DNA of 64,000 nucleotides from Microbacterium arabinogalactanolyticum (GTDB lineage Bacteria; Actinomycetota; Actinomycetes; Actinomycetales; Microbacteriaceae), in contig NZ_BRZC01000002.1 in the NCBI RefSeq assembly GCF_030268005.1, positions 124,001 to 188,000 of the forward strand, written 5' to 3'. Under the pieces are notes generated by a model. It had not been told where the DNA came from, made no database searches, and saw only the letters and a program-made list of their open reading frames with translations. This document shows positions 1-64,000 of the stretch, in pieces; within the stretch, counting starts at the first letter, position 1; each line of letters starts with the position of its first letter. Position numbers and translations under genes: made by a program.

Positions 1-1486
1 AGGTCTCGTAGTCCACGAGCTTCCAGCGGTCGTACACGTCCACCGGCTGGTGCACCTCGATGAACTCGCCGCCGGGGAGACGGACGATACGGCCCGACTC
101 GTAGCCGTGCAGGACGATCTCGCGGTCCTTCTTCTGCAGCGCGATGCAGATGCGCTTGGTGATGAAGTACCCGAGCACGGGGCCGACGAACAGCAGCGCC
201 TGGAGCGTGTGGATCACGCCCTCCATGGTCAGCATGAAGTGCGTCGCCATGAGGTCGGACGAGGCCGCAGCCCACAGGACCGAGTAGAAGATCATGCCTG
301 CGACGCCGATCGCGGTGCGGGTGGCGGCGTTGCGCGGGCGGTCGGCGATGTGGTGCTCGCGCTTGTCGCCGGTGACCCACATCTCGATGAAGGGGTAGAT
401 GGCGACGACCACGATGAACAGGCCCAGGACCGCGACCGGGATCAGGATGCCCAGCGACAGCGTGAAGTCGCCCAGCGGCACGTCCAGGTGCGGGGGAGCC
501 AGACGCAGCGCACCGTCGGCGAAGCCGATGTACCAGTCGGGCTGGGTGCCGGCGGAGACCGGCGACGGGTCGTACGGGCCGTAGTTCCAGATCGGGTTGA
601 TCTGGAAGAACGTCGCGATCAGCACGATCGTGCCGAACACGATGAACAGGAAGCCGCCCATCTTCGACATGTACACCGGCATCATCGGGTAGCCCACGAC
701 GTTGTCGTTCGAGCGGCCGGGACCGGCGAACTGGGTGTGCTTGTTGATGACCATGAGCATCAGGTGCAGCGCCACGAAGGCGATGACCAGCAGCGGCAGC
801 AGCAGGATGTGCAGCGTGTACAGGCGGCCGACGATGTCGCTGCCCGGGAACTCGCCGCCGAAGATCAGGAACGAGGTCCAGGTGCCGATCAGCGGGATGC
901 CCTTGATCATGCCGTCGATGATGCGGAGACCGTTGCCCGAGAGCAGGTCGTCGGGGAGCGAGTAGCCCGTGAAGCCCTCGGCCATGGCCAGGACGAACAG
1001 CACGAAGCCGATCACCCAGTTGAGCTCGCGGGGCTTGCGGAACGCGCCCGTGAAGAAGACGCGCAGCATGTGGATGCCGATGCCGGCCACGAAGACCAGA
1101 GCGGCCCAGTGGTGGATCTGACGGACCAGCAGGCCGCCGCGCAGGTCGAACGAGATGTGCAGGGTCGACTCGAGGGCCGCCGACATCTCGATGCCGCGCA
1201 TCGGCTCGTAGGCGCCCGTGTAGTGCGTGGGCACCATCGAGGCCTGGAAGAAGAACGTCAGGAACGTCCCCGAGAGGAAGACGACGACGAAGCTCCAGAG
1301 CGCGATCTCACCGAGCATGAACGACCAGTGGTCGGGGAAGATCTTGCGACCGAGCTCCTTGACGAAGCCCGACAGGCTGGTGCGCTCATCGAGGTAGTTG
1401 GCGGTGCCGGCGAGGAAGCGACCGCCAAGGGGCTTGTCCCGCGACTCGGCGGGCTTGGTGTCCTCGTGAAGAGTTGCGGTGCTCAA
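1..1486 (-). CDS. qcrB: Cytochrome bc1 complex cytochrome b subunit (partial, C-terminus outside window)
   Basis: Membrane cytochrome b of the menaquinol:cytochrome c reductase. About 495 codons are present and the C-terminus lies beyond base 1. Paired heme-ligand histidines are visible at about residues 125/139 (in RQIHHW and GIGIHM) and 226/241. The Qo-site motif reads PDWY where mitochondrial cytochrome b has PEWY. Start chosen: a TTG at 1486 that overlaps the qcrA stop (TTGA), giving an N-terminus LSTATLHED and translational coupling. It is the last gene of the ctaE-qcrC-qcrA-qcrB order that is standard in Actinobacteria. Confidence 0.95.
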   Translation of the reverse strand, partial: MSTATLHEDTKPAESRDKPLGGRFLAGTANYLDERTSLSGFVKELGRKIFPDHWSFMLGEIALWSFVVVFLSGTFLTFFFQASMVPTHYTGAYEPMRGIEMSAALESTLHISFDLRGGLLVRQIHHWAALVFVAGIGIHMLRVFFTGAFRKPRELNWVIGFVLFVLAMAEGFTGYSLPDDLLSGNGLRIIDGMIKGIPLIGTWTSFLIFGGEFPGSDIVGRLYTLHILLLPLLVIAFVALHLMLMVINKHTQFAGPGRSNDNVVGYPMMPVYMSKMGGFLFIVFGTIVLIATFFQINPIWNYGPYDPSPVSAGTQPDWYIGFADGALRLAPPHLDVPLGDFTLSLGILIPVAVLGLFIVVVAIYPFIEMWVTGDKREHHIADRPRNAATRTAIGVAGMIFYSVLWAAASSDLMATHFMLTMEGVIHTLQALLFVGPVLGYFITKRICIALQKKDREIVLHGYESGRIVRLPGGEFIEVHQPVDVYDRWKLVDYET

Positions 1487-2559
1487 TGACGCTCCCAGAA
1501 GCTCGGGCCGACAGGTTCGTGGAAATCGCTCTGCGCGATGAGGTAGCCCTCATCGTCGACGGCGATCGGCAGCTGAGGCAGCGGACGCGACGCCGGTCCG
1601 AAGATGACCTTGGCGTGGTCGGTGACGTCGAACTGCGACTGGTGGCAGGGGCACAGCAGGTGGTGCGTCTGCTGCTCGTACAGGGCCACCGGGCATCCGA
1701 CGTGCGTGCAGACCTTGGAGTACGCGACGATGCCGTCGTAGGACCAGGTCTTGCGCTCCTCGGACTCGACGAGCTGCTCGGGGCGAAGACGCATGAGCAG
1801 GACGATGGCCTTGGCCTTCTCCTCGAGCAGGCCGCCCTCGTGACCCAGCTCGTTGAGTCCCTCGGGGATGACGTGCACGGCCGAGCCGATGGTGATGTCC
1901 GCAGCGCGGATCGGGGTGCCGGCGGGGTCGTGGACCAGGCGGGTGCCCTTCTTCCACATGGTGTGCTGCAGCAGCGCCACCGGGTCTCCGGCGATCGGGT
2001 CCTCTTCGGTGTTGAACGGCGCGAGCCCGCGGAACAGCGTGACACCGGGGACGATCGAGGCGACCACGGCGGCGATCAGGGAGTTGCGGATCATCACGCG
2101 GCGTCCGAAACCGGACTCCTCGTTGGCGTCGGCGAACGCCTGCACGGCCGCTTCGCGGGTCGAGTCACGACCGCGGGTGGGATGACGGTACTCGACGAAC
2201 TCCTTGTCGCTCATCAGCGACTTGGACCAGTGGATCGCGCCGATGCCGATGCTCAGCAGCGCCAGGGCGATGCCGAGGCCGATGAACATGTTGTTGTAGC
2301 GCACGTCGATGAGCGCGCCGGACTCGATCGGGAACAGCATGTACGCGGCGACCGCCCAGATGCTGCCCGCCAGGGACAGGTAGAACAGCGTGTAGACGGT
2401 GCGAGCCGCAGTGCGCTCGATCTTCGGGTCCTTGTCCGTCATGCGCTGACGGTGCGGCGGCAGCCCCGGGTTCACTGCGGGGTCGCTGACTGCGACGCCC
2501 AGCCCCGGTGAGGGCTGGTAGGCCCTGTCCAGAGCCTGCGTGTCGTCGTCGTGTGCCAT
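1483..2559 (-). CDS. qcrA: Rieske iron-sulfur subunit of cytochrome bc1
   Basis: 358-residue Rieske protein of the bc1 complex. The cluster motifs CTHVGC (about residues 284-289) and CPCH (303-306) supply the 2Cys/2His ligands and the disulfide pair. Three predicted membrane segments (about 54-76, 91-110, 160-178) match the actinobacterial three-helix form. An RR pair at 153-154 sits just before the third helix, where Tat export of the Rieske domain is known in Streptomyces. The start ATG has GAGGAG four bases upstream; an in-frame Met40 is a weaker alternative. It overlaps the qcrB start by four bases. Confidence 0.96.
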   Translation of the reverse strand: MAHDDDTQALDRAYQPSPGLGVAVSDPAVNPGLPPHRQRMTDKDPKIERTAARTVYTLFYLSLAGSIWAVAAYMLFPIESGALIDVRYNNMFIGLGIALALLSIGIGAIHWSKSLMSDKEFVEYRHPTRGRDSTREAAVQAFADANEESGFGRRVMIRNSLIAAVVASIVPGVTLFRGLAPFNTEEDPIAGDPVALLQHTMWKKGTRLVHDPAGTPIRAADITIGSAVHVIPEGLNELGHEGGLLEEKAKAIVLLMRLRPEQLVESEERKTWSYDGIVAYSKVCTHVGCPVALYEQQTHHLLCPCHQSQFDVTDHAKVIFGPASRPLPQLPIAVDDEGYLIAQSDFHEPVGPSFWERH

Positions 2560-2595
2560 GGTGCTCCTCGTACGTGATTCGTCGATGAAAGTTCG

Positions 2596-3429
2596 TCAGT
2601 TGGACTTCGCCGTGATCCACACGGTGAGGGCGACGAGTGCGCCGATGCCGAAGATCCAGATGAACAGGCCCTCGGAGACGGGGCCGAGCGAGCCGAGCGT
2701 GAAGCCGCCGACCTGGACCTCGTTCTGCTGGAAGACGAGCGCGGCGATGATGTCGCGCTTGTCCTGGGTGCTCAGGTTCATGTCACCGAACACCGGCATG
2801 TTCTGCGGGCCCGTGACCATGGCGGCGTACATGTGCAGCGCGCTGGTCGAGGTCAGAGCCGGGGCGTACTTGCCCTCGGTGAGGGCACCGCCGGCCGCGG
2901 CGACGTTGTGGCACATCGCGCAGTTGACGCGGAAGAGCTCGGCGCCCTTGGCGAGGCTGACCTCGTCGGACGAGTCGTCGGGGTTGGGCTTGCCCTCGGT
3001 GACCCAGCTGTCCGGGTAGGTGGGCCCGGGGGCGACGGACTGCACGTAGGAGGCCACCGCGCGGATCTGCGCCTCGGTGAACTGCGGGTGCTTCTGGGGG
3101 GCCTGCGGGCCCTGCATCTGCAGCGGCATGCGGCCGGTGGACATCTGGAACTCGACGGCGAGCTCGCCCACGCCGACCAGGCTGGGGCCCTCCTTGGTGC
3201 CCTGCAGGTCCATGCCGTGGCAGGTCGCGCAGTTCGCCGTGAAGAGCTTCTGGCCGTCGGCCGCGGTCAGCTCCGTGGTGACGCTGGTCTGGGCATCCGT
3301 GGTCGACGCCATCGCGGCCGATGCGCCGGCGTACACGCCGCCCGTGAGCAGCAGACCGGCGCCGATGAGCGCGGCGGCTGCGAAGGGGCTGCGACGACCG
3401 CGCGAGCGGTGCTTCTTCTCTCGTGCCAT
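2596..3429 (-). CDS. qcrC: Diheme cytochrome c subunit of cytochrome bc1
   Basis: 277 residues. A basic N-terminus (MAREKKHRSRGRR) and a hydrophobic segment (about 15-40) form a signal or anchor. Two CxxCH heme sites follow, CATCH at about 67-71 and CAMCH at about 170-174. A C-terminal membrane helix ends in ITAKSN. The two-heme, membrane-anchored design lets actinobacterial bc1 pass electrons directly to the aa3 oxidase without soluble cytochrome c. It lies between ctaE and qcrA on the same strand with short gaps, so co-transcription is likely. Confidence 0.96.
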   Translation of the reverse strand: MAREKKHRSRGRRSPFAAAALIGAGLLLTGGVYAGASAAMASTTDAQTSVTTELTAADGQKLFTANCATCHGMDLQGTKEGPSLVGVGELAVEFQMSTGRMPLQMQGPQAPQKHPQFTEAQIRAVASYVQSVAPGPTYPDSWVTEGKPNPDDSSDEVSLAKGAELFRVNCAMCHNVAAAGGALTEGKYAPALTSTSALHMYAAMVTGPQNMPVFGDMNLSTQDKRDIIAALVFQQNEVQVGGFTLGSLGPVSEGLFIWIFGIGALVALTVWITAKSN

Positions 3430-3448
3430 TTCGAAAATCGCTCCGCTC

Positions 3449-4102
3449 TTACTTCAGGAAATAGATGACGAAGAACAGGACCACCCAGACGACGTCGACG
3501 AAGTGCCAGTAGTACGACACGACGATCGAGGAGGTCGCCTCCTTGTGGCGGAAGTTCTTCACCGCGTACGCGCGACCGATCACGAGCACGAAGGCGATGA
3601 GACCGCCGGTGACGTGCAGGGCGTGGAAACCGGTCGTGAGGTAGAACGCGGAGGCGTACGAGTCGGCCTGGATCGGCATGCCCTCGGCGACGAGGGTCGC
3701 GTACTCCCAGACCTGGCCGCTCACGAAGATCGCGCCGAGGATGAAGGTGAGCCAGAACCACTCGACCATGCCCCAGCCGAACAGGCGGCGGCGGCCGGCG
3801 GAGTTCACCTTGCCCTTGGCGACGTGGTAGGGCTGCAGGTCCTCCGCGGCGAACACGCCCATCTGGCAGGTGAACGACGAGATCACCAGGATGATCGTGT
3901 TCACGAGCGCGTAGGGGACGTTCAGTTCTTCGGTGCGATGAGCCCACAGCTCCGGGGAGGTGCTGCGCAGGGTGAAGTAGATCGCGAAGAGCCCCGCGAA
4001 GAACATCACCTCGCTGCCGAGCCAAACGATGGTGCCGACAGCGACCGGGTTGGGCCGCTTGATGGTTCTTGCCGCCGGGGCATGCGTCGCTGAGGTGGTC
4101 AC
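3449..4102 (-). CDS. ctaE: Cytochrome c oxidase subunit III
   Basis: 217 residues from the GTG at 4102. Family-typical start of the conserved core, [20 protein letters not shown], followed by five membrane segments and the ending [10 protein letters not shown]. It is part of the aa3 oxidase. The start is chosen because a -10 box CATAAT lies exactly six bases upstream of the GTG, predicting a leaderless mRNA. An upstream ATG at 4141 would add 13 residues that are not part of the family and would overlap the promoter. It is the first gene of the ctaE-qcrCAB block. Confidence 0.94.
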
Positions 4103-4114
4103 AATCCCATTATG
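4103..4114 (-). promoter_or_regulatory. Leaderless promoter of ctaE (-10 CATAAT)
   Basis: Reading the minus strand, CATAAT is followed by six bases (GGGATT) and then the GTG start. That places +1 on the start codon. It probably drives ctaE-qcrCAB. Confidence 0.55.
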
Positions 4115-4169
4115 GCTGATTCGGCCCGACGATTCTTGCACCGACGGCGGTCGTTTCGCTGTCCCGAGA

Positions 4170-4185
4170 CTTAGGGGAACCTAAG
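4170..4185. promoter_or_regulatory. Inverted repeat CTTAGG-N4-CCTAAG between ctaE and trpD
   Basis: Perfect 6-bp arms around GGAA, about 55 bases upstream of the ctaE -10 box and about 95 upstream of the trpD -10 box. The TTAGG/CCTAA half-sites resemble the ends of DtxR/IdeR iron boxes, but the spacing (4 instead of 9) does not match, so the binding protein is unknown. Confidence 0.35.
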
Positions 4186-4281
4186 AAACATCTGCGAATG
4201 TGCCGGGACATAGATGAATCCCCCAGGTGACCGCGCATGTCCCGGGTCGTCATCTCGAATCGGCATCTCTTCGTGCCCGAT

Positions 4282-4294
4282 TATGATCGCAGAC
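4282..4294 (+). promoter_or_regulatory. Leaderless promoter of trpD (-10 TATGAT)
   Basis: TATGAT is followed by seven bases and the ATG at 4295. This both predicts a leaderless mRNA and decides the start between two in-frame ATGs. Confidence 0.5.
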
Positions 4295-5359
4295 ATGCCT
4301 GACTCCCTCACCTGGCCCGATCTGCTCACCACGCTGCTCGAGAGGCGCGATCTGAGCGTCTGGGAGTCCACCTGGGCGATGCGTCAGGTCATGCAGGGCA
4401 AGGTCAGTCAGGCGCAGCTCGCCGGATTCCTGGTGGCGCTCCGCGCCAAGGGGGAGACGGTCGACGAGGTCGTGGGCTTCCGCGACGCGATCCTCGAGGC
4501 GGCCGTCCCGCTCCCGGTCTCCTCCGACGTGCTGGACATCGTCGGCACGGGCGGCGACAGGGTCGGCACCGTGAACGTGTCCACGACCGCCGCCGTGATC
4601 ATCGGCGCGACCGGCGTCCCGGTCGTCAAGCACGGCAACCGTGCCGCCAGCTCGTCATCCGGCTCCTCCGACGTGCTCGCCGCGCTCGGACTGAACATCT
4701 CGCTCGACCCGGAGCAGGTCGCCTCCGTGCTCGACCGCACCGGCATCACCTTCGCGTGGGCCGCGGCGTTCCACCCCGGTTTCAAGCACGCCGGCGCGGT
4801 GCGTGCCGAGCTGGCCGTGCCGACCGTCTTCAACGTGCTCGGGCCGCTCTGCAACCCGGCTCGCGCCGAGGCCAACGCGGTGGGCGTCGCCAAGCTCAAC
4901 CTCGTCCCGCTGATCACGGGGGTGTTCCGCACCCGTGGCGCCACCGCGCTCGTGTTCCGCGGCGATGACGGACTGGACGAGCTCACCACCACGGGCCACA
5001 GCAGGATCTGGGAGGTGGCGCGCGGAGACATCCACGAGCACGACCTGGACCCGCGCGATCTCGGCATCCCGCTGGCCGACCTGTCCGACCTGGTCGGCGG
5101 CGCTCCCGAGCACAACGCCCGCATCCTGCGGCGCACGCTCGAGGGCGAGAAGGGCGCGGTGCGCGACATCGTGCTCCTCAACGCGGCCGCGGGCATCGTC
5201 GCGTACGAGCTGTCCCATGACGCGGCGCTCACGCAGCAGCCGATCGTCGAGCGGCTGCGCGACGCGTTCGCCCGCGCCGCCGAGGCCGTCGACGACGGTC
5301 GTGCGGCAGCCAAGCTGGAGACCTGGATCCAGGCCACCCGCGAGACCACGCCCGCCTGA
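4295..5359 (+). CDS. trpD: Anthranilate phosphoribosyltransferase
   Basis: Transfers phosphoribosyl from PRPP to anthranilate, the second committed step of tryptophan synthesis. 354 residues from the ATG at 4295 (MPDSLTWPDL). The PRPP-binding motif GTGGD and the loop KHGNRAASSSSGSSDVL are clear, and length fits the family. It stands apart from other trp genes here, as is common in this lineage. A PHP-domain gene follows 14 bases downstream and is probably co-transcribed. In-frame starts at 4214 and 4283 are less likely because the -10 box would then lie inside the coding region. Confidence 0.96.
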   Translation: MPDSLTWPDLLTTLLERRDLSVWESTWAMRQVMQGKVSQAQLAGFLVALRAKGETVDEVVGFRDAILEAAVPLPVSSDVLDIVGTGGDRVGTVNVSTTAAVIIGATGVPVVKHGNRAASSSSGSSDVLAALGLNISLDPEQVASVLDRTGITFAWAAAFHPGFKHAGAVRAELAVPTVFNVLGPLCNPARAEANAVGVAKLNLVPLITGVFRTRGATALVFRGDDGLDELTTTGHSRIWEVARGDIHEHDLDPRDLGIPLADLSDLVGGAPEHNARILRRTLEGEKGAVRDIVLLNAAAGIVAYELSHDAALTQQPIVERLRDAFARAAEAVDDGRAAAKLETWIQATRETTPA

Positions 5360-5373
5360 CCGGGCGCAGCAGC

Positions 5374-6360
5374 ATGGACGCCGTCGACGCTCTCCTCCAG
5401 ATCGCCACGCTGCTGGAGCGCGAGCGCGCCTCGCGCTACCGGGCGAAGGCGTTCCGTCAGGCCGCGGCGGTGCTGGATTCGCTGCCGGACGACGTGGTGC
5501 ACGATCCCGCCCGGCTGCGGGCGCAGAAGGGCATCGGCGATTCCACCTTCGAGGTGATCCGGCAGGCGCAGGAGGGACGCGTTCCCGACTACCTCTCGGA
5601 GCTCCGCGGCGAGGTCGAGCCCGAGCAGGTCTCCGCACTGCGATCCCGGCTGCGGGGCGACCTGCACAGTCACACCGACTGGTCGGACGGCACCACGCCC
5701 ATCGAGACCATGGTCGCCGCCGCCCGGGCGCTCGGTCACGAGTACCTCGCGATCACCGACCACTCGCCGCGTCTGCGCGTGGCCAGGGGGCTGTCCGCCG
5801 AGCGGCTGCGTGAGCAGATCCCGCTGGTGCGCGCTCAGTCGGGCGAGGGGCTGACGGTGCTCGCGGGCATAGAGGTGGACATCCTCGAGGACGGCGGCCT
5901 GGATCAGTCACCGACGCTGCTGGACGAGCTGGACGTCGTCGTCGCGTCCGTGCACTCCAAGCTGAGGATGGATGCCGCGCCCATGACGCGGCGGATGATC
6001 GCCGCGGTGTCCGATCCGCGAGTGAACGTGCTCGGCCACTGCACGGGGCGCCTGGTGCAGGGCGAGCGCGGCACCAGGCCGGCATCCGACTTCGACGCAC
6101 GGACCGTGTTCGCGGCGTGCGCGGAGAACGGCGTGGCGGTGGAGATCAACTCCCGCCCGGAACGGCAGGACCCGCCGGACGAGCTGATCGCGATCGCGCT
6201 GCAGGAGGGATGCCTGTTCTCGATCGACTCGGACGCGCACGCACCCGGTCAGCTCTCGCTGCTCGACCACGGCGCCGCGCGGGCGGAATCCGCGGGCGTT
6301 CCCGCCGAGCGCATCGTCACGACCTGGGGACTGGAGCGGCTGCGCGCCTGGACCGGTTGA
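5374..6360 (+). CDS. PHP-domain protein with N-terminal PolX-like helix-hairpin-helix region
   Basis: 328 residues. The N-terminus (about 1-85, with QKGIGDSTFEVI) looks like the helix-hairpin-helix end of bacterial DNA polymerase X. The rest is a PHP phosphoesterase with metal-binding signatures DLHSHTDWSDG, TDHS, EVDIL, VHSK, GHCTGR and SIDSDAHAPGQ. No nucleotidyltransferase (Pol beta) domain is present, so it is a PolX relative reduced to its HhH and PHP parts. It probably hydrolyses a phosphoester on DNA or a small metabolite; the substrate is unknown. It lies directly downstream of trpD and is convergent with the exonuclease gene. Confidence 0.8.
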   Translation: MDAVDALLQIATLLERERASRYRAKAFRQAAAVLDSLPDDVVHDPARLRAQKGIGDSTFEVIRQAQEGRVPDYLSELRGEVEPEQVSALRSRLRGDLHSHTDWSDGTTPIETMVAAARALGHEYLAITDHSPRLRVARGLSAERLREQIPLVRAQSGEGLTVLAGIEVDILEDGGLDQSPTLLDELDVVVASVHSKLRMDAAPMTRRMIAAVSDPRVNVLGHCTGRLVQGERGTRPASDFDARTVFAACAENGVAVEINSRPERQDPPDELIAIALQEGCLFSIDSDAHAPGQLSLLDHGAARAESAGVPAERIVTTWGLERLRAWTG

Positions 6361-6367
6361 CGCCGGC

Positions 6368-7285
6368 TCAGCGCGCCAGTGCCGCCAGAGCGCGGGTCAT
6401 CGAGGTCCCGAGGTTCCACTTCTCGGCCAGGGCGGTCGCGGCATCCGCCTGCGAAGGATCCAGCGCCCGCAGCGGTGTGCCGGGTGCGACCACGTCGAGA
6501 TCGCGCACGACCTCCACGACGGTCGGCGCGACGTCGAGATAGTCGGATGCCGCGGCGAAGCGCGCCGACGCGGCCGCGCTGAGCAGGCCGCCCTCGGCGG
6601 CCTCGCGGATGCCGCGCAGATCGCCGTGCGCCTGAAGCAGCGTGGCGGCGGACTTCTCGCCCACGCCCTTCACGCCCGGCAGCCCGTCGGAGGCGTCGCC
6701 GCGCATCGTGGCGAAGTCCGCGTACTGCGAGGGGAGGACCCCGTACTTGGCGACGACGACGGCATCCGTCACGATCTCGAGGTTGCTCATCCCCCTGGCC
6801 GTGTAGATCACCCGCACGTCACGGGCGTCGTCGACGAGCTGGAACAGGTCGCGGTCGCCGGTGACGATGTCCACGGGGATGGCCGACCGGGTCGCGAGCG
6901 TCCCGATCACGTCGTCGGCCTCGTGCTCGGCCGCACCGATGATCGGGACGCCGATCGCCGCGAGCGTCTCGCGGATCAGCGGAACCTGCTGCAGCAGGGG
7001 ATCGGGCACCTCCTCGACGTCGGGGCCGGCCGGCACCTCCTCGACCACGCGGTGCGCCTTGTAGCTCGGGATGAGGTCGACGCGCCACTGCGGCCGCCAG
7101 TCGTCGTCCCAGCACGCGATCACCTGAGCGGGCTCGTAGAGGGTCACCAGCTTGGCGACGATGTCGAGCAGGCCGCGCACGGCGTTCACCGATGTCCCGT
7201 CGGGCGCCTTCACCTTGTCGGGCACGCCGTAGAAGGCGCGGAAGTAGAGACTGGCGGTGTCGAGCAGCATGAGGCGATCGGTCAC
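6368..7285 (-). CDS. 5'-3' exonuclease (FEN family, PolA N-domain-like)
   Basis: 305 residues starting at a GTG (MTDRLMLLDTASLYFRAFYG). It matches the free-standing homologue of the DNA polymerase I 5' nuclease domain. Visible are the metal-binding acidic motifs EHEADDVIG and VTGDRDLFQL, the arch region with YKAHR, and the helix-hairpin-helix GVKGVGEKSA. It probably processes flaps or RNA primers. The GTG is fixed by a -10 TAGGCT six bases upstream. It converges on the PHP gene with only seven bases between the stop codons. Confidence 0.9.
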   Translation of the reverse strand: MTDRLMLLDTASLYFRAFYGVPDKVKAPDGTSVNAVRGLLDIVAKLVTLYEPAQVIACWDDDWRPQWRVDLIPSYKAHRVVEEVPAGPDVEEVPDPLLQQVPLIRETLAAIGVPIIGAAEHEADDVIGTLATRSAIPVDIVTGDRDLFQLVDDARDVRVIYTARGMSNLEIVTDAVVVAKYGVLPSQYADFATMRGDASDGLPGVKGVGEKSAATLLQAHGDLRGIREAAEGGLLSAAASARFAAASDYLDVAPTVVEVVRDLDVVAPGTPLRALDPSQADAATALAEKWNLGTSMTRALAALAR

Positions 7286-7297
7286 GGCATCAGCCTA
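7286..7297 (-). promoter_or_regulatory. Leaderless promoter of the 5'-3' exonuclease (-10 TAGGCT)
   Basis: On the minus strand TAGGCT, six bases (GATGCC), then the GTG start. The spacing puts +1 at the start codon. Confidence 0.55.
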
Positions 7298-7479
7298 GAG
7301 GCTGGCTCCGACAGGGGGAGCGGAAGAGGATCCGCATCTGATAACCTGGAGTGTCACTCGTGGCGAGCATCCGCGTGCCCTCGTGACATCGCAATCCCAC
7401 ATCCATTCGCTTCGGCACCCTTTAGGCATGTCGCCCGTGCCCGAGGCCTGACTCTCCATTCACAAGGACAACCCACTAC

Positions 7480-8937
7480 ATGACTAGCGCAACGACCGCC
7501 CCGGCCACCAAGCAGGTCGCGATCAACGACATCGGATCTGCCGAGGACTTCCTGGCCGCGGTCGAGAAGACCCTGAAGTTCTTCAACGACGGCGACATCA
7601 TCGAGGGCACGATCGTCAAGATCGACCGCGATGAGGTTCTGCTCGACGTCGGCTACAAGACCGAGGGTGTCATCCCCTCGCGTGAGCTCTCCATCAAGCA
7701 CGACGTCGACCCCAACGAGGTCGTCGCCGTCGGCGACAAGGTCGAGGCCCTCGTTCTCCAGAAGGAGGACAAGGAAGGCCGTCTGATCCTCTCCAAGAAG
7801 CGTGCGCAGTACGAGCGCGCCTGGGGCGATGTCGAGAAGATCAAGGAGAACGACGGCGTCGTCACCGGCACCGTCATCGAGGTCGTCAAGGGCGGCCTCA
7901 TCGTCGACATCGGACTGCGCGGCTTCCTGCCGGCGTCGCTGATCGAGCTGCGTCGCGTCCGCGACCTCACCCCGTACCTCGGCCAGGAGCTCGAGGCGAA
8001 GATTCTCGAGCTCGACAAGAACCGCAACAACGTGGTTCTGAGCCGTCGCGCGCTGCTGGAGCAGACGCAGTCGGAGTCGCGCACCACGTTCCTGAACAAC
8101 CTGCACAAGGGTCAGGTCCGCAAGGGTGTCGTGTCCTCGATCGTCAACTTCGGTGCGTTCGTCGACCTGGGCGGCGTGGACGGCCTCGTGCACGTCTCCG
8201 AGCTGTCCTGGAAGCACATCGAGCACGCCTCCGAGGTCGTCGAGGTGGGCCAGGAGGTCACCGTCGAGATCCTCGAGGTGGACCTGGACCGCGAGCGCGT
8301 CTCTCTGTCGCTGAAGGCGACCCAGGAGGACCCGTGGCAGGTCTTCGCCCGCACCCACGCGATCGGTCAGATCGCACCGGGCAAGGTCACCAAGCTCGTC
8401 CCGTTCGGCGCCTTCGTGCGCGTCGCGGACGGCATCGAGGGCCTCGTGCACATCTCCGAGCTCTCCAGCAAGCACGTCGAGCTGGCTGAGCAGGTCGTGT
8501 CGGTGGGCGAAGAGGTCTTCGTCAAGGTCATCGACATCGACCTCGAGCGTCGCCGCATCTCGCTGTCGCTGAAGCAGGCCAACGAGTCCGTCGACCCGCA
8601 CGGCACCGAGTTCGACCCGGCGCTGTACGGCATGCTCGCCGAGTACGACGAGAACGGCGAGTACAAGTACCCGGAGGGCTTCGACGCCGAGACCGGTGCC
8701 TGGAAGGACGGCTTCGACGCTCAGCGCGAGGCTTGGGAGCAGGAGTACGCGGCTGCCCAGGCTCGCTGGGAGGCGCACAAGGCTCAGGTCCTCAAGGCCG
8801 CCGAGGCCGAGGCCGCCGCAGGCGACGACTTCGGTGCGGCTCAGTCGTTCTCGAGCGACTCCGCCGGTGCCGGCACCCTCGCCGACGACGAGGCTCTCGC
8901 GGCTCTGCGCGAGAAGCTCTCGGGCGGCAACGCGTAA
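7480..8937 (+). CDS. rpsA: 30S ribosomal protein S1
   Basis: 485 residues with four S1 RNA-binding repeats: about 37-105 (GDIIEGTIVKI), 124-192 (NDGVVTGTVIEV), 209-277 (KGQVRKGVVSSIVNFGAFVD) and 294-364 (GKVTKLVPFGAFV). The C-terminal tail is acidic and Ala/Glu-rich (EYDENGEYKYPEGFDAETG and on), as in Actinobacteria. It binds mRNA at the 30S subunit. AAGGA lies 11 bases upstream of the ATG after a leader of more than 100 bases. Codon use is strongly biased to C/G-ending codons, as expected for a highly expressed gene. A strong hairpin terminator follows. Confidence 0.97.
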   Translation: MTSATTAPATKQVAINDIGSAEDFLAAVEKTLKFFNDGDIIEGTIVKIDRDEVLLDVGYKTEGVIPSRELSIKHDVDPNEVVAVGDKVEALVLQKEDKEGRLILSKKRAQYERAWGDVEKIKENDGVVTGTVIEVVKGGLIVDIGLRGFLPASLIELRRVRDLTPYLGQELEAKILELDKNRNNVVLSRRALLEQTQSESRTTFLNNLHKGQVRKGVVSSIVNFGAFVDLGGVDGLVHVSELSWKHIEHASEVVEVGQEVTVEILEVDLDRERVSLSLKATQEDPWQVFARTHAIGQIAPGKVTKLVPFGAFVRVADGIEGLVHISELSSKHVELAEQVVSVGEEVFVKVIDIDLERRRISLSLKQANESVDPHGTEFDPALYGMLAEYDENGEYKYPEGFDAETGAWKDGFDAQREAWEQEYAAAQARWEAHKAQVLKAAEAEAAAGDDFGAAQSFSSDSAGAGTLADDEALAALREKLSGGNA

Positions 8938-8969
8938 GCATCGCCTCGACGACCATCTCGGTCAACGGC

Positions 8970-9010
8970 AACGGGCCGTCACCTCGCCTTCGGGCGGGTG
9001 GCGGCCCGTT
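8970..9010 (+). terminator. Terminator hairpin after rpsA
   Basis: Nine-bp outer stem AACGGGCCG/CGGCCCGTT enclosing an inner stem capped by a TTCG tetraloop. There is no long T run, as is common in high-GC actinobacteria. Confidence 0.75.
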
Positions 9011-9041
9011 CCGCGTCCGCGGTGCGGGTGCGAGGGCATGC

Positions 9042-9053
9042 CAGGATAAGAGG
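9042..9053 (+). promoter_or_regulatory. Probable leaderless promoter of coaE (-10 CAGGAT)
   Basis: CAGGAT, six bases, then the ATG at 9054. It is one mismatch from the TANNNT consensus; the identical hexamer and spacing recur before the methyltransferase at 56836. Confidence 0.4.
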
Positions 9054-9653
9054 ATGCCTCTCATCGCGCTCACCGGCGGAATCGCGTCGGGGAAGTCGAC
9101 CATCGCAGCCCGGCTCGCCGAGCACGGCGCCGTCATCGTGGACGCCGATCGCATCGTCCGTGATGTGCAGGCGCCGGGATCGCCGGTGCTGGACGAGCTG
9201 GCGGCGGCATTCGGCGATGATGTGATCGCCGAGGACGGGTCCTTGAACCGCGTCGCACTGGGCGCGAAGGTCTTCGGCGATCGGACGCAGCTCGATCGGC
9301 TCAACGCCATCGTGCATCCCGCCGTGCGGGACGAGTCCGCGCGGCGGTTCGCGGCGGCCTTCGCGGCAGACGCCGACGCGGTGGTCGTCTACGACGTCCC
9401 GCTCCTGGTCGAGGCCCGTGCGGATGACCCCTGGGACCTGATCGTGGTCGCGGACGCTCCGGCAGACCTGCGCGCACGCAGACTGGTCGAGCTGCGAGGT
9501 CTGACCGAGGACGAGGCGCGGGCGCGTCTGGCATCCCAGGTCTCCGATGACGACCGACGGGCCCTCGCCGACGTCGTGATCGACACCTCGGTCTCGCTGG
9601 ACCGCACCCGCGCGCAGACCGACGCGCTGTGGGAGCGGGTCCGGCCACGGTGA
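9054..9653 (+). CDS. coaE: Dephospho-CoA kinase
   Basis: Phosphorylates the 3'-OH of dephospho-CoA, the last step of CoA synthesis. 199 residues starting MPLIALTGGIASGKST, which contains the P-loop GGIASGKS; further kinase features are DADRIVRDVQAPGSPV and the CoA-domain segment VDVPLLVE-like VYDVPLLVE. This is the short single-domain form; mycobacterial CoaE carries an extra C-terminal domain that is absent here. The upstream frame is open but overlaps the rpsA terminator, so the ATG at 9054 is preferred. The MFS gene overlaps its stop. Confidence 0.95.
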   Translation: MPLIALTGGIASGKSTIAARLAEHGAVIVDADRIVRDVQAPGSPVLDELAAAFGDDVIAEDGSLNRVALGAKVFGDRTQLDRLNAIVHPAVRDESARRFAAAFAADADAVVVYDVPLLVEARADDPWDLIVVADAPADLRARRLVELRGLTEDEARARLASQVSDDDRRALADVVIDTSVSLDRTRAQTDALWERVRPR

Positions 9654-10864
9654 CGTTCACGGGCCACGCCCCGGGCACGCGCGAGTACCGGCGGCTGATC
9701 GCCGGACTGTTCTTCGCGGGCGTCGCGACGTTCGCGCAGCTCTACGCGCCGCAGGCCGTGCTCCCGCAGCTGTCGCGTGCGCTCGACATCACGCCGGCGA
9801 CCGCCGCGGTGACGGTGTCGGCCGGCACGCTGGGCATCGCCGTCGCGGTGATCCCCTGGTCGATCGTGGCGGACCGGATCGGCAGGGTCCCGGCGATGAC
9901 CGTCGGTGTGGTCATCGCCACGGCGGTGGGCCTGATCGCGCCGCTCAGCGGTGACGTCTCCATGCTTCTGGCACTGCGCCTGGTCGAGGGGATCGCACTC
10001 GGCGCCGTGCCGGCTGTGGCGCTGGCCTACCTGAGCGAGGAGGTCCACGCGCGACACGTCGCGACCGCAGCGGGCAGTTACATCGCGGGCACGACCGTCG
10101 GCGGGCTCGCCGGGCGCATCGTGTCGGGGCTGGTGGGGGAGTCCCTGGCCTGGCGGAGCGGGGTGTGGGCCGCGGTCGGGATGTGCGCGGCCTCCGCCGT
10201 CCTGTTCGTGTGGCTGACGCCGCGCGCACGGGGCTTCATCGCGGGACGCGGTCGAGCCGGCCGCGGACCGGCGGCGGGGGAGCGCCTGCGCGCGGCGCTG
10301 ACCTCGACGCCGCTGTGGGCGCTGTACGCCCAGGGGTTCCTGCTGATGGGCGCGTTCGTCGCGGTGTACAACTACCTCGGCTTCCATCTGTCGGCGCCGC
10401 CGTTCGCCCTGCCGGCGTGGCTGGTGACGCTGCTGTTCCTCGCGTATCTGGCGGGCACGGCCTCCTCGCCCTGGGCCGGGCTGCTGGCATCCCGCAACGG
10501 CAGGCTCCCGGTGCTGCTCTGCTCCATCGGGGTGATGGCGATCGGCACGGCGCTCATGGCGCTGCCGGCGACGGCCGGTGTGCTCGTCGGGCTGGTCCTG
10601 TTCACGGCCGGCTTCTTCGGCGCGCACGCCGTGGCTTCGGGCTGGACCCCGGTCGCGGCCGGCGCGGATGCCAGGGCGCAGGCCTCCTCGCTCTACTACT
10701 TCGCCTACTACGCCGGCTCGAGCCTGTTCGGCTGGGGGCTGGGGGTGCTGTTCGGAGGTGCGGGCTGGGAGGCGCTGATCATCGCGGTGCTGGCGATGTG
10801 CGCGCTGGCGGCCGCGGCGGCGGCGCTCGCCCTGCGCTCTGGGGCGTTCACCTCCGGTTCGTAA
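9650..10864 (+). CDS. MFS transporter (YnfM/AraJ-like drug or sugar exporter)
   Basis: 404 residues with about twelve predicted membrane helices. The motif ADRIGRVPAM between helices 2 and 3 is the MFS motif A. LRLVEGIALGAVPAV and GSYIAGTTVGGLAGRI fit the 12-helix efflux branch (YnfM-like). The substrate cannot be told. Start: GTG at 9650 in a GTGA overlap with the coaE stop; an in-frame GTG at 9629 is possible. No regulator is adjacent. Confidence 0.85.
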   Translation: MTFTGHAPGTREYRRLIAGLFFAGVATFAQLYAPQAVLPQLSRALDITPATAAVTVSAGTLGIAVAVIPWSIVADRIGRVPAMTVGVVIATAVGLIAPLSGDVSMLLALRLVEGIALGAVPAVALAYLSEEVHARHVATAAGSYIAGTTVGGLAGRIVSGLVGESLAWRSGVWAAVGMCAASAVLFVWLTPRARGFIAGRGRAGRGPAAGERLRAALTSTPLWALYAQGFLLMGAFVAVYNYLGFHLSAPPFALPAWLVTLLFLAYLAGTASSPWAGLLASRNGRLPVLLCSIGVMAIGTALMALPATAGVLVGLVLFTAGFFGAHAVASGWTPVAAGADARAQASSLYYFAYYAGSSLFGWGLGVLFGGAGWEALIIAVLAMCALAAAAAALALRSGAFTSGS

Positions 10865-10888
10865 GCAGTGCTTACATACTGGTATCCT
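10861..10888 (+). promoter_or_regulatory. Palindrome GTAAGCAGTGCTTAC with adjoining -10 TATCCT
   Basis: A perfect 15-base palindrome (7-bp arms around G, 10861-10875) starts in the MFS stop codon and is followed eight bases later by TATCCT (10883-10888). The layout fits a TetR- or GntR-type operator over the -35/spacer of the promoter of the Tat-exported protein. It could partly act as the MFS terminator, but there is no GC-rich stem. Confidence 0.45.
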
Positions 10889-11051
10889 GGTGGTGGGGAA
10901 GTGACAACACACTGGGGATTCCGCTGTGCGGTATCAACTGCAGTTCTTTCCGGGTGCGCGAAGCAGCGCCCGTGACGCAGGTGCTGACACCGTGACGCGA
11001 CGGGCGCTCGTGCGTGCCTTCATGCACATCACGAGAACAGGAAGACCACAC

Positions 11052-11600
11052 ATGGAGACCTCCACGTCGCAGATCTCGCGCCGGACCGTCGTCAAGGGGG
11101 CGGCCTGGTCCGTTCCCGTCATCGCAGCCGCGGTCGCGGCCCCGATGGCGGTGGCCAGCGGTGACGGGAACACCGTGACGAATTCGGATGCCAACTACTA
11201 CTGGGCGTCGGAGTCGCAGAGCACCTGGTCCTCGCTCGATCCCGCGCAGGGGAATCTCGAGGTCCGTTACTCGACCCGGATCGCCTTCAAGCAGGAGCCG
11301 TGGACGTCGGGACCGCCCGTAGGCGGCGTACTGCAGGTCACCGTCGTGTTCTCGCAGGATGTGACGCTCAAGGCTCCCATCGGACAGAACTGGGTTCAGT
11401 CGTCGCCGGCGGGCCTCGGCCCGGCGAGGACCTTCGTCTTCCAGTTGAGTCCGTCGGGCTTCGGCGGTGACATCAGCATCAACCTCAACGGGACGACGCC
11501 CGGTGCCATCACCGCGAGCAGCACGATGAGCCTCATCAACGGCGGCACGACCACCTGGGCGAGCGAGTCCAGCGACGCCACCGCGGTCCTCGTGAGCTGA
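11052..11600 (+). CDS. Tat-exported protein of unknown function
   Basis: 182 residues. The N-terminus [20 protein letters not shown] is a twin-arginine signal, followed by a hydrophobic stretch and a probable cleavage after AVAS. The mature part (about 150 residues) is Ser/Thr/Gly-rich and looks beta-stranded, with no cysteines and no motif I can name. It probably acts outside the membrane. AGGAAG eight bases upstream supports this ATG; earlier in-frame starts would hide the Tat signal. The leader is about 155 bases long and carries no other feature I can support. Confidence 0.75.
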
Positions 11601-11613
11601 GTTCCGACTCAGC
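11596..11613. terminator. Short hairpin shared by two convergent stop codons
   Basis: GCTGAGT-tccg-ACTCAGC, a 7-bp stem whose arms contain the stop codons of the Tat protein gene and of the DUF4126 gene. A possible bidirectional terminator, but short. Confidence 0.35.
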
Positions 11614-12205
11614 CGACAGCGGCGGCGCGCTTGCGAGCGCGTCGCCGCTTCGTCATCACCACGGCCGCGATGATCAGGCCGATCAGCAGAACCAGCGCCA
11701 GGATCGGCACCACGATCGCCGCCACCGCGAGCATGAAGGACGCGCCGTCCTCCGCCGTGCTGAGGGCGGGTGCGGCGAGGCCGCCGGTCACCGAGTTCGC
11801 GGCCACGCGGCCGACGGCCTTGACGACGTGCACGGCGAGGGCGATGCCCACTCCGATCACGATCGGCACCCAGGCGTTGTCCGTGAAGAACGCGGAGGGA
11901 TCCTCGACCGCGACCGTCTGGGCGCTGGCGCCCGCCCCGAACGCGATGCCGCCGGATGCCGGTCGCAGCACGCTCTGCACGATGTCGTTGAGGGAGTCCA
12001 GCGCGGGGATCTTGTCGGCGACGATCTCCAGCACCAGCAGGGCGCCGATCACCCACAGCGCGATGTCGCCGCTGAGCCACGACCATCCGGCCGGCAGCTG
12101 TACAGCGGGGATCAGGCGGTCCGCGAGACCGAGCAGGAACAGCGGCATCCAGGCGTTGAGGCCGGCGGACGCCGCCAGGCTGGATCCGATCAGGAACTCG
12201 ATCAC
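11609..12205 (-). CDS. DUF4126 family membrane protein
   Basis: 198 residues with about five hydrophobic segments and a basic C-terminus ([12 protein letters not shown]). The opening [20 protein letters not shown] and the [20 protein letters not shown] segment fit the DUF4126 family, whose function is unknown. The GTG start is preceded by a -10 TAGAGT at six bases, so the mRNA is probably leaderless. It is divergent from uvrB and convergent with the Tat protein gene. Confidence 0.8.
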
Positions 12206-12217
12206 GGCTCCACTCTA
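12206..12217 (-). promoter_or_regulatory. Leaderless promoter of the DUF4126 gene (-10 TAGAGT)
   Basis: On the minus strand TAGAGT, six bases (GGAGCC), then the GTG start at 12205. Confidence 0.5.
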
Positions 12218-12273
12218 GGTGGCGGCGGGCGCGGGCGAGGAGCGCGCCCGGCCCGAGTGTCGGTGACCCCTCG

Positions 12274-12286
12274 TAGGCTGGAGGGC
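12274..12286 (+). promoter_or_regulatory. Leaderless promoter of uvrB (-10 TAGGCT)
   Basis: TAGGCT, seven bases, then the ATG at 12287. A GGAGGG lies only one base from the ATG, too close to act as a Shine-Dalgarno site. Confidence 0.5.
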
Positions 12287-14356
12287 ATGCAACCCACGCG
12301 CAGCGTCCGCCCCTTCGAGGTCGTCAGCGAGTACATGCCCGCAGGCGACCAGCCGCAGGCCATCGCCGAGCTCGCGGCGCGCATCAACGCGGGTGAGACC
12401 GACATCGTGCTGCTCGGCGCCACGGGCACCGGCAAGTCCGCGACCACGGCGTGGCTCATCGAGCAGGTGCAGCGGCCCACCCTGGTGATGGCGCACAACA
12501 AGACCCTGGCCGCGCAGCTGGCCAACGAGTTCCGCGAGCTCATGCCGAACAACGCCGTCGAGTACTTCGTCAGCTACTACGACTACTACCAGCCCGAGGC
12601 GTACGTGCCGCAGACGGACACCTTCATCGAGAAGGACTCCTCGGTGAACGCCGAGGTGGAGCGTCTCCGGCACTCCACCACCAACTCGCTGCTCAGTCGG
12701 CGCGACGTCGTCGTCGTCAGCACCGTCTCCTGCATCTACGGCCTCGGCGCCCCGGAGGAGTACCTCCGCGCCATGGTGGCCCTGCAGGTGGGAGAGCGCT
12801 ACGACCGCGACGCCCTCATCCGGCAGTTCATCTCCATGCAGTACAACCGCAACGACGTGGACTTCTCGCGCGGCAACTTCCGCGTGCGCGGCGACACGAT
12901 CGAGATCATCCCGGTGTACGAGGAGAGCGCGATCCGCATCGAGCTCTTCGGCGACGAGATCGAGGCGCTGTACTCACTGCATCCGCTCACCGGCGAGGTG
13001 ATCGAGAAGCTCGACGCGGTGCCGATCTTCCCGGCATCGCACTACGTCGCCGGCACGGATGTCGTGCAGCGCGCGATCGGCACGATCGAGGCCGAGCTCG
13101 CCGATCGGCTGGCCGAGCTGGAGCGGCAGGGCAAGCTGCTCGAGGCGCAGCGGCTGCGCATGCGGACGACGTTCGACCTCGAGATGCTGCAGCAGCTGGG
13201 CTTCTGCTCGGGCATCGAGAACTACTCCCGTCATCTCGACGGGCGTGAGGCGGGCGAGCCGCCGCACACCCTGCTCGACTTCTTCCCCGACGACTTCCTG
13301 CTGGTGATCGACGAGTCGCACGTGACCGTGCCGCAGATCGGCGCGATGTACGAGGGCGACGCGTCGCGGAAGCGCACGCTGGTCGAGCACGGGTTCCGGC
13401 TGCCCAGCGCGATGGACAACCGCCCGCTGCGCTGGGACGAGTTCAAGAACCGCATCGGCCAGACCGTGTACCTCTCCGCGACGCCGGGCAAGTACGAGAT
13501 GGGCATCGCTGACGGCGTCGTGGAGCAGATCATCCGCCCGACCGGTCTGATCGACCCGGAGATCATCGTCAAGCCCTCGAAGGGGCAGATCGACGACCTG
13601 CTCGAGGAGATCCGCATCCGGGTCGAGCGGGACGAGCGCGTGCTGGTGACCACGCTCACCAAGAAGATGGCCGAGGAGCTGACCGACTTCCTCGGCGAGC
13701 ACGGCGTGCGCGTGCGGTACCTGCACTCCGACGTCGACACGCTGCGCCGTGTCGAGCTGCTCACCGAGCTGCGCGCCGGCGTGTACGACGTGCTCGTCGG
13801 CATCAACCTGCTCCGCGAGGGTCTCGACCTTCCCGAGGTGTCGCTGGTCGCGATCCTGGATGCCGACAAGGAGGGCTTCCTGCGCTCGGGGACCTCGCTG
13901 ATCCAGACGATCGGCCGCGCGGCGCGAAACGTGTCGGGGCAGGTGCACATGTACGCCGACAACATGACCGACTCGATGGCGAAGGCGATCGAGGAGACCG
14001 AGCGGCGGCGCGAGAAGCAGATCGCCTACAACCAGGCCAACGGCATCGACCCGCAGCCCCTGCGCAAGCGCATCGCCGACATCACGGAGGTGCTGGCGCG
14101 CGAGGCCGCCGACACGGCCGACATGCGTGCGGGGCGGAACAAGTCCGGCAAGGGCAAGTCGCCCACGCCGAACCTGCGCCGCACGGGGATCGCCGCGGAG
14201 GGCGCCACTCAGCTCGAGGACACGATCACCGACCTGTCGGATCAGATGCTCGCTGCGGCCGCCGAACTGAAGTTCGAGCTCGCCGCGCGCCTGCGCGACG
14301 AGGTGCAGGATCTGAAGAAGGAGCTGCGGGCCATGGAGAAGGCCGGCCACGCCTGA
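12287..14356 (+). CDS. uvrB: Excinuclease ABC subunit B
   Basis: DNA helicase-like damage-verification subunit of nucleotide excision repair. 689 residues. Walker A is [13 protein letters not shown] (about 45), the beta-hairpin region carries [12 protein letters not shown], and the DEAD-like box is VIDESH. Helicase motif VI region is QTIGRAARN, and the C-terminal UVR motif [18 protein letters not shown] binds UvrC. Length is normal. The start ATG is fixed by the leaderless promoter and by [20 protein letters not shown], which begins like other actinobacterial UvrB. uvrA and uvrC follow 5 kb downstream. Confidence 0.98.
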
Positions 14357-14398
14357 CCCCGATGGCGCTGCTCTCCGACGTCGATGGCGCCGCGCGCC

Positions 14399-14641
14399 TC
14401 AGGGGCAGTGCATGAGCGGCTTGGGCCCCGAGCGGTCGATCTCGTGCAGGTTCATCGGCTTCCCGCACAGCGGGCAGGCGCGTTCCGCGCGCTGGGCGGC
14501 GCTCGGCGGCGGCGTGCTCTCATAGGGTCCGACGGCCGCGGGACCGGCCAGGCGGATCAGCCGGGAGTTGAACCATGCGTAGAAGCCGCCGGCTTCGCGG
14601 ATGCGGGTGCGAAGCGGAGGGCGGTCTCGTTCCTCGGTCAT
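14399..14641 (-). CDS. Small zinc-ribbon-like hypothetical protein
   Basis: 80 residues. The C-terminus has CPLCGKPMNLHEID and a final MHCP, which gives a CxxC plus a further Cys/His set as in a small zinc ribbon. The middle (FYAWFNSRLIRLAG) is amphipathic. Function unknown. It is divergent from marR across 44 bases, and its -10 box TACACT (seven bases from the ATG) lies inside the palindrome in that gap, so MarR control is likely. Codon use and initiation signal support a real gene. Confidence 0.65.
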   Translation of the reverse strand: MTEERDRPPLRTRIREAGGFYAWFNSRLIRLAGPAAVGPYESTPPPSAAQRAERACPLCGKPMNLHEIDRSGPKPLMHCP

Positions 14642-14685
14642 GATGATTAGTGTACTAACTATTCGCGTACGAGTAGCATCGAGGC
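14642..14685. promoter_or_regulatory. Divergent leaderless promoters with palindrome TTAGTGTACTAA
   Basis: Palindrome at 14647-14658 (TTAGT-GT-ACTAA). Minus strand: TACACT (14649-14654) seven bases from the ATG at 14641. Plus strand: TAGCAT (14674-14679) six bases from the GTG at 14686. The palindrome covers the -10 of the zinc-ribbon gene and sits upstream of the -10 of marR, a typical place for a MarR autoregulatory site. Confidence 0.55.
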
Positions 14686-15123
14686 GTGACCGATGACGAC
14701 GACCTCCTGCGCCTCGAGAACCAGCTGTGCTTCGCGATGGTCACGGCAGCCCGGAACGTCCTTGCCGTGTATCGGCCGATTCTCGAACCCCTCGGCCTCA
14801 CGCATCCTCAGTACCTCGTGATGCTCGCGCTCTGGGAGCGGTCTCCGCGCTCCCTCGGCGACATCGCCGACGCGCTCGCGCTCGAGCCGGCGAGCGCGTC
14901 CCCGCTCGTGAAGCGGCTCGAGAAGGAGGGACTGATCGAACGGGTGCGCAGCGAGCAGGACGAGCGGCGCCTCGACATCAGCCTGACGGATGCCGGCCGC
15001 GCGCTGCGCACGCAGGCGCTGGACGTGCCGCGGCAGGTGATGCAGCGCGTCGGGCTCGATCTGGAGGCCGTGACTGCGCTCCGCGAGGCGCTCGGTCCGT
15101 TCAACAGGTCGTTGCGCGGCTGA
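14686..15123 (+). CDS. MarR family transcriptional regulator
   Basis: 145 residues with the MarR winged-helix fold: the recognition helix region is ALALEPASASPLVKRLEKEG and the wing is ERVRSEQDERRLDISLTDAG. The core LCFAMVTAARNVLAVYRPIL and HPQYLVMLALWE suggest the OhrR/MarR branch, but the peroxide-sensing N-terminal cysteine region reads ENQLCFA, so C19-like chemistry is possible and not proven. Starts at a leaderless GTG. Likely target is the divergent promoter region with the zinc-ribbon gene. Confidence 0.9.
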   Translation: MTDDDDLLRLENQLCFAMVTAARNVLAVYRPILEPLGLTHPQYLVMLALWERSPRSLGDIADALALEPASASPLVKRLEKEGLIERVRSEQDERRLDISLTDAGRALRTQALDVPRQVMQRVGLDLEAVTALREALGPFNRSLRG

Positions 15124-15162
15124 GCTCCTCGCGTCCGCGCCGGCTGCACCTGCCGACTCGCA

Positions 15163-15174
15163 TAGGGTGAAGGT
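15163..15174 (+). promoter_or_regulatory. Leaderless promoter of the DUF4129-MoxR operon (-10 TAGGGT)
   Basis: TAGGGT, six bases, then the GTG at 15175. Confidence 0.55.
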
Positions 15175-15948
15175 GTGACGGGGGCGATGCAGCACGACGC
15201 GCGGGGGCGGACGCAGCCCGTCGAGCGTGCGTCCGGTGCGGGGCGGGTCCTGTCCTGGCGGAGGATGCTGCTGATCTTCGGCGCGCTCGCGCTCTTCGCC
15301 GTCGCCATGCTCGCCTCGGCCATCGCCGGGCATCCCACGATCGACCTCACGCCGGAAGGGGCCGCCGCGTCGCCCCTTCCCGAACAGCGGCCGACGCCCA
15401 CGATCACGCCTGGCGTGCCGCCCGCCCAGGAGGGCGGCGGATCGGATGCCGCTCTGGTCGGCATCGGCATCGCCCTCGCGCTGATCGTCTCGGCACTGGC
15501 CGTCCTCCTGCTGCTCTGGATCGTCCGCCGTGTCATCGACCTCTGGCGCAGTCGCCGGCTGCGGCGGCAACCGGGCGCGGACACGGACGTCGAGGTCGGA
15601 GTCGCCGACTCCCCGGCGGAGTCCGAGCCCGACGCACCCACCGTGCGCCGTGGTATCGCCGCCGCGCGGGACGCGATCGAGGCGCATCCTGCCCCGACCG
15701 ACGCCATCATCGCGGCCTGGGTGGGGCTGGAGGAGACGGCGGCGGACTCCGGGGTCGGTCGCGGCGTCAGTGAGACGCCCGCGGAGTTCACCCTGCGGAT
15801 CCTGCTGCGCAGGCCGGGCATCGAGCATCCGGCGCAGCAGCTCCTCGCCGTCTACGAGGGCGTGCGCTTCGGCGGACACCGGGGGAGCGAACAGGATCGT
15901 GCCCTCGCCTCCCGCGCGCTGGCGCTCATCGAGGAGGGCTGGCGATGA
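15175..15948 (+). CDS. DUF4129 domain membrane protein
   Basis: 257 residues. Two membrane helices (about 29-50 and 93-117) flank a Pro/Thr-rich loop (LPEQRPTPTITPGVPP). The cytoplasmic C-terminal half matches DUF4129: RRGIAAARDAIEAHPAPTDAIIAAW, then ETPAEFTLRILLRR and the closing ALIEEGW. DUF4129 proteins accompany MoxR and DUF58 genes and are often linked to transglutaminase-like proteins. It is the first of five overlapping genes, with an ATGA junction to the next. Confidence 0.85.
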   Translation: MTGAMQHDARGRTQPVERASGAGRVLSWRRMLLIFGALALFAVAMLASAIAGHPTIDLTPEGAAASPLPEQRPTPTITPGVPPAQEGGGSDAALVGIGIALALIVSALAVLLLLWIVRRVIDLWRSRRLRRQPGADTDVEVGVADSPAESEPDAPTVRRGIAAARDAIEAHPAPTDAIIAAWVGLEETAADSGVGRGVSETPAEFTLRILLRRPGIEHPAQQLLAVYEGVRFGGHRGSEQDRALASRALALIEEGWR

Positions 15949-16475
15949 GGTGGCTGCATGCGCTGCTGATGGCCGCCGGGGTCGGCTTCCTCGCCGGCAT
16001 CGGGCTCGCCGTGCTGCGCGTGCAGGTCGAGTTCGTCTGGGGCTGGTCGGTTCTCGTCGCCGCGGTCGTGCTGCTGATCGGGCTGCGGCTGCCGGACGAT
16101 CCGCGCGTGGACGCACCGCGCCTCCCGGATCCGCCCGACTACATCGGCTCCGACGTCTCGCGTCTCGCCTGGGCCATCAACATGCACACCGACACCGCCA
16201 ATGAAGCCGTCACACGTCGGCTCCGCGCCACGCTGCGCCGCCGGCTGCGGCAGCAGGGTGTGGACGTGGACGACCCGCGACAGGCATCCGCCGTCGACCG
16301 GATGCTGGGCGACGGACTCTGGGGACGCCTGAACGGGCGTCGCACCACGGTCGCCGATGTCCGTGCCGCGCTCGCGGCCGCGGAGCGGCTGGGCGGCGAT
16401 CGCGGTGACGACGCGGCCCGGCGGGACGCAGCGCAGGATCCGGAAAGACCATCGCAGAGGGAGAGCACATCATGA
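15945..16475 (+). CDS. Hypothetical membrane protein of the MoxR operon
   Basis: 176 residues. Two helices at the N-terminus (about 4-24 and 32-50), then a soluble part of about 120 residues with LAWAINMHTDTANEAVTRRL and an acidic, Arg-rich end. No family I can name with confidence. It overlaps both neighbours by ATGA junctions, so it is translationally coupled between the DUF4129 and MoxR genes and probably works with them at the membrane. Confidence 0.75.
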   Translation: MRWLHALLMAAGVGFLAGIGLAVLRVQVEFVWGWSVLVAAVVLLIGLRLPDDPRVDAPRLPDPPDYIGSDVSRLAWAINMHTDTANEAVTRRLRATLRRRLRQQGVDVDDPRQASAVDRMLGDGLWGRLNGRRTTVADVRAALAAAERLGGDRGDDAARRDAAQDPERPSQRESTS

Positions 16476-17437
16476 ACTTCGCGGACATCGCCGAACTCGG
16501 GCAGCGCATCCGCGCGTCCGTGGCCACCGCCGTCGTCGGCATGGACGACCCGCTCGAGGTCGCTCTGGCCACGATCCTCGCCGGAGGGCACGTGCTGTTC
16601 GAGGACGTCCCCGGCCTCGGCAAGACCCTGGCCGCGCGCAGCCTGGCATCCGCCCTCGGCCTGTCCTTCCGCCGCCTGCAGTGCACGCCGGACATGCTCC
16701 CCGGCGACGTGACGGGATCGTACGTGTACGCGCCCGACAGCGGCGAGTTCGTCTTCCGTCCGGGGCCCATCTTCACCGGGCTGCTGCTGGCCGACGAGAT
16801 CAACCGCACGACCCCGAAGACGCAGTCCGCCATGCTCGAGGCGATGGCCGAGAGGCAGGTGACGGTCGAGGGCAACAGCTTTCCCCTCGAACCGCCCTTC
16901 CACGTCATCGCCACGGCCAACCCGATCGAGTACGAGGGCACGTACTCGCTGCCAGAGGCGCAGCTGGACCGGTTCATGGTGCGTCTCTCCGTGGGGTACC
17001 TCGACCAGCAGGGCGAGACCGAGATCCTGCTCGGACGTCTGCGGCGGCAGCAGGAGGCGACGCACGTGGACCCCGTCCTGGCACCAGGCCAGCTCGCGCA
17101 GCTGCAGCAGGCCGTCGAGCGGATCCATGTGGACCCCGACGTCGCGGCGTACTGCGTCGCGCTGGCCGCGGCGACACGGCAGGCTCAGCACGTCGCGGTC
17201 GGCGCATCCCCGCGTGGGTCGCAGTCTCTCGTGCTGCTCGGGCGTGCGCTGGCGGCGCTGGACGGACGCGACTACGTGCGCCCCGACGACATCAAGCGCA
17301 TCGCCGTGCCGGTGCTCGCGCACCGCCTCACCCTCACTCCGCAGGCGTGGGCGCAGGGCGTCGACCCGACCGAGATCGTCCGCGGACTGGTCTCGTCCGT
17401 CGCCGTTCCGCCGAGCATCGCCGCCGTCCGCGGCTGA
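16472..17437 (+). CDS. MoxR family AAA+ ATPase
   Basis: 321 residues. Walker A GLGKTLAARS (about 50), Walker B LLLADEINR (about 105), sensor region HVIATANPIEYEGTYSLPEAQ, and the lid PSIAA end. MoxR ATPases act as chaperones for maturing complexes, usually with VWA or DUF58 partners. Here the DUF58 gene starts three bases after its stop, the standard pairing. Confidence 0.93.
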   Translation: MNFADIAELGQRIRASVATAVVGMDDPLEVALATILAGGHVLFEDVPGLGKTLAARSLASALGLSFRRLQCTPDMLPGDVTGSYVYAPDSGEFVFRPGPIFTGLLLADEINRTTPKTQSAMLEAMAERQVTVEGNSFPLEPPFHVIATANPIEYEGTYSLPEAQLDRFMVRLSVGYLDQQGETEILLGRLRRQQEATHVDPVLAPGQLAQLQQAVERIHVDPDVAAYCVALAAATRQAQHVAVGASPRGSQSLVLLGRALAALDGRDYVRPDDIKRIAVPVLAHRLTLTPQAWAQGVDPTEIVRGLVSSVAVPPSIAAVRG

Positions 17438-17440
17438 GTC

Positions 17441-18730
17441 ATGGCCGACGCAGCAGCATCCGGGGGAGCACGGCGTGCCGGCCCGCCACTCTTCCTCGCG
17501 GTCTTCGCCGCGGCCGGCGCGCTGATCACGGGCGTCGTGTTCTCGCGGCCCGACGTGATCGCGATCGGAGTCCCCCTCGCCCTCTGGGCAGCCATCGCCG
17601 TGACGAACACCGGTCGCGGTGGCGTCGATGTCCGGATCGAGCGCACGCCGGATGCGGAGGAGGGAGTGCTCGCCGACGACATCGTGGTGGACTCGGATGC
17701 CGAGATGGTGGAGCTGGCAGTGGCGCAGGTCGGCCGCACCCGCCGACGGCTGTTCGTCCCCGGCCGCACCCGGGTGCGGGCCACCAGCCGGCCGAGGCAC
17801 TCCGGCCCGGTGACGACGGTTCAGGTGGCTGCGCGCGCCCTCGACGTGGACGCCGCCCTGCTGGGAGTCCCGCGCACGGCGATCTCGCTGGTGCGGACGG
17901 TTCAGCCGGTGCTGCGTCGACTGCCGCTGCTGCCGCTGGCACCGCGCCTGACCGGCCTGCACGGCTCGCACGAGGGCGTGCGTCCAGGGCAGGGCGGGGA
18001 CTTCCGGGACATCCATCCGTTCGCCCCCGGCGACGAGCTGCGACGCGTCGACTGGAAGGCGACGGCGCGCGCGGCGCGCCGACCGGGCGAGCTGCTGATC
18101 CGGCGCACGAACACGCTCAGCGATGCATCCGCCGTGATCGTCATGGACACCGCCGACGACCTCGGTGAGGTGGTGGCGACGTGGGGGACCCTCGACCTCG
18201 CACGCAGCGGGGTCACGTCACTCGACCATGCGCGCAGCGCGGCGCGGTCGATCGCTGCGGCGACCGTCGAGCAGGGCGATCGGGTCGCGTTCCACACGCT
18301 CGCCCACGGCGGACGCTCCGTCCGGTCGGGCAGCGGGCGCCGGCACCTCGCACGCATCGTCGCGGAGATCTCCTCGACCGGGCGCGGTGGTGACGACGCG
18401 AGATTCCGCCGGATGCCTCCGGTGCCGCACGGATCGATCATCTACGTGCTCTCCACCTTCTTCGACGGCGCCGCGGCCGAGATCGCCACGCGCTGGCGCG
18501 CCGCGGGGCACCGGGTCGTGGCGGCCGACATCCTGCCCGAGCTGGACGAGCACCGCCTCAGCACCGAGCGGACGCTCGCGCTGCGCGTGCTGCTCGCCGA
18601 GCGGGAGGACATGATGCACCAGCTGCGGGAGGCGGGAGTCGAGACCATGCGGTGGGCCGATGACCCCGGACCGCAGCTGACCGCACTGACCAGGAGCGGT
18701 CGCGTCCGCGCAGCAGGGAGGCCCCGATGA
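17441..18730 (+). CDS. DUF58 domain protein
   Basis: 429 residues. Two N-terminal membrane helices (about 16-50), a beta-rich middle, and the DUF58 signature PGQGGDFRDIHPFAPGDELR followed by RVDWKATARA at about 195-215. The C-terminal half is VWA-like, with VIVMDTADD in place of a DxSxS metal site. The partner of MoxR; it may sense or build an envelope component. It has an ATGA overlap with the last gene of the operon. Confidence 0.88.
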   Translation: MADAAASGGARRAGPPLFLAVFAAAGALITGVVFSRPDVIAIGVPLALWAAIAVTNTGRGGVDVRIERTPDAEEGVLADDIVVDSDAEMVELAVAQVGRTRRRLFVPGRTRVRATSRPRHSGPVTTVQVAARALDVDAALLGVPRTAISLVRTVQPVLRRLPLLPLAPRLTGLHGSHEGVRPGQGGDFRDIHPFAPGDELRRVDWKATARAARRPGELLIRRTNTLSDASAVIVMDTADDLGEVVATWGTLDLARSGVTSLDHARSAARSIAAATVEQGDRVAFHTLAHGGRSVRSGSGRRHLARIVAEISSTGRGGDDARFRRMPPVPHGSIIYVLSTFFDGAAAEIATRWRAAGHRVVAADILPELDEHRLSTERTLALRVLLAEREDMMHQLREAGVETMRWADDPGPQLTALTRSGRVRAAGRPR

Positions 18731-19278
18731 GACGCGATGATCGACTCGCCGTCGGCATCTCCGTGCCCGGGTGGTCTCTGCCGGTCGTGTCCACCGCCGT
18801 GGCGGTCGCCGCGGGGTCGATGATCCACGCCGCGGCGGGCTGGATCATCGTGATGGGGGTGCTCTGCCTGCTCAGCGGGGTGGCACGTGTGCTCGGCGGC
18901 CCCTGGGTGTCGGCGGTGGTCCTGGTGATCGTGCTGGTCGCGTCGGATGCCGCGCCGGGGCGCACTGCGGTCGTGATCGCGGCCGTGCACCTCCTGCACG
19001 TGCTGGGATCGCTGGCGATGGCGGTGCCCGTGGGTGCGCGTGTGGCGGTGCCCGCCCTGCGGTCCACGGCGATACGCTTCGCGATCATGCAGGCGGTAGG
19101 GCAGGCGGCCGGGGTCCTGGCGTTCCTGCTCCCGCAGGGACGGGTGCTTCCGGCCGCCGTCGTCCTCGGGGCGCTGGCCGTGCTGGGGTTCGTGCTCGGG
19201 GCGCTGCGGATGCTGCGCGCCCAGCGTGCGCACGGCTATGCGGCGTCCTCGGAGCCCAGTGTCGGTGGCCCCTCCTAG
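18727..19278 (+). CDS. Hypothetical four- to five-helix membrane protein
   Basis: 183 residues, almost wholly hydrophobic: segments at about 17-35, 39-60, 63-80, 83-103, 118-136 and 141-162. No soluble domain and no recognised family. It is the last gene of the DUF4129-MoxR-DUF58 operon (ATGA overlap with the DUF58 gene) and is followed ten bases later by uvrA with its own promoter. Its role is presumably with the MoxR system. Confidence 0.7.
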
Positions 19279-19287
19279 ACTTGACGG
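19276..19287 (+). promoter_or_regulatory. Leaderless promoter of uvrA (-10 TAGACT)
   Basis: TAGACT overlaps the stop codon of the preceding gene; six bases later comes the GTG of uvrA at 19288. Confidence 0.55.
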
Positions 19288-22175
<2,888 letters not shown>

Positions 22176-22176
<1 letters not shown>

Positions 22177-24125
22177 TGGCCGACGTCCTTCCGTACAAGC
22201 CGCGGACGGGGGAGATCCCCACGGACCCCGGCGTGTACCGCTTCCGGGATGCCGATGGGCGGGTGCTGTACGTCGGCAAGGCGAAGAACCTCCGGCAGCG
22301 GCTGTCGAACTACTTCGCCCCGCTGCGCACCCTGCACGAGCGCACCCGGCGGATGGTCACGACCGCGGCTTCCGTGGAGTGGACGGTGGTCGCCACCGAC
22401 GTGGACTCCCTGCAGCTGGAGTACATGTGGATCAAGGAGTTCGATCCGCCGTTCAACGTGCGCTACAAGGACGACAAGTCGTACCCGTTCATGGCCATCA
22501 CGCTCGCCGACGAGGCGCCGCGGGTGATCGTCACGAGGAACAGGAAGATCCCCGGCGCACGCTACTTCGGGCCCTACCCGAAGGTGTGGGCCGTGCACGA
22601 CACGATCGACCTGATGGTCAAGGCGTTCCCGATCCGCACCTGCAGCGACGCCAGTTACAAGCGCGCCATGCAGACCGGGCGGCCGTGCTTCCCCGGCCAG
22701 ATCGGCAAGTGCGGCGGACCCTGTTCGATGACCTGCACGATCGAGGAGCACAGGGCCATGGTCGACGACTTCGTCGCCTTCATGGCCGGGGGTGACGAGC
22801 GGTTCACGAAGGACCTCACCCGGCGGATGCTCGCCGCGTCCGCCGCGATGGATTACGAGGCGGCGGCGAAGTACCGTGACAAGCTCGCCTCGATCGAGGC
22901 GGTGCTCGGCAAGAGCGCGCTCGTGCTCCCCGCCGACGAGGACGCCGATCTGTTCGGCCTGGCGGAGGACGAGCTCTCGGCGGCGGTGCACCACTTCGTG
23001 ATCCGCGGAGGTCGCGTGCGCGGTGTGCGCTCGCTCGCCATCGACAAGGAGATCGACATCTCCGGAGCCGAGCTCGTCGACCAGGTGCTGCAGCGCGTGT
23101 ACGGCGACGCCGTCGACATCCCGCGCCGCGTGCTCGTTCCCGTGCTCCCGGACGATGCGGCGGAGCTCGAGCAGTGGCTGCGCGAACGCCGTGGCAAGCG
23201 CGTGGAGATCGCGGTCGCGCACAGAGGCCAGCGCGCCGAGCTCATGCGCACCGCCACGCTGAACGCGCAGCAGGCGCTGCTGCGGCACAAGACCCGACGC
23301 ACCAGCGACTACGTCGCGCGCACGCAGGCCCTCACCGATCTGCAGGAGGCGCTCGGCATGAGCGAGGCCCCGCTGCGGATCGAGTGCTACGACATCTCGC
23401 ATCTGAGCGGCACGAACGTCGTCGCCTCGATGGTCGTGTTCGAGGACGGGCTGCCCCGCAAGGACCAGTACCGCTCGTTCAACATCGCCGAGACCACGGA
23501 TGACACCGACTCGATGTACCAGGTGCTGATGCGGAGACTCGCGCGCGTCGACGACCCGGTGCCGACGGACGTCGCGGACGCACAGGCCGACGGCTCGGAC
23601 GCCGGCGATCCGGAGGGCGACCTGGTGGACCCTTCGTCAGGCTCAGGGACCGGACCGAAGCGCCGGCGCTTCGCCTACAAGCCGCAGCTGCTCCTGGTCG
23701 ACGGCGGGCAGCCTCAGGTGAACGCCGCAGCACGGGCCCTGCGCGACAGCGGAAGAACCGACATCGCCCTGGCGGGCATCGCGAAGCGCCTCGAGGAGCT
23801 GTGGCTCCCGGACGACGACTTCCCGGTGATCCTGCCCCGCACCAGTGAGGCCCTCTACCTCGTGCAGCGACTGCGCGACGAGGCCCACCGCTTCGCGATC
23901 ACGCATCAGCGGCGCCGGCGGCGGCGCGACATCACCACGATCCTCAGCGAGATCCCCGGGCTCGGCGAGTCGCGCATCAAGGCGCTGCTCAAGCACTTCG
24001 GGTCGGTCACGGCGCTGCGCGCGGCGACGCCGGAGCAGATCCGCGAGGTGAACGGCATCGGACCCGCCCTCGCCGACGGCATCCACGAGCATCTCTCCGG
24101 TCGTCCGGCCGCCCCGAGTCGATAG
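22176..24125 (+). CDS. uvrC: Excinuclease ABC subunit C
   Basis: Dual-incision nuclease of excision repair, 649 residues. GIY-YIG domain at the N-terminus ([20 protein letters not shown]), a UVR motif near 205-240 ([18 protein letters not shown]), the RNase H-like domain ([33 protein letters not shown]) and C-terminal HhH ([18 protein letters not shown]). A low-complexity insert at about residues 460-495 carries a REP-like 25-bp element in frame (see repeat). Coupled to uvrA by TGATG. Confidence 0.97.
23627..23651. repeat. REP-like palindromic element inside uvrC
   Basis: Its reverse complement begins GGTCCCTGAGCCTGACGAAG, close to short dispersed palindromes familiar from many actinobacterial genomes. 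The ends GGACCCT and AGGGACC form a stem with one mismatch around a loop containing TCGTCAGGCTC. Here it is translated as part of a Ser/Gly loop (DPSSGSGTG) without breaking the frame. Only one copy was noticed in this window. Confidence 0.5.
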
Positions 24126-24128
24126 GCT
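24123..24128 (+). promoter_or_regulatory. -10 box TAGGCT of rapZ overlapping the uvrC stop
   Basis: The TAG stop of uvrC is the first half of TAGGCT. Expected +1 is near 24135, leaving a leader of about 18 bases with AAGGGAG six bases from the rapZ ATG. Confidence 0.45.
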
Positions 24129-24152
24129 GGTCGCAGGGGAAGGGAGACGACG

Positions 24153-25025
24153 ATGACGGCCGCAGATGAGGGCGAGTTCCTGATCGTCACGGGCATGTCG
24201 GGCGCAGGGCGCTCGACAGCCGCGAACGCGCTCGAGGATCTCGGCTGGTACGTCGTCGACAACCTGCCGCCGCAGATCCTTCGGCCGCTGCTGGAGCTCA
24301 CCGACATGGGCGGTGCCAACCTGCCCAAGATCGCCGCGGTGGTGGACGTGCGCGGACGCAACCTGTTCGACGACTTCCCCGGGGTGGCCAGGGCGCTGCG
24401 CGATCGCGGCGGCGTCAAGGTGCTCTTCCTGGACGCCTCCGACGACGTGCTGGTGCGCCGGTTCGAGTCGGTCCGGCGGCCGCATCCGCTGCAGGGCGAC
24501 GGCACGCTGCTGGACGGCATCCGCACCGAACGCAGCCGTCTGGCGCCGATCCGCGAGGCAGCCGACGTGCTCATCGACACCTCGAGCCTGAACATCCACC
24601 AGCTGGCCACGCAGGTCTCCGAGATGTTCTCCGAGGAAGGCGCAGCGCGCCACCGCCTGACCTTCCTGAGCTTCGGCTTCAAGTACGGCGTCCCGACGGA
24701 TGTCGACCTCGTCGCGGACATGCGCTTCCTGCCCAATCCGTTCTGGAACGAGGAGCTGCGCGACCATACCGGTCAGGACGCCGAGGTCCGCGACTACGTG
24801 CTGTCCCGGCCCGGCGCAGAGGAGTTCCTCGCCGCCTACGTGCAGGCGCTGCGTCCGGTGCTGGAGGGCTATCAGCGCGAGAACAAGAGCCACTCCACCG
24901 TGGCCATCGGATGCACGGGCGGCAAGCACCGCTCGGTCGCCATGGCGGAGGAGCTGGCCCGTCGTATCGCGGATGCGCCCGGGGTGGCCGTCAACGTGCG
25001 GCACAGGGATCTCGGGCGCGAATGA
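24153..25025 (+). CDS. rapZ: RapZ-type nucleotide-binding protein (YvcJ family)
   Basis: 290 residues. Walker A GMSGAGRST at about 14-22, DNLPPQIL, VVDVRGRN, and the C-terminal signature SFGFKYGVP and CTGGKHRSVAMAEELA. In E. coli RapZ is an RNase E adaptor for amino-sugar control; in Gram-positives the protein is a GTP/ATP-binding protein of less clear role, conserved next to whiA. AAGGGAG six bases upstream supports the ATG. In many actinobacteria yvcK lies between it and whiA, but not here. Confidence 0.93.
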   Translation: MTAADEGEFLIVTGMSGAGRSTAANALEDLGWYVVDNLPPQILRPLLELTDMGGANLPKIAAVVDVRGRNLFDDFPGVARALRDRGGVKVLFLDASDDVLVRRFESVRRPHPLQGDGTLLDGIRTERSRLAPIREAADVLIDTSSLNIHQLATQVSEMFSEEGAARHRLTFLSFGFKYGVPTDVDLVADMRFLPNPFWNEELRDHTGQDAEVRDYVLSRPGAEEFLAAYVQALRPVLEGYQRENKSHSTVAIGCTGGKHRSVAMAEELARRIADAPGVAVNVRHRDLGRE

Positions 25026-25060
25026 TGCGCTCCGAGTCGGTGGGAGCGCCCGCGGCCTTG

Positions 25061-25066
25061 TAGGCT
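25061..25066 (+). promoter_or_regulatory. -10 box TAGGCT upstream of whiA
   Basis: TAGGCT 46 bases before the whiA start, followed by a leader that contains GAAGGAG. Confidence 0.45.
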
Positions 25067-25111
25067 AGTCCCTTGCGTCGCGATCCGACGCCAGGATCGT
25101 GAAGGAGTCCC

Positions 25112-26098
25112 GTGGCACTAACCACCGACGTCAAGGCCGAGCTCGTCAGCATCCGCAATGCGCCCCCGACGGTGCGCGTCGCAGAGGTGACGACGATCCT
25201 TCGGTTCGCCGGTGGACTGCACTCGATCGCCGGTCGGGTGGCCGTCGAGGCCGAGGTGGACGCCGAGCTGCTGGCGCGCCGCGTGAGCCGCGACCTCGCT
25301 GAGATCTACGGTGTCCGCCCCGAGATCGCCCAGGTGAAGGCCAGCACCGCGCAGAGCGGCGGCGACGGCGCCCGCTGGGCCGTGCGCGTGATCGGCCCGG
25401 GGGAGACCCTCGCCCGTCAGACCGGTCTGCTGGATGCCCGTCGTCGTCCCGTGCGCGGTCTTCCCAACCGTCTGACCACCGGATCCCCCGAGGAGCTCGC
25501 CGGCATCTGGCGCGGCGCCTTCCTCGCGGCCGGATCCCTCAGCGAGCCGGGCCGCTCCGCGATGCTCGAGGTCGCCTGCCCGACCGGTGAGGCAGCGATG
25601 GCACTGGTCGGCGCCGCGCACCGTCTCGGTGTCACGGCGAAGGCTCGCGAGGTGCGGGGTCTGCCGCGTGTCGTCGTCCGCGAGGGCGAGGCCATCCGTG
25701 CCATCCTCGCCGCGATGGGTGCGCGTCGCACCGCAGCGGCCTGGGAGGAGATGCGCCAGCGCCGTGAGGTGCGCGCCGGCGTGAACCGTCTCGTGAACTT
25801 CGACGACGCCAACCTGCGCCGTTCCGCTCAGGCGGCGGTCGCGGCGTGCGCGCGCGTCGAGCGCGCGCTCGAGATCCTCGGCGACGACGTCCCCGACCAC
25901 CTGCGGACCGCCGGCAACCTGCGGCTCGCGCATCGCGACGCCAGCCTCGACGAGCTCGGGCACCACGCCGACCCGCCGCTCACCAAGGACGCAGTGGCCG
26001 GCCGCATCCGCCGTCTCCTGGCCATGGCCGACAAGCGCGCCCAGCAGGACGGCATCCCCGGCACCGAGGCGGCTGTCCCGGCCGGACTCGAGGACTAG
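25112..26098 (+). CDS. whiA: Sporulation/cell-division regulator WhiA
   Basis: 328 residues. LAGLIDADG-like N-terminal fold ([48 protein letters not shown]) and a C-terminal helix-turn-helix ([31 protein letters not shown]). In Streptomyces WhiA works with WhiB to switch on septation genes; in non-sporulating relatives it affects division. The GTG start has GAAGGAG five bases upstream. It follows rapZ at 86 bases with its own promoter; a strong terminator follows. Confidence 0.96.
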
Positions 26099-26113
26099 CC
26101 GGAACTGACCATG

Positions 26114-26154
26114 CGGCCCCTGCCGACGCGTTCGACACGCGCGGGCAGGGGCCG
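26114..26154 (+). terminator. Terminator hairpin after whiA
   Basis: Eleven-bp stem CGGCCCCTGCC/GGCAGGGGCCG around a 19-base loop, followed by TTCTCGT. Confidence 0.8.
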
Positions 26155-26202
26155 TTCTCGTCATCCGGGGAAGGTTCCCTCCGCCATCACGGTTGCCCTC
26201 AG

Positions 26203-26208
26203 TAGGAT
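26203..26208 (+). promoter_or_regulatory. -10 box TAGGAT upstream of sodA
   Basis: TAGGAT 81 bases before the sodA ATG; no convincing -35 box. The 5' leader is about 75 bases and holds no structure I can support. Confidence 0.4.
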
Positions 26209-26289
26209 GTGAAACGTCTGCTTCGCGGCGCACACGGCGCCGTGGAGAACGCAAGCGCCGCGGCGCGGCGCGGATTGGATGAAATCGAC

Positions 26290-26916
26290 ATGGCGACTTA
26301 CACGCTGCCCGACCTTCCCTACGACTTCGCGGCTCTCGAGCCCCACATCAGCGGCAAGATCATGGAGCTCCACCATGACAAGCACCACGCCGCCTACGTC
26401 GCCGGCGCCAACGCCGCCCTCGACGCACTCGCCGAGGCTCGCGACTCCGGCAACCTGGCCAACGTGAACAAGCTCGAGAAGGACCTGGCGTTCAACCTCG
26501 GCGGTCACGTCAACCACTCCATCTTCTGGACGAACCTGTCGCCGAACGGTGGCGGTCAGCCCGAGGGCGAGCTGAAGGCCGCCATCGACGAGTTCTTCGG
26601 CTCGTTCGAGAAGTTCCAGGCCCACTTCGCGGCTGCGGCCGCCGGCATCCAGGGCTCCGGCTGGGCCGTGCTGAGCTGGGACCCGATCGGCGCGCGCCTG
26701 ATCATCCAGCAGCTGTTCGACCAGCAGGCCAACACCGCTCAGGGCACGGTGCCGCTGTTCCAGCTCGACATGTGGGAGCACGCCTTCTACCTGGACTACC
26801 TGAACGTCAAGGCGGACTACATCAAGGCGGCGTGGAACATCGCCAACTGGGAGAACGTCGCGCAGCGGTTTGAAACAGCGCGTGAGAAGACCTCCGGTCT
26901 GCTGGTACTGTCGTAA
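26290..26916 (+). CDS. sodA: Superoxide dismutase (Mn/Fe family)
   Basis: Converts superoxide to oxygen and peroxide. 208 residues, start MATYTLPDLPYDFAALEPHI. Metal ligands are visible: His in ELHHDKHHAAYV, His in GGHVNHSIFW, and Asp/His in DMWEHAFYLDY. GSGWAVLSWD fits the Mn-type. There is no signal peptide, so cytoplasmic. The ATG at 26290 is family-standard; the in-frame ATG 81 bases upstream lies in the leader. Monocistronic, closed by a strong terminator. Confidence 0.97.
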   Translation: MATYTLPDLPYDFAALEPHISGKIMELHHDKHHAAYVAGANAALDALAEARDSGNLANVNKLEKDLAFNLGGHVNHSIFWTNLSPNGGGQPEGELKAAIDEFFGSFEKFQAHFAAAAAGIQGSGWAVLSWDPIGARLIIQQLFDQQANTAQGTVPLFQLDMWEHAFYLDYLNVKADYIKAAWNIANWENVAQRFETAREKTSGLLVLS

Positions 26917-26922
26917 AAGATG

Positions 26923-28024
<1,102 letters not shown>

Positions 28025-28027
<3 letters not shown>

Positions 28028-28037
28028 GCTCGTACAC
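28025..28037 (+). promoter_or_regulatory. Possible leaderless promoter of pgk overlapping the gap stop (-10 TAAGCT)
   Basis: The gap TAA stop forms the first half of TAAGCT; seven bases later comes the pgk ATG. No Shine-Dalgarno sequence precedes that ATG. Confidence 0.4.
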
Positions 28038-29252
28038 ATGACTCTGCGCACCCTGGAATCTCTGGGTTCCCTCGAGGGCAGGCGCGTCATCGTCCGTTGT
28101 GACCTCAACGTCCCCCTGCGGGACGGGGTCATAACGGACGATGGTCGTGTTCGGGCCTCGTTGCCGACCCTCAACGCCCTCATCAACGCCGGCGCACGCG
28201 TCATCGTGTGCTCGCACCTGGGCCGTCCCGACGGGGCGCCCGACCCGCAGTACAGCCTGGAGCCGGTGGCCCAGCGGCTGTCGGAGCTGCTCGGCAAGCC
28301 CGTGGCCTTCGCCCGCGACACCGTGGGCGAGTCCGCACGTGAGGCGGTCTCCTCGCTGGAGGACGGCGGGGTCGTCGTCCTCGAGAACCTGCGTTTCAAC
28401 GCGGGGGAGACGGCGAAGGACGACGCGACGCGTCAGGCCTTCGCCCGTGAGCTCGCGGAGCTCGGCGACGCACTCGTCTCGGACGGATTCGGCGTCGTGC
28501 ACCGCAAGCAGGCCAGCGTGTACGACCTCGCGCAGATCCTGCCGTCGGCCGCCGGTCTGCTCATCGCGACCGAGCTCGATGTGCTCGACCGTCTGACCGA
28601 GAACCCTGAGCGCCCGTACACGGTGGTGCTCGGCGGCTCGAAGGTCAGCGACAAGCTGGGCGTCATCTCGCACCTGCTGCCGCGCGTGGACCGGCTGCTG
28701 GTCGGCGGTGGGATGCTGTTCACCTTCCTGGCGGCGGAGGGCCACGGCGTGGCATCCAGCCTTCTCGAGAAGGATCAGCTCGACACGGTCCGCGGGTACA
28801 TCGCCGAGGCCAAGGAGCGCGGGGTGGAGCTGGTGCTCCCGACCGACGTGGTCGTCGCGTCCGGCTTCGCGGCGGATGCCGAGCACGAGACGGTCGCCGC
28901 GGACGCCATCGAGCAGAGCTCGTTCGGCGCATCCGGCATCGGCCTGGACATCGGCCCGGACACCGCGGCGCGCTTCGCCGACGCGATCCGCGACTCGAAG
29001 ACGGTGTTCTGGAACGGCCCGATGGGCGTGTTCGAGTTCCCCGCCTTCGCCGCGGGTACGAAGGCGGTCGCCTCGGCGCTGACCGAGGTCGACGGTCTCG
29101 GCGTCGTCGGCGGCGGCGACTCCGCCGCGGCCGTCCGTCAGCTCGGGTTCTCCGACGATCAGTTCGGACACATCTCGACAGGCGGCGGTGCAAGCCTCGA
29201 GTTCCTCGAGGGCAAGAAGCTACCCGGACTGGAGGTCCTCGGATGGCAATGA
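28038..29252 (+). CDS. pgk: Phosphoglycerate kinase
   Basis: Makes ATP from 1,3-bisphosphoglycerate. 404 residues. Substrate-binding arginines in [12 protein letters not shown] and SHLGRPDG, nucleotide-binding end GGGDSAAAV and [15 protein letters not shown]. Length is normal for the monomeric enzyme. Ten bases after gap. It overlaps tpiA by ten bases, giving coupling. Confidence 0.98.
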
Positions 29253-30034
29253 CGAGCCGGACCCCGCTGATCGCGGGGAACTGGAAGATGAACCTCGACC
29301 ACCTGCAGGCGGTCGCCACCGTGCAGAAGCTGCACTGGACGCTGAAGGACGCCGGGCACGAGAACGGGTCCGTCGAGGTGGCGGTGTTCCCGCCGTTCAC
29401 CGACATCCGATCGGTGCAGACCCTGATCGACGCGGACAAGATTCCGTTCGGTCTCGGCGCGCAGGACCTCTCCGCGCACGACTCGGGCGCATACACCGGC
29501 GAGATCTCGGGTGCTTTCCTGTCGAAGCTGGGTGTGGGCTCGGTGATCATCGGGCACTCCGAGCGTCGCGAGTACCACCAGGAGAGCGACGAGCTCGTGA
29601 ACGCCAAGGTGAAGGCCGCGCTGAAGCACGGCCTGGTGCCGGTGATCTGCGTCGGCGAGACCGCCGAGGACCTGGAGAGGTTCGGCAGCAGCGCCGTCCC
29701 CGTCGGCCAGCTGGAGAAGGCGCTCGAGGGTGTGCAGGCATCCGCCGACATCGTCGTCGCCTACGAGCCGGTCTGGGCGATCGGCTCCGGGCAGGCGGCC
29801 ACTCCCGCTCAGGCGCAGGAGGTCTGCGCGGCATTGCGTGCGGTCATCGCGCGCGTCCTGGACGATGAGGCGGCCGCGCGCACCCGCATCCTGTACGGCG
29901 GATCGGTCAAGTCCGGCAACATCGCCAGCTTCATGCGCGAGCCGGACGTGGACGGCGCGCTGGTGGGCGGTGCGAGCCTGGTCGTCGACGAGTTCGCGGC
30001 CATCGTGCGCTTCCAGAAGCACGTCGGAGTGTGA
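29243..30034 (+). CDS. tpiA: Triose-phosphate isomerase
   Basis: Interconverts dihydroxyacetone phosphate and glyceraldehyde-3-phosphate. 263 residues. Active-site Lys in GNWKMN, His in GHSERR, Glu in [11 protein letters not shown], phosphate loop YGGSVKSGN. Start: ATG 29243 has GGAGG seven bases upstream; ATG 29249 in an ATGA overlap with the pgk stop is the alternative and would sit 13 bases away. A terminator lies directly after the stop. Confidence 0.97.
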
Positions 30035-30037
30035 GTC

Positions 30038-30062
30038 GGTGGGGCGCCGGCGGCGCCCCACC
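30038..30062 (+). terminator. Terminator hairpin between tpiA and the secG promoter
   Basis: Eleven-bp stem GGTGGGGCGCC/GGCGCCCCACC with a 3-base loop, directly abutting the secG -10 box. Confidence 0.75.
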
Positions 30063-30063
30063 G

Positions 30064-30069
30064 TATAAT
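30064..30069 (+). promoter_or_regulatory. -10 box TATAAT of secG-rbpA
   Basis: Consensus TATAAT one base after the terminator stem; the leader of about 40 bases carries GAAAGG ten bases from the GTG. The -35 region would lie in the terminator stem and is not recognisable. Confidence 0.5.
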
Positions 30070-30117
30070 CGACAGCTAGGCGGGTCGTTTCCGACCCTGG
30101 CGAAAGGCTTCAATCTC

Positions 30118-30366
30118 GTGCTTGTTCTCGAGTTCGTGCTGCAGGTCCTGCTGGGTATCAGCAGCGTTCTGCTGACGCTCCTCATCCTCCTCCACAAGGG
30201 CCGCGGCGGCGGTCTGTCCGACATGTTCGGCGGCGGCATGTCCGCGGCCGTCGGCTCGTCCGGCCTCGCGGAGCGGAACCTCAACCGGTTCACCGTGATC
30301 CTCGCGCTGGTGTGGTTCGTCTCCATCGTCGCGCTCGGCCTCATCACGAAGTTCTCGGTGATCTGA
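30118..30366 (+). CDS. secG: Preprotein translocase subunit SecG
   Basis: 82 residues with two membrane helices (about 2-22 and 57-80) separated by the conserved cytoplasmic HKGRGGGLSDMFGGG. It supports the SecYE channel. The GTG at 30118 gives VLVLEFVLQVLLG, family-standard; an upstream open frame runs through the promoter and is rejected. Its TGA overlaps the rbpA ATG (TGATG). It follows tpiA, the usual actinobacterial order gap-pgk-tpiA-secG. Confidence 0.93.
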   Translation: MLVLEFVLQVLLGISSVLLTLLILLHKGRGGGLSDMFGGGMSAAVGSSGLAERNLNRFTVILALVWFVSIVALGLITKFSVI

Positions 30367-30722
30367 TGGCCACCGGAGGAAACGCGATCCGCGGCACGCG
30401 GGTCGGATCGGGCCCCATGGGGGAGCAGGACCACGGCTACCACGCGGACCGCATCGCGGTGTCGTACTGGGACGGCCTGGGCAACGAGACCGTCCGCTAC
30501 TTCGCCGCGGGCCTGCCCGAGGAGGAGATCCCCGACACGATCGACCACCCGCACACGGGGCTTCCGGCCGGTCGCGACCGTCAGAACCCGCCGGCTCTGG
30601 CCAAGGCCGAGCCGTACAAGACGCACCTCGCCTACGTGAAGGAGCGTCGCACGGACGAAGAGGCCGAGCAGCTGCTCGAGGACGCGCTCACGCAGCTCCG
30701 CGAGCGTCGCGGCCAGCGCTGA
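30366..30722 (+). CDS. rbpA: RNA polymerase-binding protein RbpA
   Basis: 118 residues. N-terminal GGNAIRGTRVGSGPMG, central beta domain, linker, and the sigma-interaction domain KTHLAYVKERRTDEEAEQLL. RbpA stabilises the open complex and binds principal sigma. The core domain has no cysteines at all, so the zinc site seen in Streptomyces RbpA is missing. Coupled to secG by a one-base overlap, followed by a terminator. Confidence 0.93.
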   Translation: MATGGNAIRGTRVGSGPMGEQDHGYHADRIAVSYWDGLGNETVRYFAAGLPEEEIPDTIDHPHTGLPAGRDRQNPPALAKAEPYKTHLAYVKERRTDEEAEQLLEDALTQLRERRGQR

Positions 30723-30743
30723 CGCGCACCACGCAGTTCGCAC

Positions 30744-30774
30744 AGGACCCCCGGGACTCGGTTCCGGGGGTCCT
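30744..30774 (+). terminator. Terminator hairpin after rbpA
   Basis: Eleven-bp stem AGGACCCCCGG/CCGGGGGTCCT around a 9-base loop. Confidence 0.85.
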
Positions 30775-30815
30775 CTGCGTTCGGAGCGGATCCCGCCGTC
30801 GACGGGATCGCGCGC

Positions 30816-31322
30816 TCAGCTGCAGGTGCTGCCGAGGCCGAGGAGGATCACGTTGAGCGTGAAGGTCCTGGGAGGCGCGTACCAGGTCGTGTTCGGGTAG
30901 CCGGTCTGGATGCTGATGCCGTACGTTCCGCCGAGAAGATCGGTGAGGTTCAGCAGCCCGAGCAGCTTCGCGGTGTCGTACGTGGCGGCGTAGGAGTACA
31001 CGCCGCCCGTCTGACCCGTCAGGGTGATCTGGCTGGTGTCGCGCGCGGTGGCGGAGTTCTTGGTGATGTCCACGCGCTGATCAGCCAGCGGCAGCGTCGA
31101 CGACCAGGCGAGGTCGACCTTCTGCAGTCCGACCACGAGGGCGCTCGTGGGTTTGCAGGTCGCCCCCGTCGCCGTGGTGGGGGTGGAGACCGCGGTGACG
31201 GTTGTGTTCGTCACCGCGCCGGCCGTCCAGGCGGCCTCCGTCGTGCGGAGACCGGGCAGCAGCACGCCCGTCAGGCAGAGAAGCCCGAGCCCGACCGCAG
31301 CGGCACGCGCACGCCGTGTCAT
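30816..31322 (-). CDS. Exported protein with SipW-cognate-like signal
   Basis: 168 residues. The N-terminus is MTRRARAAAVGLGLLC, then a hydrophobic stretch and TTEAAWTAGAVTNTTVTA, where the AAWT motif after the h-region matches SipW-cognate signal peptides of the neighbouring genes. The mature part is Thr-rich with two cysteines (ATCKPTS and the final STCS) that could pair. Last gene of the minus-strand export locus, coupled to the signal peptidase gene by ATGA. Function unknown; possibly a fibre or matrix subunit. Confidence 0.75.
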   Translation of the reverse strand: MTRRARAAAVGLGLLCLTGVLLPGLRTTEAAWTAGAVTNTTVTAVSTPTTATGATCKPTSALVVGLQKVDLAWSSTLPLADQRVDITKNSATARDTSQITLTGQTGGVYSYAATYDTAKLLGLLNLTDLLGGTYGISIQTGYPNTTWYAPPRTFTLNVILLGLGSTCS

Positions 31323-32518
31323 CGCTCTCGCCTCCGCTGCCTGGCGATCAGTGCGACGCCCAGGCCGACGAGCACGGCCGCCGGTGCGGCGAACAGCGCG
31401 GGTGACGGACCCCCGGTCGCGGGCAGGACCGTCGTTCCGACGGTCTGCTCCACGCTGGTCTGCTCGGCCGCGGCGCGCAGGATGAGCGTCGCGGCGCCCG
31501 AGGGGTCACCGCCACCGGTGACGGAGATGCGCAGGTGCACGACGCTCGGGGTCGCCTGCCGGAGGAGCGGCTTCTCGGGGCTGTCGAGCGTCAGTTGCGC
31601 GGCGGCGCTGAGGGTCGTCGCCGTGCCGGGGCATCCGGACCGCTCCCACCGGGTCGTGCACGACTGCACGATCGTGGACAGCTGCACGCCGTGGCCCTCA
31701 CCGCGCAGGGTGACGGTCAGCTCACCGTCCGCAGGTGCGGACGCGGCGTCGATGTCGAGGTCCCAGTCGTAAGGGCGCACCGCGTCGAGGACGTGGGTAC
31801 CACCGCCGTTCGAGGTGATCGAGATCAGCTCCGCCGCGCCGGCGGGCGGGGCCGACGTGAGGGACGGCAGCGCGACGAGCATCCCGATCGCGACGCAGGA
31901 GGCGACGTGCTGACCCAGGCGACGCTCGCGACGCGACGCGAACTCGGGGGAGCGCAGGGCGTCGTCCTCGGCGCCGAGGGGGTCGTCCTCGGCATCCGCG
32001 GGCGCCGGTCTCCGCACGCGTGGCCAGAAGGCCCAGGTGACCAGCAGCGCGGCGCCGACGGTGATGGTCCCGAGCACCCAGGGGCTGCCGAACCAGACGA
32101 TGACGTAGGCGAGTCCCGGCAGCGAGCCGCGCACGATCCTGGCCTCCGAGATCGTGTACGGCGCGGGGTCGGCGCTCTGGTTCGCGTCGCCTTTCATCGT
32201 GATCACGCGCTGCGTCGAGGTGGGACCGGGGGAGACGCCGGTGATCCGATGCGTGATCGGCAGCTCGCCTGCACGGTCGACGGTCGTCACGTCGCCGACG
32301 GCGAGATCGGATGCCGGGACCCTCTGCACGAGCGCGACCGAGCCGGCCGGGATGGTCGGTGACATCGATCCGGTCTTGAACATGATCAGCGAGTAGCCGC
32401 CGGTGAACGCGAGGATCGTCAGCACGACGCAGGCGACCCCGCCGACGGCGGCGAGCGTGAGCAGCGTCTCGCGGAGCGCGCGGCCCACGCGACCGGCGAT
32501 CCGGACGGCTGCGTTCAT
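31319..32518 (-). CDS. SipW-type signal peptidase I fused to an LPxTG-anchored ectodomain
   Basis: 399 residues. N-terminal helix (about 20-42), then the signal peptidase core: nucleophile Ser in KTGSMSPTIP, ITHRITGV with the His of ER/SipW-type enzymes instead of Lys, and GDANQSADP. A second helix lies near 135-165. After an acidic linker a third hydrophobic segment (VASCVAIGMLVALPSL) resembles a signal sequence, followed by about 145 extracellular residues with a Cys pair and the sorting signal LPATGG, a helix and RQRRRER. Ordinary SipW is about 190 residues, so the second half is an extra domain. It may process the three neighbouring proteins. No sortase is in the window. Confidence 0.85.
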   Translation of the reverse strand: MNAAVRIAGRVGRALRETLLTLAAVGGVACVVLTILAFTGGYSLIMFKTGSMSPTIPAGSVALVQRVPASDLAVGDVTTVDRAGELPITHRITGVSPGPTSTQRVITMKGDANQSADPAPYTISEARIVRGSLPGLAYVIVWFGSPWVLGTITVGAALLVTWAFWPRVRRPAPADAEDDPLGAEDDALRSPEFASRRERRLGQHVASCVAIGMLVALPSLTSAPPAGAAELISITSNGGGTHVLDAVRPYDWDLDIDAASAPADGELTVTLRGEGHGVQLSTIVQSCTTRWERSGCPGTATTLSAAAQLTLDSPEKPLLRQATPSVVHLRISVTGGGDPSGAATLILRAAAEQTSVEQTVGTTVLPATGGPSPALFAAPAAVLVGLGVALIARQRRRER

Positions 32519-32522
32519 CGGG

Positions 32523-33188
32523 TCACCCGGTCGTCCCGGTGAACGTCCACGTCGGCGCGACTGTCCCGCCCTGGGCTGCCGTCGTGGCTGTGGAGGGCAG
32601 GGTGAGCACGACGCAGTAGGTCACGGTGTTCGCGCCACCGCCCTGCAGAGCCGCAGGCGGCAGCTGAGTGCCGGTGGGCACCGTCGTCAGCGGCGAGGGC
32701 TGCATCGTCGCGCTGGTGGTCGTCGGCGTGCATGCCGACGGCTGGGCCACCTGCACGACGACGGCTGTGAGCGCGTTCATCAGGGCCTGATCGGCAGCAC
32801 CCGGCGCGCTCGCGCTCACGTTCGTGAGCGTGACGGTGCCGCCCAGCGATCCGGACGTCTGGACCTGGATCCACGCCGCCCTGCTGACACCCGGGTACAG
32901 GCCGGTGGCGTTGAGCTGCAGCGTGGCCGGGTTCCCCGCGCCGTGCGACGCGAACGGGTCGGTCTGGACCGTCCTGGACGAGACCGAGAACGTCCCCGCC
33001 TGGACGGTCGACGAGGCGAGCTCCTGGTCCGTCCAGGCGGCGAGTGTCATCGTGAAGCCGACGCCCAGCACCAGCCCGCCGGCGAGAACGGCGCGGATGC
33101 GCCGCGATCGCAGATGTCGCGCCCGGGCACGGTTCTCACGGCGGGTGGCGCGGAGGGCGGCTACTGGGATACTGCTTCCCACTTCCAT
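32523..33188 (-). CDS. SipW-cognate exported protein (221 aa)
   Basis: The signal region SRRIRAVLAGGLVLGVGF and then TMTLAAWTDQELASSTVQAG is the SipW-cognate type: long hydrophobic core, AAWTDxE. The mature domain is Thr/Ser/Val-rich, TasA-like in composition, with two cysteines. The start is uncertain: ATG 33188 overlaps the upstream gene by 28 bases, and a GTG at 33182 is also possible. It lies four bases before the signal peptidase gene. Probably secreted and cleaved by it. Confidence 0.78.
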   Translation of the reverse strand: MEVGSSIPVAALRATRRENRARARHLRSRRIRAVLAGGLVLGVGFTMTLAAWTDQELASSTVQAGTFSVSSRTVQTDPFASHGAGNPATLQLNATGLYPGVSRAAWIQVQTSGSLGGTVTLTNVSASAPGAADQALMNALTAVVVQVAQPSACTPTTTSATMQPSPLTTVPTGTQLPPAALQGGGANTVTYCVVLTLPSTATTAAQGGTVAPTWTFTGTTG

Positions 33189-33715
33189 GTCACCGTTCCC
33201 GTGTGGCCCTGCACGAGGTCCTCGGTCGCAGAGACCTTCAGGCAGAGGTTCACCGTCTGGCCGGCGGTGATCGAGGCGGGGATCGCCGTGCCGGCGTTGA
33301 ACGCCGTCGCGTCGCAGCCGAAGGCGGTGGTGGCCACGGCGTCGAAGACCAGGTCGGCGGCGACGAGCGTTCCGCCCGACGCGATCGCGACGGTCTGCGT
33401 GAGATCGGCGGCCGAGCTCCCGGTGAGCTTCACGGCGTACGGGGCGTACACCGTGTCGCCGGGGGACAGGTTGGTCGGATTCACGACGAAGGTCAGGTCG
33501 GCGGCGCCCGCCTCGGATGCATGGTCGGCGAACGCGGTGCCGTCCGTGGATCCCTGGAACACGAACGAGCCCGCGGTGAAGGTGCTCTTCGCGAACTCGG
33601 AGTCGTTCCAGGCGGCCAGGGTGACCGCCGTGCCCACGCCGAGCACGAGGCCACCGGCGAGCACGGCGTAGATCCTGCGCCGGCGCAGGCCCTTCGCGGC
33701 AGATGAAGTGTCCAT
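33161..33715 (-). CDS. SipW-cognate exported protein (184 aa)
   Basis: MDTSSAAKGLRRRRIYAVLA, then a hydrophobic core and TLAAWNDSEFAKSTFTAGSF, the SipW-cognate signal; the first half is nearly identical in pattern to the next gene (AVLAGGLVLGVG in both), so the two arose by duplication. The mature part has two cysteines (FGCDATAF and VNLCLKV) and a final TGTVTWKWEAVSQ. GAAGGG lies about seven bases before the ATG. First gene of the locus; its promoter carries a tandem octamer. Such proteins form fibres in Bacillus biofilms; the role here is inferred. Confidence 0.82.
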   Translation of the reverse strand: MDTSSAAKGLRRRRIYAVLAGGLVLGVGTAVTLAAWNDSEFAKSTFTAGSFVFQGSTDGTAFADHASEAGAADLTFVVNPTNLSPGDTVYAPYAVKLTGSSAADLTQTVAIASGGTLVAADLVFDAVATTAFGCDATAFNAGTAIPASITAGQTVNLCLKVSATEDLVQGHTGTVTWKWEAVSQ

Positions 33716-33765
33716 GAGTTTCCCTTCTCATCAGGACCACGTGTGGGGGAGCACGCTTTCGCGTC

Positions 33766-33792
33766 AGCGTAGTGACATATCGGAATATCGGA
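33766..33792 (-). promoter_or_regulatory. Promoter of the SipW locus with tandem repeat ATATCGGA x2
   Basis: On the minus strand -10 TACGCT (33766-33771) with TTTCCG 17 bases upstream. The spacer holds two head-to-tail copies of TCCGATAT (plus-strand ATATCGGA at 33777-33784 and 33785-33792), with no base between. This position is typical of an activator or repressor that controls the spacer. Confidence 0.45.
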
Positions 33793-33842
33793 AAGGGATT
33801 CCGCAACCGATGCAGAACGGTGACCATCGCCTGGGACAGAAG

Positions 33843-33871
33843 AAGGCCCTCGCCGATACGGCGAGGGCCTT
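33843..33871 (-). terminator. Terminator of tRNA-Gly
   Basis: A perfect 13-bp stem AAGGCCCTCGCCG/CGGCGAGGGCCTT with a 3-base loop, just downstream of the tRNA on the minus strand. Symmetrical, so also able to stop plus-strand transcription. Confidence 0.85.
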
Positions 33872-33873
33872 GC

Positions 33874-33947
33874 TGGAGGGGATGACGGGAATCGAACCCG
33901 CGTCATTAGTTTGGAAGACTAAGGCTTTACCATTAAGCTACATCCCC
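33874..33947 (-). tRNA. tRNA-Gly (anticodon TCC)
   Basis: 74 bases including an encoded CCA. Acceptor stem GGGGATG/CATCCCC, anticodon stem TTAGT/ACTAA with loop CTTCCAA, T-arm GCGGG-TTCGATT-CCCGT. Reads GGA (and by wobble GGG) codons. A minus-strand -10 TATGCT lies at 33981-33986. Confidence 0.96.
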
Positions 33948-34053
33948 GCTCGGCGGCCCGCTGAGCGGTGCGCCTCGTAAAGCATAGCGGACGTCGAGAG
34001 TGCTCTCGTCCGTTAGACTCGTCAAGGCCGTTCCCGTGCGCGCGGGTTCAAGC
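33948..34053. promoter_or_regulatory. Divergent promoter region of tRNA-Gly and tRNA-Pro
   Basis: Holds TATGCT on the minus strand (33981-33986) for tRNA-Gly and TAGACT on the plus strand (34014-34019) for tRNA-Pro. No coding sequence. Confidence 0.45.
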
Positions 34054-34130
34054 CGGGGCGTAGCTCAGCTTGGTAGAGCGCCCGCTTTGGGAGCGGGAGG
34101 TCGCAGGTTCAAATCCTGTCGCCCCGACCA
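34054..34130 (+). tRNA. tRNA-Pro (anticodon TGG)
   Basis: 77 bases with encoded CCA. Acceptor CGGGGCG/CGCCCCG, D-arm AGCTCAGCTTGGTAGAGC, anticodon stem CCCGC/GCGGG with loop TTTGGGA, T-loop TTCAAAT. It lies 60 bases upstream of tig, the usual tRNA-Pro/tig neighbourhood in actinobacteria. Confidence 0.97.
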
Positions 34131-34190
34131 CGGCTACAGACTTCATGCCCGCGCCATCCCGCGCGGAAACCACAAGGAGAACACACCAGT

Positions 34191-35651
34191 ATGGCCAACA
34201 GCACCGTCGAGAAGCTGTCCCCGACCCGGGTCAAGCTCACCATCACGGTCACCCCTGAGGACCTCAAGCCGAGCATCGAGCACGCCTACGAGCACATCGC
34301 CCAGGACGTGCAGATCCCCGGCTTCCGCAAGGGCAAGGTCCCGGCTCCGATCATCGACCAGCGCATCGGCCGCGGTGCGGTCATCGAGCACGCCGTCAAC
34401 GAGGGCCTCGACAAGTTCTTCCGCGAGGCCGCCAGCGAGCACAACGTGCGCATCGTCGGCCGCCCGTCCGCCGACATCACCCAGTGGCCGAACGAGAAGG
34501 ACTTCTCCGGCGACCTGCTGGTCGACGTCGAGGTCGACGTGCGTCCCGAGATCGAGATCCCGGCCTACGACGACATCACCCTCACGGTCGACGCCGTCGA
34601 GACCGACGACGCCGCCATCGACGCCGAGCTCGACGGCCTGCGCGCCCGTTTCGGCACGCTGATCCCCGTCGACCGTCCGGCCGCCAAGGGCGACTTCGTC
34701 GAGCTGGACCTGGTCGCCACCATCGACGAGAACGAGATCGACCGCGCCGACGGCGTGTCCTACGAGGTCGGCTCCGGCGAGCTGCTCGAGGGCATCGACG
34801 AGGCGATCGACTCGCTGACCGCCGGTGAGCAGACCACCTTCCGCTCCAAGCTCGTCGGCGGCGACCACGCCGGCGAGGAGGCCGAGGTCTCCGTGACCGT
34901 CAAGGCCGTCAAGGAGCGCGAGCTTCCCGAGGCCGACGACGACTTCGCTCAGATGGCATCCGAGTTCGACACGATCGCCGAGCTGCGCGACAGCCTCGCC
35001 GAGCGCGTCGGCCAGCAGGGTGTCTTCACGCAGGGCGCCGCCGCTCGCGACCAGCTCATCGACGCTCTGCTCGAGAAGGTCGAGATCCCGGTCCCCGCGC
35101 AGCTCATCGAGGACGAGGTGCACAACCACCTCGAGAACGAGAACCGTCTCGAGGACGACGTGCACCGCGCCGAGGTCGCCGAGGCCAGCGAGAAGCAGTT
35201 CCGCACGCAGGTGCTGCTGGACACGATCGCCGAGGGTGCGAACGTGCAGGTCTCGCAGGAGGAGCTGAGCCAGTACATCGTCCAGTCCGCTGCGCAGTAC
35301 GGCATGGCTCCGCAGGAGTTCGTCGAGGCTCTTCAGGGCGCCGGCCAGCTTCCCGCCCTCGTCGGCGAGATCGCGCGCAACAAGGCGCTCGCCTCGGTGC
35401 TCGGCAAGGTCAAGGTCGTCGACAGCAACGGCAAGCCGGTCGACCTGTCCGAGTTCATCGGTGACGTCGACGAGGCAGAGGCCGAGGAGGCCCCCGCCGA
35501 GGAGAAGCCCGCCAAGAAGCCGGCTGCCAAGAAGGCTCCCGCGAAGAAGGCCGCCGACAAGGCCGATGACGCCGAGAAGAAGCCGGCTGCCAAGAAGGCT
35601 CCGGCCAAGAAGGCCGCCGCGAAGAAGGACGAGGCCGAGAAGGCCGAGTGA
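34191..35651 (+). CDS. tig: Trigger factor (ribosome-bound chaperone and prolyl isomerase)
   Basis: 486 residues. Ribosome-binding signature [12 protein letters not shown] (about 44-55), PPIase domain about 155-235 with [10 protein letters not shown], and the helical C-domain. After the normal end (about residue 430) comes a tail of Lys/Ala/Pro repeats such as [13 protein letters not shown], which resembles actinobacterial histone-like tails and makes the protein longer than E. coli TF (432). AAGGAGA precedes the ATG. clpP1, clpP2 and clpX follow nearby. Confidence 0.96.
35514..35602 (+). repeat. Tandem 63-base repeat encoding the Lys/Ala tail of Tig
   Basis: A stretch of at least 26 identical bases starting at 35514 recurs starting at 35577, a 21-codon period. 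Both copies encode KKPAAKKAP in the same frame. Confidence 0.75.
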
Positions 35652-35656
35652 TCGCG

Positions 35657-35717
35657 GATCGGCTCTGAGGGCCGATCAGATCTGAGAGAGGGCGGGTGCT
35701 GCGGCATCCGCCCTCTC
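35657..35717 (+). terminator. Two successive hairpins after tig
   Basis: GATCGGC/GCCGATC (35657-35677), then GAGAGGGCGG/CCGCCCTCTC (35686-35717). The second is the stronger, with pairing continuing into the loop. Confidence 0.75.
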
Positions 35718-35733
35718 CGTATCCGGAGGAATC

Positions 35734-36237
35734 ATGACTGCAGTGAGCGACGACTGGCAGAGCCGGGTGGATGCCGTATGGCAGGACGCCGACCTCACCG
35801 ACGACGCGCGCATCGACGCGATCGACGACCTGGCTCAGGAGCTCGGCCCCGATCACCCGGTCGCGCTGTTCGAGCGCGCCGGTGCCCGGGACAGCGCCGG
35901 CCGGGAGCTGGAGGCCGAGCCGCTCTACCGGGCCGCGCTCGAGGCCGGCCTCGACCCGGTGCGGCGCACCCGGACGGTGATCCAGCTCGCCAGCACGATC
36001 CGCAACCTCGGCAAGGTCGACGAGGCGCTCGCGATGCTCAGGGCGGAATACGACGCGACGCGCGGTGGCGCCATGGCAGACGAGGCCGCGGCGTTCTACG
36101 CACTGGCGCTGACCTCGTCGGGCGAACCCGTGCGTGCGGCATCCGTCGCGCTGACCGCGCTCGCGCCGCACCTGAGCCGGTACACGCGCTCGGTCACCGG
36201 ATACGCCGCGGAGCTGCTGGACCCGCGCGGCGAGTGA
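35734..36237 (+). CDS. Tetratricopeptide repeat protein
   Basis: 167 residues, helical. About three TPR-like pairs: [54 protein letters not shown]. No signal peptide, so cytoplasmic. Fits the family of small actinobacterial TPR proteins of unknown partner. CCGGAGG lies six bases before the ATG. It stands between tig and clpP1, which may suggest a link with protein quality control, but that is only from position. Confidence 0.8.
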
Positions 36238-36325
36238 CACGCTCTGTGCTCAGGGCGAACACGGCCGGGCGCCTGCGTTGTCGCCGGTAGATTCGAATCA
36301 CCGAAACACGGAAACAGGAGCTGAC

Positions 36326-36916
36326 ATGGCTGAACCCCTGATGGCGACGAGCGTCTTCGACAGACTGCTGAAGGATCGCATCATCTGGCTGGGCTCTGAG
36401 GTGCGCGATGAGAACGCGAACGAGATCTGCGCGAAGATCCTCCTTCTCGCCGCCGAGGATCCCGAGAAGGACATCTACCTCTACATCAACTCGCCCGGCG
36501 GCTCGATCACCGCGGGCATGGCCATCTACGACACCATGCAGTTCGTGCCGAACGACATCGTCACCGTCGGCATCGGCATGGCGGCGTCGATGGGCCAGCT
36601 GCTGCTGACCAGCGGCACCAAGGGCAAGCGCTACATCACGCCGAACGCGCGCGTGCTGCTGCACCAGCCGCACGGCGGTTTCGGAGGCACGGCCAGCGAC
36701 ATCCAGACGCAGGCGCAGCTGATCCTCTCGATGAAGCAGCGTCTCGCTGAGATCACCGCGGGTCAGACCGGCAAGACCGTCGAGCAGATCAACGAGGACG
36801 GTGACCGCGACCGCTGGTTCACCGCCGACGAGGCACTCGAGTACGGATTCGTCGACCACATCCGCGAGCACGCCAGTGACGTGCACGGCGGTGGCGGAAC
36901 CGGCGCGGACAAGTAA
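36326..36916 (+). CDS. clpP1: ATP-dependent Clp protease proteolytic subunit 1
   Basis: 196 residues. Serine protease with Ser in [11 protein letters not shown], His in LLHQPHGG and Asp in [14 protein letters not shown] lines the oxyanion region. AGGAG lies six bases before this ATG; in-frame upstream start 36278 has none. Fifteen bases separate it from clpP2, with which actinobacterial ClpP1 forms a mixed tetradecamer. Confidence 0.96.
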
Positions 36917-36931
36917 GGCAGGACGACACAC

Positions 36932-37573
36932 ATGTACACCCCCACCTTCCGCGCCGCGGGCAACCTCCCGTCCAGCCGCTACGTGCTGCCCCAGTTCGAG
37001 GAGCGCACCGCCTACGGCTTCAAGCGCCAGGACCCGTACAACAAGCTGTTCGAGGACCGCGTGATCTTCCTCGGCGTGCAGGTCGATGACGCGTCGGCCG
37101 ACGACGTGATGGCCCAGCTGCTGGTCCTGGAGAGCCAGGACTCCGAGCGGGACATCACGATGTACATCAACTCGCCCGGTGGCTCGTTCACGGCCATGAC
37201 GGCGATCTACGACACCATGCAGTACGTGGCGCCGCAGATCCAGACCGTCGTGCTGGGTCAGGCGGCATCCGCGGCTTCCGTGCTGCTGGCCGCCGGCGCC
37301 CCCGGCAAGCGCCTCGCTCTGCCCAACGCCCGTGTGCTCATGCACCAGCCGGCGATGGGCGAGGCGGGTCAGGGTCAGGCCTCCGACATCGAGATCCAGG
37401 CCGCGGAGATCCTCCGCATGCGCACCTGGCTCGAGGAGACCATGGCCAAGCACACCGGCCAGGACGTCGCCAAGGTGAACCGCGACATCGATCGCGACAA
37501 CATCCTCTCAGCCGAGCAGGCCAAGGAGTACGGCATCGTCGATCAGGTGCTCACCTCGCGCAAGCGCGCCTGA
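36932..37573 (+). CDS. clpP2: ATP-dependent Clp protease proteolytic subunit 2
   Basis: 213 residues. Catalytic Ser in GQAASAASVLLA, His in LMHQPAMG, Asp in RDIDRDN. The N-terminus (MYTPTFRAAGNLPSSRYVLP) is longer than in ClpP1, as in mycobacterial ClpP2. Partner of ClpP1 and, through ClpX (4.6 kb downstream) or ClpC, part of the housekeeping protease. Confidence 0.96.
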   Translation: MYTPTFRAAGNLPSSRYVLPQFEERTAYGFKRQDPYNKLFEDRVIFLGVQVDDASADDVMAQLLVLESQDSERDITMYINSPGGSFTAMTAIYDTMQYVAPQIQTVVLGQAASAASVLLAAGAPGKRLALPNARVLMHQPAMGEAGQGQASDIEIQAAEILRMRTWLEETMAKHTGQDVAKVNRDIDRDNILSAEQAKEYGIVDQVLTSRKRA

Positions 37574-37586
37574 GCGCATTATCGCC

Positions 37587-37621
37587 GAAGGGCGGTCCGG
37601 CATCATGCCGGGCCGCCCTTC
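37587..37621 (+). terminator. Terminator hairpin after clpP2
   Basis: GAAGGGCGG and CCGGC arms pair with GCCGG and CCGCCCTTC across a single T/G mismatch; loop ATCAT. Confidence 0.85.
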
Positions 37622-37660
37622 CTCGTATCCCCACGGATGCGCAGCTGCGCGGGGCGTGCG

Positions 37661-37708
37661 TGCTCATCTGAGCAGAGCGATGCGCGTGCGTCGGTCAGCT
37701 CCTAAGCT
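37661..37708 (+). promoter_or_regulatory. Palindrome TGCTCA-TC-TGAGCA and -10 TAAGCT of the deo operon
   Basis: Perfect 6-bp arms at 37661-37674; TAAGCT at 37703-37708, about 22 bases before the regulator start. The palindrome sits just upstream of the expected -35. It is the obvious candidate binding site of the SorC/DeoR-type regulator itself. Confidence 0.45.
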
Positions 37709-37729
37709 GGGACACGGAAGGAGGGCGCC

Positions 37730-38665
37730 GTGGACGAAGAACTGCTCATGGTGCGAGTCGCCGAGCTCTCGTACGACGAGAACAAGACGCAGGACGAGAT
37801 CGGCGCCCTCCTGGGGATCTCGCGCTGGAAGGTCGGGCGGCTGCTCGTGCAGGCCCGCGAGCGGGGGATCGTGCGCATCGAGATCGTGCATCCGCGTGCC
37901 CGCAGGCTCGGTGCCGAGCGTGCCCTCGTCGAGCGGTTCGGGCTGAAGGATGCGGTGGTCGTGCCCGCGCCGGATGATCAGGGTGCCGTCCTCGAGCGCG
38001 TCGCCCGCGCCGCCGCCGACATGCTCACCGCTCTCCGTCCCGTTCCCCGGACACTCGCCGTCAGCTGGGGTCGCACTCTCACGGCGATCGCCGACGCGCT
38101 GCCCGAGGGATGGACGCGCGGAGTCACAGTCGTCCAGGCGAACGGCGGCGTGAGCTTGAACCGGCGCTCGGGAGGTGCGGCATCCGTCGCCGTCACCATC
38201 GCCCAGCGCGGCGCCGGACAGGCGGTGCTGCTGCCCAGCCCGGCGATCCTGGAGCGCGTCGAGACCAAGCAGGCCATCGAGGCCGACCGCACCGTCGCGG
38301 CGATCCTCGACCAGGCCGCTCACGCCAACACGTTCCTGTTCACCGCGGGGCCGTGCGATCCGGCATCCGCTCATGTCGAGAACGGCTACCTGTCGGCGGA
38401 GGACATCGCCGAGCTCGCCCGCCGCGGGGCGGTGGGCGATCTGCTCGGCCGCTACATCGACGCGGACGGCAACATCGTCGACCCGCAGCTCGACGCCCGC
38501 ACCGTGGGCGTCGGCCTCGACCAGGTGCGAAACGCACCCCGATCCATCTTCGTCACTGCAGGCGCCGCCAAGCACGACATCGCGCGTACAGTCGTCAGCA
38601 ACGGCCTCTGCAGCGTTCTGGTGACCGACGAATCCACTGCCCTTGCACTCTTGGAGGAGATATGA
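37730..38665 (+). CDS. SorC/DeoR-type sugar-binding transcriptional regulator
   Basis: 311 residues. N-terminal helix-turn-helix (KTQDEIGALLGISRWKVGRL, about 19-39), then a sugar-phosphate-binding domain (SWGRTL, NGGVS, SPAILE, VGVGLDQVRN). This is the B. subtilis DeoR-like SorC class that senses deoxyribose-5-phosphate. GGAAGGAGG five bases before the GTG. It overlaps deoC by ATGA, so regulator and enzyme are made together; deoxyribose-phosphate is the likely inducer. Confidence 0.9.
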   Translation: MDEELLMVRVAELSYDENKTQDEIGALLGISRWKVGRLLVQARERGIVRIEIVHPRARRLGAERALVERFGLKDAVVVPAPDDQGAVLERVARAAADMLTALRPVPRTLAVSWGRTLTAIADALPEGWTRGVTVVQANGGVSLNRRSGGAASVAVTIAQRGAGQAVLLPSPAILERVETKQAIEADRTVAAILDQAAHANTFLFTAGPCDPASAHVENGYLSAEDIAELARRGAVGDLLGRYIDADGNIVDPQLDARTVGVGLDQVRNAPRSIFVTAGAAKHDIARTVVSNGLCSVLVTDESTALALLEEI

Positions 38666-39663
38666 CGACCACAGAGATCGCCCGCCGCACGGCGGTCGAC
38701 GTACTGGGCGGTGAGCCCGACGACGCCACCCTGCGCCGGTTCCTGCACGGACTTCCCGGCGTGGATGCCGTGGGCCTGGAGCAGCGCGCCGCCGGCCTCG
38801 GCACCCGCTCGATCAAGACCACCTCGAAGGCGTGGGCGCTGGACAAGATCATCTCGCTGATCGACCTCACGACCCTCGAGGGCGCCGACACCGCGGGCAA
38901 GGTGCGCTCGCTGGTCGCGAAGGCGAAGACCCCGGATGCGTCCGACCCGACGACCCCGCGTGTGGCCGCCGTCTGCGTGTACGGCGACATGGTCGGTCAC
39001 GCCGTCGAGGCGCTCGGATCCCTGCACGGCGACCCCGACGAGGGGCGCATCTCCGTCGCGGCCGTCGCGACCGCGTTCCCCTCCGGGCGCGCCTCCATCG
39101 AGGTCAAGCTGGCCGACACGGCGGATGCTGTGGCTGCGGGAGCCGACGAGATCGACATGGTGATCGATCGCGGCGCGTTCCTGGAGGGGCGCTACGGGCT
39201 CGTGTTCGACCAGATCGCCCGCGTGAAGGAGGCCTGCCGCCGCGAGGACGGCAGCTACGCCTCGCTCAAGGTCATCATGGAGACCGGCGAGCTGAACACC
39301 TATGACAACATCAAGCGCGCGTCGTGGCTGTCGATCCTCGCCGGAGGCGACTTCATCAAGACGTCCACGGGCAAGGTGCAGCCCGCGGCGACCCTGCCGA
39401 CCACGCTGCTCATGCTCGAGACCGTCCGCGACTGGCATCGGGCGACGGGGGAGAAGATCGGCGTGAAGCCCGCCGGCGGCATCCGCTCGTCGAAGGACGC
39501 CATCAAGTACCTCGTCACGGTCGCCGAGACCGCGGGCGAGCAGTGGCTGCAGCCGCACCTGTTCCGCTTCGGCGCGTCGAGCCTGCTCAATGACGTGCTG
39601 CTGCAGCGTCAGAAGATCACCACCGGACACTACTCCGGTGCCGACTACGTCACCATCGACTGA
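38662..39663 (+). CDS. deoC: Deoxyribose-phosphate aldolase
   Basis: Cleaves deoxyribose-5-phosphate to glyceraldehyde-3-phosphate and acetaldehyde. 333 residues, the long form with about 60 extra N-terminal residues. Active-site region LKVIMETGELN and Schiff-base Lys in FIKTSTGK; VKPAGGIRS follows; CVYGDMV holds the first lysine-side motif. GGAGGAG lies just before the ATG. The following aldehyde dehydrogenase could remove the acetaldehyde. Confidence 0.96.
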   Translation: MTTTEIARRTAVDVLGGEPDDATLRRFLHGLPGVDAVGLEQRAAGLGTRSIKTTSKAWALDKIISLIDLTTLEGADTAGKVRSLVAKAKTPDASDPTTPRVAAVCVYGDMVGHAVEALGSLHGDPDEGRISVAAVATAFPSGRASIEVKLADTADAVAAGADEIDMVIDRGAFLEGRYGLVFDQIARVKEACRREDGSYASLKVIMETGELNTYDNIKRASWLSILAGGDFIKTSTGKVQPAATLPTTLLMLETVRDWHRATGEKIGVKPAGGIRSSKDAIKYLVTVAETAGEQWLQPHLFRFGASSLLNDVLLQRQKITTGHYSGADYVTID

Positions 39664-39673
39664 GGAGCCTCAT

Positions 39674-41167
39674 ATGTCTTTCCTGGAATACGCTCCCGCC
39701 CCGGAGTCCAAGGCGATCCTGAAGCTCAAGGACAGCTACGGACTGTTCATCGACGGCGAGTTCGTCGACGGCTCGGGCCCGTCCTTCCACACCATCTCGC
39801 CCGCCGACGAGAGCCGCATCGCCGAGATCGCCTCGGCATCCGATGAGGATGTCGACCGCGCCGTCGTCGCCGCCCGCCGTGCGTACGACAGGGTGTGGTC
39901 GAAGATGAGCGGCCGCGACCGCGGCAAGTACCTGTTCCGCATCGCGCGCCTCGTCCAGGAGCGTGCTCGCGAGCTGGCCGTCGCGGAGAGCCTGGACAAC
40001 GGCAAGCCGATCAAGGAGAGCCGTGACGTCGACGTGCCCCTCGTCGCCGCCTGGTTCTTCTACTACGCGGGCTGGGCGGACAAGCTCGACTACGCCGGCC
40101 TGGGCGCCGACCCCAAGGCGCTCGGCGTCGCCGGCCAGATCATCCCGTGGAACTTCCCGCTGCTCATGCTGGCGTGGAAGCTCGCACCGGCACTCGCAGC
40201 CGGCAACACGGTGGTGCTGAAGCCCGCCGAGACCACGCCGCTGACCGCGCTGATCTTCGCCGAGATCCTGCAGCAGGCCGACCTGCCCGCGGGCGTCGTG
40301 AACATCATCACGGGTGCGGGTGCTCCCGGCGCCACGCTCGTTCGCCACCCCGACGTGGACAAGGTCGCGTTCACCGGTTCGACCGGCGTCGGCCGCGACA
40401 TCGCGAGGGCGATCGCCGGCACCGACAAGCGCGTCACGCTCGAGCTGGGCGGCAAGGCCGCCAACATCGTGTTCGACGACGCGCCCATCGACCAGGCCGT
40501 CGAGGGCATCGTGAACGGCATCTTCTTCAACCAGGGTCACGTGTGCTGCGCCGGGAGCCGGCTGCTGGTGCAGGAATCGATCCATGACGAGGTCGTCGAC
40601 CGGCTGAAGCACCGCCTGTCGACGCTGCGCCTGGGCGATCCGCTCGACAAGAACACCGACATCGGCGCCATCAACTCGGCCGCCCAGCTGGCCCGCATCC
40701 GCGAGCTCAGCGACATCGGCGAGGCGGAGGGCGCGGAGCGCTGGACGGCGGACTGCGCCATTCCGGAGAAGGGTTTCTGGTTCGCGCCGACGATCTTCAC
40801 CGGCGTCGAGGCGTCCAGCCGCATCGCCCGCGACGAGATCTTCGGGCCGGTGCTGTCGGTGCTCACCTTCCGCACGCCCGCCGAGGCGATCGCCAAGGCG
40901 AACAACACGCCTTACGGTCTGTCGGCCGGCATCTGGAGCGACAAGGGATCCCGCATCCTCGCCGTCGCCGACCGGTTGCGCGCCGGCGTGGTCTGGGCGA
41001 ACACCTTCAACCGCTTCGACCCGTCGAGCCCGTTCGGCGGCTACAAGGAATCCGGCTACGGCCGCGAGGGCGGCCGTCACGGCCTGACCGCGTACCTGAA
41101 GTCCGCAGGGTCCGCCGAGACCCGCGCGGTCACCGGCGGCGCAACGAAGAAGGGAGCATCGGCATGA
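39674..41167 (+). CDS. Aldehyde dehydrogenase
   Basis: 497 residues. Rossmann/NAD site VAGQIIPWNFPLLM and FTGSTGVGRDI, catalytic Glu in LELGGKAANIV, catalytic Cys in NQGHVCCAGSR, and EIFGPVLSV. A full-length, active-looking ALDH. In this operon its probable substrate is the acetaldehyde from DeoC (inference). GAGGAG precedes the ATG; the next gene overlaps its stop by four bases. Confidence 0.92.
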   Translation: MSFLEYAPAPESKAILKLKDSYGLFIDGEFVDGSGPSFHTISPADESRIAEIASASDEDVDRAVVAARRAYDRVWSKMSGRDRGKYLFRIARLVQERARELAVAESLDNGKPIKESRDVDVPLVAAWFFYYAGWADKLDYAGLGADPKALGVAGQIIPWNFPLLMLAWKLAPALAAGNTVVLKPAETTPLTALIFAEILQQADLPAGVVNIITGAGAPGATLVRHPDVDKVAFTGSTGVGRDIARAIAGTDKRVTLELGGKAANIVFDDAPIDQAVEGIVNGIFFNQGHVCCAGSRLLVQESIHDEVVDRLKHRLSTLRLGDPLDKNTDIGAINSAAQLARIRELSDIGEAEGAERWTADCAIPEKGFWFAPTIFTGVEASSRIARDEIFGPVLSVLTFRTPAEAIAKANNTPYGLSAGIWSDKGSRILAVADRLRAGVVWANTFNRFDPSSPFGGYKESGYGREGGRHGLTAYLKSAGSAETRAVTGGATKKGASA

Positions 41168-42015
41168 GCAAGCGACTGACCGTACCGAAGACCTACAAGC
41201 TCGCGATCGGCGGGGCGTTCCCGCGCTCCGAGTCGGGCCGCACCTACGAGGTGGTCTCCGCGAAGGGCGCCTTCCTCGCCAACGCCGCCAAGGCTTCGCG
41301 CAAGGATGCCAGGGATGCCGTCGTCGCCGCGCGCGGCGCGGTGAAGGGGTGGTCGGGTGCGACCGCGTACAACCGCGGGCAGGTGCTGTACCGGGTGGCC
41401 GAGATCCTGGAGGGGCGCCGCGCCCAGTTCGTCGACGAGATCGTCGATCAGGAGGGCATCTCCGCGGCTGCGGCGGGCGCCCAGGTGGATGCCGCCGTCG
41501 ACCTGTGGGTCTGGTACGCCGGCTGGTGCGACAAGTACGCGCAGGTGGGCGGCAACGCCAACCCGGTCGCGGGCCCGTACTTCAACATCTCGGTGCCCGA
41601 GCCCACCGGCGTGGTCGCGATCGTCGCCCCGCAGGACTCCGCCCTGCTCGGGCTGGTGTCGGTCATCGCGCCGGCGCTGGTCACCGGCAACACGGTGGTC
41701 GCGATCGCGAGCGAGCGCTTCCCGCTCTCGGCGATCAGCCTGGCCGAGGTGCTCGCCACCAGCGACGTGCCCGGGGGAGTCGTCAACGTGCTGACCGGAT
41801 CGCCGGCGGAGATCACGCCGTGGCTCGCCTCGCACGCCGATGTCAACGCCATCGATCTGGCGGGTGCGGGAGACCTGGACTGGGTCGACCTGGAGATCGC
41901 CGCCGCCGACACGCTCAAGCGCGCGCTGCGCCCCGGCGTGGTCGAGCAGAGCCTGGACCGCATCACGGCGTTCACCGAGACCAAGACGGTGTGGCACACC
42001 AAGAGCATGGTCTGA
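41164..42015 (+). CDS. Short aldehyde dehydrogenase-family protein lacking the catalytic cysteine
   Basis: 283 residues. The first 200 align in pattern with the NAD-binding half of ALDH (LAIGGAFPRSESGRTYEVVS, VAIVAPQDSALLGLVSVIAP, LVTGNTVVAIASE), but the FTGS loop is replaced by IDLAGAGDLDW and there is no catalytic Cys/Glu half. It ends with ITAFTETKTVWHTKSMV. Not a frameshifted remnant: it has its own start (ATGA overlap), good codon use and a defined end. It may be a pseudoenzyme partner of the upstream ALDH. Confidence 0.8.
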   Translation: MSKRLTVPKTYKLAIGGAFPRSESGRTYEVVSAKGAFLANAAKASRKDARDAVVAARGAVKGWSGATAYNRGQVLYRVAEILEGRRAQFVDEIVDQEGISAAAAGAQVDAAVDLWVWYAGWCDKYAQVGGNANPVAGPYFNISVPEPTGVVAIVAPQDSALLGLVSVIAPALVTGNTVVAIASERFPLSAISLAEVLATSDVPGGVVNVLTGSPAEITPWLASHADVNAIDLAGAGDLDWVDLEIAAADTLKRALRPGVVEQSLDRITAFTETKTVWHTKSMV

Positions 42016-42031
42016 CCTCCGATCGGATGCT

Positions 42032-42071
42032 CGAAGGGTCCGGTTCCGCTCACGGCGGACCGGGCCCTTCG
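42032..42071 (+). terminator. Terminator hairpin of the deo operon
   Basis: CGAAGGG and CCGGT pair with ACCGG and CCCTTCG across one mismatch, around a 14-base loop. Confidence 0.75.
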
Positions 42072-42109
42072 CATGCGTGGCAATACGCCCTGGTGTCGGT
42101 GCGGGCGGT

Positions 42110-42115
42110 TAGGCT
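42110..42115 (+). promoter_or_regulatory. -10 box TAGGCT of clpX
   Basis: TAGGCT 54 bases before the clpX ATG; the leader carries GAGGAGG six bases from the start. Confidence 0.45.
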
Positions 42116-42168
42116 CGATTGACGGGATCAGAGCCCCCGCCTGATCCACAGCTTCGAGGAGGACGCGC

Positions 42169-43437
<1,269 letters not shown>

Positions 43438-43455
43438 CCTTCGCTGCGCAACCTC

Positions 43456-43515
43456 GCAGAAACGCACGACTCCGCAGATCCTGACCGGATTTCCTGCGGA
43501 GTCGTGCGTTTCTGC
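43456..43515. terminator. Bidirectional terminator with a 22-bp perfect stem between clpX and the M3 peptidase gene
   Basis: Arms at 43456-43477 and 43494-43515 are perfect complements over 22 bases (5' arm begins GCAGAAACGCACG); the loop is 16 bases. Only five bases separate it from the stop codon of the minus-strand gene. Confidence 0.85.
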
Positions 43516-43519
43516 CGAG

Positions 43520-45589
43520 CTACACCCCGGCTGCGCCGTCAGCATCCAGGCCGCGTCGCTTCAGCAGCGGGGCGATCTCGGCATCCCGGCCGCGGAAGTC
43601 GCGGTAGGCCTCCAGCGGGTCCTTCGAGCCGCCCACGCCGAGCAGGCGCTGCCGGAACCTGTCGCCGTTGGCCCGGGTGAGCCCGCCGTTCGAGCGGAAC
43701 CACTCGACCGTGTCCGCGTCGAGCACCTCGCTCCAGATGTACGAGTAGTAGCCGGCGCTGTAGCCGCCCGAGAACACGTGCGCGAAGTAGGTCGAGGAAT
43801 ACCGGGTCGGCACCAGCGGATTCAGCAGCCCGATGTCGGACAGGGCGGCCGCCTCGAAGGCGGCGACGTCATCGACCTCGGCGCCGGCGGCGATGCTGTG
43901 CCAGGCCTGGTCCAGCCAGGCCGCCGCCAGGTACTCGCTGGTCGCGTGACCCTGATCGAAGGCCTCGGTGGCGCGCAGACGCTCGACGATCGCGGCATCC
44001 AGCGGCTCGCCGGTCTCGAAGTGCCTGGCGTAGTTGTCCAGCACCTCGCTCCACAGGATCCACATCTCGTTGACCTGGCTGGGGAACTCCACGAAGTCGC
44101 GGAAGACGTTGGTGCCCGCGAAGTGCGGGTACGTCACGCGCGCGAACAGCCCATGCAGCGCGTGCCCGAACTCGTGGAACAGTGTTGTGACCTCGTCGAG
44201 CGTCAGCAGCGTCGGGTCGCCGTCGCCGGGCCGGGCGACGTTGAGGTTGTTGACCACCACGGGGAGCGTGCCGCGCAGGGCGGACTGGCTCACGATCGGG
44301 TTCATCCAGGCGCCGCCGCGCTTGGAGTCGCGCGTGTAGAGGTCGAGCACGTACAGGCCCACGGCAGACCCGTCGGCGTCGTGCACCTCGAACACCCGGG
44401 CACCGGGGTGGTAGGCGCCCAGGTCCTCGCGCTCGGTGAAGCCGACTCCGTACAGCTGCCCGGCAGCGAAGAACACGCCATCGCGCAGCACGCGCTCCGC
44501 CTCGAACCACGGACGCAGGGCCGCGGTGTCGATGTCATAGCGAGCCTGGCGCACCTTCTCGGTGTAGAACGCCCAGTCGTGGGCCTCCAGGGCGAACGGG
44601 TCGGGCTCGGTGGCGTCGATGATCTCCTGCAGCGCCTCGGCCTCTCGAGAGGCGTTGCGTGCCGCAGGCGCGGCCAGATCGCGCAGCATCCGCTCCACGG
44701 CGTCCGGTGAGCCGGCGGTCTCGTCGGCGGTGATGTAGGCGGCGTGCGAGGGGTACCCGAGCAGTGCGGCGCGTTCGGCGCGCAGTCGCACGATCTCGGT
44801 GAGCACTGCGCCGTTGTCGTTCGCGTTCCCGCGTGATCCGCGGGAGAGGGATGCCTCGAGGATGCGCCGTCGGCTCTCGCGCACGGTCAGGGATGACAGG
44901 TACGGGTGGCCGCTGAACAGCGGCAGGCCCACGAGGAACCTTCCGTCCTCGCCGCGATCGGATGCCGCCCGGGCGGTCGCGCTCAGTTCGCCGGAGGTCA
45001 GTCCGTCGAGCTCCGACGCGTCATCGAAGAGCACCGCGAGATCGTTGGTGTCGTTCAGCAGGTTCTTCTCGAAAGCCGTGCTGAGAGTGGACAGGCGCTT
45101 GTTGAGTTCTGTGAGCCGCGTCTTGGCCTCGTCATCGAGCGCGGCGCCGGCGTGCGTCATCTCGCGGAAGTGACGCTGCACGAGGTAGCGCTGCTCGGCA
45201 TCCAGCTCCAGCTCGTCGAGCTGCGCGTGCACCTGCGAAACGCGCCAGTAGAGCTGCGAGTCCAGGCGGATGGCGTCCTCGTGCGCGGCCATCAGCGGAG
45301 CCAGTTCCTCGTCGATCGCCTGGATCTCGGGCGTCGCGTCGGCGGAGCTCACGGTGTAGAAGGCGTGCGCGACGCGGTCGAGCAGCTCGCCGGACCGCTC
45401 CAGCGCGACCAGCGTGTTCTCGAAGGTCGGCATCGAGCGCACCGCCGTGATCGCCCGGACCTCGCGCAGCTGCTCCTCGAACGCCCGACGGAACGCCGGC
45501 AGGTAGTGCTCCGGGCGGATGGCCGCGTAGTCGGGCAGTCCGTAGGGGAGCGCGGAGGGGGACAGCAGCGGGTTCGTGGCCTCGGTCAT
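43520..45589 (-). CDS. M3 family metallopeptidase (dipeptidyl carboxypeptidase/oligopeptidase A-like)
   Basis: 689 residues. Zinc site HEFGHALHGL (about residue 475) with a downstream Glu in FRDFVEFPSQVNE. GGYSAGYYSYIWSEVLDAD is a typical M3 ending. No signal peptide, so it probably degrades peptides in the cytoplasm. The opening LPYGLPDYAAIRPEHYLPAF is typical of Dcp. Start ATG has a -10 TAGGCT six bases upstream. It is divergent from the ROK-fusion operon that carries a peptide-type importer, which may be meaningful. Confidence 0.95.
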   Translation of the reverse strand: MTEATNPLLSPSALPYGLPDYAAIRPEHYLPAFRRAFEEQLREVRAITAVRSMPTFENTLVALERSGELLDRVAHAFYTVSSADATPEIQAIDEELAPLMAAHEDAIRLDSQLYWRVSQVHAQLDELELDAEQRYLVQRHFREMTHAGAALDDEAKTRLTELNKRLSTLSTAFEKNLLNDTNDLAVLFDDASELDGLTSGELSATARAASDRGEDGRFLVGLPLFSGHPYLSSLTVRESRRRILEASLSRGSRGNANDNGAVLTEIVRLRAERAALLGYPSHAAYITADETAGSPDAVERMLRDLAAPAARNASREAEALQEIIDATEPDPFALEAHDWAFYTEKVRQARYDIDTAALRPWFEAERVLRDGVFFAAGQLYGVGFTEREDLGAYHPGARVFEVHDADGSAVGLYVLDLYTRDSKRGGAWMNPIVSQSALRGTLPVVVNNLNVARPGDGDPTLLTLDEVTTLFHEFGHALHGLFARVTYPHFAGTNVFRDFVEFPSQVNEMWILWSEVLDNYARHFETGEPLDAAIVERLRATEAFDQGHATSEYLAAAWLDQAWHSIAAGAEVDDVAAFEAAALSDIGLLNPLVPTRYSSTYFAHVFSGGYSAGYYSYIWSEVLDADTVEWFRSNGGLTRANGDRFRQRLLGVGGSKDPLEAYRDFRGRDAEIAPLLKRRGLDADGAAGV

Positions 45590-45601
45590 CCCTCGAGCCT
45601 A
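45590..45601 (-). promoter_or_regulatory. Leaderless promoter of the M3 peptidase gene (-10 TAGGCT)
   Basis: On the minus strand TAGGCT, six bases (CGAGGG), then the ATG at 45589. Confidence 0.6.
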
Positions 45602-45619
45602 GGGGTTGGCCCGCGGGGT

Positions 45620-45700
45620 TTGACAGTCGGCGGTCGGGGCCTCACAATGATGAAAGCACTTTCGTAAGCGGTTATGAAAGTCGCTTAGAAAGTGTCTTTC
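45620..45700 (+). promoter_or_regulatory. Promoter and paired operators of the ROK-fusion operon
   Basis: TTGACA (45620-45625), 17 bases, CACAAT (45643-45648). Two inverted repeats of GAAAG/CTTTC follow: 45652-45663 (spacer 2) and 45688-45700 (spacer 3), with another GAAAG at 45676. They cover the expected +1 and early leader, so bound ROK protein should block transcription (autoregulation). Confidence 0.6.
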
Positions 45701-45719
45701 AAAGGAGAAGAGTCCGCCG

Positions 45720-48074
45720 ATGTCCGCGATCGACGTGAAGCTCATCGCGCAGTGCCTTGCCAGCCTGCGCGATCTGGAACTCGCCACCATCTCCGACCTC
45801 GCCGAGAGCACCGGCCTCTCCCGGCCGACCGTCACCGCGGCCCTCACCGCCATGACCGACTCCGGACTCGCGATCGAGCACGAGGCGCGTGCCGCCGCCG
45901 GGCGGCCCGCCCGGACGTTCTCGCCGGTCGCAGGGTCACCCGTCATCGTCGGGATCGACCTGACGCGCAGCGTCGTGCGCCTGATCGTCGCGGACCGCAC
46001 CGGCCGTGTGCTGGGACGCCAGGAGGCGGAAGTCGCCTCGCCCACCACCGACCAGCCCTCGCTCGCCCCCGTGCGCGCGCTGCTGCAGCAGACCCTGGAG
46101 CGGATCGGGCGGCGGCAGTCGGACGTCGCGGCCATCGGCATCGCCGCTGCGGGGCTCATCGACGAGAACGGCATCCTGGTCTCCGCCCCCCAGGTCTCGA
46201 GCTGGAACGGACGCGACCTCGCGTCGATGTTCAGCGACCACTTCGGCGCCCCCGTCGTCGTCGACAACGACCTGTCCCTCGCTGCCGAGGCCGAGTCCCG
46301 CGGCGGCGCCCTGACCGACGCGGAGACCGGCGTGTACGCCCTGACCTGGCACCACGTGTCCGCTCGGGTCACCGCCTCGGGCCATGTGCTGCGTGGCCGG
46401 CGCGGCCGCGCCGGCGAGGTGGGCCTGCTCCGTGCGTTCAGCGACGTCGCCGTGCCCGAGGGGGCGCTCCTCGATGCGGTTCCGCGCGTGGCGGCCGAGC
46501 TGCGTCTGCTGCGCGACGATCCGGCCGACCTGCGCGGTCTGGCCGCGCTCGAGTCCCTCAGCGCCGCGATGACCCCGGCGATGGCAGCGCTGCTGCTCAC
46601 GGCCGACCCCGACGTCATCGTGCTCGGCGGAGAGCTCGGTGAGTTCGCCGACCTCATCGCGGGTCCGCTCGCCGAGGGCATCCGTGCGGCGGTGACCGGC
46701 ATCGACACCGGCACGCGCATCATCCGCGGTGGCGAGCTGGGAGCGGATGCCGCGGCGCTCGGAGCCCTCGGCCTCGCCTTCGAGAAGCACTCCTCCCGCA
46801 TCTACGGGGTTCCGGACGTTCCGGCGCCCGTCATCGCAATCGAACCGGAGAACGAAAAGATGACCACCGACATCGCCTCGGAGCAGGCCCCCTTCCGTGC
46901 CGCAGCGATCGGAGTCGGCGCTCGCGTCGGCCTCGCGCTGCACGTGAAGGAGGTGGGCGGCACCGTCGTCGCCGCGGTGGATCCCGATCCCCGCACACAT
47001 GAGCGCGCCGCGCGGCTGTTCGGGGACATCCCGGTGTTCTCCTCCGTCGCCGAGCTGCTGGCCTCCGGCATCGAGATCGACGGCGCGTTCATCACCACCC
47101 CGGACTTCACGCACGCCGAGGTCGCGATCGAACTGCTCGAGGCGGGCATCCCGTCGTACATCGAGAAGCCCCTCGCGATCTCGATCGAGGACGCCGACCG
47201 GATCCTCGAGACCGCGTACCGCACCGGCACCAAGGTCTACGTCGGTCACAACATGCGGCACATGCAGGTCGTGCGCATGATGAAGGACATCGTCGACCGC
47301 GGCGAGATCGGTGAGGTCAAGGCGATCTGGTGCCGGCACTTCGTCGGACACGGTGGCGACTACTACTTCAAGGACTGGCACGCCGAGCGCGACAAGGCCA
47401 TGAGCCTGCTGCTGCAGAAGGGTGCGCACGACATCGACGTGATGCACTGGATCGCCGGCACCTCCACGCGCTCCGTCGTCGGCGTCGGCGACCTCGCGGT
47501 GTACGGAGACGTCACCTCCCGCCGCGACAACTCCGACCGCCGGATGGGCGACTGGTTCTCGATGCAGAACTGGCCACCGGCATCCCAGCAGGACCTCAAC
47601 CCGGTCATCGACGTCGAGGACATCTCGATGATCATGATGCGCACCGATTCCGGTGTGCTCATGAGCTACCAGCAGTGCCACTTCACACCGGACTACTGGC
47701 GCAACTACACGGTGATCGGCACCGAGGGGCGCATCGAGAACTTCGATGACGACGCCGGCGGCGAGATCCGGCTCTGGAACGCCCGCAGCGACTACCTCGA
47801 GAAGGGGCACGTGCGCTACCCGATCGAGGACGGCGGCGACGGAGGTCACGGCGGCGCCGACCCGCTCACGGTCGCTGAGTTCGTCGAGTTCGTCCGCACC
47901 GGAGCGCCGACGGACACCAGCCCGGTGGCCGCGCGCGACGCGGTCGCTGCCGGCATCGGTGGCGCACTGTCGATCCGCTCCCACTCCGAGCCCTTCGAGA
48001 TCCCGCGGCTGAGCGACGAGATGCTCGAGTACTACGCGGCGCACCAGCCGGCCCGCACACCGGTCGGGGACTGA
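45720..48074 (+). CDS. ROK-family transcriptional regulator fused in frame to a Gfo/Idh/MocA oxidoreductase
   Basis: 784 residues in one open frame. Part 1 (about 1-365): winged helix (DLAESTGLSRPTVTAALTAM), then a ROK fold (VIVGIDLTRSVVRL, GIAAAGLIDENG, VVVDNDLSLAAEAE); the ROK zinc motif CxCGxxGC is absent. Part 2 (about 385-784): Rossmann AAIGVGARVGLALH, EKP motif in SYIEKPLAIS, GAHDIDVMHW. The join (about 368-380) uses rare codons and carries CCGGAG nine bases before Met381 (46860), so the oxidoreductase may also be made separately. This suggests a stop lost between two ancestral genes. Its TGA overlaps the permease ATG. Confidence 0.85.
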   Translation: MSAIDVKLIAQCLASLRDLELATISDLAESTGLSRPTVTAALTAMTDSGLAIEHEARAAAGRPARTFSPVAGSPVIVGIDLTRSVVRLIVADRTGRVLGRQEAEVASPTTDQPSLAPVRALLQQTLERIGRRQSDVAAIGIAAAGLIDENGILVSAPQVSSWNGRDLASMFSDHFGAPVVVDNDLSLAAEAESRGGALTDAETGVYALTWHHVSARVTASGHVLRGRRGRAGEVGLLRAFSDVAVPEGALLDAVPRVAAELRLLRDDPADLRGLAALESLSAAMTPAMAALLLTADPDVIVLGGELGEFADLIAGPLAEGIRAAVTGIDTGTRIIRGGELGADAAALGALGLAFEKHSSRIYGVPDVPAPVIAIEPENEKMTTDIASEQAPFRAAAIGVGARVGLALHVKEVGGTVVAAVDPDPRTHERAARLFGDIPVFSSVAELLASGIEIDGAFITTPDFTHAEVAIELLEAGIPSYIEKPLAISIEDADRILETAYRTGTKVYVGHNMRHMQVVRMMKDIVDRGEIGEVKAIWCRHFVGHGGDYYFKDWHAERDKAMSLLLQKGAHDIDVMHWIAGTSTRSVVGVGDLAVYGDVTSRRDNSDRRMGDWFSMQNWPPASQQDLNPVIDVEDISMIMMRTDSGVLMSYQQCHFTPDYWRNYTVIGTEGRIENFDDDAGGEIRLWNARSDYLEKGHVRYPIEDGGDGGHGGADPLTVAEFVEFVRTGAPTDTSPVAARDAVAAGIGGALSIRSHSEPFEIPRLSDEMLEYYAAHQPARTPVGD

Positions 48075-49003
48075 TGCTCCGGTACGCGCTGCGGCGCATC
48101 CTGATGATGGTGCCGACCCTGATCGGGTCGACGCTCCTCGTCTACCTGCTCGTCTTCCTCATCCCCGGTGATCCGGTCGCCAGGCTCGCCGGCGGCGAGA
48201 AGCGACTCTCGGACTCGACCATCGCGGCGATCCGCGCGCAGTACAACCTCGACGATCCGTTCTTCGTGCAGTACGCGAAGTACCTGTGGGGCGTGCTGCA
48301 GGGCGACTTCGGCCACGACTTCAACGGCAACTCGGTCTCGACCCTGATTGCGACCGCGCTGCCCTACACCGTGGTGCTCGCGCTGTCGGCCTTCGTGCTG
48401 AAGCTCGTCATCGGCGTGTGCCTGGGCGTCTGGGCGGGCCTCCGGCAGGGGAAGTTCCCGGACAGGTTCAACCTGTTCTTCACGATCTTCTTCCTGGCCG
48501 TGCCCGGATTCATCATCGCGTACTTCTCGCAGTACCTGTTCGGCATCAAGCTGCACTGGCTGCCGATATCCGGGGTGAGGGCCGGGTTCCCACTGGCGTT
48601 CATCATGCCGGCGATGGTGCTCGCACTGGAGACGGCCTCGCCCCTGGCGCGACTCAGCCGCACGAGCCTGGTCGACGTGCTGCGATCGGACTACATCGTC
48701 ACCGCGACGGCGAAGGGGATCGGCCCGCAGCGCATCATGTGGGTACACGCCCTGCGCAACGCGTTCATGCCCGTCGTCACCTATCTCGGCTTGAGCATGG
48801 CCGCGCTGCTGGGCGGTTCGGTGCTCATCGAGACGATCTTCAACCTCCCCGGCCTCGGCGGCACGCTGGCGCGGGCCATCGACACGCAGAACGGCCCCGT
48901 GGTCGTGGGCGTCTCGGTGTTCCTGCTGCTGTTCTACCTGGTCGCCGCGCTGATCGTGGACCTGCTCTACCCGATCATCGACCCGAGGGTGCGCCATGTC
49001 TGA
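48074..49003 (+). CDS. ABC transporter permease, DppB/OppB type
   Basis: 309 residues with six predicted helices. MLRYALRRILMMVPTLIGST and the IPGDP motif start the family; the EAA loop reads RTSLVDVLRSDYIVTATAKG. It forms the membrane channel with the next gene. One-base overlap with the oxidoreductase fusion, so the transporter is in its operon. Confidence 0.93.
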   Translation: MLRYALRRILMMVPTLIGSTLLVYLLVFLIPGDPVARLAGGEKRLSDSTIAAIRAQYNLDDPFFVQYAKYLWGVLQGDFGHDFNGNSVSTLIATALPYTVVLALSAFVLKLVIGVCLGVWAGLRQGKFPDRFNLFFTIFFLAVPGFIIAYFSQYLFGIKLHWLPISGVRAGFPLAFIMPAMVLALETASPLARLSRTSLVDVLRSDYIVTATAKGIGPQRIMWVHALRNAFMPVVTYLGLSMAALLGGSVLIETIFNLPGLGGTLARAIDTQNGPVVVGVSVFLLLFYLVAALIVDLLYPIIDPRVRHV

Positions 49004-49886
49004 GTCCACCACCTCGCTCATCATCAGCCATCGTCGCCGCGGTCGTCCGCGCAGCGGGCTGCGCAGCCTGTGGAAGAGCCCGTTCTTCGACATCGCCGCG
49101 CTGATCATCATCGTCGTCACGCTGATGGCGCTGTTCCCGACGCTGTTCACGAACATCGATCCGCGGGACTGCGACCTGTCCATGTCGCGGGTGGGACCGG
49201 AAGCCGGACATCCGATGGGCTTCGACATCCAGGGCTGCGACTACTGGTCGAACATCGTCCACGGTGCGCGCACCTCCCTCGAGGTCGGCGTCTACACCGC
49301 CGCGATCTCGTTCATCATCGCCCTGATCGCCGGCTCGCTGGCGGGCTACTTCGGAGGGATCACGGATTCGATCATCTCCTGGACGTCGAACGTCATCCTC
49401 GGCATCCCCGTGGGCATCGCCAGCCTGGTCATCCTGTACCAGTTCCGGTCTCGCACGGTGTGGACCATCGTGTTCGTGCTGGTGCTGTTCAGCTGGGCGG
49501 CGACCATGCGATACATGCGCAGCTCCGTCATGCAGGTGCGCAATCTGGAGTACATCCAGGCCGCCCGTGGCCTGGGCGTCGGACCGTGGCGCATCCTGCG
49601 CTCGCATGTGATCCCGAACGCCGTCACCCCGCTGATCGTGATGACGACGCTCTCGGTCGGAGCCGGTATGGCCGCAGAGGCGGGATTCTCGATCCTCGGC
49701 GTCGGGCTGAAGCTGCCGGCGTTCTCCTGGGGCATCCAGATCGCCCTCGCGAGCCAGGACGGCAACTGGCAGATCGCACCGCTGCTGATGTTCTTCCCCA
49801 CCCTGATGCTGGGTCTCACCACGCTCGCCTTCGTGGTGCTGGGTGAGAGCCTGCGCGACGCCCTCGACCCGAAGGCCCGCCGATGA
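48996..49886 (+). CDS. ABC transporter permease, DppC/OppC type
   Basis: 296 residues, six helices. The periplasmic loop after helix 1 carries HPMGFDIQGCDYWSNIVHGA, a variant of the DppC HPLGTDxxGRD motif. EAA loop: EYIQAARGLGVGPWRILRSH. It overlaps the DppB gene by eight bases and the ATPase gene by four (ATGA). Confidence 0.93.
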   Translation: MSESTTSLIISHRRRGRPRSGLRSLWKSPFFDIAALIIIVVTLMALFPTLFTNIDPRDCDLSMSRVGPEAGHPMGFDIQGCDYWSNIVHGARTSLEVGVYTAAISFIIALIAGSLAGYFGGITDSIISWTSNVILGIPVGIASLVILYQFRSRTVWTIVFVLVLFSWAATMRYMRSSVMQVRNLEYIQAARGLGVGPWRILRSHVIPNAVTPLIVMTTLSVGAGMAAEAGFSILGVGLKLPAFSWGIQIALASQDGNWQIAPLLMFFPTLMLGLTTLAFVVLGESLRDALDPKARR

Positions 49887-50881
49887 CCGCCCTGCTGGAA
49901 GTCCAGAACCTGTCCCTCGAGTTCCGCTCGCAAGGGGCGCCGCCGATCGCGGCGCTGCAGGATGTCAGCTTCACGCTGGACCGTGGCGAGACGCTCGCCG
50001 TGCTCGGCGAGTCGGGTTCCGGCAAGAGCATCACGGCCAAGGCCATCATGGGCATCCTGCCCAGGCCCGCCTCGCACGTCACCGGCGGACGCATCCTGTT
50101 CGACGGCGACGACCTGCTGACCCTGTCCGCCGCGAGGCTGCGCAAGGTGCAGGGGGCGCGCATCGCGATGGTGTTCCAGGACGCACTGAGCGCGTTGAAC
50201 CCCGTGCAGACGGTGGCCACCCAGATCGCCGAGCTCTACCGCGTGCATCGCGGCATGCCGAAGAAGCAGGCACACGAAGCCGCGGTCGACATGATGCGCG
50301 CGGTGCGCATCCCGGATGCCGCGAACCGCGCGAACGACTATCCGTTCCAGTTCTCGGGCGGCATGCGCCAGCGCATCATGATCGCGATGGCACTGGCCCT
50401 GGACCCCGACATCCTCATCGCGGACGAGCCGACCACGGCGCTGGACGCCACGGTGCAGGCCCAGATCCTGGAGCTGCTCGGCGAGATCACGCAGGAGCGG
50501 CGGATGGCCCTGCTGATGATCACGCACGACCTGGGCGTCGCGGGGCAGCTCGCCGACCGCGCGCTGGTGATGTACGCCGGTCGTGTCGCCGAGTCGGGAC
50601 CGATCGGCCCGATGTTCGACGATCCCGCGCATCCCTACACGAAGGGCCTGCTCGGCTCCATCCCGAGCGCCGCGCACCGGGGCGGCGACCTGCCCACCAT
50701 CCAGGGTCTGCCGCCGGACATCGCGCAGCGCCCGCCCGGCTGCAGCTTCAACCCGCGCTGCGGGTACGCGACGGCCGAGTGCCGCACCGAGCTGCCGCTG
50801 CTCGACGTGTTCGCCCCGGAGCGGGCCGCGGCCTGCCACCACAAGCAGGAGGTGATCGCCGATGCCGCTCTTGGAGCTTGA
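49883..50881 (+). CDS. ABC transporter ATP-binding protein, DppD/OppD type
   Basis: 332 residues. Walker A GESGSGKSITAKAI (about 43), Q-loop, signature FSGGMRQRIMIA, Walker B ILIADEPTTALD. The C-terminal oligopeptide extension has CSFNPRCGYATAECR, the cysteine set of the OppD/DppD family that binds an iron-sulfur cluster in some members. It overlaps the next gene by 20 bases. Confidence 0.94.
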   Translation: MTALLEVQNLSLEFRSQGAPPIAALQDVSFTLDRGETLAVLGESGSGKSITAKAIMGILPRPASHVTGGRILFDGDDLLTLSAARLRKVQGARIAMVFQDALSALNPVQTVATQIAELYRVHRGMPKKQAHEAAVDMMRAVRIPDAANRANDYPFQFSGGMRQRIMIAMALALDPDILIADEPTTALDATVQAQILELLGEITQERRMALLMITHDLGVAGQLADRALVMYAGRVAESGPIGPMFDDPAHPYTKGLLGSIPSAAHRGGDLPTIQGLPPDIAQRPPGCSFNPRCGYATAECRTELPLLDVFAPERAAACHHKQEVIADAALGA

Positions 50882-51914
50882 ATCGGTGCGACGCTTCTAC
50901 AAGCAGAAGCACACGATGTTCTCCCGCGGTGCGCACGGCCAGGTGCGTGCGGTGGACGGCGTCGACTTCACCGTCGAGGAGGGTGAGACCGTCGGCCTGG
51001 TGGGGGAGTCCGGCTGCGGCAAGTCCACGCTCGCGCGCATCATCTGCGGGCTGGAGGCGCCCAGCGAGGGCACCGTGCGCTGGAACGGCGCCGACGTCTC
51101 GGCCATGTCGCACTCCGAGCGCAAGACGCTGCTGCACCGTCAGGTGCAGATGGTGTTCCAGGACCCGCACGCCTCGCTCGACCCGCGCCGCTCGGTCGGC
51201 CAGTCGATCGCGGAGGGGATCACCACGCACCGGCTGCTGCCGGCGTCGAAGGTGGAGGCGCGCGTGGGGGAGCTGCTCACGCAGGTGGGCCTGAACCCCG
51301 ACCACGCGCACCGCTACCCGCACGAGTTCTCCGGCGGACAGCTCCAGCGCATCGGCATCGCCAGGGCACTGGCGGTCGAGCCGAAACTGCTGGTCTGCGA
51401 CGAGCCGGTCTCGGCGCTGGACATCTCCGTGCGCGCGCAGGTGCTCAATCTGCTGAACCGGCTGAAGCGCGAACTCGGTCTGTCAATCATCTTCATCGCG
51501 CACGACCTCGACGTCGTGCAGCACATGTCCGACCGCATCGTCACGATGTACCTGGGCAAGGTCGTCGAGCAGGGCGACTGCGACGACGTGTACGGCGCCA
51601 CCGCGCATCCCTACACCCGCGCGCTCCTGTCGGCCATTCCCCGCAAGCTGGCGCCGAACGAGCGCCTGGAGCGCGTCGTGCTCGAGGGCGACCCGCCCTC
51701 GCCGATCGACCCTCCGCCCGGATGCCCGTTCCACACGCGCTGCTACACGGCGATCGAACGGTGCGCCACCGACGTGCCCGCTCTCGACGCCGTCCCGGGC
51801 GGACGGCCGGAGCACCGGGCATCCTGCCATCTCGCCGCTCAGATCACCCTGTCCCGCGTCGGCATGGTCTCCACGATCTCCTCCTCACCCTCCCCATCCG
51901 AAAGGAACACCTGA
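50862..51914 (+). CDS. ABC transporter ATP-binding protein, DppF/OppF type
   Basis: 350 residues. Walker A GESGCGKSTLARII, signature FSGGQLQRIGIA, Walker B LLVCDEPVSALD, and the C-terminal CPFHTRCYTAIERC. It pairs with the DppD-type ATPase. The TGA overlaps the ATG of the binding-protein gene by one base. Confidence 0.94.
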   Translation: MPLLELESVRRFYKQKHTMFSRGAHGQVRAVDGVDFTVEEGETVGLVGESGCGKSTLARIICGLEAPSEGTVRWNGADVSAMSHSERKTLLHRQVQMVFQDPHASLDPRRSVGQSIAEGITTHRLLPASKVEARVGELLTQVGLNPDHAHRYPHEFSGGQLQRIGIARALAVEPKLLVCDEPVSALDISVRAQVLNLLNRLKRELGLSIIFIAHDLDVVQHMSDRIVTMYLGKVVEQGDCDDVYGATAHPYTRALLSAIPRKLAPNERLERVVLEGDPPSPIDPPPGCPFHTRCYTAIERCATDVPALDAVPGGRPEHRASCHLAAQITLSRVGMVSTISSSPSPSERNT

Positions 51915-53503
51915 TGAAAAGCACCACCAGCCGCATCGCGGTCGGCATCGTCGCCGCCGCAGCGTGCGCGACGATGCTGACCGGATGTCTCGGTCAGACC
52001 GCCGACGCCGGCGATGGCAAGACGTCCTTCGTCGCCGTCAACAACGGCGAGATCGGCCGCATCACCGGAGCGCAGAACCCCGGAAGCCAGATCGCCATGG
52101 CGCTCTGCGAGCCGCTGACGGGCATCGAGGAGGACGGCAAGGTCTTCATGCGCGGAGCCGAGTCGCTCAAGAGCGAGGACCAGGTGCACTGGACCGTGAA
52201 GGTCGCGGACGGCCACACCTTCTCGGATGGCACGCCGATCACCGCGAAGACCTATGTCGACACCTTCAACTTCGTCGGCGCAGGCAAGAACGGGATGCCC
52301 TCGAACTACGCGTACGGTCCGATCAAGGGCTACGACGAGCTGAACCCCGCCGAGGGCGAGGCCACGGCCACGGAGTTCTCCGGCATCAAGCTCGAGGACG
52401 AGCACACGTTCACGATCGAGATGAAGACGCCGAACAACGACGTGCCGTACATCCTCTCGCAGCTGGCGTTCTGCCCGATGCCGGAGAGCGCGTTCGCGGA
52501 TCCGGTGGCCTACGACAAGAAGCCGATCGGCAACGGCGTGTACACGCTGGAGAAGCTGGACCCGCAGGTCGAGGCCGTGCTGAAGAAGGATCCCAAGTAC
52601 AAGGGCTGGGTTCCGAAGGGCGCCGCGGACCAGATCACCTTCCGCGTCTACACCGACACGAACACCGCGTATCAGGACGTGGTCGCGGGCAACGCCGACG
52701 TGCTGCGCAGCCTGCCGCCGGGGCTCATCGCCCAGGGCCGGAACTCCCTCGGCGAGAAGGGCCTGACCGCGATCGACCGCAACACGCTGGAGACGTACTT
52801 CACCTGGCCGACCTACCTCGACAAGACCTATCCGCTCGAGGTGCGCCAGGCGTTCTCGATGATCGTCGACCGCGAGAGCATCTCGAAGGACCTGTTCAAG
52901 GACGCCACCGTGCCGGCCGGCTCGCTCATGCCGAACTCCGTCTCCGCCTACCGTGAGGATGCGTGCGGGCAGTACTGCACGTTCGACCCGGCAGCCGCGA
53001 AGGCGCTCATCGCGAAGTCGGGCTTCACCGGCAGCATCCCCCTGAACTACTCGTCCGAGAACACGACGGATGCCGCGACCGCGCTCGCGGTCTCGAACTC
53101 CGCGAAGGAGATCGGGCTCGATGTCGAGCCGAAGCCGGTGCCTGCCGCCGCGCTCTCGGAGACGATCAACTCCTACAAGCTGGACGGCCCCGTCATCCAG
53201 CTCTGGGGCTCGTCCTTCCCGGCCGCGTCGGAGTGGATCGCCTCGGTGTACGTCGATGCGAACTACCGCCTGCAGTACACCGACCCGGAGGGCCAGGCCG
53301 CCGTGGACGGCGCACTCGCCGCGGCGACTCAGGAGGAGTCCGACGCCCTCTGGCAGAAGGCCGAGGACCGCATCCTCGCGGACCAGGTGATCCAGCCCCT
53401 GTACCAGCAGGTGATGTACATCGCCCACACCGAGTGCGTGACCCCCCACGCGGCCGGCGGTGACATGCAGATCTACCGCACGCAGGTCACCTGCGGCAAG
53501 TGA
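51914..53503 (+). CDS. Substrate-binding lipoprotein of the peptide-type ABC importer (SBP family 5)
   Basis: 529 residues. Lipobox MLTGC near residue 24 (signal MKSTTSRIAVGIVAAAACAT), mature SBP_bac_5 fold with WTVKVADGHTFSDGTPITAK and NTAYQDVVAGNADVLRS. Unlike most importers it is the last gene of the operon. SBP family 5 carries peptides but also oligosaccharides; the Gfo/Idh oxidoreductase and ROK regulator in the same operon point to a sugar or sugar-derivative (inference). GAAAGGAAC precedes the ATG. Confidence 0.92.
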   Translation: MKSTTSRIAVGIVAAAACATMLTGCLGQTADAGDGKTSFVAVNNGEIGRITGAQNPGSQIAMALCEPLTGIEEDGKVFMRGAESLKSEDQVHWTVKVADGHTFSDGTPITAKTYVDTFNFVGAGKNGMPSNYAYGPIKGYDELNPAEGEATATEFSGIKLEDEHTFTIEMKTPNNDVPYILSQLAFCPMPESAFADPVAYDKKPIGNGVYTLEKLDPQVEAVLKKDPKYKGWVPKGAADQITFRVYTDTNTAYQDVVAGNADVLRSLPPGLIAQGRNSLGEKGLTAIDRNTLETYFTWPTYLDKTYPLEVRQAFSMIVDRESISKDLFKDATVPAGSLMPNSVSAYREDACGQYCTFDPAAAKALIAKSGFTGSIPLNYSSENTTDAATALAVSNSAKEIGLDVEPKPVPAAALSETINSYKLDGPVIQLWGSSFPAASEWIASVYVDANYRLQYTDPEGQAAVDGALAAATQEESDALWQKAEDRILADQVIQPLYQQVMYIAHTECVTPHAAGGDMQIYRTQVTCGK

Positions 53504-53524
53504 CCCGCTGACGGCGGATCCGGC

Positions 53525-53559
53525 GAGGGCCGGGACGGAGCTCTTCCGTCCCGGCCCTC
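53525..53559. terminator. Bidirectional terminator between the ABC operon and the LysR gene
   Basis: Perfect 15-bp stem GAGGGCCGGGACGGA and its complement around GCTCT. Confidence 0.88.
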
Positions 53560-53567
53560 ACGCTCGT

Positions 53568-54476
53568 TCAGGTGGCCAGCGCCGCCATCACCCGTTCGAG
53601 TGCCTCGGCGACCAGGCGCACCGATCGCCGGTGCAGGTTCTCGGGGCGGGCCAGCACGTCGATCATGCGGTTGGTGCTGACGCCGTCCAGCGGCAGGCGC
53701 ACCACGCCGGTGACGCCCGCCGCGACCGAGGTGTAGCGCGGCAGCATCCCGATCACACCGCCCGCGGAGATCACCGCAGCGGCGATGCCGTAGTCGTTGA
53801 TGCGGTGCACGATCTCGACGGGCCGGTTGGTGACGGCCGAGATGGTGCGCAGCACGTCGTCGGGGGAGTAGCCGGTGCGACTGGTGACCCAGCGCTCGCC
53901 GACCACCTGCTCGGGCGTCAGCGACTCCCGCCCGGCGAGAGGATGCGATGTGGCGAGCGCGACGTCGAGCGGTTCCGTCGCCAGGGGCACCGAGCGGATG
54001 CCGCTGCGCGGCCACGGTGCGCTGTGCTCCATGCGGTGGGCGAGCACCAGGTCGTAGCGCGCGGTGAGCGCGGGGAACTCGCTCTGCGCGACATCCTCGT
54101 CGGTGAACCGGATGGTGGGGGCATCCTCGCCGGTGCCGAGCTCGCGCACGAGGGGGCCGAACAGGGCCTGCGCCGCGCTGAGGAATCCGCTCACCGTCAC
54201 CACACCGGACGGCGCCGCCTCGAAGCGGTCCACGGCGGTGCGCGCGGCGGCCATGGCATCGAGCGCCGTCGCACCGGCATCGGCGAGCACCTCACCCGCA
54301 GGCGTCAGCACCAGCGTCCGGCCCTGCTTCCGGGTGAGCGGGGTGGTGAAGCCGCGCTGCAGTGCGGCGAGCTGCTGTGAGACGGCGGACGGCGAGACGC
54401 GCAGCGCCTCGGCCACGGCGGTGACGCTGCCGAGCGCGCCGAGCTCACGCAGGATCTGGAGCTGCTGCAGGTTCAT
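53568..54476 (-). CDS. LysR family transcriptional regulator
   Basis: 302 residues from ATG 54476 (MNLQQLQILRELGALGSVTA). Winged helix-turn-helix AEALRVSPSAVSQQLAALQ, then the co-inducer domain (VTVSGFLSAAQALFG, VGERWVTSRTGYSPDD). A TTG at 54488 is a weaker upstream start. It is divergent from tdh-kbl across about 87 bases with a palindrome, so it probably controls threonine catabolism. Confidence 0.9.
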   Translation of the reverse strand: MNLQQLQILRELGALGSVTAVAEALRVSPSAVSQQLAALQRGFTTPLTRKQGRTLVLTPAGEVLADAGATALDAMAAARTAVDRFEAAPSGVVTVSGFLSAAQALFGPLVRELGTGEDAPTIRFTDEDVAQSEFPALTARYDLVLAHRMEHSAPWPRSGIRSVPLATEPLDVALATSHPLAGRESLTPEQVVGERWVTSRTGYSPDDVLRTISAVTNRPVEIVHRINDYGIAAAVISAGGVIGMLPRYTSVAAGVTGVVRLPLDGVSTNRMIDVLARPENLHRRSVRLVAEALERVMAALAT

Positions 54477-54490
54477 GGCCTCAGTCAATC

Positions 54491-54507
54491 ATGAAGTGGA
54501 TCTTCAT
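54491..54507. promoter_or_regulatory. LysR-type operator ATGAAG-N5-CTTCAT upstream of tdh
   Basis: Perfect 6-bp arms. The string GATCTTCAT recurs at 54530-54539, giving a second half-site nearer tdh, the usual two-site LysR layout. No strong -10 box is visible for either gene. Confidence 0.5.
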
Positions 54508-54563
54508 CGATTATCCAGAGAGTGCCGATTGATCTTCATGTTCGGATGCGGTCTCATCGAAGT

Positions 54564-55607
54564 ATGAAGGCCCTTTTCAAGCCGGCAGCCGCCGCCGGAC
54601 TCGAGCTCGTCGATCGCCCGGACCCCACCGCAGGAGCAGACGAGGTCGTCATCCGGGTGCTGCGCACCGGCATCTGCGGCACGGATCTGCACATCCTCCG
54701 CTGGGACGAGTGGGCGGCGTCCGCCGTCAACGCTCCGCTCACCCCCGGCCACGAGTTCTACGGCGAGGTCGTGGAGATCGGCCCGCTGGTGCGCGACATC
54801 AAGGTCGGCGACCGGGTGTCCGGCGAGGGGCACATCGTCTGCGGCACCTGCCGCAACTGCCGTGCCGGCCGCCGGCACATGTGCATCCGCACGATCGGCC
54901 TGGGCGTGCAGCGCGACGGCGCGTTCGCCGAGTACGTGTCGCTGCCCGCGACCAACGTCTGGGTGCATCACGACGACGTGACGCCCGAGCTCGGGGCGAT
55001 CTTCGACCCGCTCGGCAACGCCGTGCACACCGCGCTGACGTACCCGCTCGTCGGCGAGGACGTGCTCGTCACCGGCTGCGGTCCGATCGGCCTGATGTCG
55101 ATCGCCGTCGCCCGCCACGCCGGAGCGCGCTTCATCACGGCGACCGACGTCAGCGGGCCGCGTCTGGAGATGGCGCTGACCATGGGCGCCGATCAGGCCA
55201 TCGACGTCTCCCAGCACGACATCCGTGAGGCGCAGACCGCCCTCGGCATGCGCGAGGGCTTCGACATCGGCTTCGAGATGAGCGGCGCCCCGAGTGCGCT
55301 GCCCGCCATGATCGACAACATGAACCACGGCGGCCGGATCGCCATGCTCGGCCTGCCCAGCGCCGGATTCGACATCGACTGGGGCAAGCTGGTCACGCAC
55401 ATGCTCACCATCAAGGGCATCTACGGCCGCGAGATGTTCGAGACCTGGAACGCCATGGGGGCCATGCTGCAGACCAGCGCCGTGCTGCGCGACTCGATCA
55501 GCCGCGTCATCGCCGAGGTCATCCCGGCGCGCGACTGGGAGAAGGGCTTCGCCGCCGCGGCATCCGCCGGCACCGGCAAGATCATCCTCGACTGGACCGA
55601 GCTGTAA
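54564..55607 (+). CDS. tdh: L-threonine 3-dehydrogenase (zinc, MDR family)
   Basis: Oxidises L-threonine to 2-amino-3-ketobutyrate. 347 residues. Catalytic zinc ligands in GICGTDLHI and [10 protein letters not shown], structural zinc cysteines in [18 protein letters not shown] site [26 protein letters not shown]-type ending ([14 protein letters not shown]) is characteristic of Tdh. kbl follows ten bases later, which fixes the function. A start at 54522 is possible but would run through the operator half-site. Confidence 0.95.
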
Positions 55608-55616
55608 GGAACCGAG

Positions 55617-56795
55617 ATGTACACGACTTTCAAGGACCACGTGGCCGCAGAGCTCGCCGGCATCGAGGAGGCAGGGCTCACCAAGCACGAGCGCGGCATC
55701 CGCGGCCCCCAGAGCGCCGAGATCACGGCCGACGGCACCGAGGTGCTGAACTTCTGCGCCAACAACTACCTGGGCCTCGCCGACGACCCCCGCATCGTCG
55801 ACGCCGCCAAGAGCGCCCTCGACGAGTGGGGCTACGGCATGGCCAGCGTGCGCTTCATCTGCGGCACGCAGGAGCAGCACCTCGAGCTCGAGCGACGCCT
55901 GTCGGCGTTCCTCGGCACCGACGACGCCATCCTGTACTCCTCGTGCTTCGACGCGAACGGCGGCGTCTTCGAGACGCTGTTCGGTGCCGAGGACGCCATC
56001 ATCTCGGACGAGCTGAACCACGCCTCGATCATCGACGGCATCCGGCTGTCCAAAGCCCGCCGCTTCCGTTACCGGAACAGCGACATGGCGGATCTCGAGC
56101 AGCAGCTGAAGGATGCCGCGGATGCCCGCTTCCGCGTGATCGTGACCGACGGCGTGTTCTCGATGGACGGCTACATCGCCAAGCTGCCGGAGATCTGCGA
56201 CCTCGCGGAGAAGTACGACGCCCTGGTCTTCGTGGACGACTCGCACGCGGTGGGCTTCATCGGTGAGAACGGCCGTGGCACTCCCGAGCTGTGCGGGGTG
56301 TCGGACCGCGTGGACATCTACACAGGCACCTTCGGCAAGGCGCTGGGCGGGGCATCCGGCGGCTACGTCGCCTCGCACCGCGACATCGTGGCGCTGCTGC
56401 GGCAGCGCTCGCGTCCGTACCTGTTCTCGAACACCCTGGCTCCGGCGATCGTCGCGGGCACTCTCACCGCGCTGGACCTGGTGGAGGGCTCCGCCGATCT
56501 GCGTGCGCGCCTGCGCGAGAACGCCGAGCTGTTCCGCAGGCGGATGACGGAGGAGGGCTTCGACCTGCAGCCGGGGGAGCACCCCATCGTGCCCGTGATG
56601 TTCGGCGATGCCGCGCTGACCGCGCGCATCGCGAAGGCCATGCAGGCGCATGGCGTGTACGTCACGGCGTTCAGCTTCCCAGTGGTGCCGCGCGGGCTCG
56701 CCCGCATCCGCGTGCAGCTCTCCGCGGCGCACACGTCGGAGCAGGTGGAGCGCTGCGTAGCCGCCTTCGTCGCGGCGCGCGCAGCAGTGGACTGA
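55617..56795 (+). CDS. kbl: Glycine C-acetyltransferase (2-amino-3-ketobutyrate CoA ligase)
   Basis: Splits 2-amino-3-ketobutyrate with CoA into glycine and acetyl-CoA. 392 residues. PLP enzyme: [30 protein letters not shown] and the Schiff-base lysine in [15 protein letters not shown] (about 243). With tdh it makes the two-step threonine-to-glycine route. AGGAACCGAG precedes the ATG. Confidence 0.96.
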
Positions 56796-56823
56796 GCCCG
56801 AGCGGGATGTCGGTGACCCCGTG

Positions 56824-56835
56824 CAGGATCGGCTC
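56824..56835 (+). promoter_or_regulatory. Probable leaderless promoter of the methyltransferase (-10 CAGGAT)
   Basis: CAGGAT, six bases, then ATG 56836; same hexamer and spacing as for coaE. Confidence 0.4.
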
Positions 56836-58017
56836 ATGGATGCCGAGCTCACCGCGCGACGAGGACTGATCGACCAGCTGACCGAGCAGGGGAGCATCCG
56901 CTCCGCGCGCGTCCGGGATGCGTTCGAGCGGGTGAGGCGCACCGCGTTCATCCCGGACACGCCACTCGAGGAGGTCTACGCGGATCGCACCCACACCGTC
57001 GCGGAGGACGACGGCGTCAAGGTCAGCACGGTCTCGGCTCCATCGATGCAGGCGTTGATGCTCGAGATCGCCGCGCCTGTGCCGGGCGATGACGTGCTCG
57101 AGATCGGCTCCGGGGGTACGAACGCCGCGCTGCTGGCCGAGATGGTCGCACCGGGCGGATCCGTGTGGACGGTCGACATCGACGATCGGGTGGTCGAACG
57201 CGCACGGGCGTCCCTGGGGCGGCATCCCGCGCCCGTGCCGGTGCGGGTCGATCGCATCGACGCCTGGGAGGCGGGTACGCCGATCGCCGCAGGGTCATTC
57301 GACCTGGTCGAGTTCACCGTCGACACCTGGACCTTCCCCTCCTGGCTGCCGGCGGTGCTGCCGACGGGCGGTCGAGTGGTCGCACCGATGAGCATCTGCG
57401 GGGTCGGATGCGGCTGGGCGCTCGAGAAGGATGATGACCGGCTGATCGGAAGGGCCTCGTTCGGCGGGGGATTCGTCGGCGCGCGCGGTGCGGGTGCGGA
57501 GGGCGACGAGCCGGACGAGATCCGGAGCGACGATGTCGTGCTCGCTCCCGATCGCGACCTGGAGACAGGATGGCTGGCCTCGGTGCTGTCGCGGGAGGGC
57601 GACGCGACCGGGGTCGTGACGCATCGGGCCATCGGGTCGTTGTATCTACCGCTCTTCCTGCGACTGCTGTGCGGACCCGAGCGCGCCGGATCGATCCGCA
57701 GCGCGTCGCGGAGCAAGGCGAACGGATTTCCCGGGGCGTCGTGGATGAGGACGCCGGTCTGGCTCGCGGACGACGGGCTCGCGGTGATCGATCATCGCCT
57801 GGCCGGTGACGGCGTCGACGTCTTCGTGAGATCCTTCGGGTCCGACGGTCCCGTTCTCGCCGAACGCATGGCCGAGCGGTTGCGCACCTGGCAGGAGGAC
57901 GAGGGAGGTCCGGTCTTCGAGGCGATCCCCGTCGACGCAGTGCGACAGGAGGTGCCGGAGGCCGTCCGCGTGCTGCGGCGCGGGCCGTGGGAGTTCCGGC
58001 TTTCCTGGCAGGGGTGA
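56836..58017 (+). CDS. PCMT-like methyltransferase (FxLD-system type)
   Basis: 393 residues. N-terminal half is a protein L-isoaspartate methyltransferase-like SAM domain: MDAELTARRGLIDQLTEQGS, VSTVSAPSMQALML, then DVLEIGSGGTNAALLAEM and WTVDID. The C-terminal half (about 215-393) has no SAM motif and fits the extra domain of methyltransferases of the FxLD lanthipeptide system. No precursor peptide or lanthionine synthetase is nearby, so it is an orphan and its substrate is unknown. The leaderless ATG is preferred over a GTG 15 bases upstream. Confidence 0.7.
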   Translation: MDAELTARRGLIDQLTEQGSIRSARVRDAFERVRRTAFIPDTPLEEVYADRTHTVAEDDGVKVSTVSAPSMQALMLEIAAPVPGDDVLEIGSGGTNAALLAEMVAPGGSVWTVDIDDRVVERARASLGRHPAPVPVRVDRIDAWEAGTPIAAGSFDLVEFTVDTWTFPSWLPAVLPTGGRVVAPMSICGVGCGWALEKDDDRLIGRASFGGGFVGARGAGAEGDEPDEIRSDDVVLAPDRDLETGWLASVLSREGDATGVVTHRAIGSLYLPLFLRLLCGPERAGSIRSASRSKANGFPGASWMRTPVWLADDGLAVIDHRLAGDGVDVFVRSFGSDGPVLAERMAERLRTWQEDEGGPVFEAIPVDAVRQEVPEAVRVLRRGPWEFRLSWQG

Positions 58018-58080
58018 CGCTCGGGATGCGCGGGCATCTGCGGCGGAGCGCTGTGCGACGCCGCGGCGCAGGAGAATCGC

Positions 58081-58143
58081 TGCAAAGAAACTCGTGCAAA
58101 GAAATGCTTGCAAAGAAAGTCTTGCATAGGTATCTTTGTATCT
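58081..58143 (+). promoter_or_regulatory. Promoter of the ArsR gene with a 14-bp tandem repeat array
   Basis: TGCAAAGAAA occurs exactly three times at 58081, 58095 and 58109, each 14 bases apart, and a fourth, decayed copy (TGCATAGGTA) begins at 58123. The third copy contains the -35 TTGCAA (58108-58113); 17 bases later comes the -10 TATCTT (58131-58136), seven bases before the ATG at 58144 (leaderless). The array therefore lies over and upstream of the promoter. Confidence 0.65.
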
Positions 58144-58752
58144 ATGACGGAGCATGAAGAGGGACGGACGCTCGATGCCGGAGCGCTCAAGGCGCTCGCA
58201 CATCCGCTGCGTGTGCGCATCTACGATCTGCTCAGTGAACGAGGCCCCCAGACCGCGAGCAGCCTCGCGGCGCTGATCGGCGAGACCTCCGGGGCGACGA
58301 GCTACCACCTGCGGGCGCTGGCCGCCAAGGACCTCATCCGAGAGGTCGAGGGACGGGGGACAGCGCGCGAGCGGTGGTGGGAGCGCCCGAAGGGGCGCAT
58401 CAACCTTCCCGGACCCGACGACAGGATGTCGCCGGCCAACCGGGCAGCGGCGCAGATCGTCACCTCAGAGTTCTTCCGGCTGCGTCACCAGACCCTGATG
58501 GACTACCTCAACCGTCCGGACTCCGAGCAGCCGGAGGAATGGCGGGATGCCGGGCTCGTGATGACCACGACCCTCGATCTCACCCCCGAGCAGATGGCCG
58601 AGCTCAAGCAGGAGCTCTCCGACGCGGTCGACGCCGCCATCGAGCGCTACCGCGGGCAGGAGGGCGCCCCGGGCACCCGGCGCGTCTCGCTGCGTGCCGA
58701 GATCTTCGACCTTCCCGCGGCGATCAGCCGCGGCACGACCGACCAGGAGTGA
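58144..58752 (+). CDS. ArsR-type winged-helix transcriptional regulator
   Basis: 202 residues. DNA-binding domain about 12-90: LKALAHPLRVRIYDLLSERG, then TASSLAALIGETSGATSYHL and the wing VEGRGTARERWW. The C-terminal half is helical and ends with an acidic helix TPEQMAELKQELSDAVDAAI; no metal-binding ELCVCDL motif is present, so it is not a classical metal sensor. It overlaps nothing but is followed two bases later by a small gene. Confidence 0.88.
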   Translation: MTEHEEGRTLDAGALKALAHPLRVRIYDLLSERGPQTASSLAALIGETSGATSYHLRALAAKDLIREVEGRGTARERWWERPKGRINLPGPDDRMSPANRAAAQIVTSEFFRLRHQTLMDYLNRPDSEQPEEWRDAGLVMTTTLDLTPEQMAELKQELSDAVDAAIERYRGQEGAPGTRRVSLRAEIFDLPAAISRGTTDQE

Positions 58753-58754
58753 TC

Positions 58755-58976
58755 ATGACCGCCGCAACGCTTCACCTCGCTTCACCCACGACCACCGAGC
58801 GCGCTCTGCTGAAGATCGCCGACGCCATCACCGCGTACACCGAGAACCGCCGCCTGCTGCGCGCGGAGCGTCGGGACATCGCACTCGACCTGCTGCGCGA
58901 GCAGCAGGCGCGCAAGCAGGACCCGCGGGCCCTCGAGTACGCGATGCTGTCGATCGGCTCGCGCCCGCGTCGTTGA
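58755..58976 (+). CDS. Small hypothetical protein co-transcribed with the ArsR gene
   Basis: 73 residues, very basic (KIADAITAYTENRRLLRAER, then LREQQARKQDPRALEYAML). Predicted helical, no signal peptide and no cysteines. AGGAG five bases before the ATG and a two-base gap to arsR mark it as the second gene of the unit; a terminator follows. Function unknown. Its DUF-like pattern ER-LLRAERRD resembles other short partner proteins of ArsR regulators, but I cannot name a family. Confidence 0.7.
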   Translation: MTAATLHLASPTTTERALLKIADAITAYTENRRLLRAERRDIALDLLREQQARKQDPRALEYAMLSIGSRPRR

Positions 58977-58990
58977 CCGCGGAGCAGACG

Positions 58991-59029
58991 AGGAGACCCC
59001 GGACCGCTGATCGCGTTCCGGGGTCTCCT
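58991..59029. terminator. Bidirectional terminator between the ArsR unit and the valS unit
   Basis: 13-bp stem AGGAGACCCCGGA and its complement around a 13-base loop, between two convergent units. Confidence 0.85.
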
Positions 59030-59044
59030 GCGTGTCGGGTCGCG

Positions 59045-59260
59045 CTAGTCCTCGAACGGCCGCGCGATCACCTCACCGGATGCCGTGAGCAGGACCTCCC
59101 AGCCGGCATCCAGCTCGGCGAGGGGACGGCCCTCGAGCCAGGTCAGGGTCCAGTGGCCCGTCAGCCCCCGCTCCTCGACCTCAGCGATCGCGGGGCGAAG
59201 GTCGGCGGGGACGGAAGCCGGCGGCTCCGAACCCGTCGCCCAGCGTGTGCCGAGCTGCAT
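59045..59260 (-). CDS. Small hypothetical protein downstream of valS
   Basis: 71 residues starting MQLGTRWATGSEPPASVP. Regular mix of charged and hydrophobic residues (LRPAIAEVEERG, HWTLTWLEGRPLAELDAGWE, VIARPFED), no membrane segment, likely a small alpha/beta protein. The ATG lies three bases after the valS stop, so it is read from the valS mRNA. Function unknown. Confidence 0.65.
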   Translation of the reverse strand: MQLGTRWATGSEPPASVPADLRPAIAEVEERGLTGHWTLTWLEGRPLAELDAGWEVLLTASGEVIARPFED

Positions 59261-59262
59261 GA

Positions 59263-61836
59263 TCAGGCCTCCACCGGGGCGAGCTCGATCGCGGTCACCG
59301 CGAGCTCCTCTGCCTCGGCGAAGCTGAGCTCGGCGATCCGGCCCACGGCGCGCAGATCGTCGGCCGCCGCACGCAGCGCCTCGATCTTGGCCGCCGGTGC
59401 CGCGATTGTCGCGGTCGACACCGGGGTCTTCTGCGAGGCCTTCGCCTCGGTCTTCGCCCGGCGGATGCCGACCAGCGCCTCGCTCGCGGTGGCGAGCACG
59501 GCGGGGTCGCCCTCGATGTCCAGCGCCTCGGGCCAGGAGGCCGTGTGGATCGAGCCCTCCTCGAACCAGCTCCACGCCTCCTCGGTCGCGAACGACACGA
59601 TCGGGGCGAGCAGGCGCAGCAGGGTCGACAGCGCGAGCCGCAGCGCGAGGGCGGCGGATGCCTGGCCCACGTCCGTCTGGTCGTAGGCGCGCTCCTTGAC
59701 GAGCTCCAGGTAGTCGTCGCAGAAGGCCCAGAAGAACGCCTCGGTGACCTCGAGGGCCTTGGCCTGGTCGTAGTTCTCGTACGCCGCGGTGGCCTCGCGA
59801 ACCACCCGGTCGAGGGTGGCGAGCATCGACGCGTCCAGGGCATGCGTGACCTGCGCGCCCTCCGGAACCGGGAACGAGAGCACGAACTTCGCGGCGTTGA
59901 GGATCTTGATCGCGAGGCGCCGGCCGATCTTGACCTGCGTCGGGTTCTGCGGGTCGAACGCGGCGTCCATGCCGAGGCGGCTCGAGGCCGACCAGTAGCG
60001 CACGGCATCCGAGCCGTGCTTGTCGAGGATGTCGGCGGGAGTCACCACGTTGCCCTTGGACTTCGACATCTTCTTGCGATCGGGGTCCACGATGAAGCCG
60101 GAGATCGCCGCGTTGCTCCACGGCGCGCGCTGGTCCTCGAGAGTCGAGCGCAGCATGGTGGAGAACAGCCAGGTGCGGATGATGTCCTGACCCTGCGGGC
60201 GCAGGTCGAACGGGGCGACCAGGTTCCACAGGTCCTCGTCGCGCTGCCAGCCGCCGGCCAGCTGGGGGGTGAGCGAGGAGGTCGCCCAGGTGTCGAAGAT
60301 GTCCTGCTCGGCGTCGAAGCCGCCGGGCACTCCGCGCTGCTCGGCCGTGTAGCCGGCAGGCACATCGCTGGTCGGGTCGATCGGCAGCGAGTCGTGCGAG
60401 GGGGTGATCACGCGGTCGTAGTCGCGCTCCCCGTTCTCGTCGAGGCCGTACCAGAGCGGGATCGGCACGCCGAAGAAGCGCTGACGCGAGATCAGCCAGT
60501 CGCCGGTCAGGCCTCCGACCCAGTTCTCGTAGCGCACGCGCATGAAGTCGGGGTGCCAGGCCATCTGGCGGCCGTTCTCGAGCAGGTCGTCGCGCAGCTT
60601 CTCGTCGCGGGCGCCGTTGCGGATGTACCACTGGCGGGTCGAGACGATCTCGAGGGGACGGTCGCCCTTCTCGAAGAACTTCACGGCGTGGTTGAAGGGC
60701 TTCCCCACCTCGATGAGGTCGCCGGACGCCTGCAGCAGCTCCACCATCGACTTGCGGGCGCTGAACACCGTCTTGCCCGCGAGCTCCGCGTACGCGGCCC
60801 GGCCGGCATCCGACACGATCGCCTCGGGCGCGTCGGCCAGCACGCGGCCGTCCTTGCCGAGGATCGTGCGGTTGGGCAGGTCGAGCTCGCGCCACCAGAT
60901 GATGTCGGTCACGTCACCGAAGGTGCAGATCATGGCGATGCCGGAGCCCTTGTCGGGCTGGGCGAGGTGATGCGCCAGCACGGGCACCTCGACGTCGAAG
61001 ACCGGCGTGCGCACGGTGGAGCCGAAGTACGGCTGGTAGCGCTCGTCGTCGGGGTGCGCGACCAGGGCCACGCAGGCGGCGAGCAGCTCGGGCCTGGTGG
61101 TCTCGATCTGGATGTCACCCGATCCGTCGCTCCTGCGGAACGCGACGCGGTGGTACGCCGCCTGCTGCTCGCGGTCCTCGAGCTCGGCCTGTGCGATCGC
61201 GGAGCGGAAGTCGATGTCCCAGAGCGTCGGGGCGAGGGACTGGTACGCCTCGCCGCGCTCCAGCCCGCGCAGGAACGCCAGCTGGCTCTGCCGGATCGTG
61301 TCGTCCGAGATCGTGCGGTAGGTCTGGGTCCAGTCGACGCTGAGACCCAGCTGGCGGAACAGGGCCTCGAACTGCTTCTCGTCCTCGATGGTCAGCTTCT
61401 CGCACAGCTCGATGAAGTTGCGGCGGCTGATCGGCAGCTGGTCGGCGGCGCGGGAGGACTTGTTGTCGCCCCCCTCGAACGGCGGCGTGAAGTCGGGGTC
61501 GTAGGGGAGCGAGGGGTCGCAGCGCACGCCGTAGTAGTTCTGCACGCGGCGCTCGGTGGGCAGACCGTTGTCGTCCCAGCCCATCGGGTAGAACACGTTC
61601 TTGCCGCGCATCCGCTCGAAGCGGGCCTTGATGTCGGTGTGCGTGTACGAGAACACGTGACCGATGTGCAGGCTGCCGGAAGCCGTGGGAGGGGGCGTGT
61701 CGATCGAGTAGACGCCGGTGCGGCCGGCTTCTGCGGCACGCAGGCGGTCGAACAGGAACGTCCCCTGCTCGGACCAGCGCTCACCCCACTTCGCTTCGAG
61801 ACCCTCGAGTGCGGGCTTGTCGGGAATGACGGACAT
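59263..61836 (-). CDS. valS: Valyl-tRNA synthetase (archaeal-type)
   Basis: 857 residues. Class I synthetase: HIGH site as GSLHIGHV (about 50), KMSKS site as KKMSKSKGN, and editing-domain motifs such as TTRPELLAACVAL. DTWATSSLTPQL, WYIRNGARDEKL and PPTASGSLHIGH are the pattern of the archaeal-like ValS branch found in some actinobacteria and in Rickettsia rather than of E. coli ValS. The usual long coiled-coil tail is short. The start ATG has AAGGAGA five bases upstream. Confidence 0.93.
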   Translation of the reverse strand: MSVIPDKPALEGLEAKWGERWSEQGTFLFDRLRAAEAGRTGVYSIDTPPPTASGSLHIGHVFSYTHTDIKARFERMRGKNVFYPMGWDDNGLPTERRVQNYYGVRCDPSLPYDPDFTPPFEGGDNKSSRAADQLPISRRNFIELCEKLTIEDEKQFEALFRQLGLSVDWTQTYRTISDDTIRQSQLAFLRGLERGEAYQSLAPTLWDIDFRSAIAQAELEDREQQAAYHRVAFRRSDGSGDIQIETTRPELLAACVALVAHPDDERYQPYFGSTVRTPVFDVEVPVLAHHLAQPDKGSGIAMICTFGDVTDIIWWRELDLPNRTILGKDGRVLADAPEAIVSDAGRAAYAELAGKTVFSARKSMVELLQASGDLIEVGKPFNHAVKFFEKGDRPLEIVSTRQWYIRNGARDEKLRDDLLENGRQMAWHPDFMRVRYENWVGGLTGDWLISRQRFFGVPIPLWYGLDENGERDYDRVITPSHDSLPIDPTSDVPAGYTAEQRGVPGGFDAEQDIFDTWATSSLTPQLAGGWQRDEDLWNLVAPFDLRPQGQDIIRTWLFSTMLRSTLEDQRAPWSNAAISGFIVDPDRKKMSKSKGNVVTPADILDKHGSDAVRYWSASSRLGMDAAFDPQNPTQVKIGRRLAIKILNAAKFVLSFPVPEGAQVTHALDASMLATLDRVVREATAAYENYDQAKALEVTEAFFWAFCDDYLELVKERAYDQTDVGQASAALALRLALSTLLRLLAPIVSFATEEAWSWFEEGSIHTASWPEALDIEGDPAVLATASEALVGIRRAKTEAKASQKTPVSTATIAAPAAKIEALRAAADDLRAVGRIAELSFAEAEELAVTAIELAPVEA

Positions 61837-61957
61837 AGGGGTCTCCTTGAGCGATGTGTGCGGCACTGTGTGAGCGTGCCTGAGTGTGGGTTGTGGGGCG
61901 AGTCTACCGGGCATCCGCCGGTGCGACGTAGATCGACCCGGTCCAAGAAACCGCGGA

Positions 61958-61963
61958 TAGGAT
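61958..61963 (+). promoter_or_regulatory. -10 box TAGGAT of the second ABC operon
   Basis: TAGGAT 39 bases upstream of the lipoprotein start, in the 165-base gap divergent from valS. No operator recognised in this gap. Confidence 0.4.
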
Positions 61964-62001
61964 GGAACGTCACCCTTTCCGCACTCTCCCGAGGTTCCCG
62001 A

Positions 62002-63636
62002 ATGCCTTCCTTCCCCGTGCGCCGGCTTCTTCCGCTGGCGGCTCTCGCCGCAGCATCCGCACTCATCCTCAGCGCCTGCGCCGGACCCGCCACCTCCGGC
62101 GGGACGGATGCCGGGGCGGATCCCGACGCCGAGCTCAGCTGGGCGATCGAGGGCGCCAACCTCTCGAACGGTCACATGGACCCGCAGACCAGCCAGCTCG
62201 ACGTCTCAGCCATGGTGCAGCGTCAGGTGCTCGACTCCCTGGTGTTCCAGGAGGCCGACGGCTCGTTCTCTCCGTGGCTCGCGAAGAGCTGGAAGGTCTC
62301 CGACGACGGCAAGGCGTACACGTTCGAGCTGCGCGACGACGTGACCTTCACCGACGGCACCCCCTTCGATGCCGCGGCCGTCAAGGCGAACTTCGACCGC
62401 ATCATCGACCCGAAGACCGAGTCGGCATCCGCGGCGGCCATGCTCGGCGGCGAGCTGTACGCGGGCACCGAGGTCGTCTCCGACCACACGGTCGAGGTGG
62501 ACTTCACCTCTCCGTACGCGCCGTTCCTGCAGGCGGCCAGCACCGCCCAGCTCGGCTTCTGGTCGCCCAAGGTCCTCAAGAACTCGGCCGCGCAGCTCAA
62601 GGCGGGCGGCCCCGACGTGAACATCGGCACCGGCCCGTTCAAGCTCACCGAGTACACGGCCGACCAGGAGATCGTCTACACCCGCAACGACGACTACGCC
62701 TGGGGCCCCGACGGCGCCAAGGCGCCGAAGATCAAGACGCTGCGCGTGGAGATCCTGCCCGAGGCCTCCGTCCGCGCCGGGGTGCTCAGCTCCGGAGAGG
62801 CGCAGGTCGCCAGCCAGCTCCCGCCGAGCACCGTGAAGGAGCTCGGCAAGGACATCACCGTCAGCGCCAAGGAGTACCCGGGCCTGCCGTACTCGCTGTT
62901 CCTCAACGAGAAGCACGGCGTCTTCGCCGACCAGAAGGTGCGACAGGCGTTCGAGCTGTCGATCGATGTGGACGCCGCCGTGAAGCAGATCTTCTTCGGC
63001 GAGTTCCCGCGCGCGTGGAGCATCCTCGGCCCGACAACTCCGGGCTACGACAAGGCGCTGGAGGGCACCTGGAAGTTCGACCCCGAGAAGGCCGGCCGGC
63101 TGCTCGATGAGGCCGGCTGGACCGCCCGCGACGGCGAGGGCTACCGCACGAAGGACGGCAAGCGCCTGTCCGCGCGCTGGATCGCCTGGACTCCGGTCTC
63201 GGACGAGCACACCGCCATGGCCAACGCCATCCAGTCCGACCTGAAGAAGGCCGGCTTCGAGGTCGTGCGCGAGACCCTGGAGCCCGCCGCCTACAACGAG
63301 CAGTACGGCCCGAAGACATACGACCTCACCGACTGGGACTACTCCGGCGTCGACGCGGACCTGCTGCGCAACCATCTCGGCACGGACGGGTTCCAGAACG
63401 CGTCCCAGGTCAGCGACCCGGCCGTCGACAAGCTCCTGCAGGACGGCCTGTCGACCACCGACCCGGCCGCGCGCGCCAAGATCTACCAGCAGGTGCAGCA
63501 GTGGAACGCCGAGCACGTCGCGATCGTCCCGCTCTACGTCTCCTCGCTCATCACCGCGTCGGACAAGGGCGTCAAGGGCCTGACCTACGACCTGTACGGG
63601 CGTCCGCAGTTCTACACCGCGAGCCTGGCCGGCTGA
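62002..63636 (+). CDS. Substrate-binding lipoprotein, SBP family 5
   Basis: 544 residues. Signal MPSFPVRRLLPLAALAAASA and lipobox LSAC (about 27). SBP_bac_5 fold with WLAKSWKVSDDGKAYTFELR, FTDGTPFDAAAVKANFDR and NIGTGPFKLTEYTAD. It is unrelated in detail to the binding protein at 51914. A permease gene starts 13 bases after its stop, so this importer continues to the right of the window. Peptide or nickel/oligosaccharide substrate not known. No canonical Shine-Dalgarno sequence is obvious. Confidence 0.92.
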   Translation: MPSFPVRRLLPLAALAAASALILSACAGPATSGGTDAGADPDAELSWAIEGANLSNGHMDPQTSQLDVSAMVQRQVLDSLVFQEADGSFSPWLAKSWKVSDDGKAYTFELRDDVTFTDGTPFDAAAVKANFDRIIDPKTESASAAAMLGGELYAGTEVVSDHTVEVDFTSPYAPFLQAASTAQLGFWSPKVLKNSAAQLKAGGPDVNIGTGPFKLTEYTADQEIVYTRNDDYAWGPDGAKAPKIKTLRVEILPEASVRAGVLSSGEAQVASQLPPSTVKELGKDITVSAKEYPGLPYSLFLNEKHGVFADQKVRQAFELSIDVDAAVKQIFFGEFPRAWSILGPTTPGYDKALEGTWKFDPEKAGRLLDEAGWTARDGEGYRTKDGKRLSARWIAWTPVSDEHTAMANAIQSDLKKAGFEVVRETLEPAAYNEQYGPKTYDLTDWDYSGVDADLLRNHLGTDGFQNASQVSDPAVDKLLQDGLSTTDPAARAKIYQQVQQWNAEHVAIVPLYVSSLITASDKGVKGLTYDLYGRPQFYTASLAG

Positions 63637-63649
63637 GTCGCGTTCCGAC

Positions 63650-64000
63650 GTGTCGCGCGCACTGATCCGGAGCGCCGGGATCCTGGCATCCGTCGTCATC
63701 GTCCTGTGGGGCGCGGCGACGCTCGCCTTCCTGGCGTTCCGGATCATCCCCGGCGACGCGGTCTCGGTCATGCTCGGCCCGCAGGCCCAGGTGAGCGAGG
63801 AGGTGAAGGACGGCATCCGCGCCGAGCTGGGGCTGGATCGTCCGCCGCTGGTGCAGTACCTGTCGTACCTCGGCGGGCTCCTGCACGGAGACCTCGGACG
63901 GTCCTACCAGCTGCGGATGCCGGTGACCGAGGTCATCGGGCGCCAGCTCGGTCCCACAGTGCAGCTGACCGCCCTGGCGCTGCTGATCGCGCTCGTTCTG
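63650..64000 (+). CDS. ABC transporter permease, DppB type (partial, continues beyond window)
   Basis: 117 codons present from GTG 63650 (VSRALIRSAGILASVVIVLW). Helix 1, the family motif RIIPGDAVSVMLGPQ, the ELGLDRPPLVQY segment and the start of helix 2 are visible. It follows the lipoprotein gene by 13 bases. The rest, including the EAA loop, is outside the window. Confidence 0.9.
   Translation, partial: MSRALIRSAGILASVVIVLWGAATLAFLAFRIIPGDAVSVMLGPQAQVSEEVKDGIRAELGLDRPPLVQYLSYLGGLLHGDLGRSYQLRMPVTEVIGRQLGPTVQLTALALLIALVL

What the first reader, a model, noticed from the sequence alone, without database searches (positions are those of the whole stretch)
30816..33792. Four-gene export locus built around a signal peptidase fused to an LPxTG-anchored domain
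Seen: three small exported proteins share a SipW-cognate signal (AAWN/AAWT after a long hydrophobic core) and sit with a 399-residue protein that joins an ER/SipW-type peptidase core (GSMSPTIP, ITHR, GDANQSADP) to a signal-like helix, a Cys-containing ectodomain and LPATGG plus an anchor. Known: Bacillus SipW processes TasA-type matrix proteins and is about 190 residues. Inference: the peptidase becomes its own wall-anchored substrate or scaffold, so secretion and surface assembly of a matrix fibre are tied in one protein. A sortase must act in trans.
Basis: partly seen in the sequence, partly recalled or inferred. Interest (0 to 1): 0.65.

Follow-up and report, generated by a model that had tools for sequence, protein, structure and literature searches.

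The report
Export peptidase joined to wall anchor
Soil bacteria of the Microbacterium group carry a small operon that probably exports and anchors a surface fibre, in which the export enzyme and the wall anchor are made as one protein that is most likely cut in two afterwards; close relatives make them from two overlapping genes.

Summary
In detail: four minus-strand genes (30816-33715) encode two proteins with SipW-type signals (A, B), a 399-aa protein joining a Ser/His signal peptidase (S) to an ectodomain (E) ending LPATGG, and an AAW-type exported protein (D). The fusion is real but is one state of an unstable arrangement: of 81 loci (window plus 80 relatives) 39 fuse S and E, 17 encode E as its own gene (15 with a 4-bp overlap), 23 lack E and 2 are ambiguous. 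In Arthrobacter a small length change beside the overlap separates the states. E keeps an ordinary, not SipW-type, signal peptide in both states, so the best reading is a polyprotein: the internal signal is cut, giving a membrane peptidase and a wall anchor. Profile comparison makes E a possible remote relative of TasA/camelysin fibre subunits (97% against a small camelysin-like group, beta-rich control 0.2%), and gene A's top fold match is the TasA fibre, both with caveats. This looks like a TasA-type fibre locus whose sortase-anchored base is made 1:1 with its export peptidase. An uncut, self-anchored peptidase is not excluded but less likely. Nothing was tested by experiment.

The parts
33161..33715 (-). 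Gene A: TasA-like exported protein, 184 aa, SipW-type signal (LAGGLVLGVG..TLAAWNDSEFA)
   Evidence: TIGR04088 35.2 bits; top Foldseek hit TasA fibre 8aur, E 1.5e-5, TM-score 0.40; A-profile hits in all 81 loci
32523..33188 (-). Gene B: second exported protein related to A, 221 aa, SipW-type signal
   Evidence: TIGR04088 26.2 bits; 45% identical to A over 113 columns, signal included
31319..32518 (-). Gene C: 399-aa fusion, S (signal peptidase) + E (ectodomain) + sorting signal
32018..32485 (-). S: SipW/ER-type signal peptidase domain (aa 12-167); Ser51, His90, Asp111 invariant
   Evidence: TIGR02228 50.2 bits as protein, 52.6 by genome scan, cut-off 51.85; conservation 81 of 81
31835..31933 (-). 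Internal signal peptide (aa 196-228): RRERR, hydrophobic core, APPAGA; cut predicted after A228
   Evidence: no TIGR04088 match
31430..31834 (-). E: beta-sandwich ectodomain with an invariant Cys pair (aa 229-363)
   Evidence: AlphaFold2 mean pLDDT 92.3; alignment A1; remote similarity to camelysin-like proteins, control
31322..31426 (-). Sorting signal LPATGG, hydrophobic stretch, RQRRRER tail
   Evidence: sequence; tails of relatives
30816..31322 (-). Gene D: 168-aa AAW-type exported protein of an unnamed family; start overlaps C's stop (ATGA, 31319-31322)

Best explanation
A SipW/TasA-type fibre locus. The peptidase part of C (S) cuts the SipW-type signals of A, B and probably D, releasing TasA-like fibre subunits. 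E is a wall-anchored, possibly remotely TasA-like domain that probably holds the fibre to the wall. In this lineage S and E are translated as one chain that is laid out as S (catalytic part outside), a charged cytoplasmic linker, an internal signal peptide, then E (outside). An ordinary signal peptidase probably cuts after A228, leaving S in the membrane and handing E to the class E sortase. Fusion fixes a 1:1 output of enzyme and anchor at one export site. Shown by sequence: the gene set, the fused and separate states, the internal signal and sorting tail, the adjacency of S and E. Inferred: the topology, the cut, wall attachment, fibre formation and E's role as base.
For: Fused and separate states alternate: 13 changes for three labels on the S tree, at least 6 for 'fused' forced by well-supported branches; 11 for three labels and 5 for fused against separate with doubtful rows dropped. 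G207 carries one fused and one separate copy. In Arthrobacter the fused L053 differs in length just before the ATGA overlap that L050 and L060 keep. [AV]xA follows the core in 39 of 39 fused and 16 of 17 separate copies; after S's own two membrane segments it is 7 and 13 of 39 in fused. Against residue shuffles (38 strings) [AV]xA is 38 against a mean of 32.6 and P..AxA 30 against 13.3, none of 1000 as high for either. TIGR04088 matches 70 of 70 A-type rows and 0 of 56 E signals. A's top Foldseek hit is the TasA fibre, second an archaeal bundling pilus. hhalign: E against camelysin-like A3 97.1%, A against A3 89.5%, E against A 60%; beta-rich control D at most 0.4%; the four A3 proteins pass Pfam PF12389. 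Two ordinary signal peptidases in the genome pass TIGR02227.
Against: No cleavage, secretion, wall-linkage or fibre data exist here. The [AV]xA excess over shuffles is modest because these stretches are Ala-rich, and in the separate-gene loci the same pattern also follows S's second membrane segment in 12 of 17; two fused copies (L021, L027) lack a clear site by eye. The A-type set was gathered with a profile that included the signal, so its 70 of 70 is partly circular. A3 was found with the E profile and has only four sequences; its Pfam camelysin match covers residues 15-117 at most, the signal and first half, while E aligns to its residues 75-200, so the two overlap only in part. No E row hits Pfam camelysin. 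E's fold search is not specific: first GH123 domains, best VIA Z 9.0 to an unrelated lipoprotein, and TasA is not among the 50 rows of either list. A's TasA match has TM-score 0.40 and VIA Z 6.7 (rank 25), on a model of mean pLDDT 74. Class E sortases prefer LAXTG (PMC5148588, passages), whereas the window has LPATG; 8 of 39 fused copies depart from L[P/A]xTG.
Confidence: 0.55

Rival explanations
1. The fusion stays uncut: an active peptidase covalently tied to a wall-anchored ectodomain, so fibre subunits mature right at their wall anchor.
For: The chain is translated as one, and 28 of 39 fused genes lack a possible internal start near the signal; the sampled Leucobacter (12 of 12), Plantibacter (4 of 4) and Mycetocola loci (4 of 4, two of them the same locus on two contigs) are all fused.
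Against: An ordinary AxA-type site is kept in fused forms; separate forms serve related genomes; sortase transfer of the C-terminus to the wall would tether an integral membrane enzyme.
Confidence: 0.18
2. E is mainly a membrane-held TapA-like initiator or chaperone for the fibre; sortase anchoring is secondary or lost in places.
For: TapA is an Ig-fold partner whose gene overlaps sipW (PMC10151520, passages); the sorting motif departs from L[P/A]xTG in 8 of 39 fused copies while the hydrophobic tail persists.
Against: L[P/A]xTG is kept in 31 of 39 fused and 17 of 17 separate copies (read); E has no SipW-type signal, unlike TapA, which SipW processes (PMC9674648, passages).
Confidence: 0.17
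3. The exported proteins do not form a fibre but are independent surface proteins sharing a dedicated peptidase.
For: No fibre data; weak fold statistics for A; D has no named family.
Against: TasA fibre is the only Foldseek hit for A at E 0.001 or below; A-profile hits occur at all 81 loci.
Confidence: 0.17

Closest known systems
Bacillus subtilis tapA-sipW-tasA operon
   Same: Dedicated ER-type signal peptidase, SipW-type signals, TasA-like subunits, a beta-sandwich partner gene overlapping the peptidase gene
   Different: Partner E has an ordinary signal and a sortase signal and is fused to the peptidase here; two TasA-like genes and an extra D gene; NCBIfam Bacillus SipW and TasA models are far below cut-off (38.1 of 190; 11.3 of 450)
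Bacillus cereus sipW-calY1-bc_1280-calY2 operon
   Same: Two camelysin/TasA-type subunits with one SipW (PMC10151520, passages)
   Different: No wall-anchored partner or fusion is mentioned in the passages read; Pfam camelysin is not reached by A (15.5 of 22.5 bits)
Clostridium perfringens sipW-bsaABCRSD operon
   Same: SipW needed for export and polymerisation of a matrix protein (PMC7395162, passages)
   Different: A sortase gene lies nearby but was dispensable, and no LPXTG motif was predicted in BsaA; no fusion in the passages read
Sortase-anchored base pilins (e.g. EbpB)
   Same: Beta-sandwich, C-terminal sorting signal, presumed anchoring role; EbpB is in the VIA list at Z 8.1
   Different: Fold match not specific; the one sortase found is class E, not a class C pilin sortase

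Membership tests
ER/SipW-type signal peptidase (S26B, TIGR02228) | Ser and His catalytic residues with the conserved Asp | tested here: met
   S51, H90, D111 in 81 of 81; their catalytic roles are recalled from SipW, not tested
ER/SipW-type signal peptidase (S26B, TIGR02228) | Score above TIGR02228 cut-off 51.85 | tested here: inconclusive
   50.2 bits as protein, 52.6 in the genome frame scan
Bacillus SipW equivalog (NF046067) | Score above cut-off 190 | tested here: not met
   38.1 bits
SipW-dependent exported proteins (TIGR04088) | SipW-type signal above 19 bits, genes A and B | tested here: met
   A 35.2, B 26.2; D no match
SipW-dependent exported proteins (TIGR04088) | E's internal or N-terminal signal is of this type | tested here: not met
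   0 of 56 at E 0.1
TasA / camelysin (PF12389, NF046066) | Curated profile cut-off, gene A | tested here: not met
   15.5 of 22.5 and 11.3 of 450 bits; 0 of 70 A rows at E 0.01 in Pfam
TasA / camelysin (PF12389, NF046066) | TasA-like fold, gene A | tested here: inconclusive
   Foldseek top hit 8aur E 1.5e-5 but TM-score 0.40; VIA Z 6.7 among many; model mean pLDDT 74
TasA / camelysin (PF12389, NF046066) | Donor-strand exchange fibre | not testable with these tools
   needs cryo-EM or mutants
TasA / camelysin (PF12389, NF046066) | E is a remote member (profile similarity) | tested here: inconclusive
   hhalign 97.1% to A3, whose four members pass PF12389, control D 0.2%; but A3 was found with the E profile, the Pfam match lies mostly outside the stretch aligned to E, no E row hits Pfam camelysin, and TasA is not in the fold rows shown
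Sortase-anchored wall protein | LPxTG-type motif, hydrophobic stretch, positive tail | tested here: met
   window LPATGG + RQRRRER; L[P/A]xTG in 31 of 39 fused and 17 of 17 separate (read)
Sortase-anchored wall protein | TIGR01167 cut-off 15.9 | tested here: not met
   11.8 bits
Sortase-anchored wall protein | A sortase that acts on it | not testable with these tools
   one class E sortase found; 143 of 149 family genomes have a sortase, so co-occurrence says nothing
TapA | SipW-type signal, N-terminal donor strand, V-set Ig fold | not tested
   only the signal was tested (not met for E)

The most novel reading that the evidence does not exclude
Actinobacteria build a TasA-type fibre whose wall-bound base is itself a TasA-superfamily subunit that gave up the SipW-type signal for a sortase signal, and in many lineages the base is born on the same chain as the peptidase that matures the fibre subunits. 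Every wall anchor then arrives with its own export enzyme at the same site, so export, nucleation and anchoring are coupled one to one.
Probability: 0.32. Interest if true: 0.68.

Novelty: new variant of a known kind. Interest (0 to 1): 0.5.

Why it matters
It gives a candidate answer to how a TasA-type fibre could be attached to the cell wall in bacteria that use a sortase-anchored partner, and it points to three protein families (the body of A, E, and D) that gave no convincing Pfam match. The repeated switch between fused and overlapping genes, with the internal signal kept, is a natural experiment on whether enzyme and anchor need to be linked, and one antibody would test it.

Tried and rejected
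Frameshift or annotation artefact: rejected, as the fused frame recurs in an 88-89% identical relative and in several genera.

Hidden internal start giving separate E from the fused gene: rejected for the window; 28 of 39 fused copies have no candidate, and 3 of 39 have one with a Shine-Dalgarno-like match (L027, L030, L053).

Sortase co-occurrence as evidence: uninformative, 143 of 149 family genomes have one.

Sequence search of solved structures with the A2, A1 and A3 profiles: no relevant hit. E's fold search gave only general beta-sandwiches.

Conserved genomic location: rejected outside the closest group; neighbours gap/pgk/tpiA/secG/tig/clpP were found near 5 of 80 relatives, within the stretches held.

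The automatic tally of sorting motifs picked upstream chance matches; the counts used here were read by eye from the tails. L031 runs off its contig just after the motif.

Literature: SipW+LPXTG (12 papers), SipW+Actinobacteria+TasA (12), TasA+donor strand+signal peptidase (5), signal peptidase+LPXTG+fusion+Microbacterium (0), SipW-like+signal peptidase+Actinomycet (0), camelysin+signal peptidase+LPXTG (0), class E sortase+LAXTG (5), TasA+Actinobacteria+camelysin (1), signal peptidase+polyprotein+internal signal peptide+bacteria (1, a virus review). None of the titles and abstract starts listed, nor the passages read in five papers, describes such a fusion; the other papers were not opened, and most subscription journals are not held.

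Full report
What is there. On the minus strand, 33715 down to 30816, lie four genes. A (184 aa) and B (221 aa) carry SipW-type signals (TIGR04088) and are 45% identical over 113 columns, signal included. C (399 aa) joins a peptidase (S, aa 12-167) to an ectodomain (E, aa 229-363) with LPATGG and a membrane tail. D (168 aa) has an AAW signal and no convincing family match. Gene borders overlap or nearly touch. The window lies in G000:C2:124001-188000 and its nearest named relatives are Microbacterium.

The peptidase. S scores 50.2 bits as a protein and 52.6 in the genome scan against the TIGR02228 cut-off of 51.85. Ser51, His90 and Asp111 are unchanged in all 81 loci. It is not a Bacillus SipW by the NCBIfam equivalog (38.1 of 190 bits). 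The genome has a second such peptidase next to a TasA-like gene, without E, and two ordinary signal peptidases.

Fused or separate. The search for related loci kept 80 relatives. Profile searches on these and the window give 39 loci with S and E in one frame (one of them, L018, also fused to D), 17 with E as its own gene, 2 ambiguous frameshifts (L061, L063), and 23 without E, two of them at contig ends (L044, L079) and one (L081) with S fused to D. In 15 of the 17 separate cases an ATG for E lies in a 4-bp overlap with the S stop. An S-domain tree needs 13 changes for the three states, and well-supported branches force at least 6 for 'fused'. Without the four doubtful rows it needs 11, and 5 for fused against separate alone. 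In Arthrobacter, L053 (fused) differs from L050 and L060 (overlapping genes) by a small length change just before the overlap and keeps the ATG in frame. Among 198 Microbacterium genomes the rows shown give 14 fused loci (the window's included), one more with a stop inside (G286), and 23 loci with an adjacent separate E frame in 22 genomes; G207 has one of each. The list was cut, so these are lower bounds, and single frameshifts cannot be told from separate genes in such rows.

E belongs with S. In a family survey 32 of 149 genomes have E. I fetched the surroundings of the 31 others than the window and both G207 loci. S is beside E in 30 of 31, the miss being the weakest match, and in both G207 loci; 13 of the 33 are fused. 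A class-wide draw found E in 20 of 296 genomes; adjacency was not checked there.

The internal signal. In fused chains a mostly positively charged stretch and a hydrophobic core precede E. [AV]xA follows in 39 of 39 fused and 16 of 17 separate forms. After S's own two membrane segments the same pattern follows in 7 and 13 of 39 fused loci and in 1 and 12 of 17 separate ones, so the second control is high in the latter. Because the stretches are Ala-rich, shuffles reach 32.6 of 38 on average for [AV]xA; the stricter P..AxA is 30 of 38 against 13.3. The signal is not SipW-type: TIGR04088 matches 0 of 56 but 70 of 70 A-type rows, the latter gathered with a profile that included the signal. 28 of 39 fused genes have no in-frame start near it, so E must come from the long chain there. 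A cleavage site kept on a chain with no separate start is best explained by cleavage after translation. This is inference.

What E is. E has two invariant Cys and an invariant Trp in 56 rows. Its model is a confident beta-sandwich (mean pLDDT 92.3), but fold searches give no specific match and do not show TasA in the rows listed. In four distant loci (L110, L111, L114, L116) the E profile also found proteins with a TasA-like signal that pass the Pfam camelysin cut-off. In three of these loci (L110, L111, L114) the peptidase stands between such a protein and an E ending in LPVTG or LAVTG. Profile comparison gives 97.1% for E against this group (A3), 92.4% against the LPVTG/LAVTG-ended ones (A4), 89.5% for A against A3, and 60% for E against A, while the control family D gives at most 0.4%. 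Caveats: the pairwise E-values are not database-scaled, A3 holds four sequences found with the E profile, and its Pfam match (residues 15-117 at most) lies mostly before the stretch aligned to E (75-200); no E row itself hits Pfam camelysin. A's model is weaker (mean pLDDT 74.3, residues 16-48 disordered); its top and only Foldseek hit at E 0.001 or better is the TasA fibre (TM-score 0.40), then an archaeal bundling pilus; by VIA the TasA match is Z 6.7 at rank 25.

Sorting. L[P/A]xTG is present in 31 of 39 fused (22 LP, 9 LA) and 17 of 17 separate copies (4 LP, 13 LA), read by eye; the eight others are LSQTG (3), LSKTG, IPVTG, IASTG, VAYTG and LAVSG. The one sortase found is class E, a class described as preferring LAXTG (PMC5148588, passages), so the LP form is a mild mismatch.

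How it most likely works. S cuts the SipW-type signals of A and B and probably D; A and B assemble as a TasA-like fibre; E is cut from S at the internal signal by an ordinary peptidase, is attached to the wall by the class E sortase, and anchors the fibre. Donor-strand assembly of TasA and the role of TapA are from PMC9674648 and PMC10151520 (passages); the C. perfringens parallel is from PMC7395162 (passages). Every step in this organism is inferred from sequence.

Verdict. The likely novelty is not a self-anchored peptidase but an enzyme-anchor polyprotein in a TasA-type locus, with an anchor that may be a converted fibre subunit.

Noticed in passing
L086 (G000:C7:1148000-1160000), 5168-8449: A second SipW-type locus in the same genome: a TasA-like protein (NF046066 28.1 bits, below cut-off), a peptidase without E, and a 619-aa protein with repeats.
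   Followed up: partly
L018:4912-6687: One frame joins peptidase, E with LPATGG, and D with its own AAW signal: a triple fusion.
   Followed up: partly
L081:5752-7056: Peptidase fused directly to a D-type domain, no E.
   Followed up: no
L110, L111, L114: Gene order E (LPVTG or LAVTG end), divergent peptidase, camelysin-like E relative: both flanks of the peptidase carry E-type domains.
   Followed up: partly
L061:5857-7193: In Arthrobacter sp. Hiyo8 the peptidase frame runs into E's signal and then a frameshift breaks E; decay or assembly error.
   Followed up: partly
L046:2-3194: Two further divergent peptidase frames with TasA-like neighbours upstream of the main locus.
   Followed up: no
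L068 and L069: Peptidases from records labelled Williamsia muralis and Kitasatospora arboriphila are nearly identical; one record may be contaminated or mislabelled.
   Followed up: no
L023 and L024: The same locus occurs on two contigs of one Mycetocola lacteus assembly; probably a duplicated assembly.
   Followed up: no
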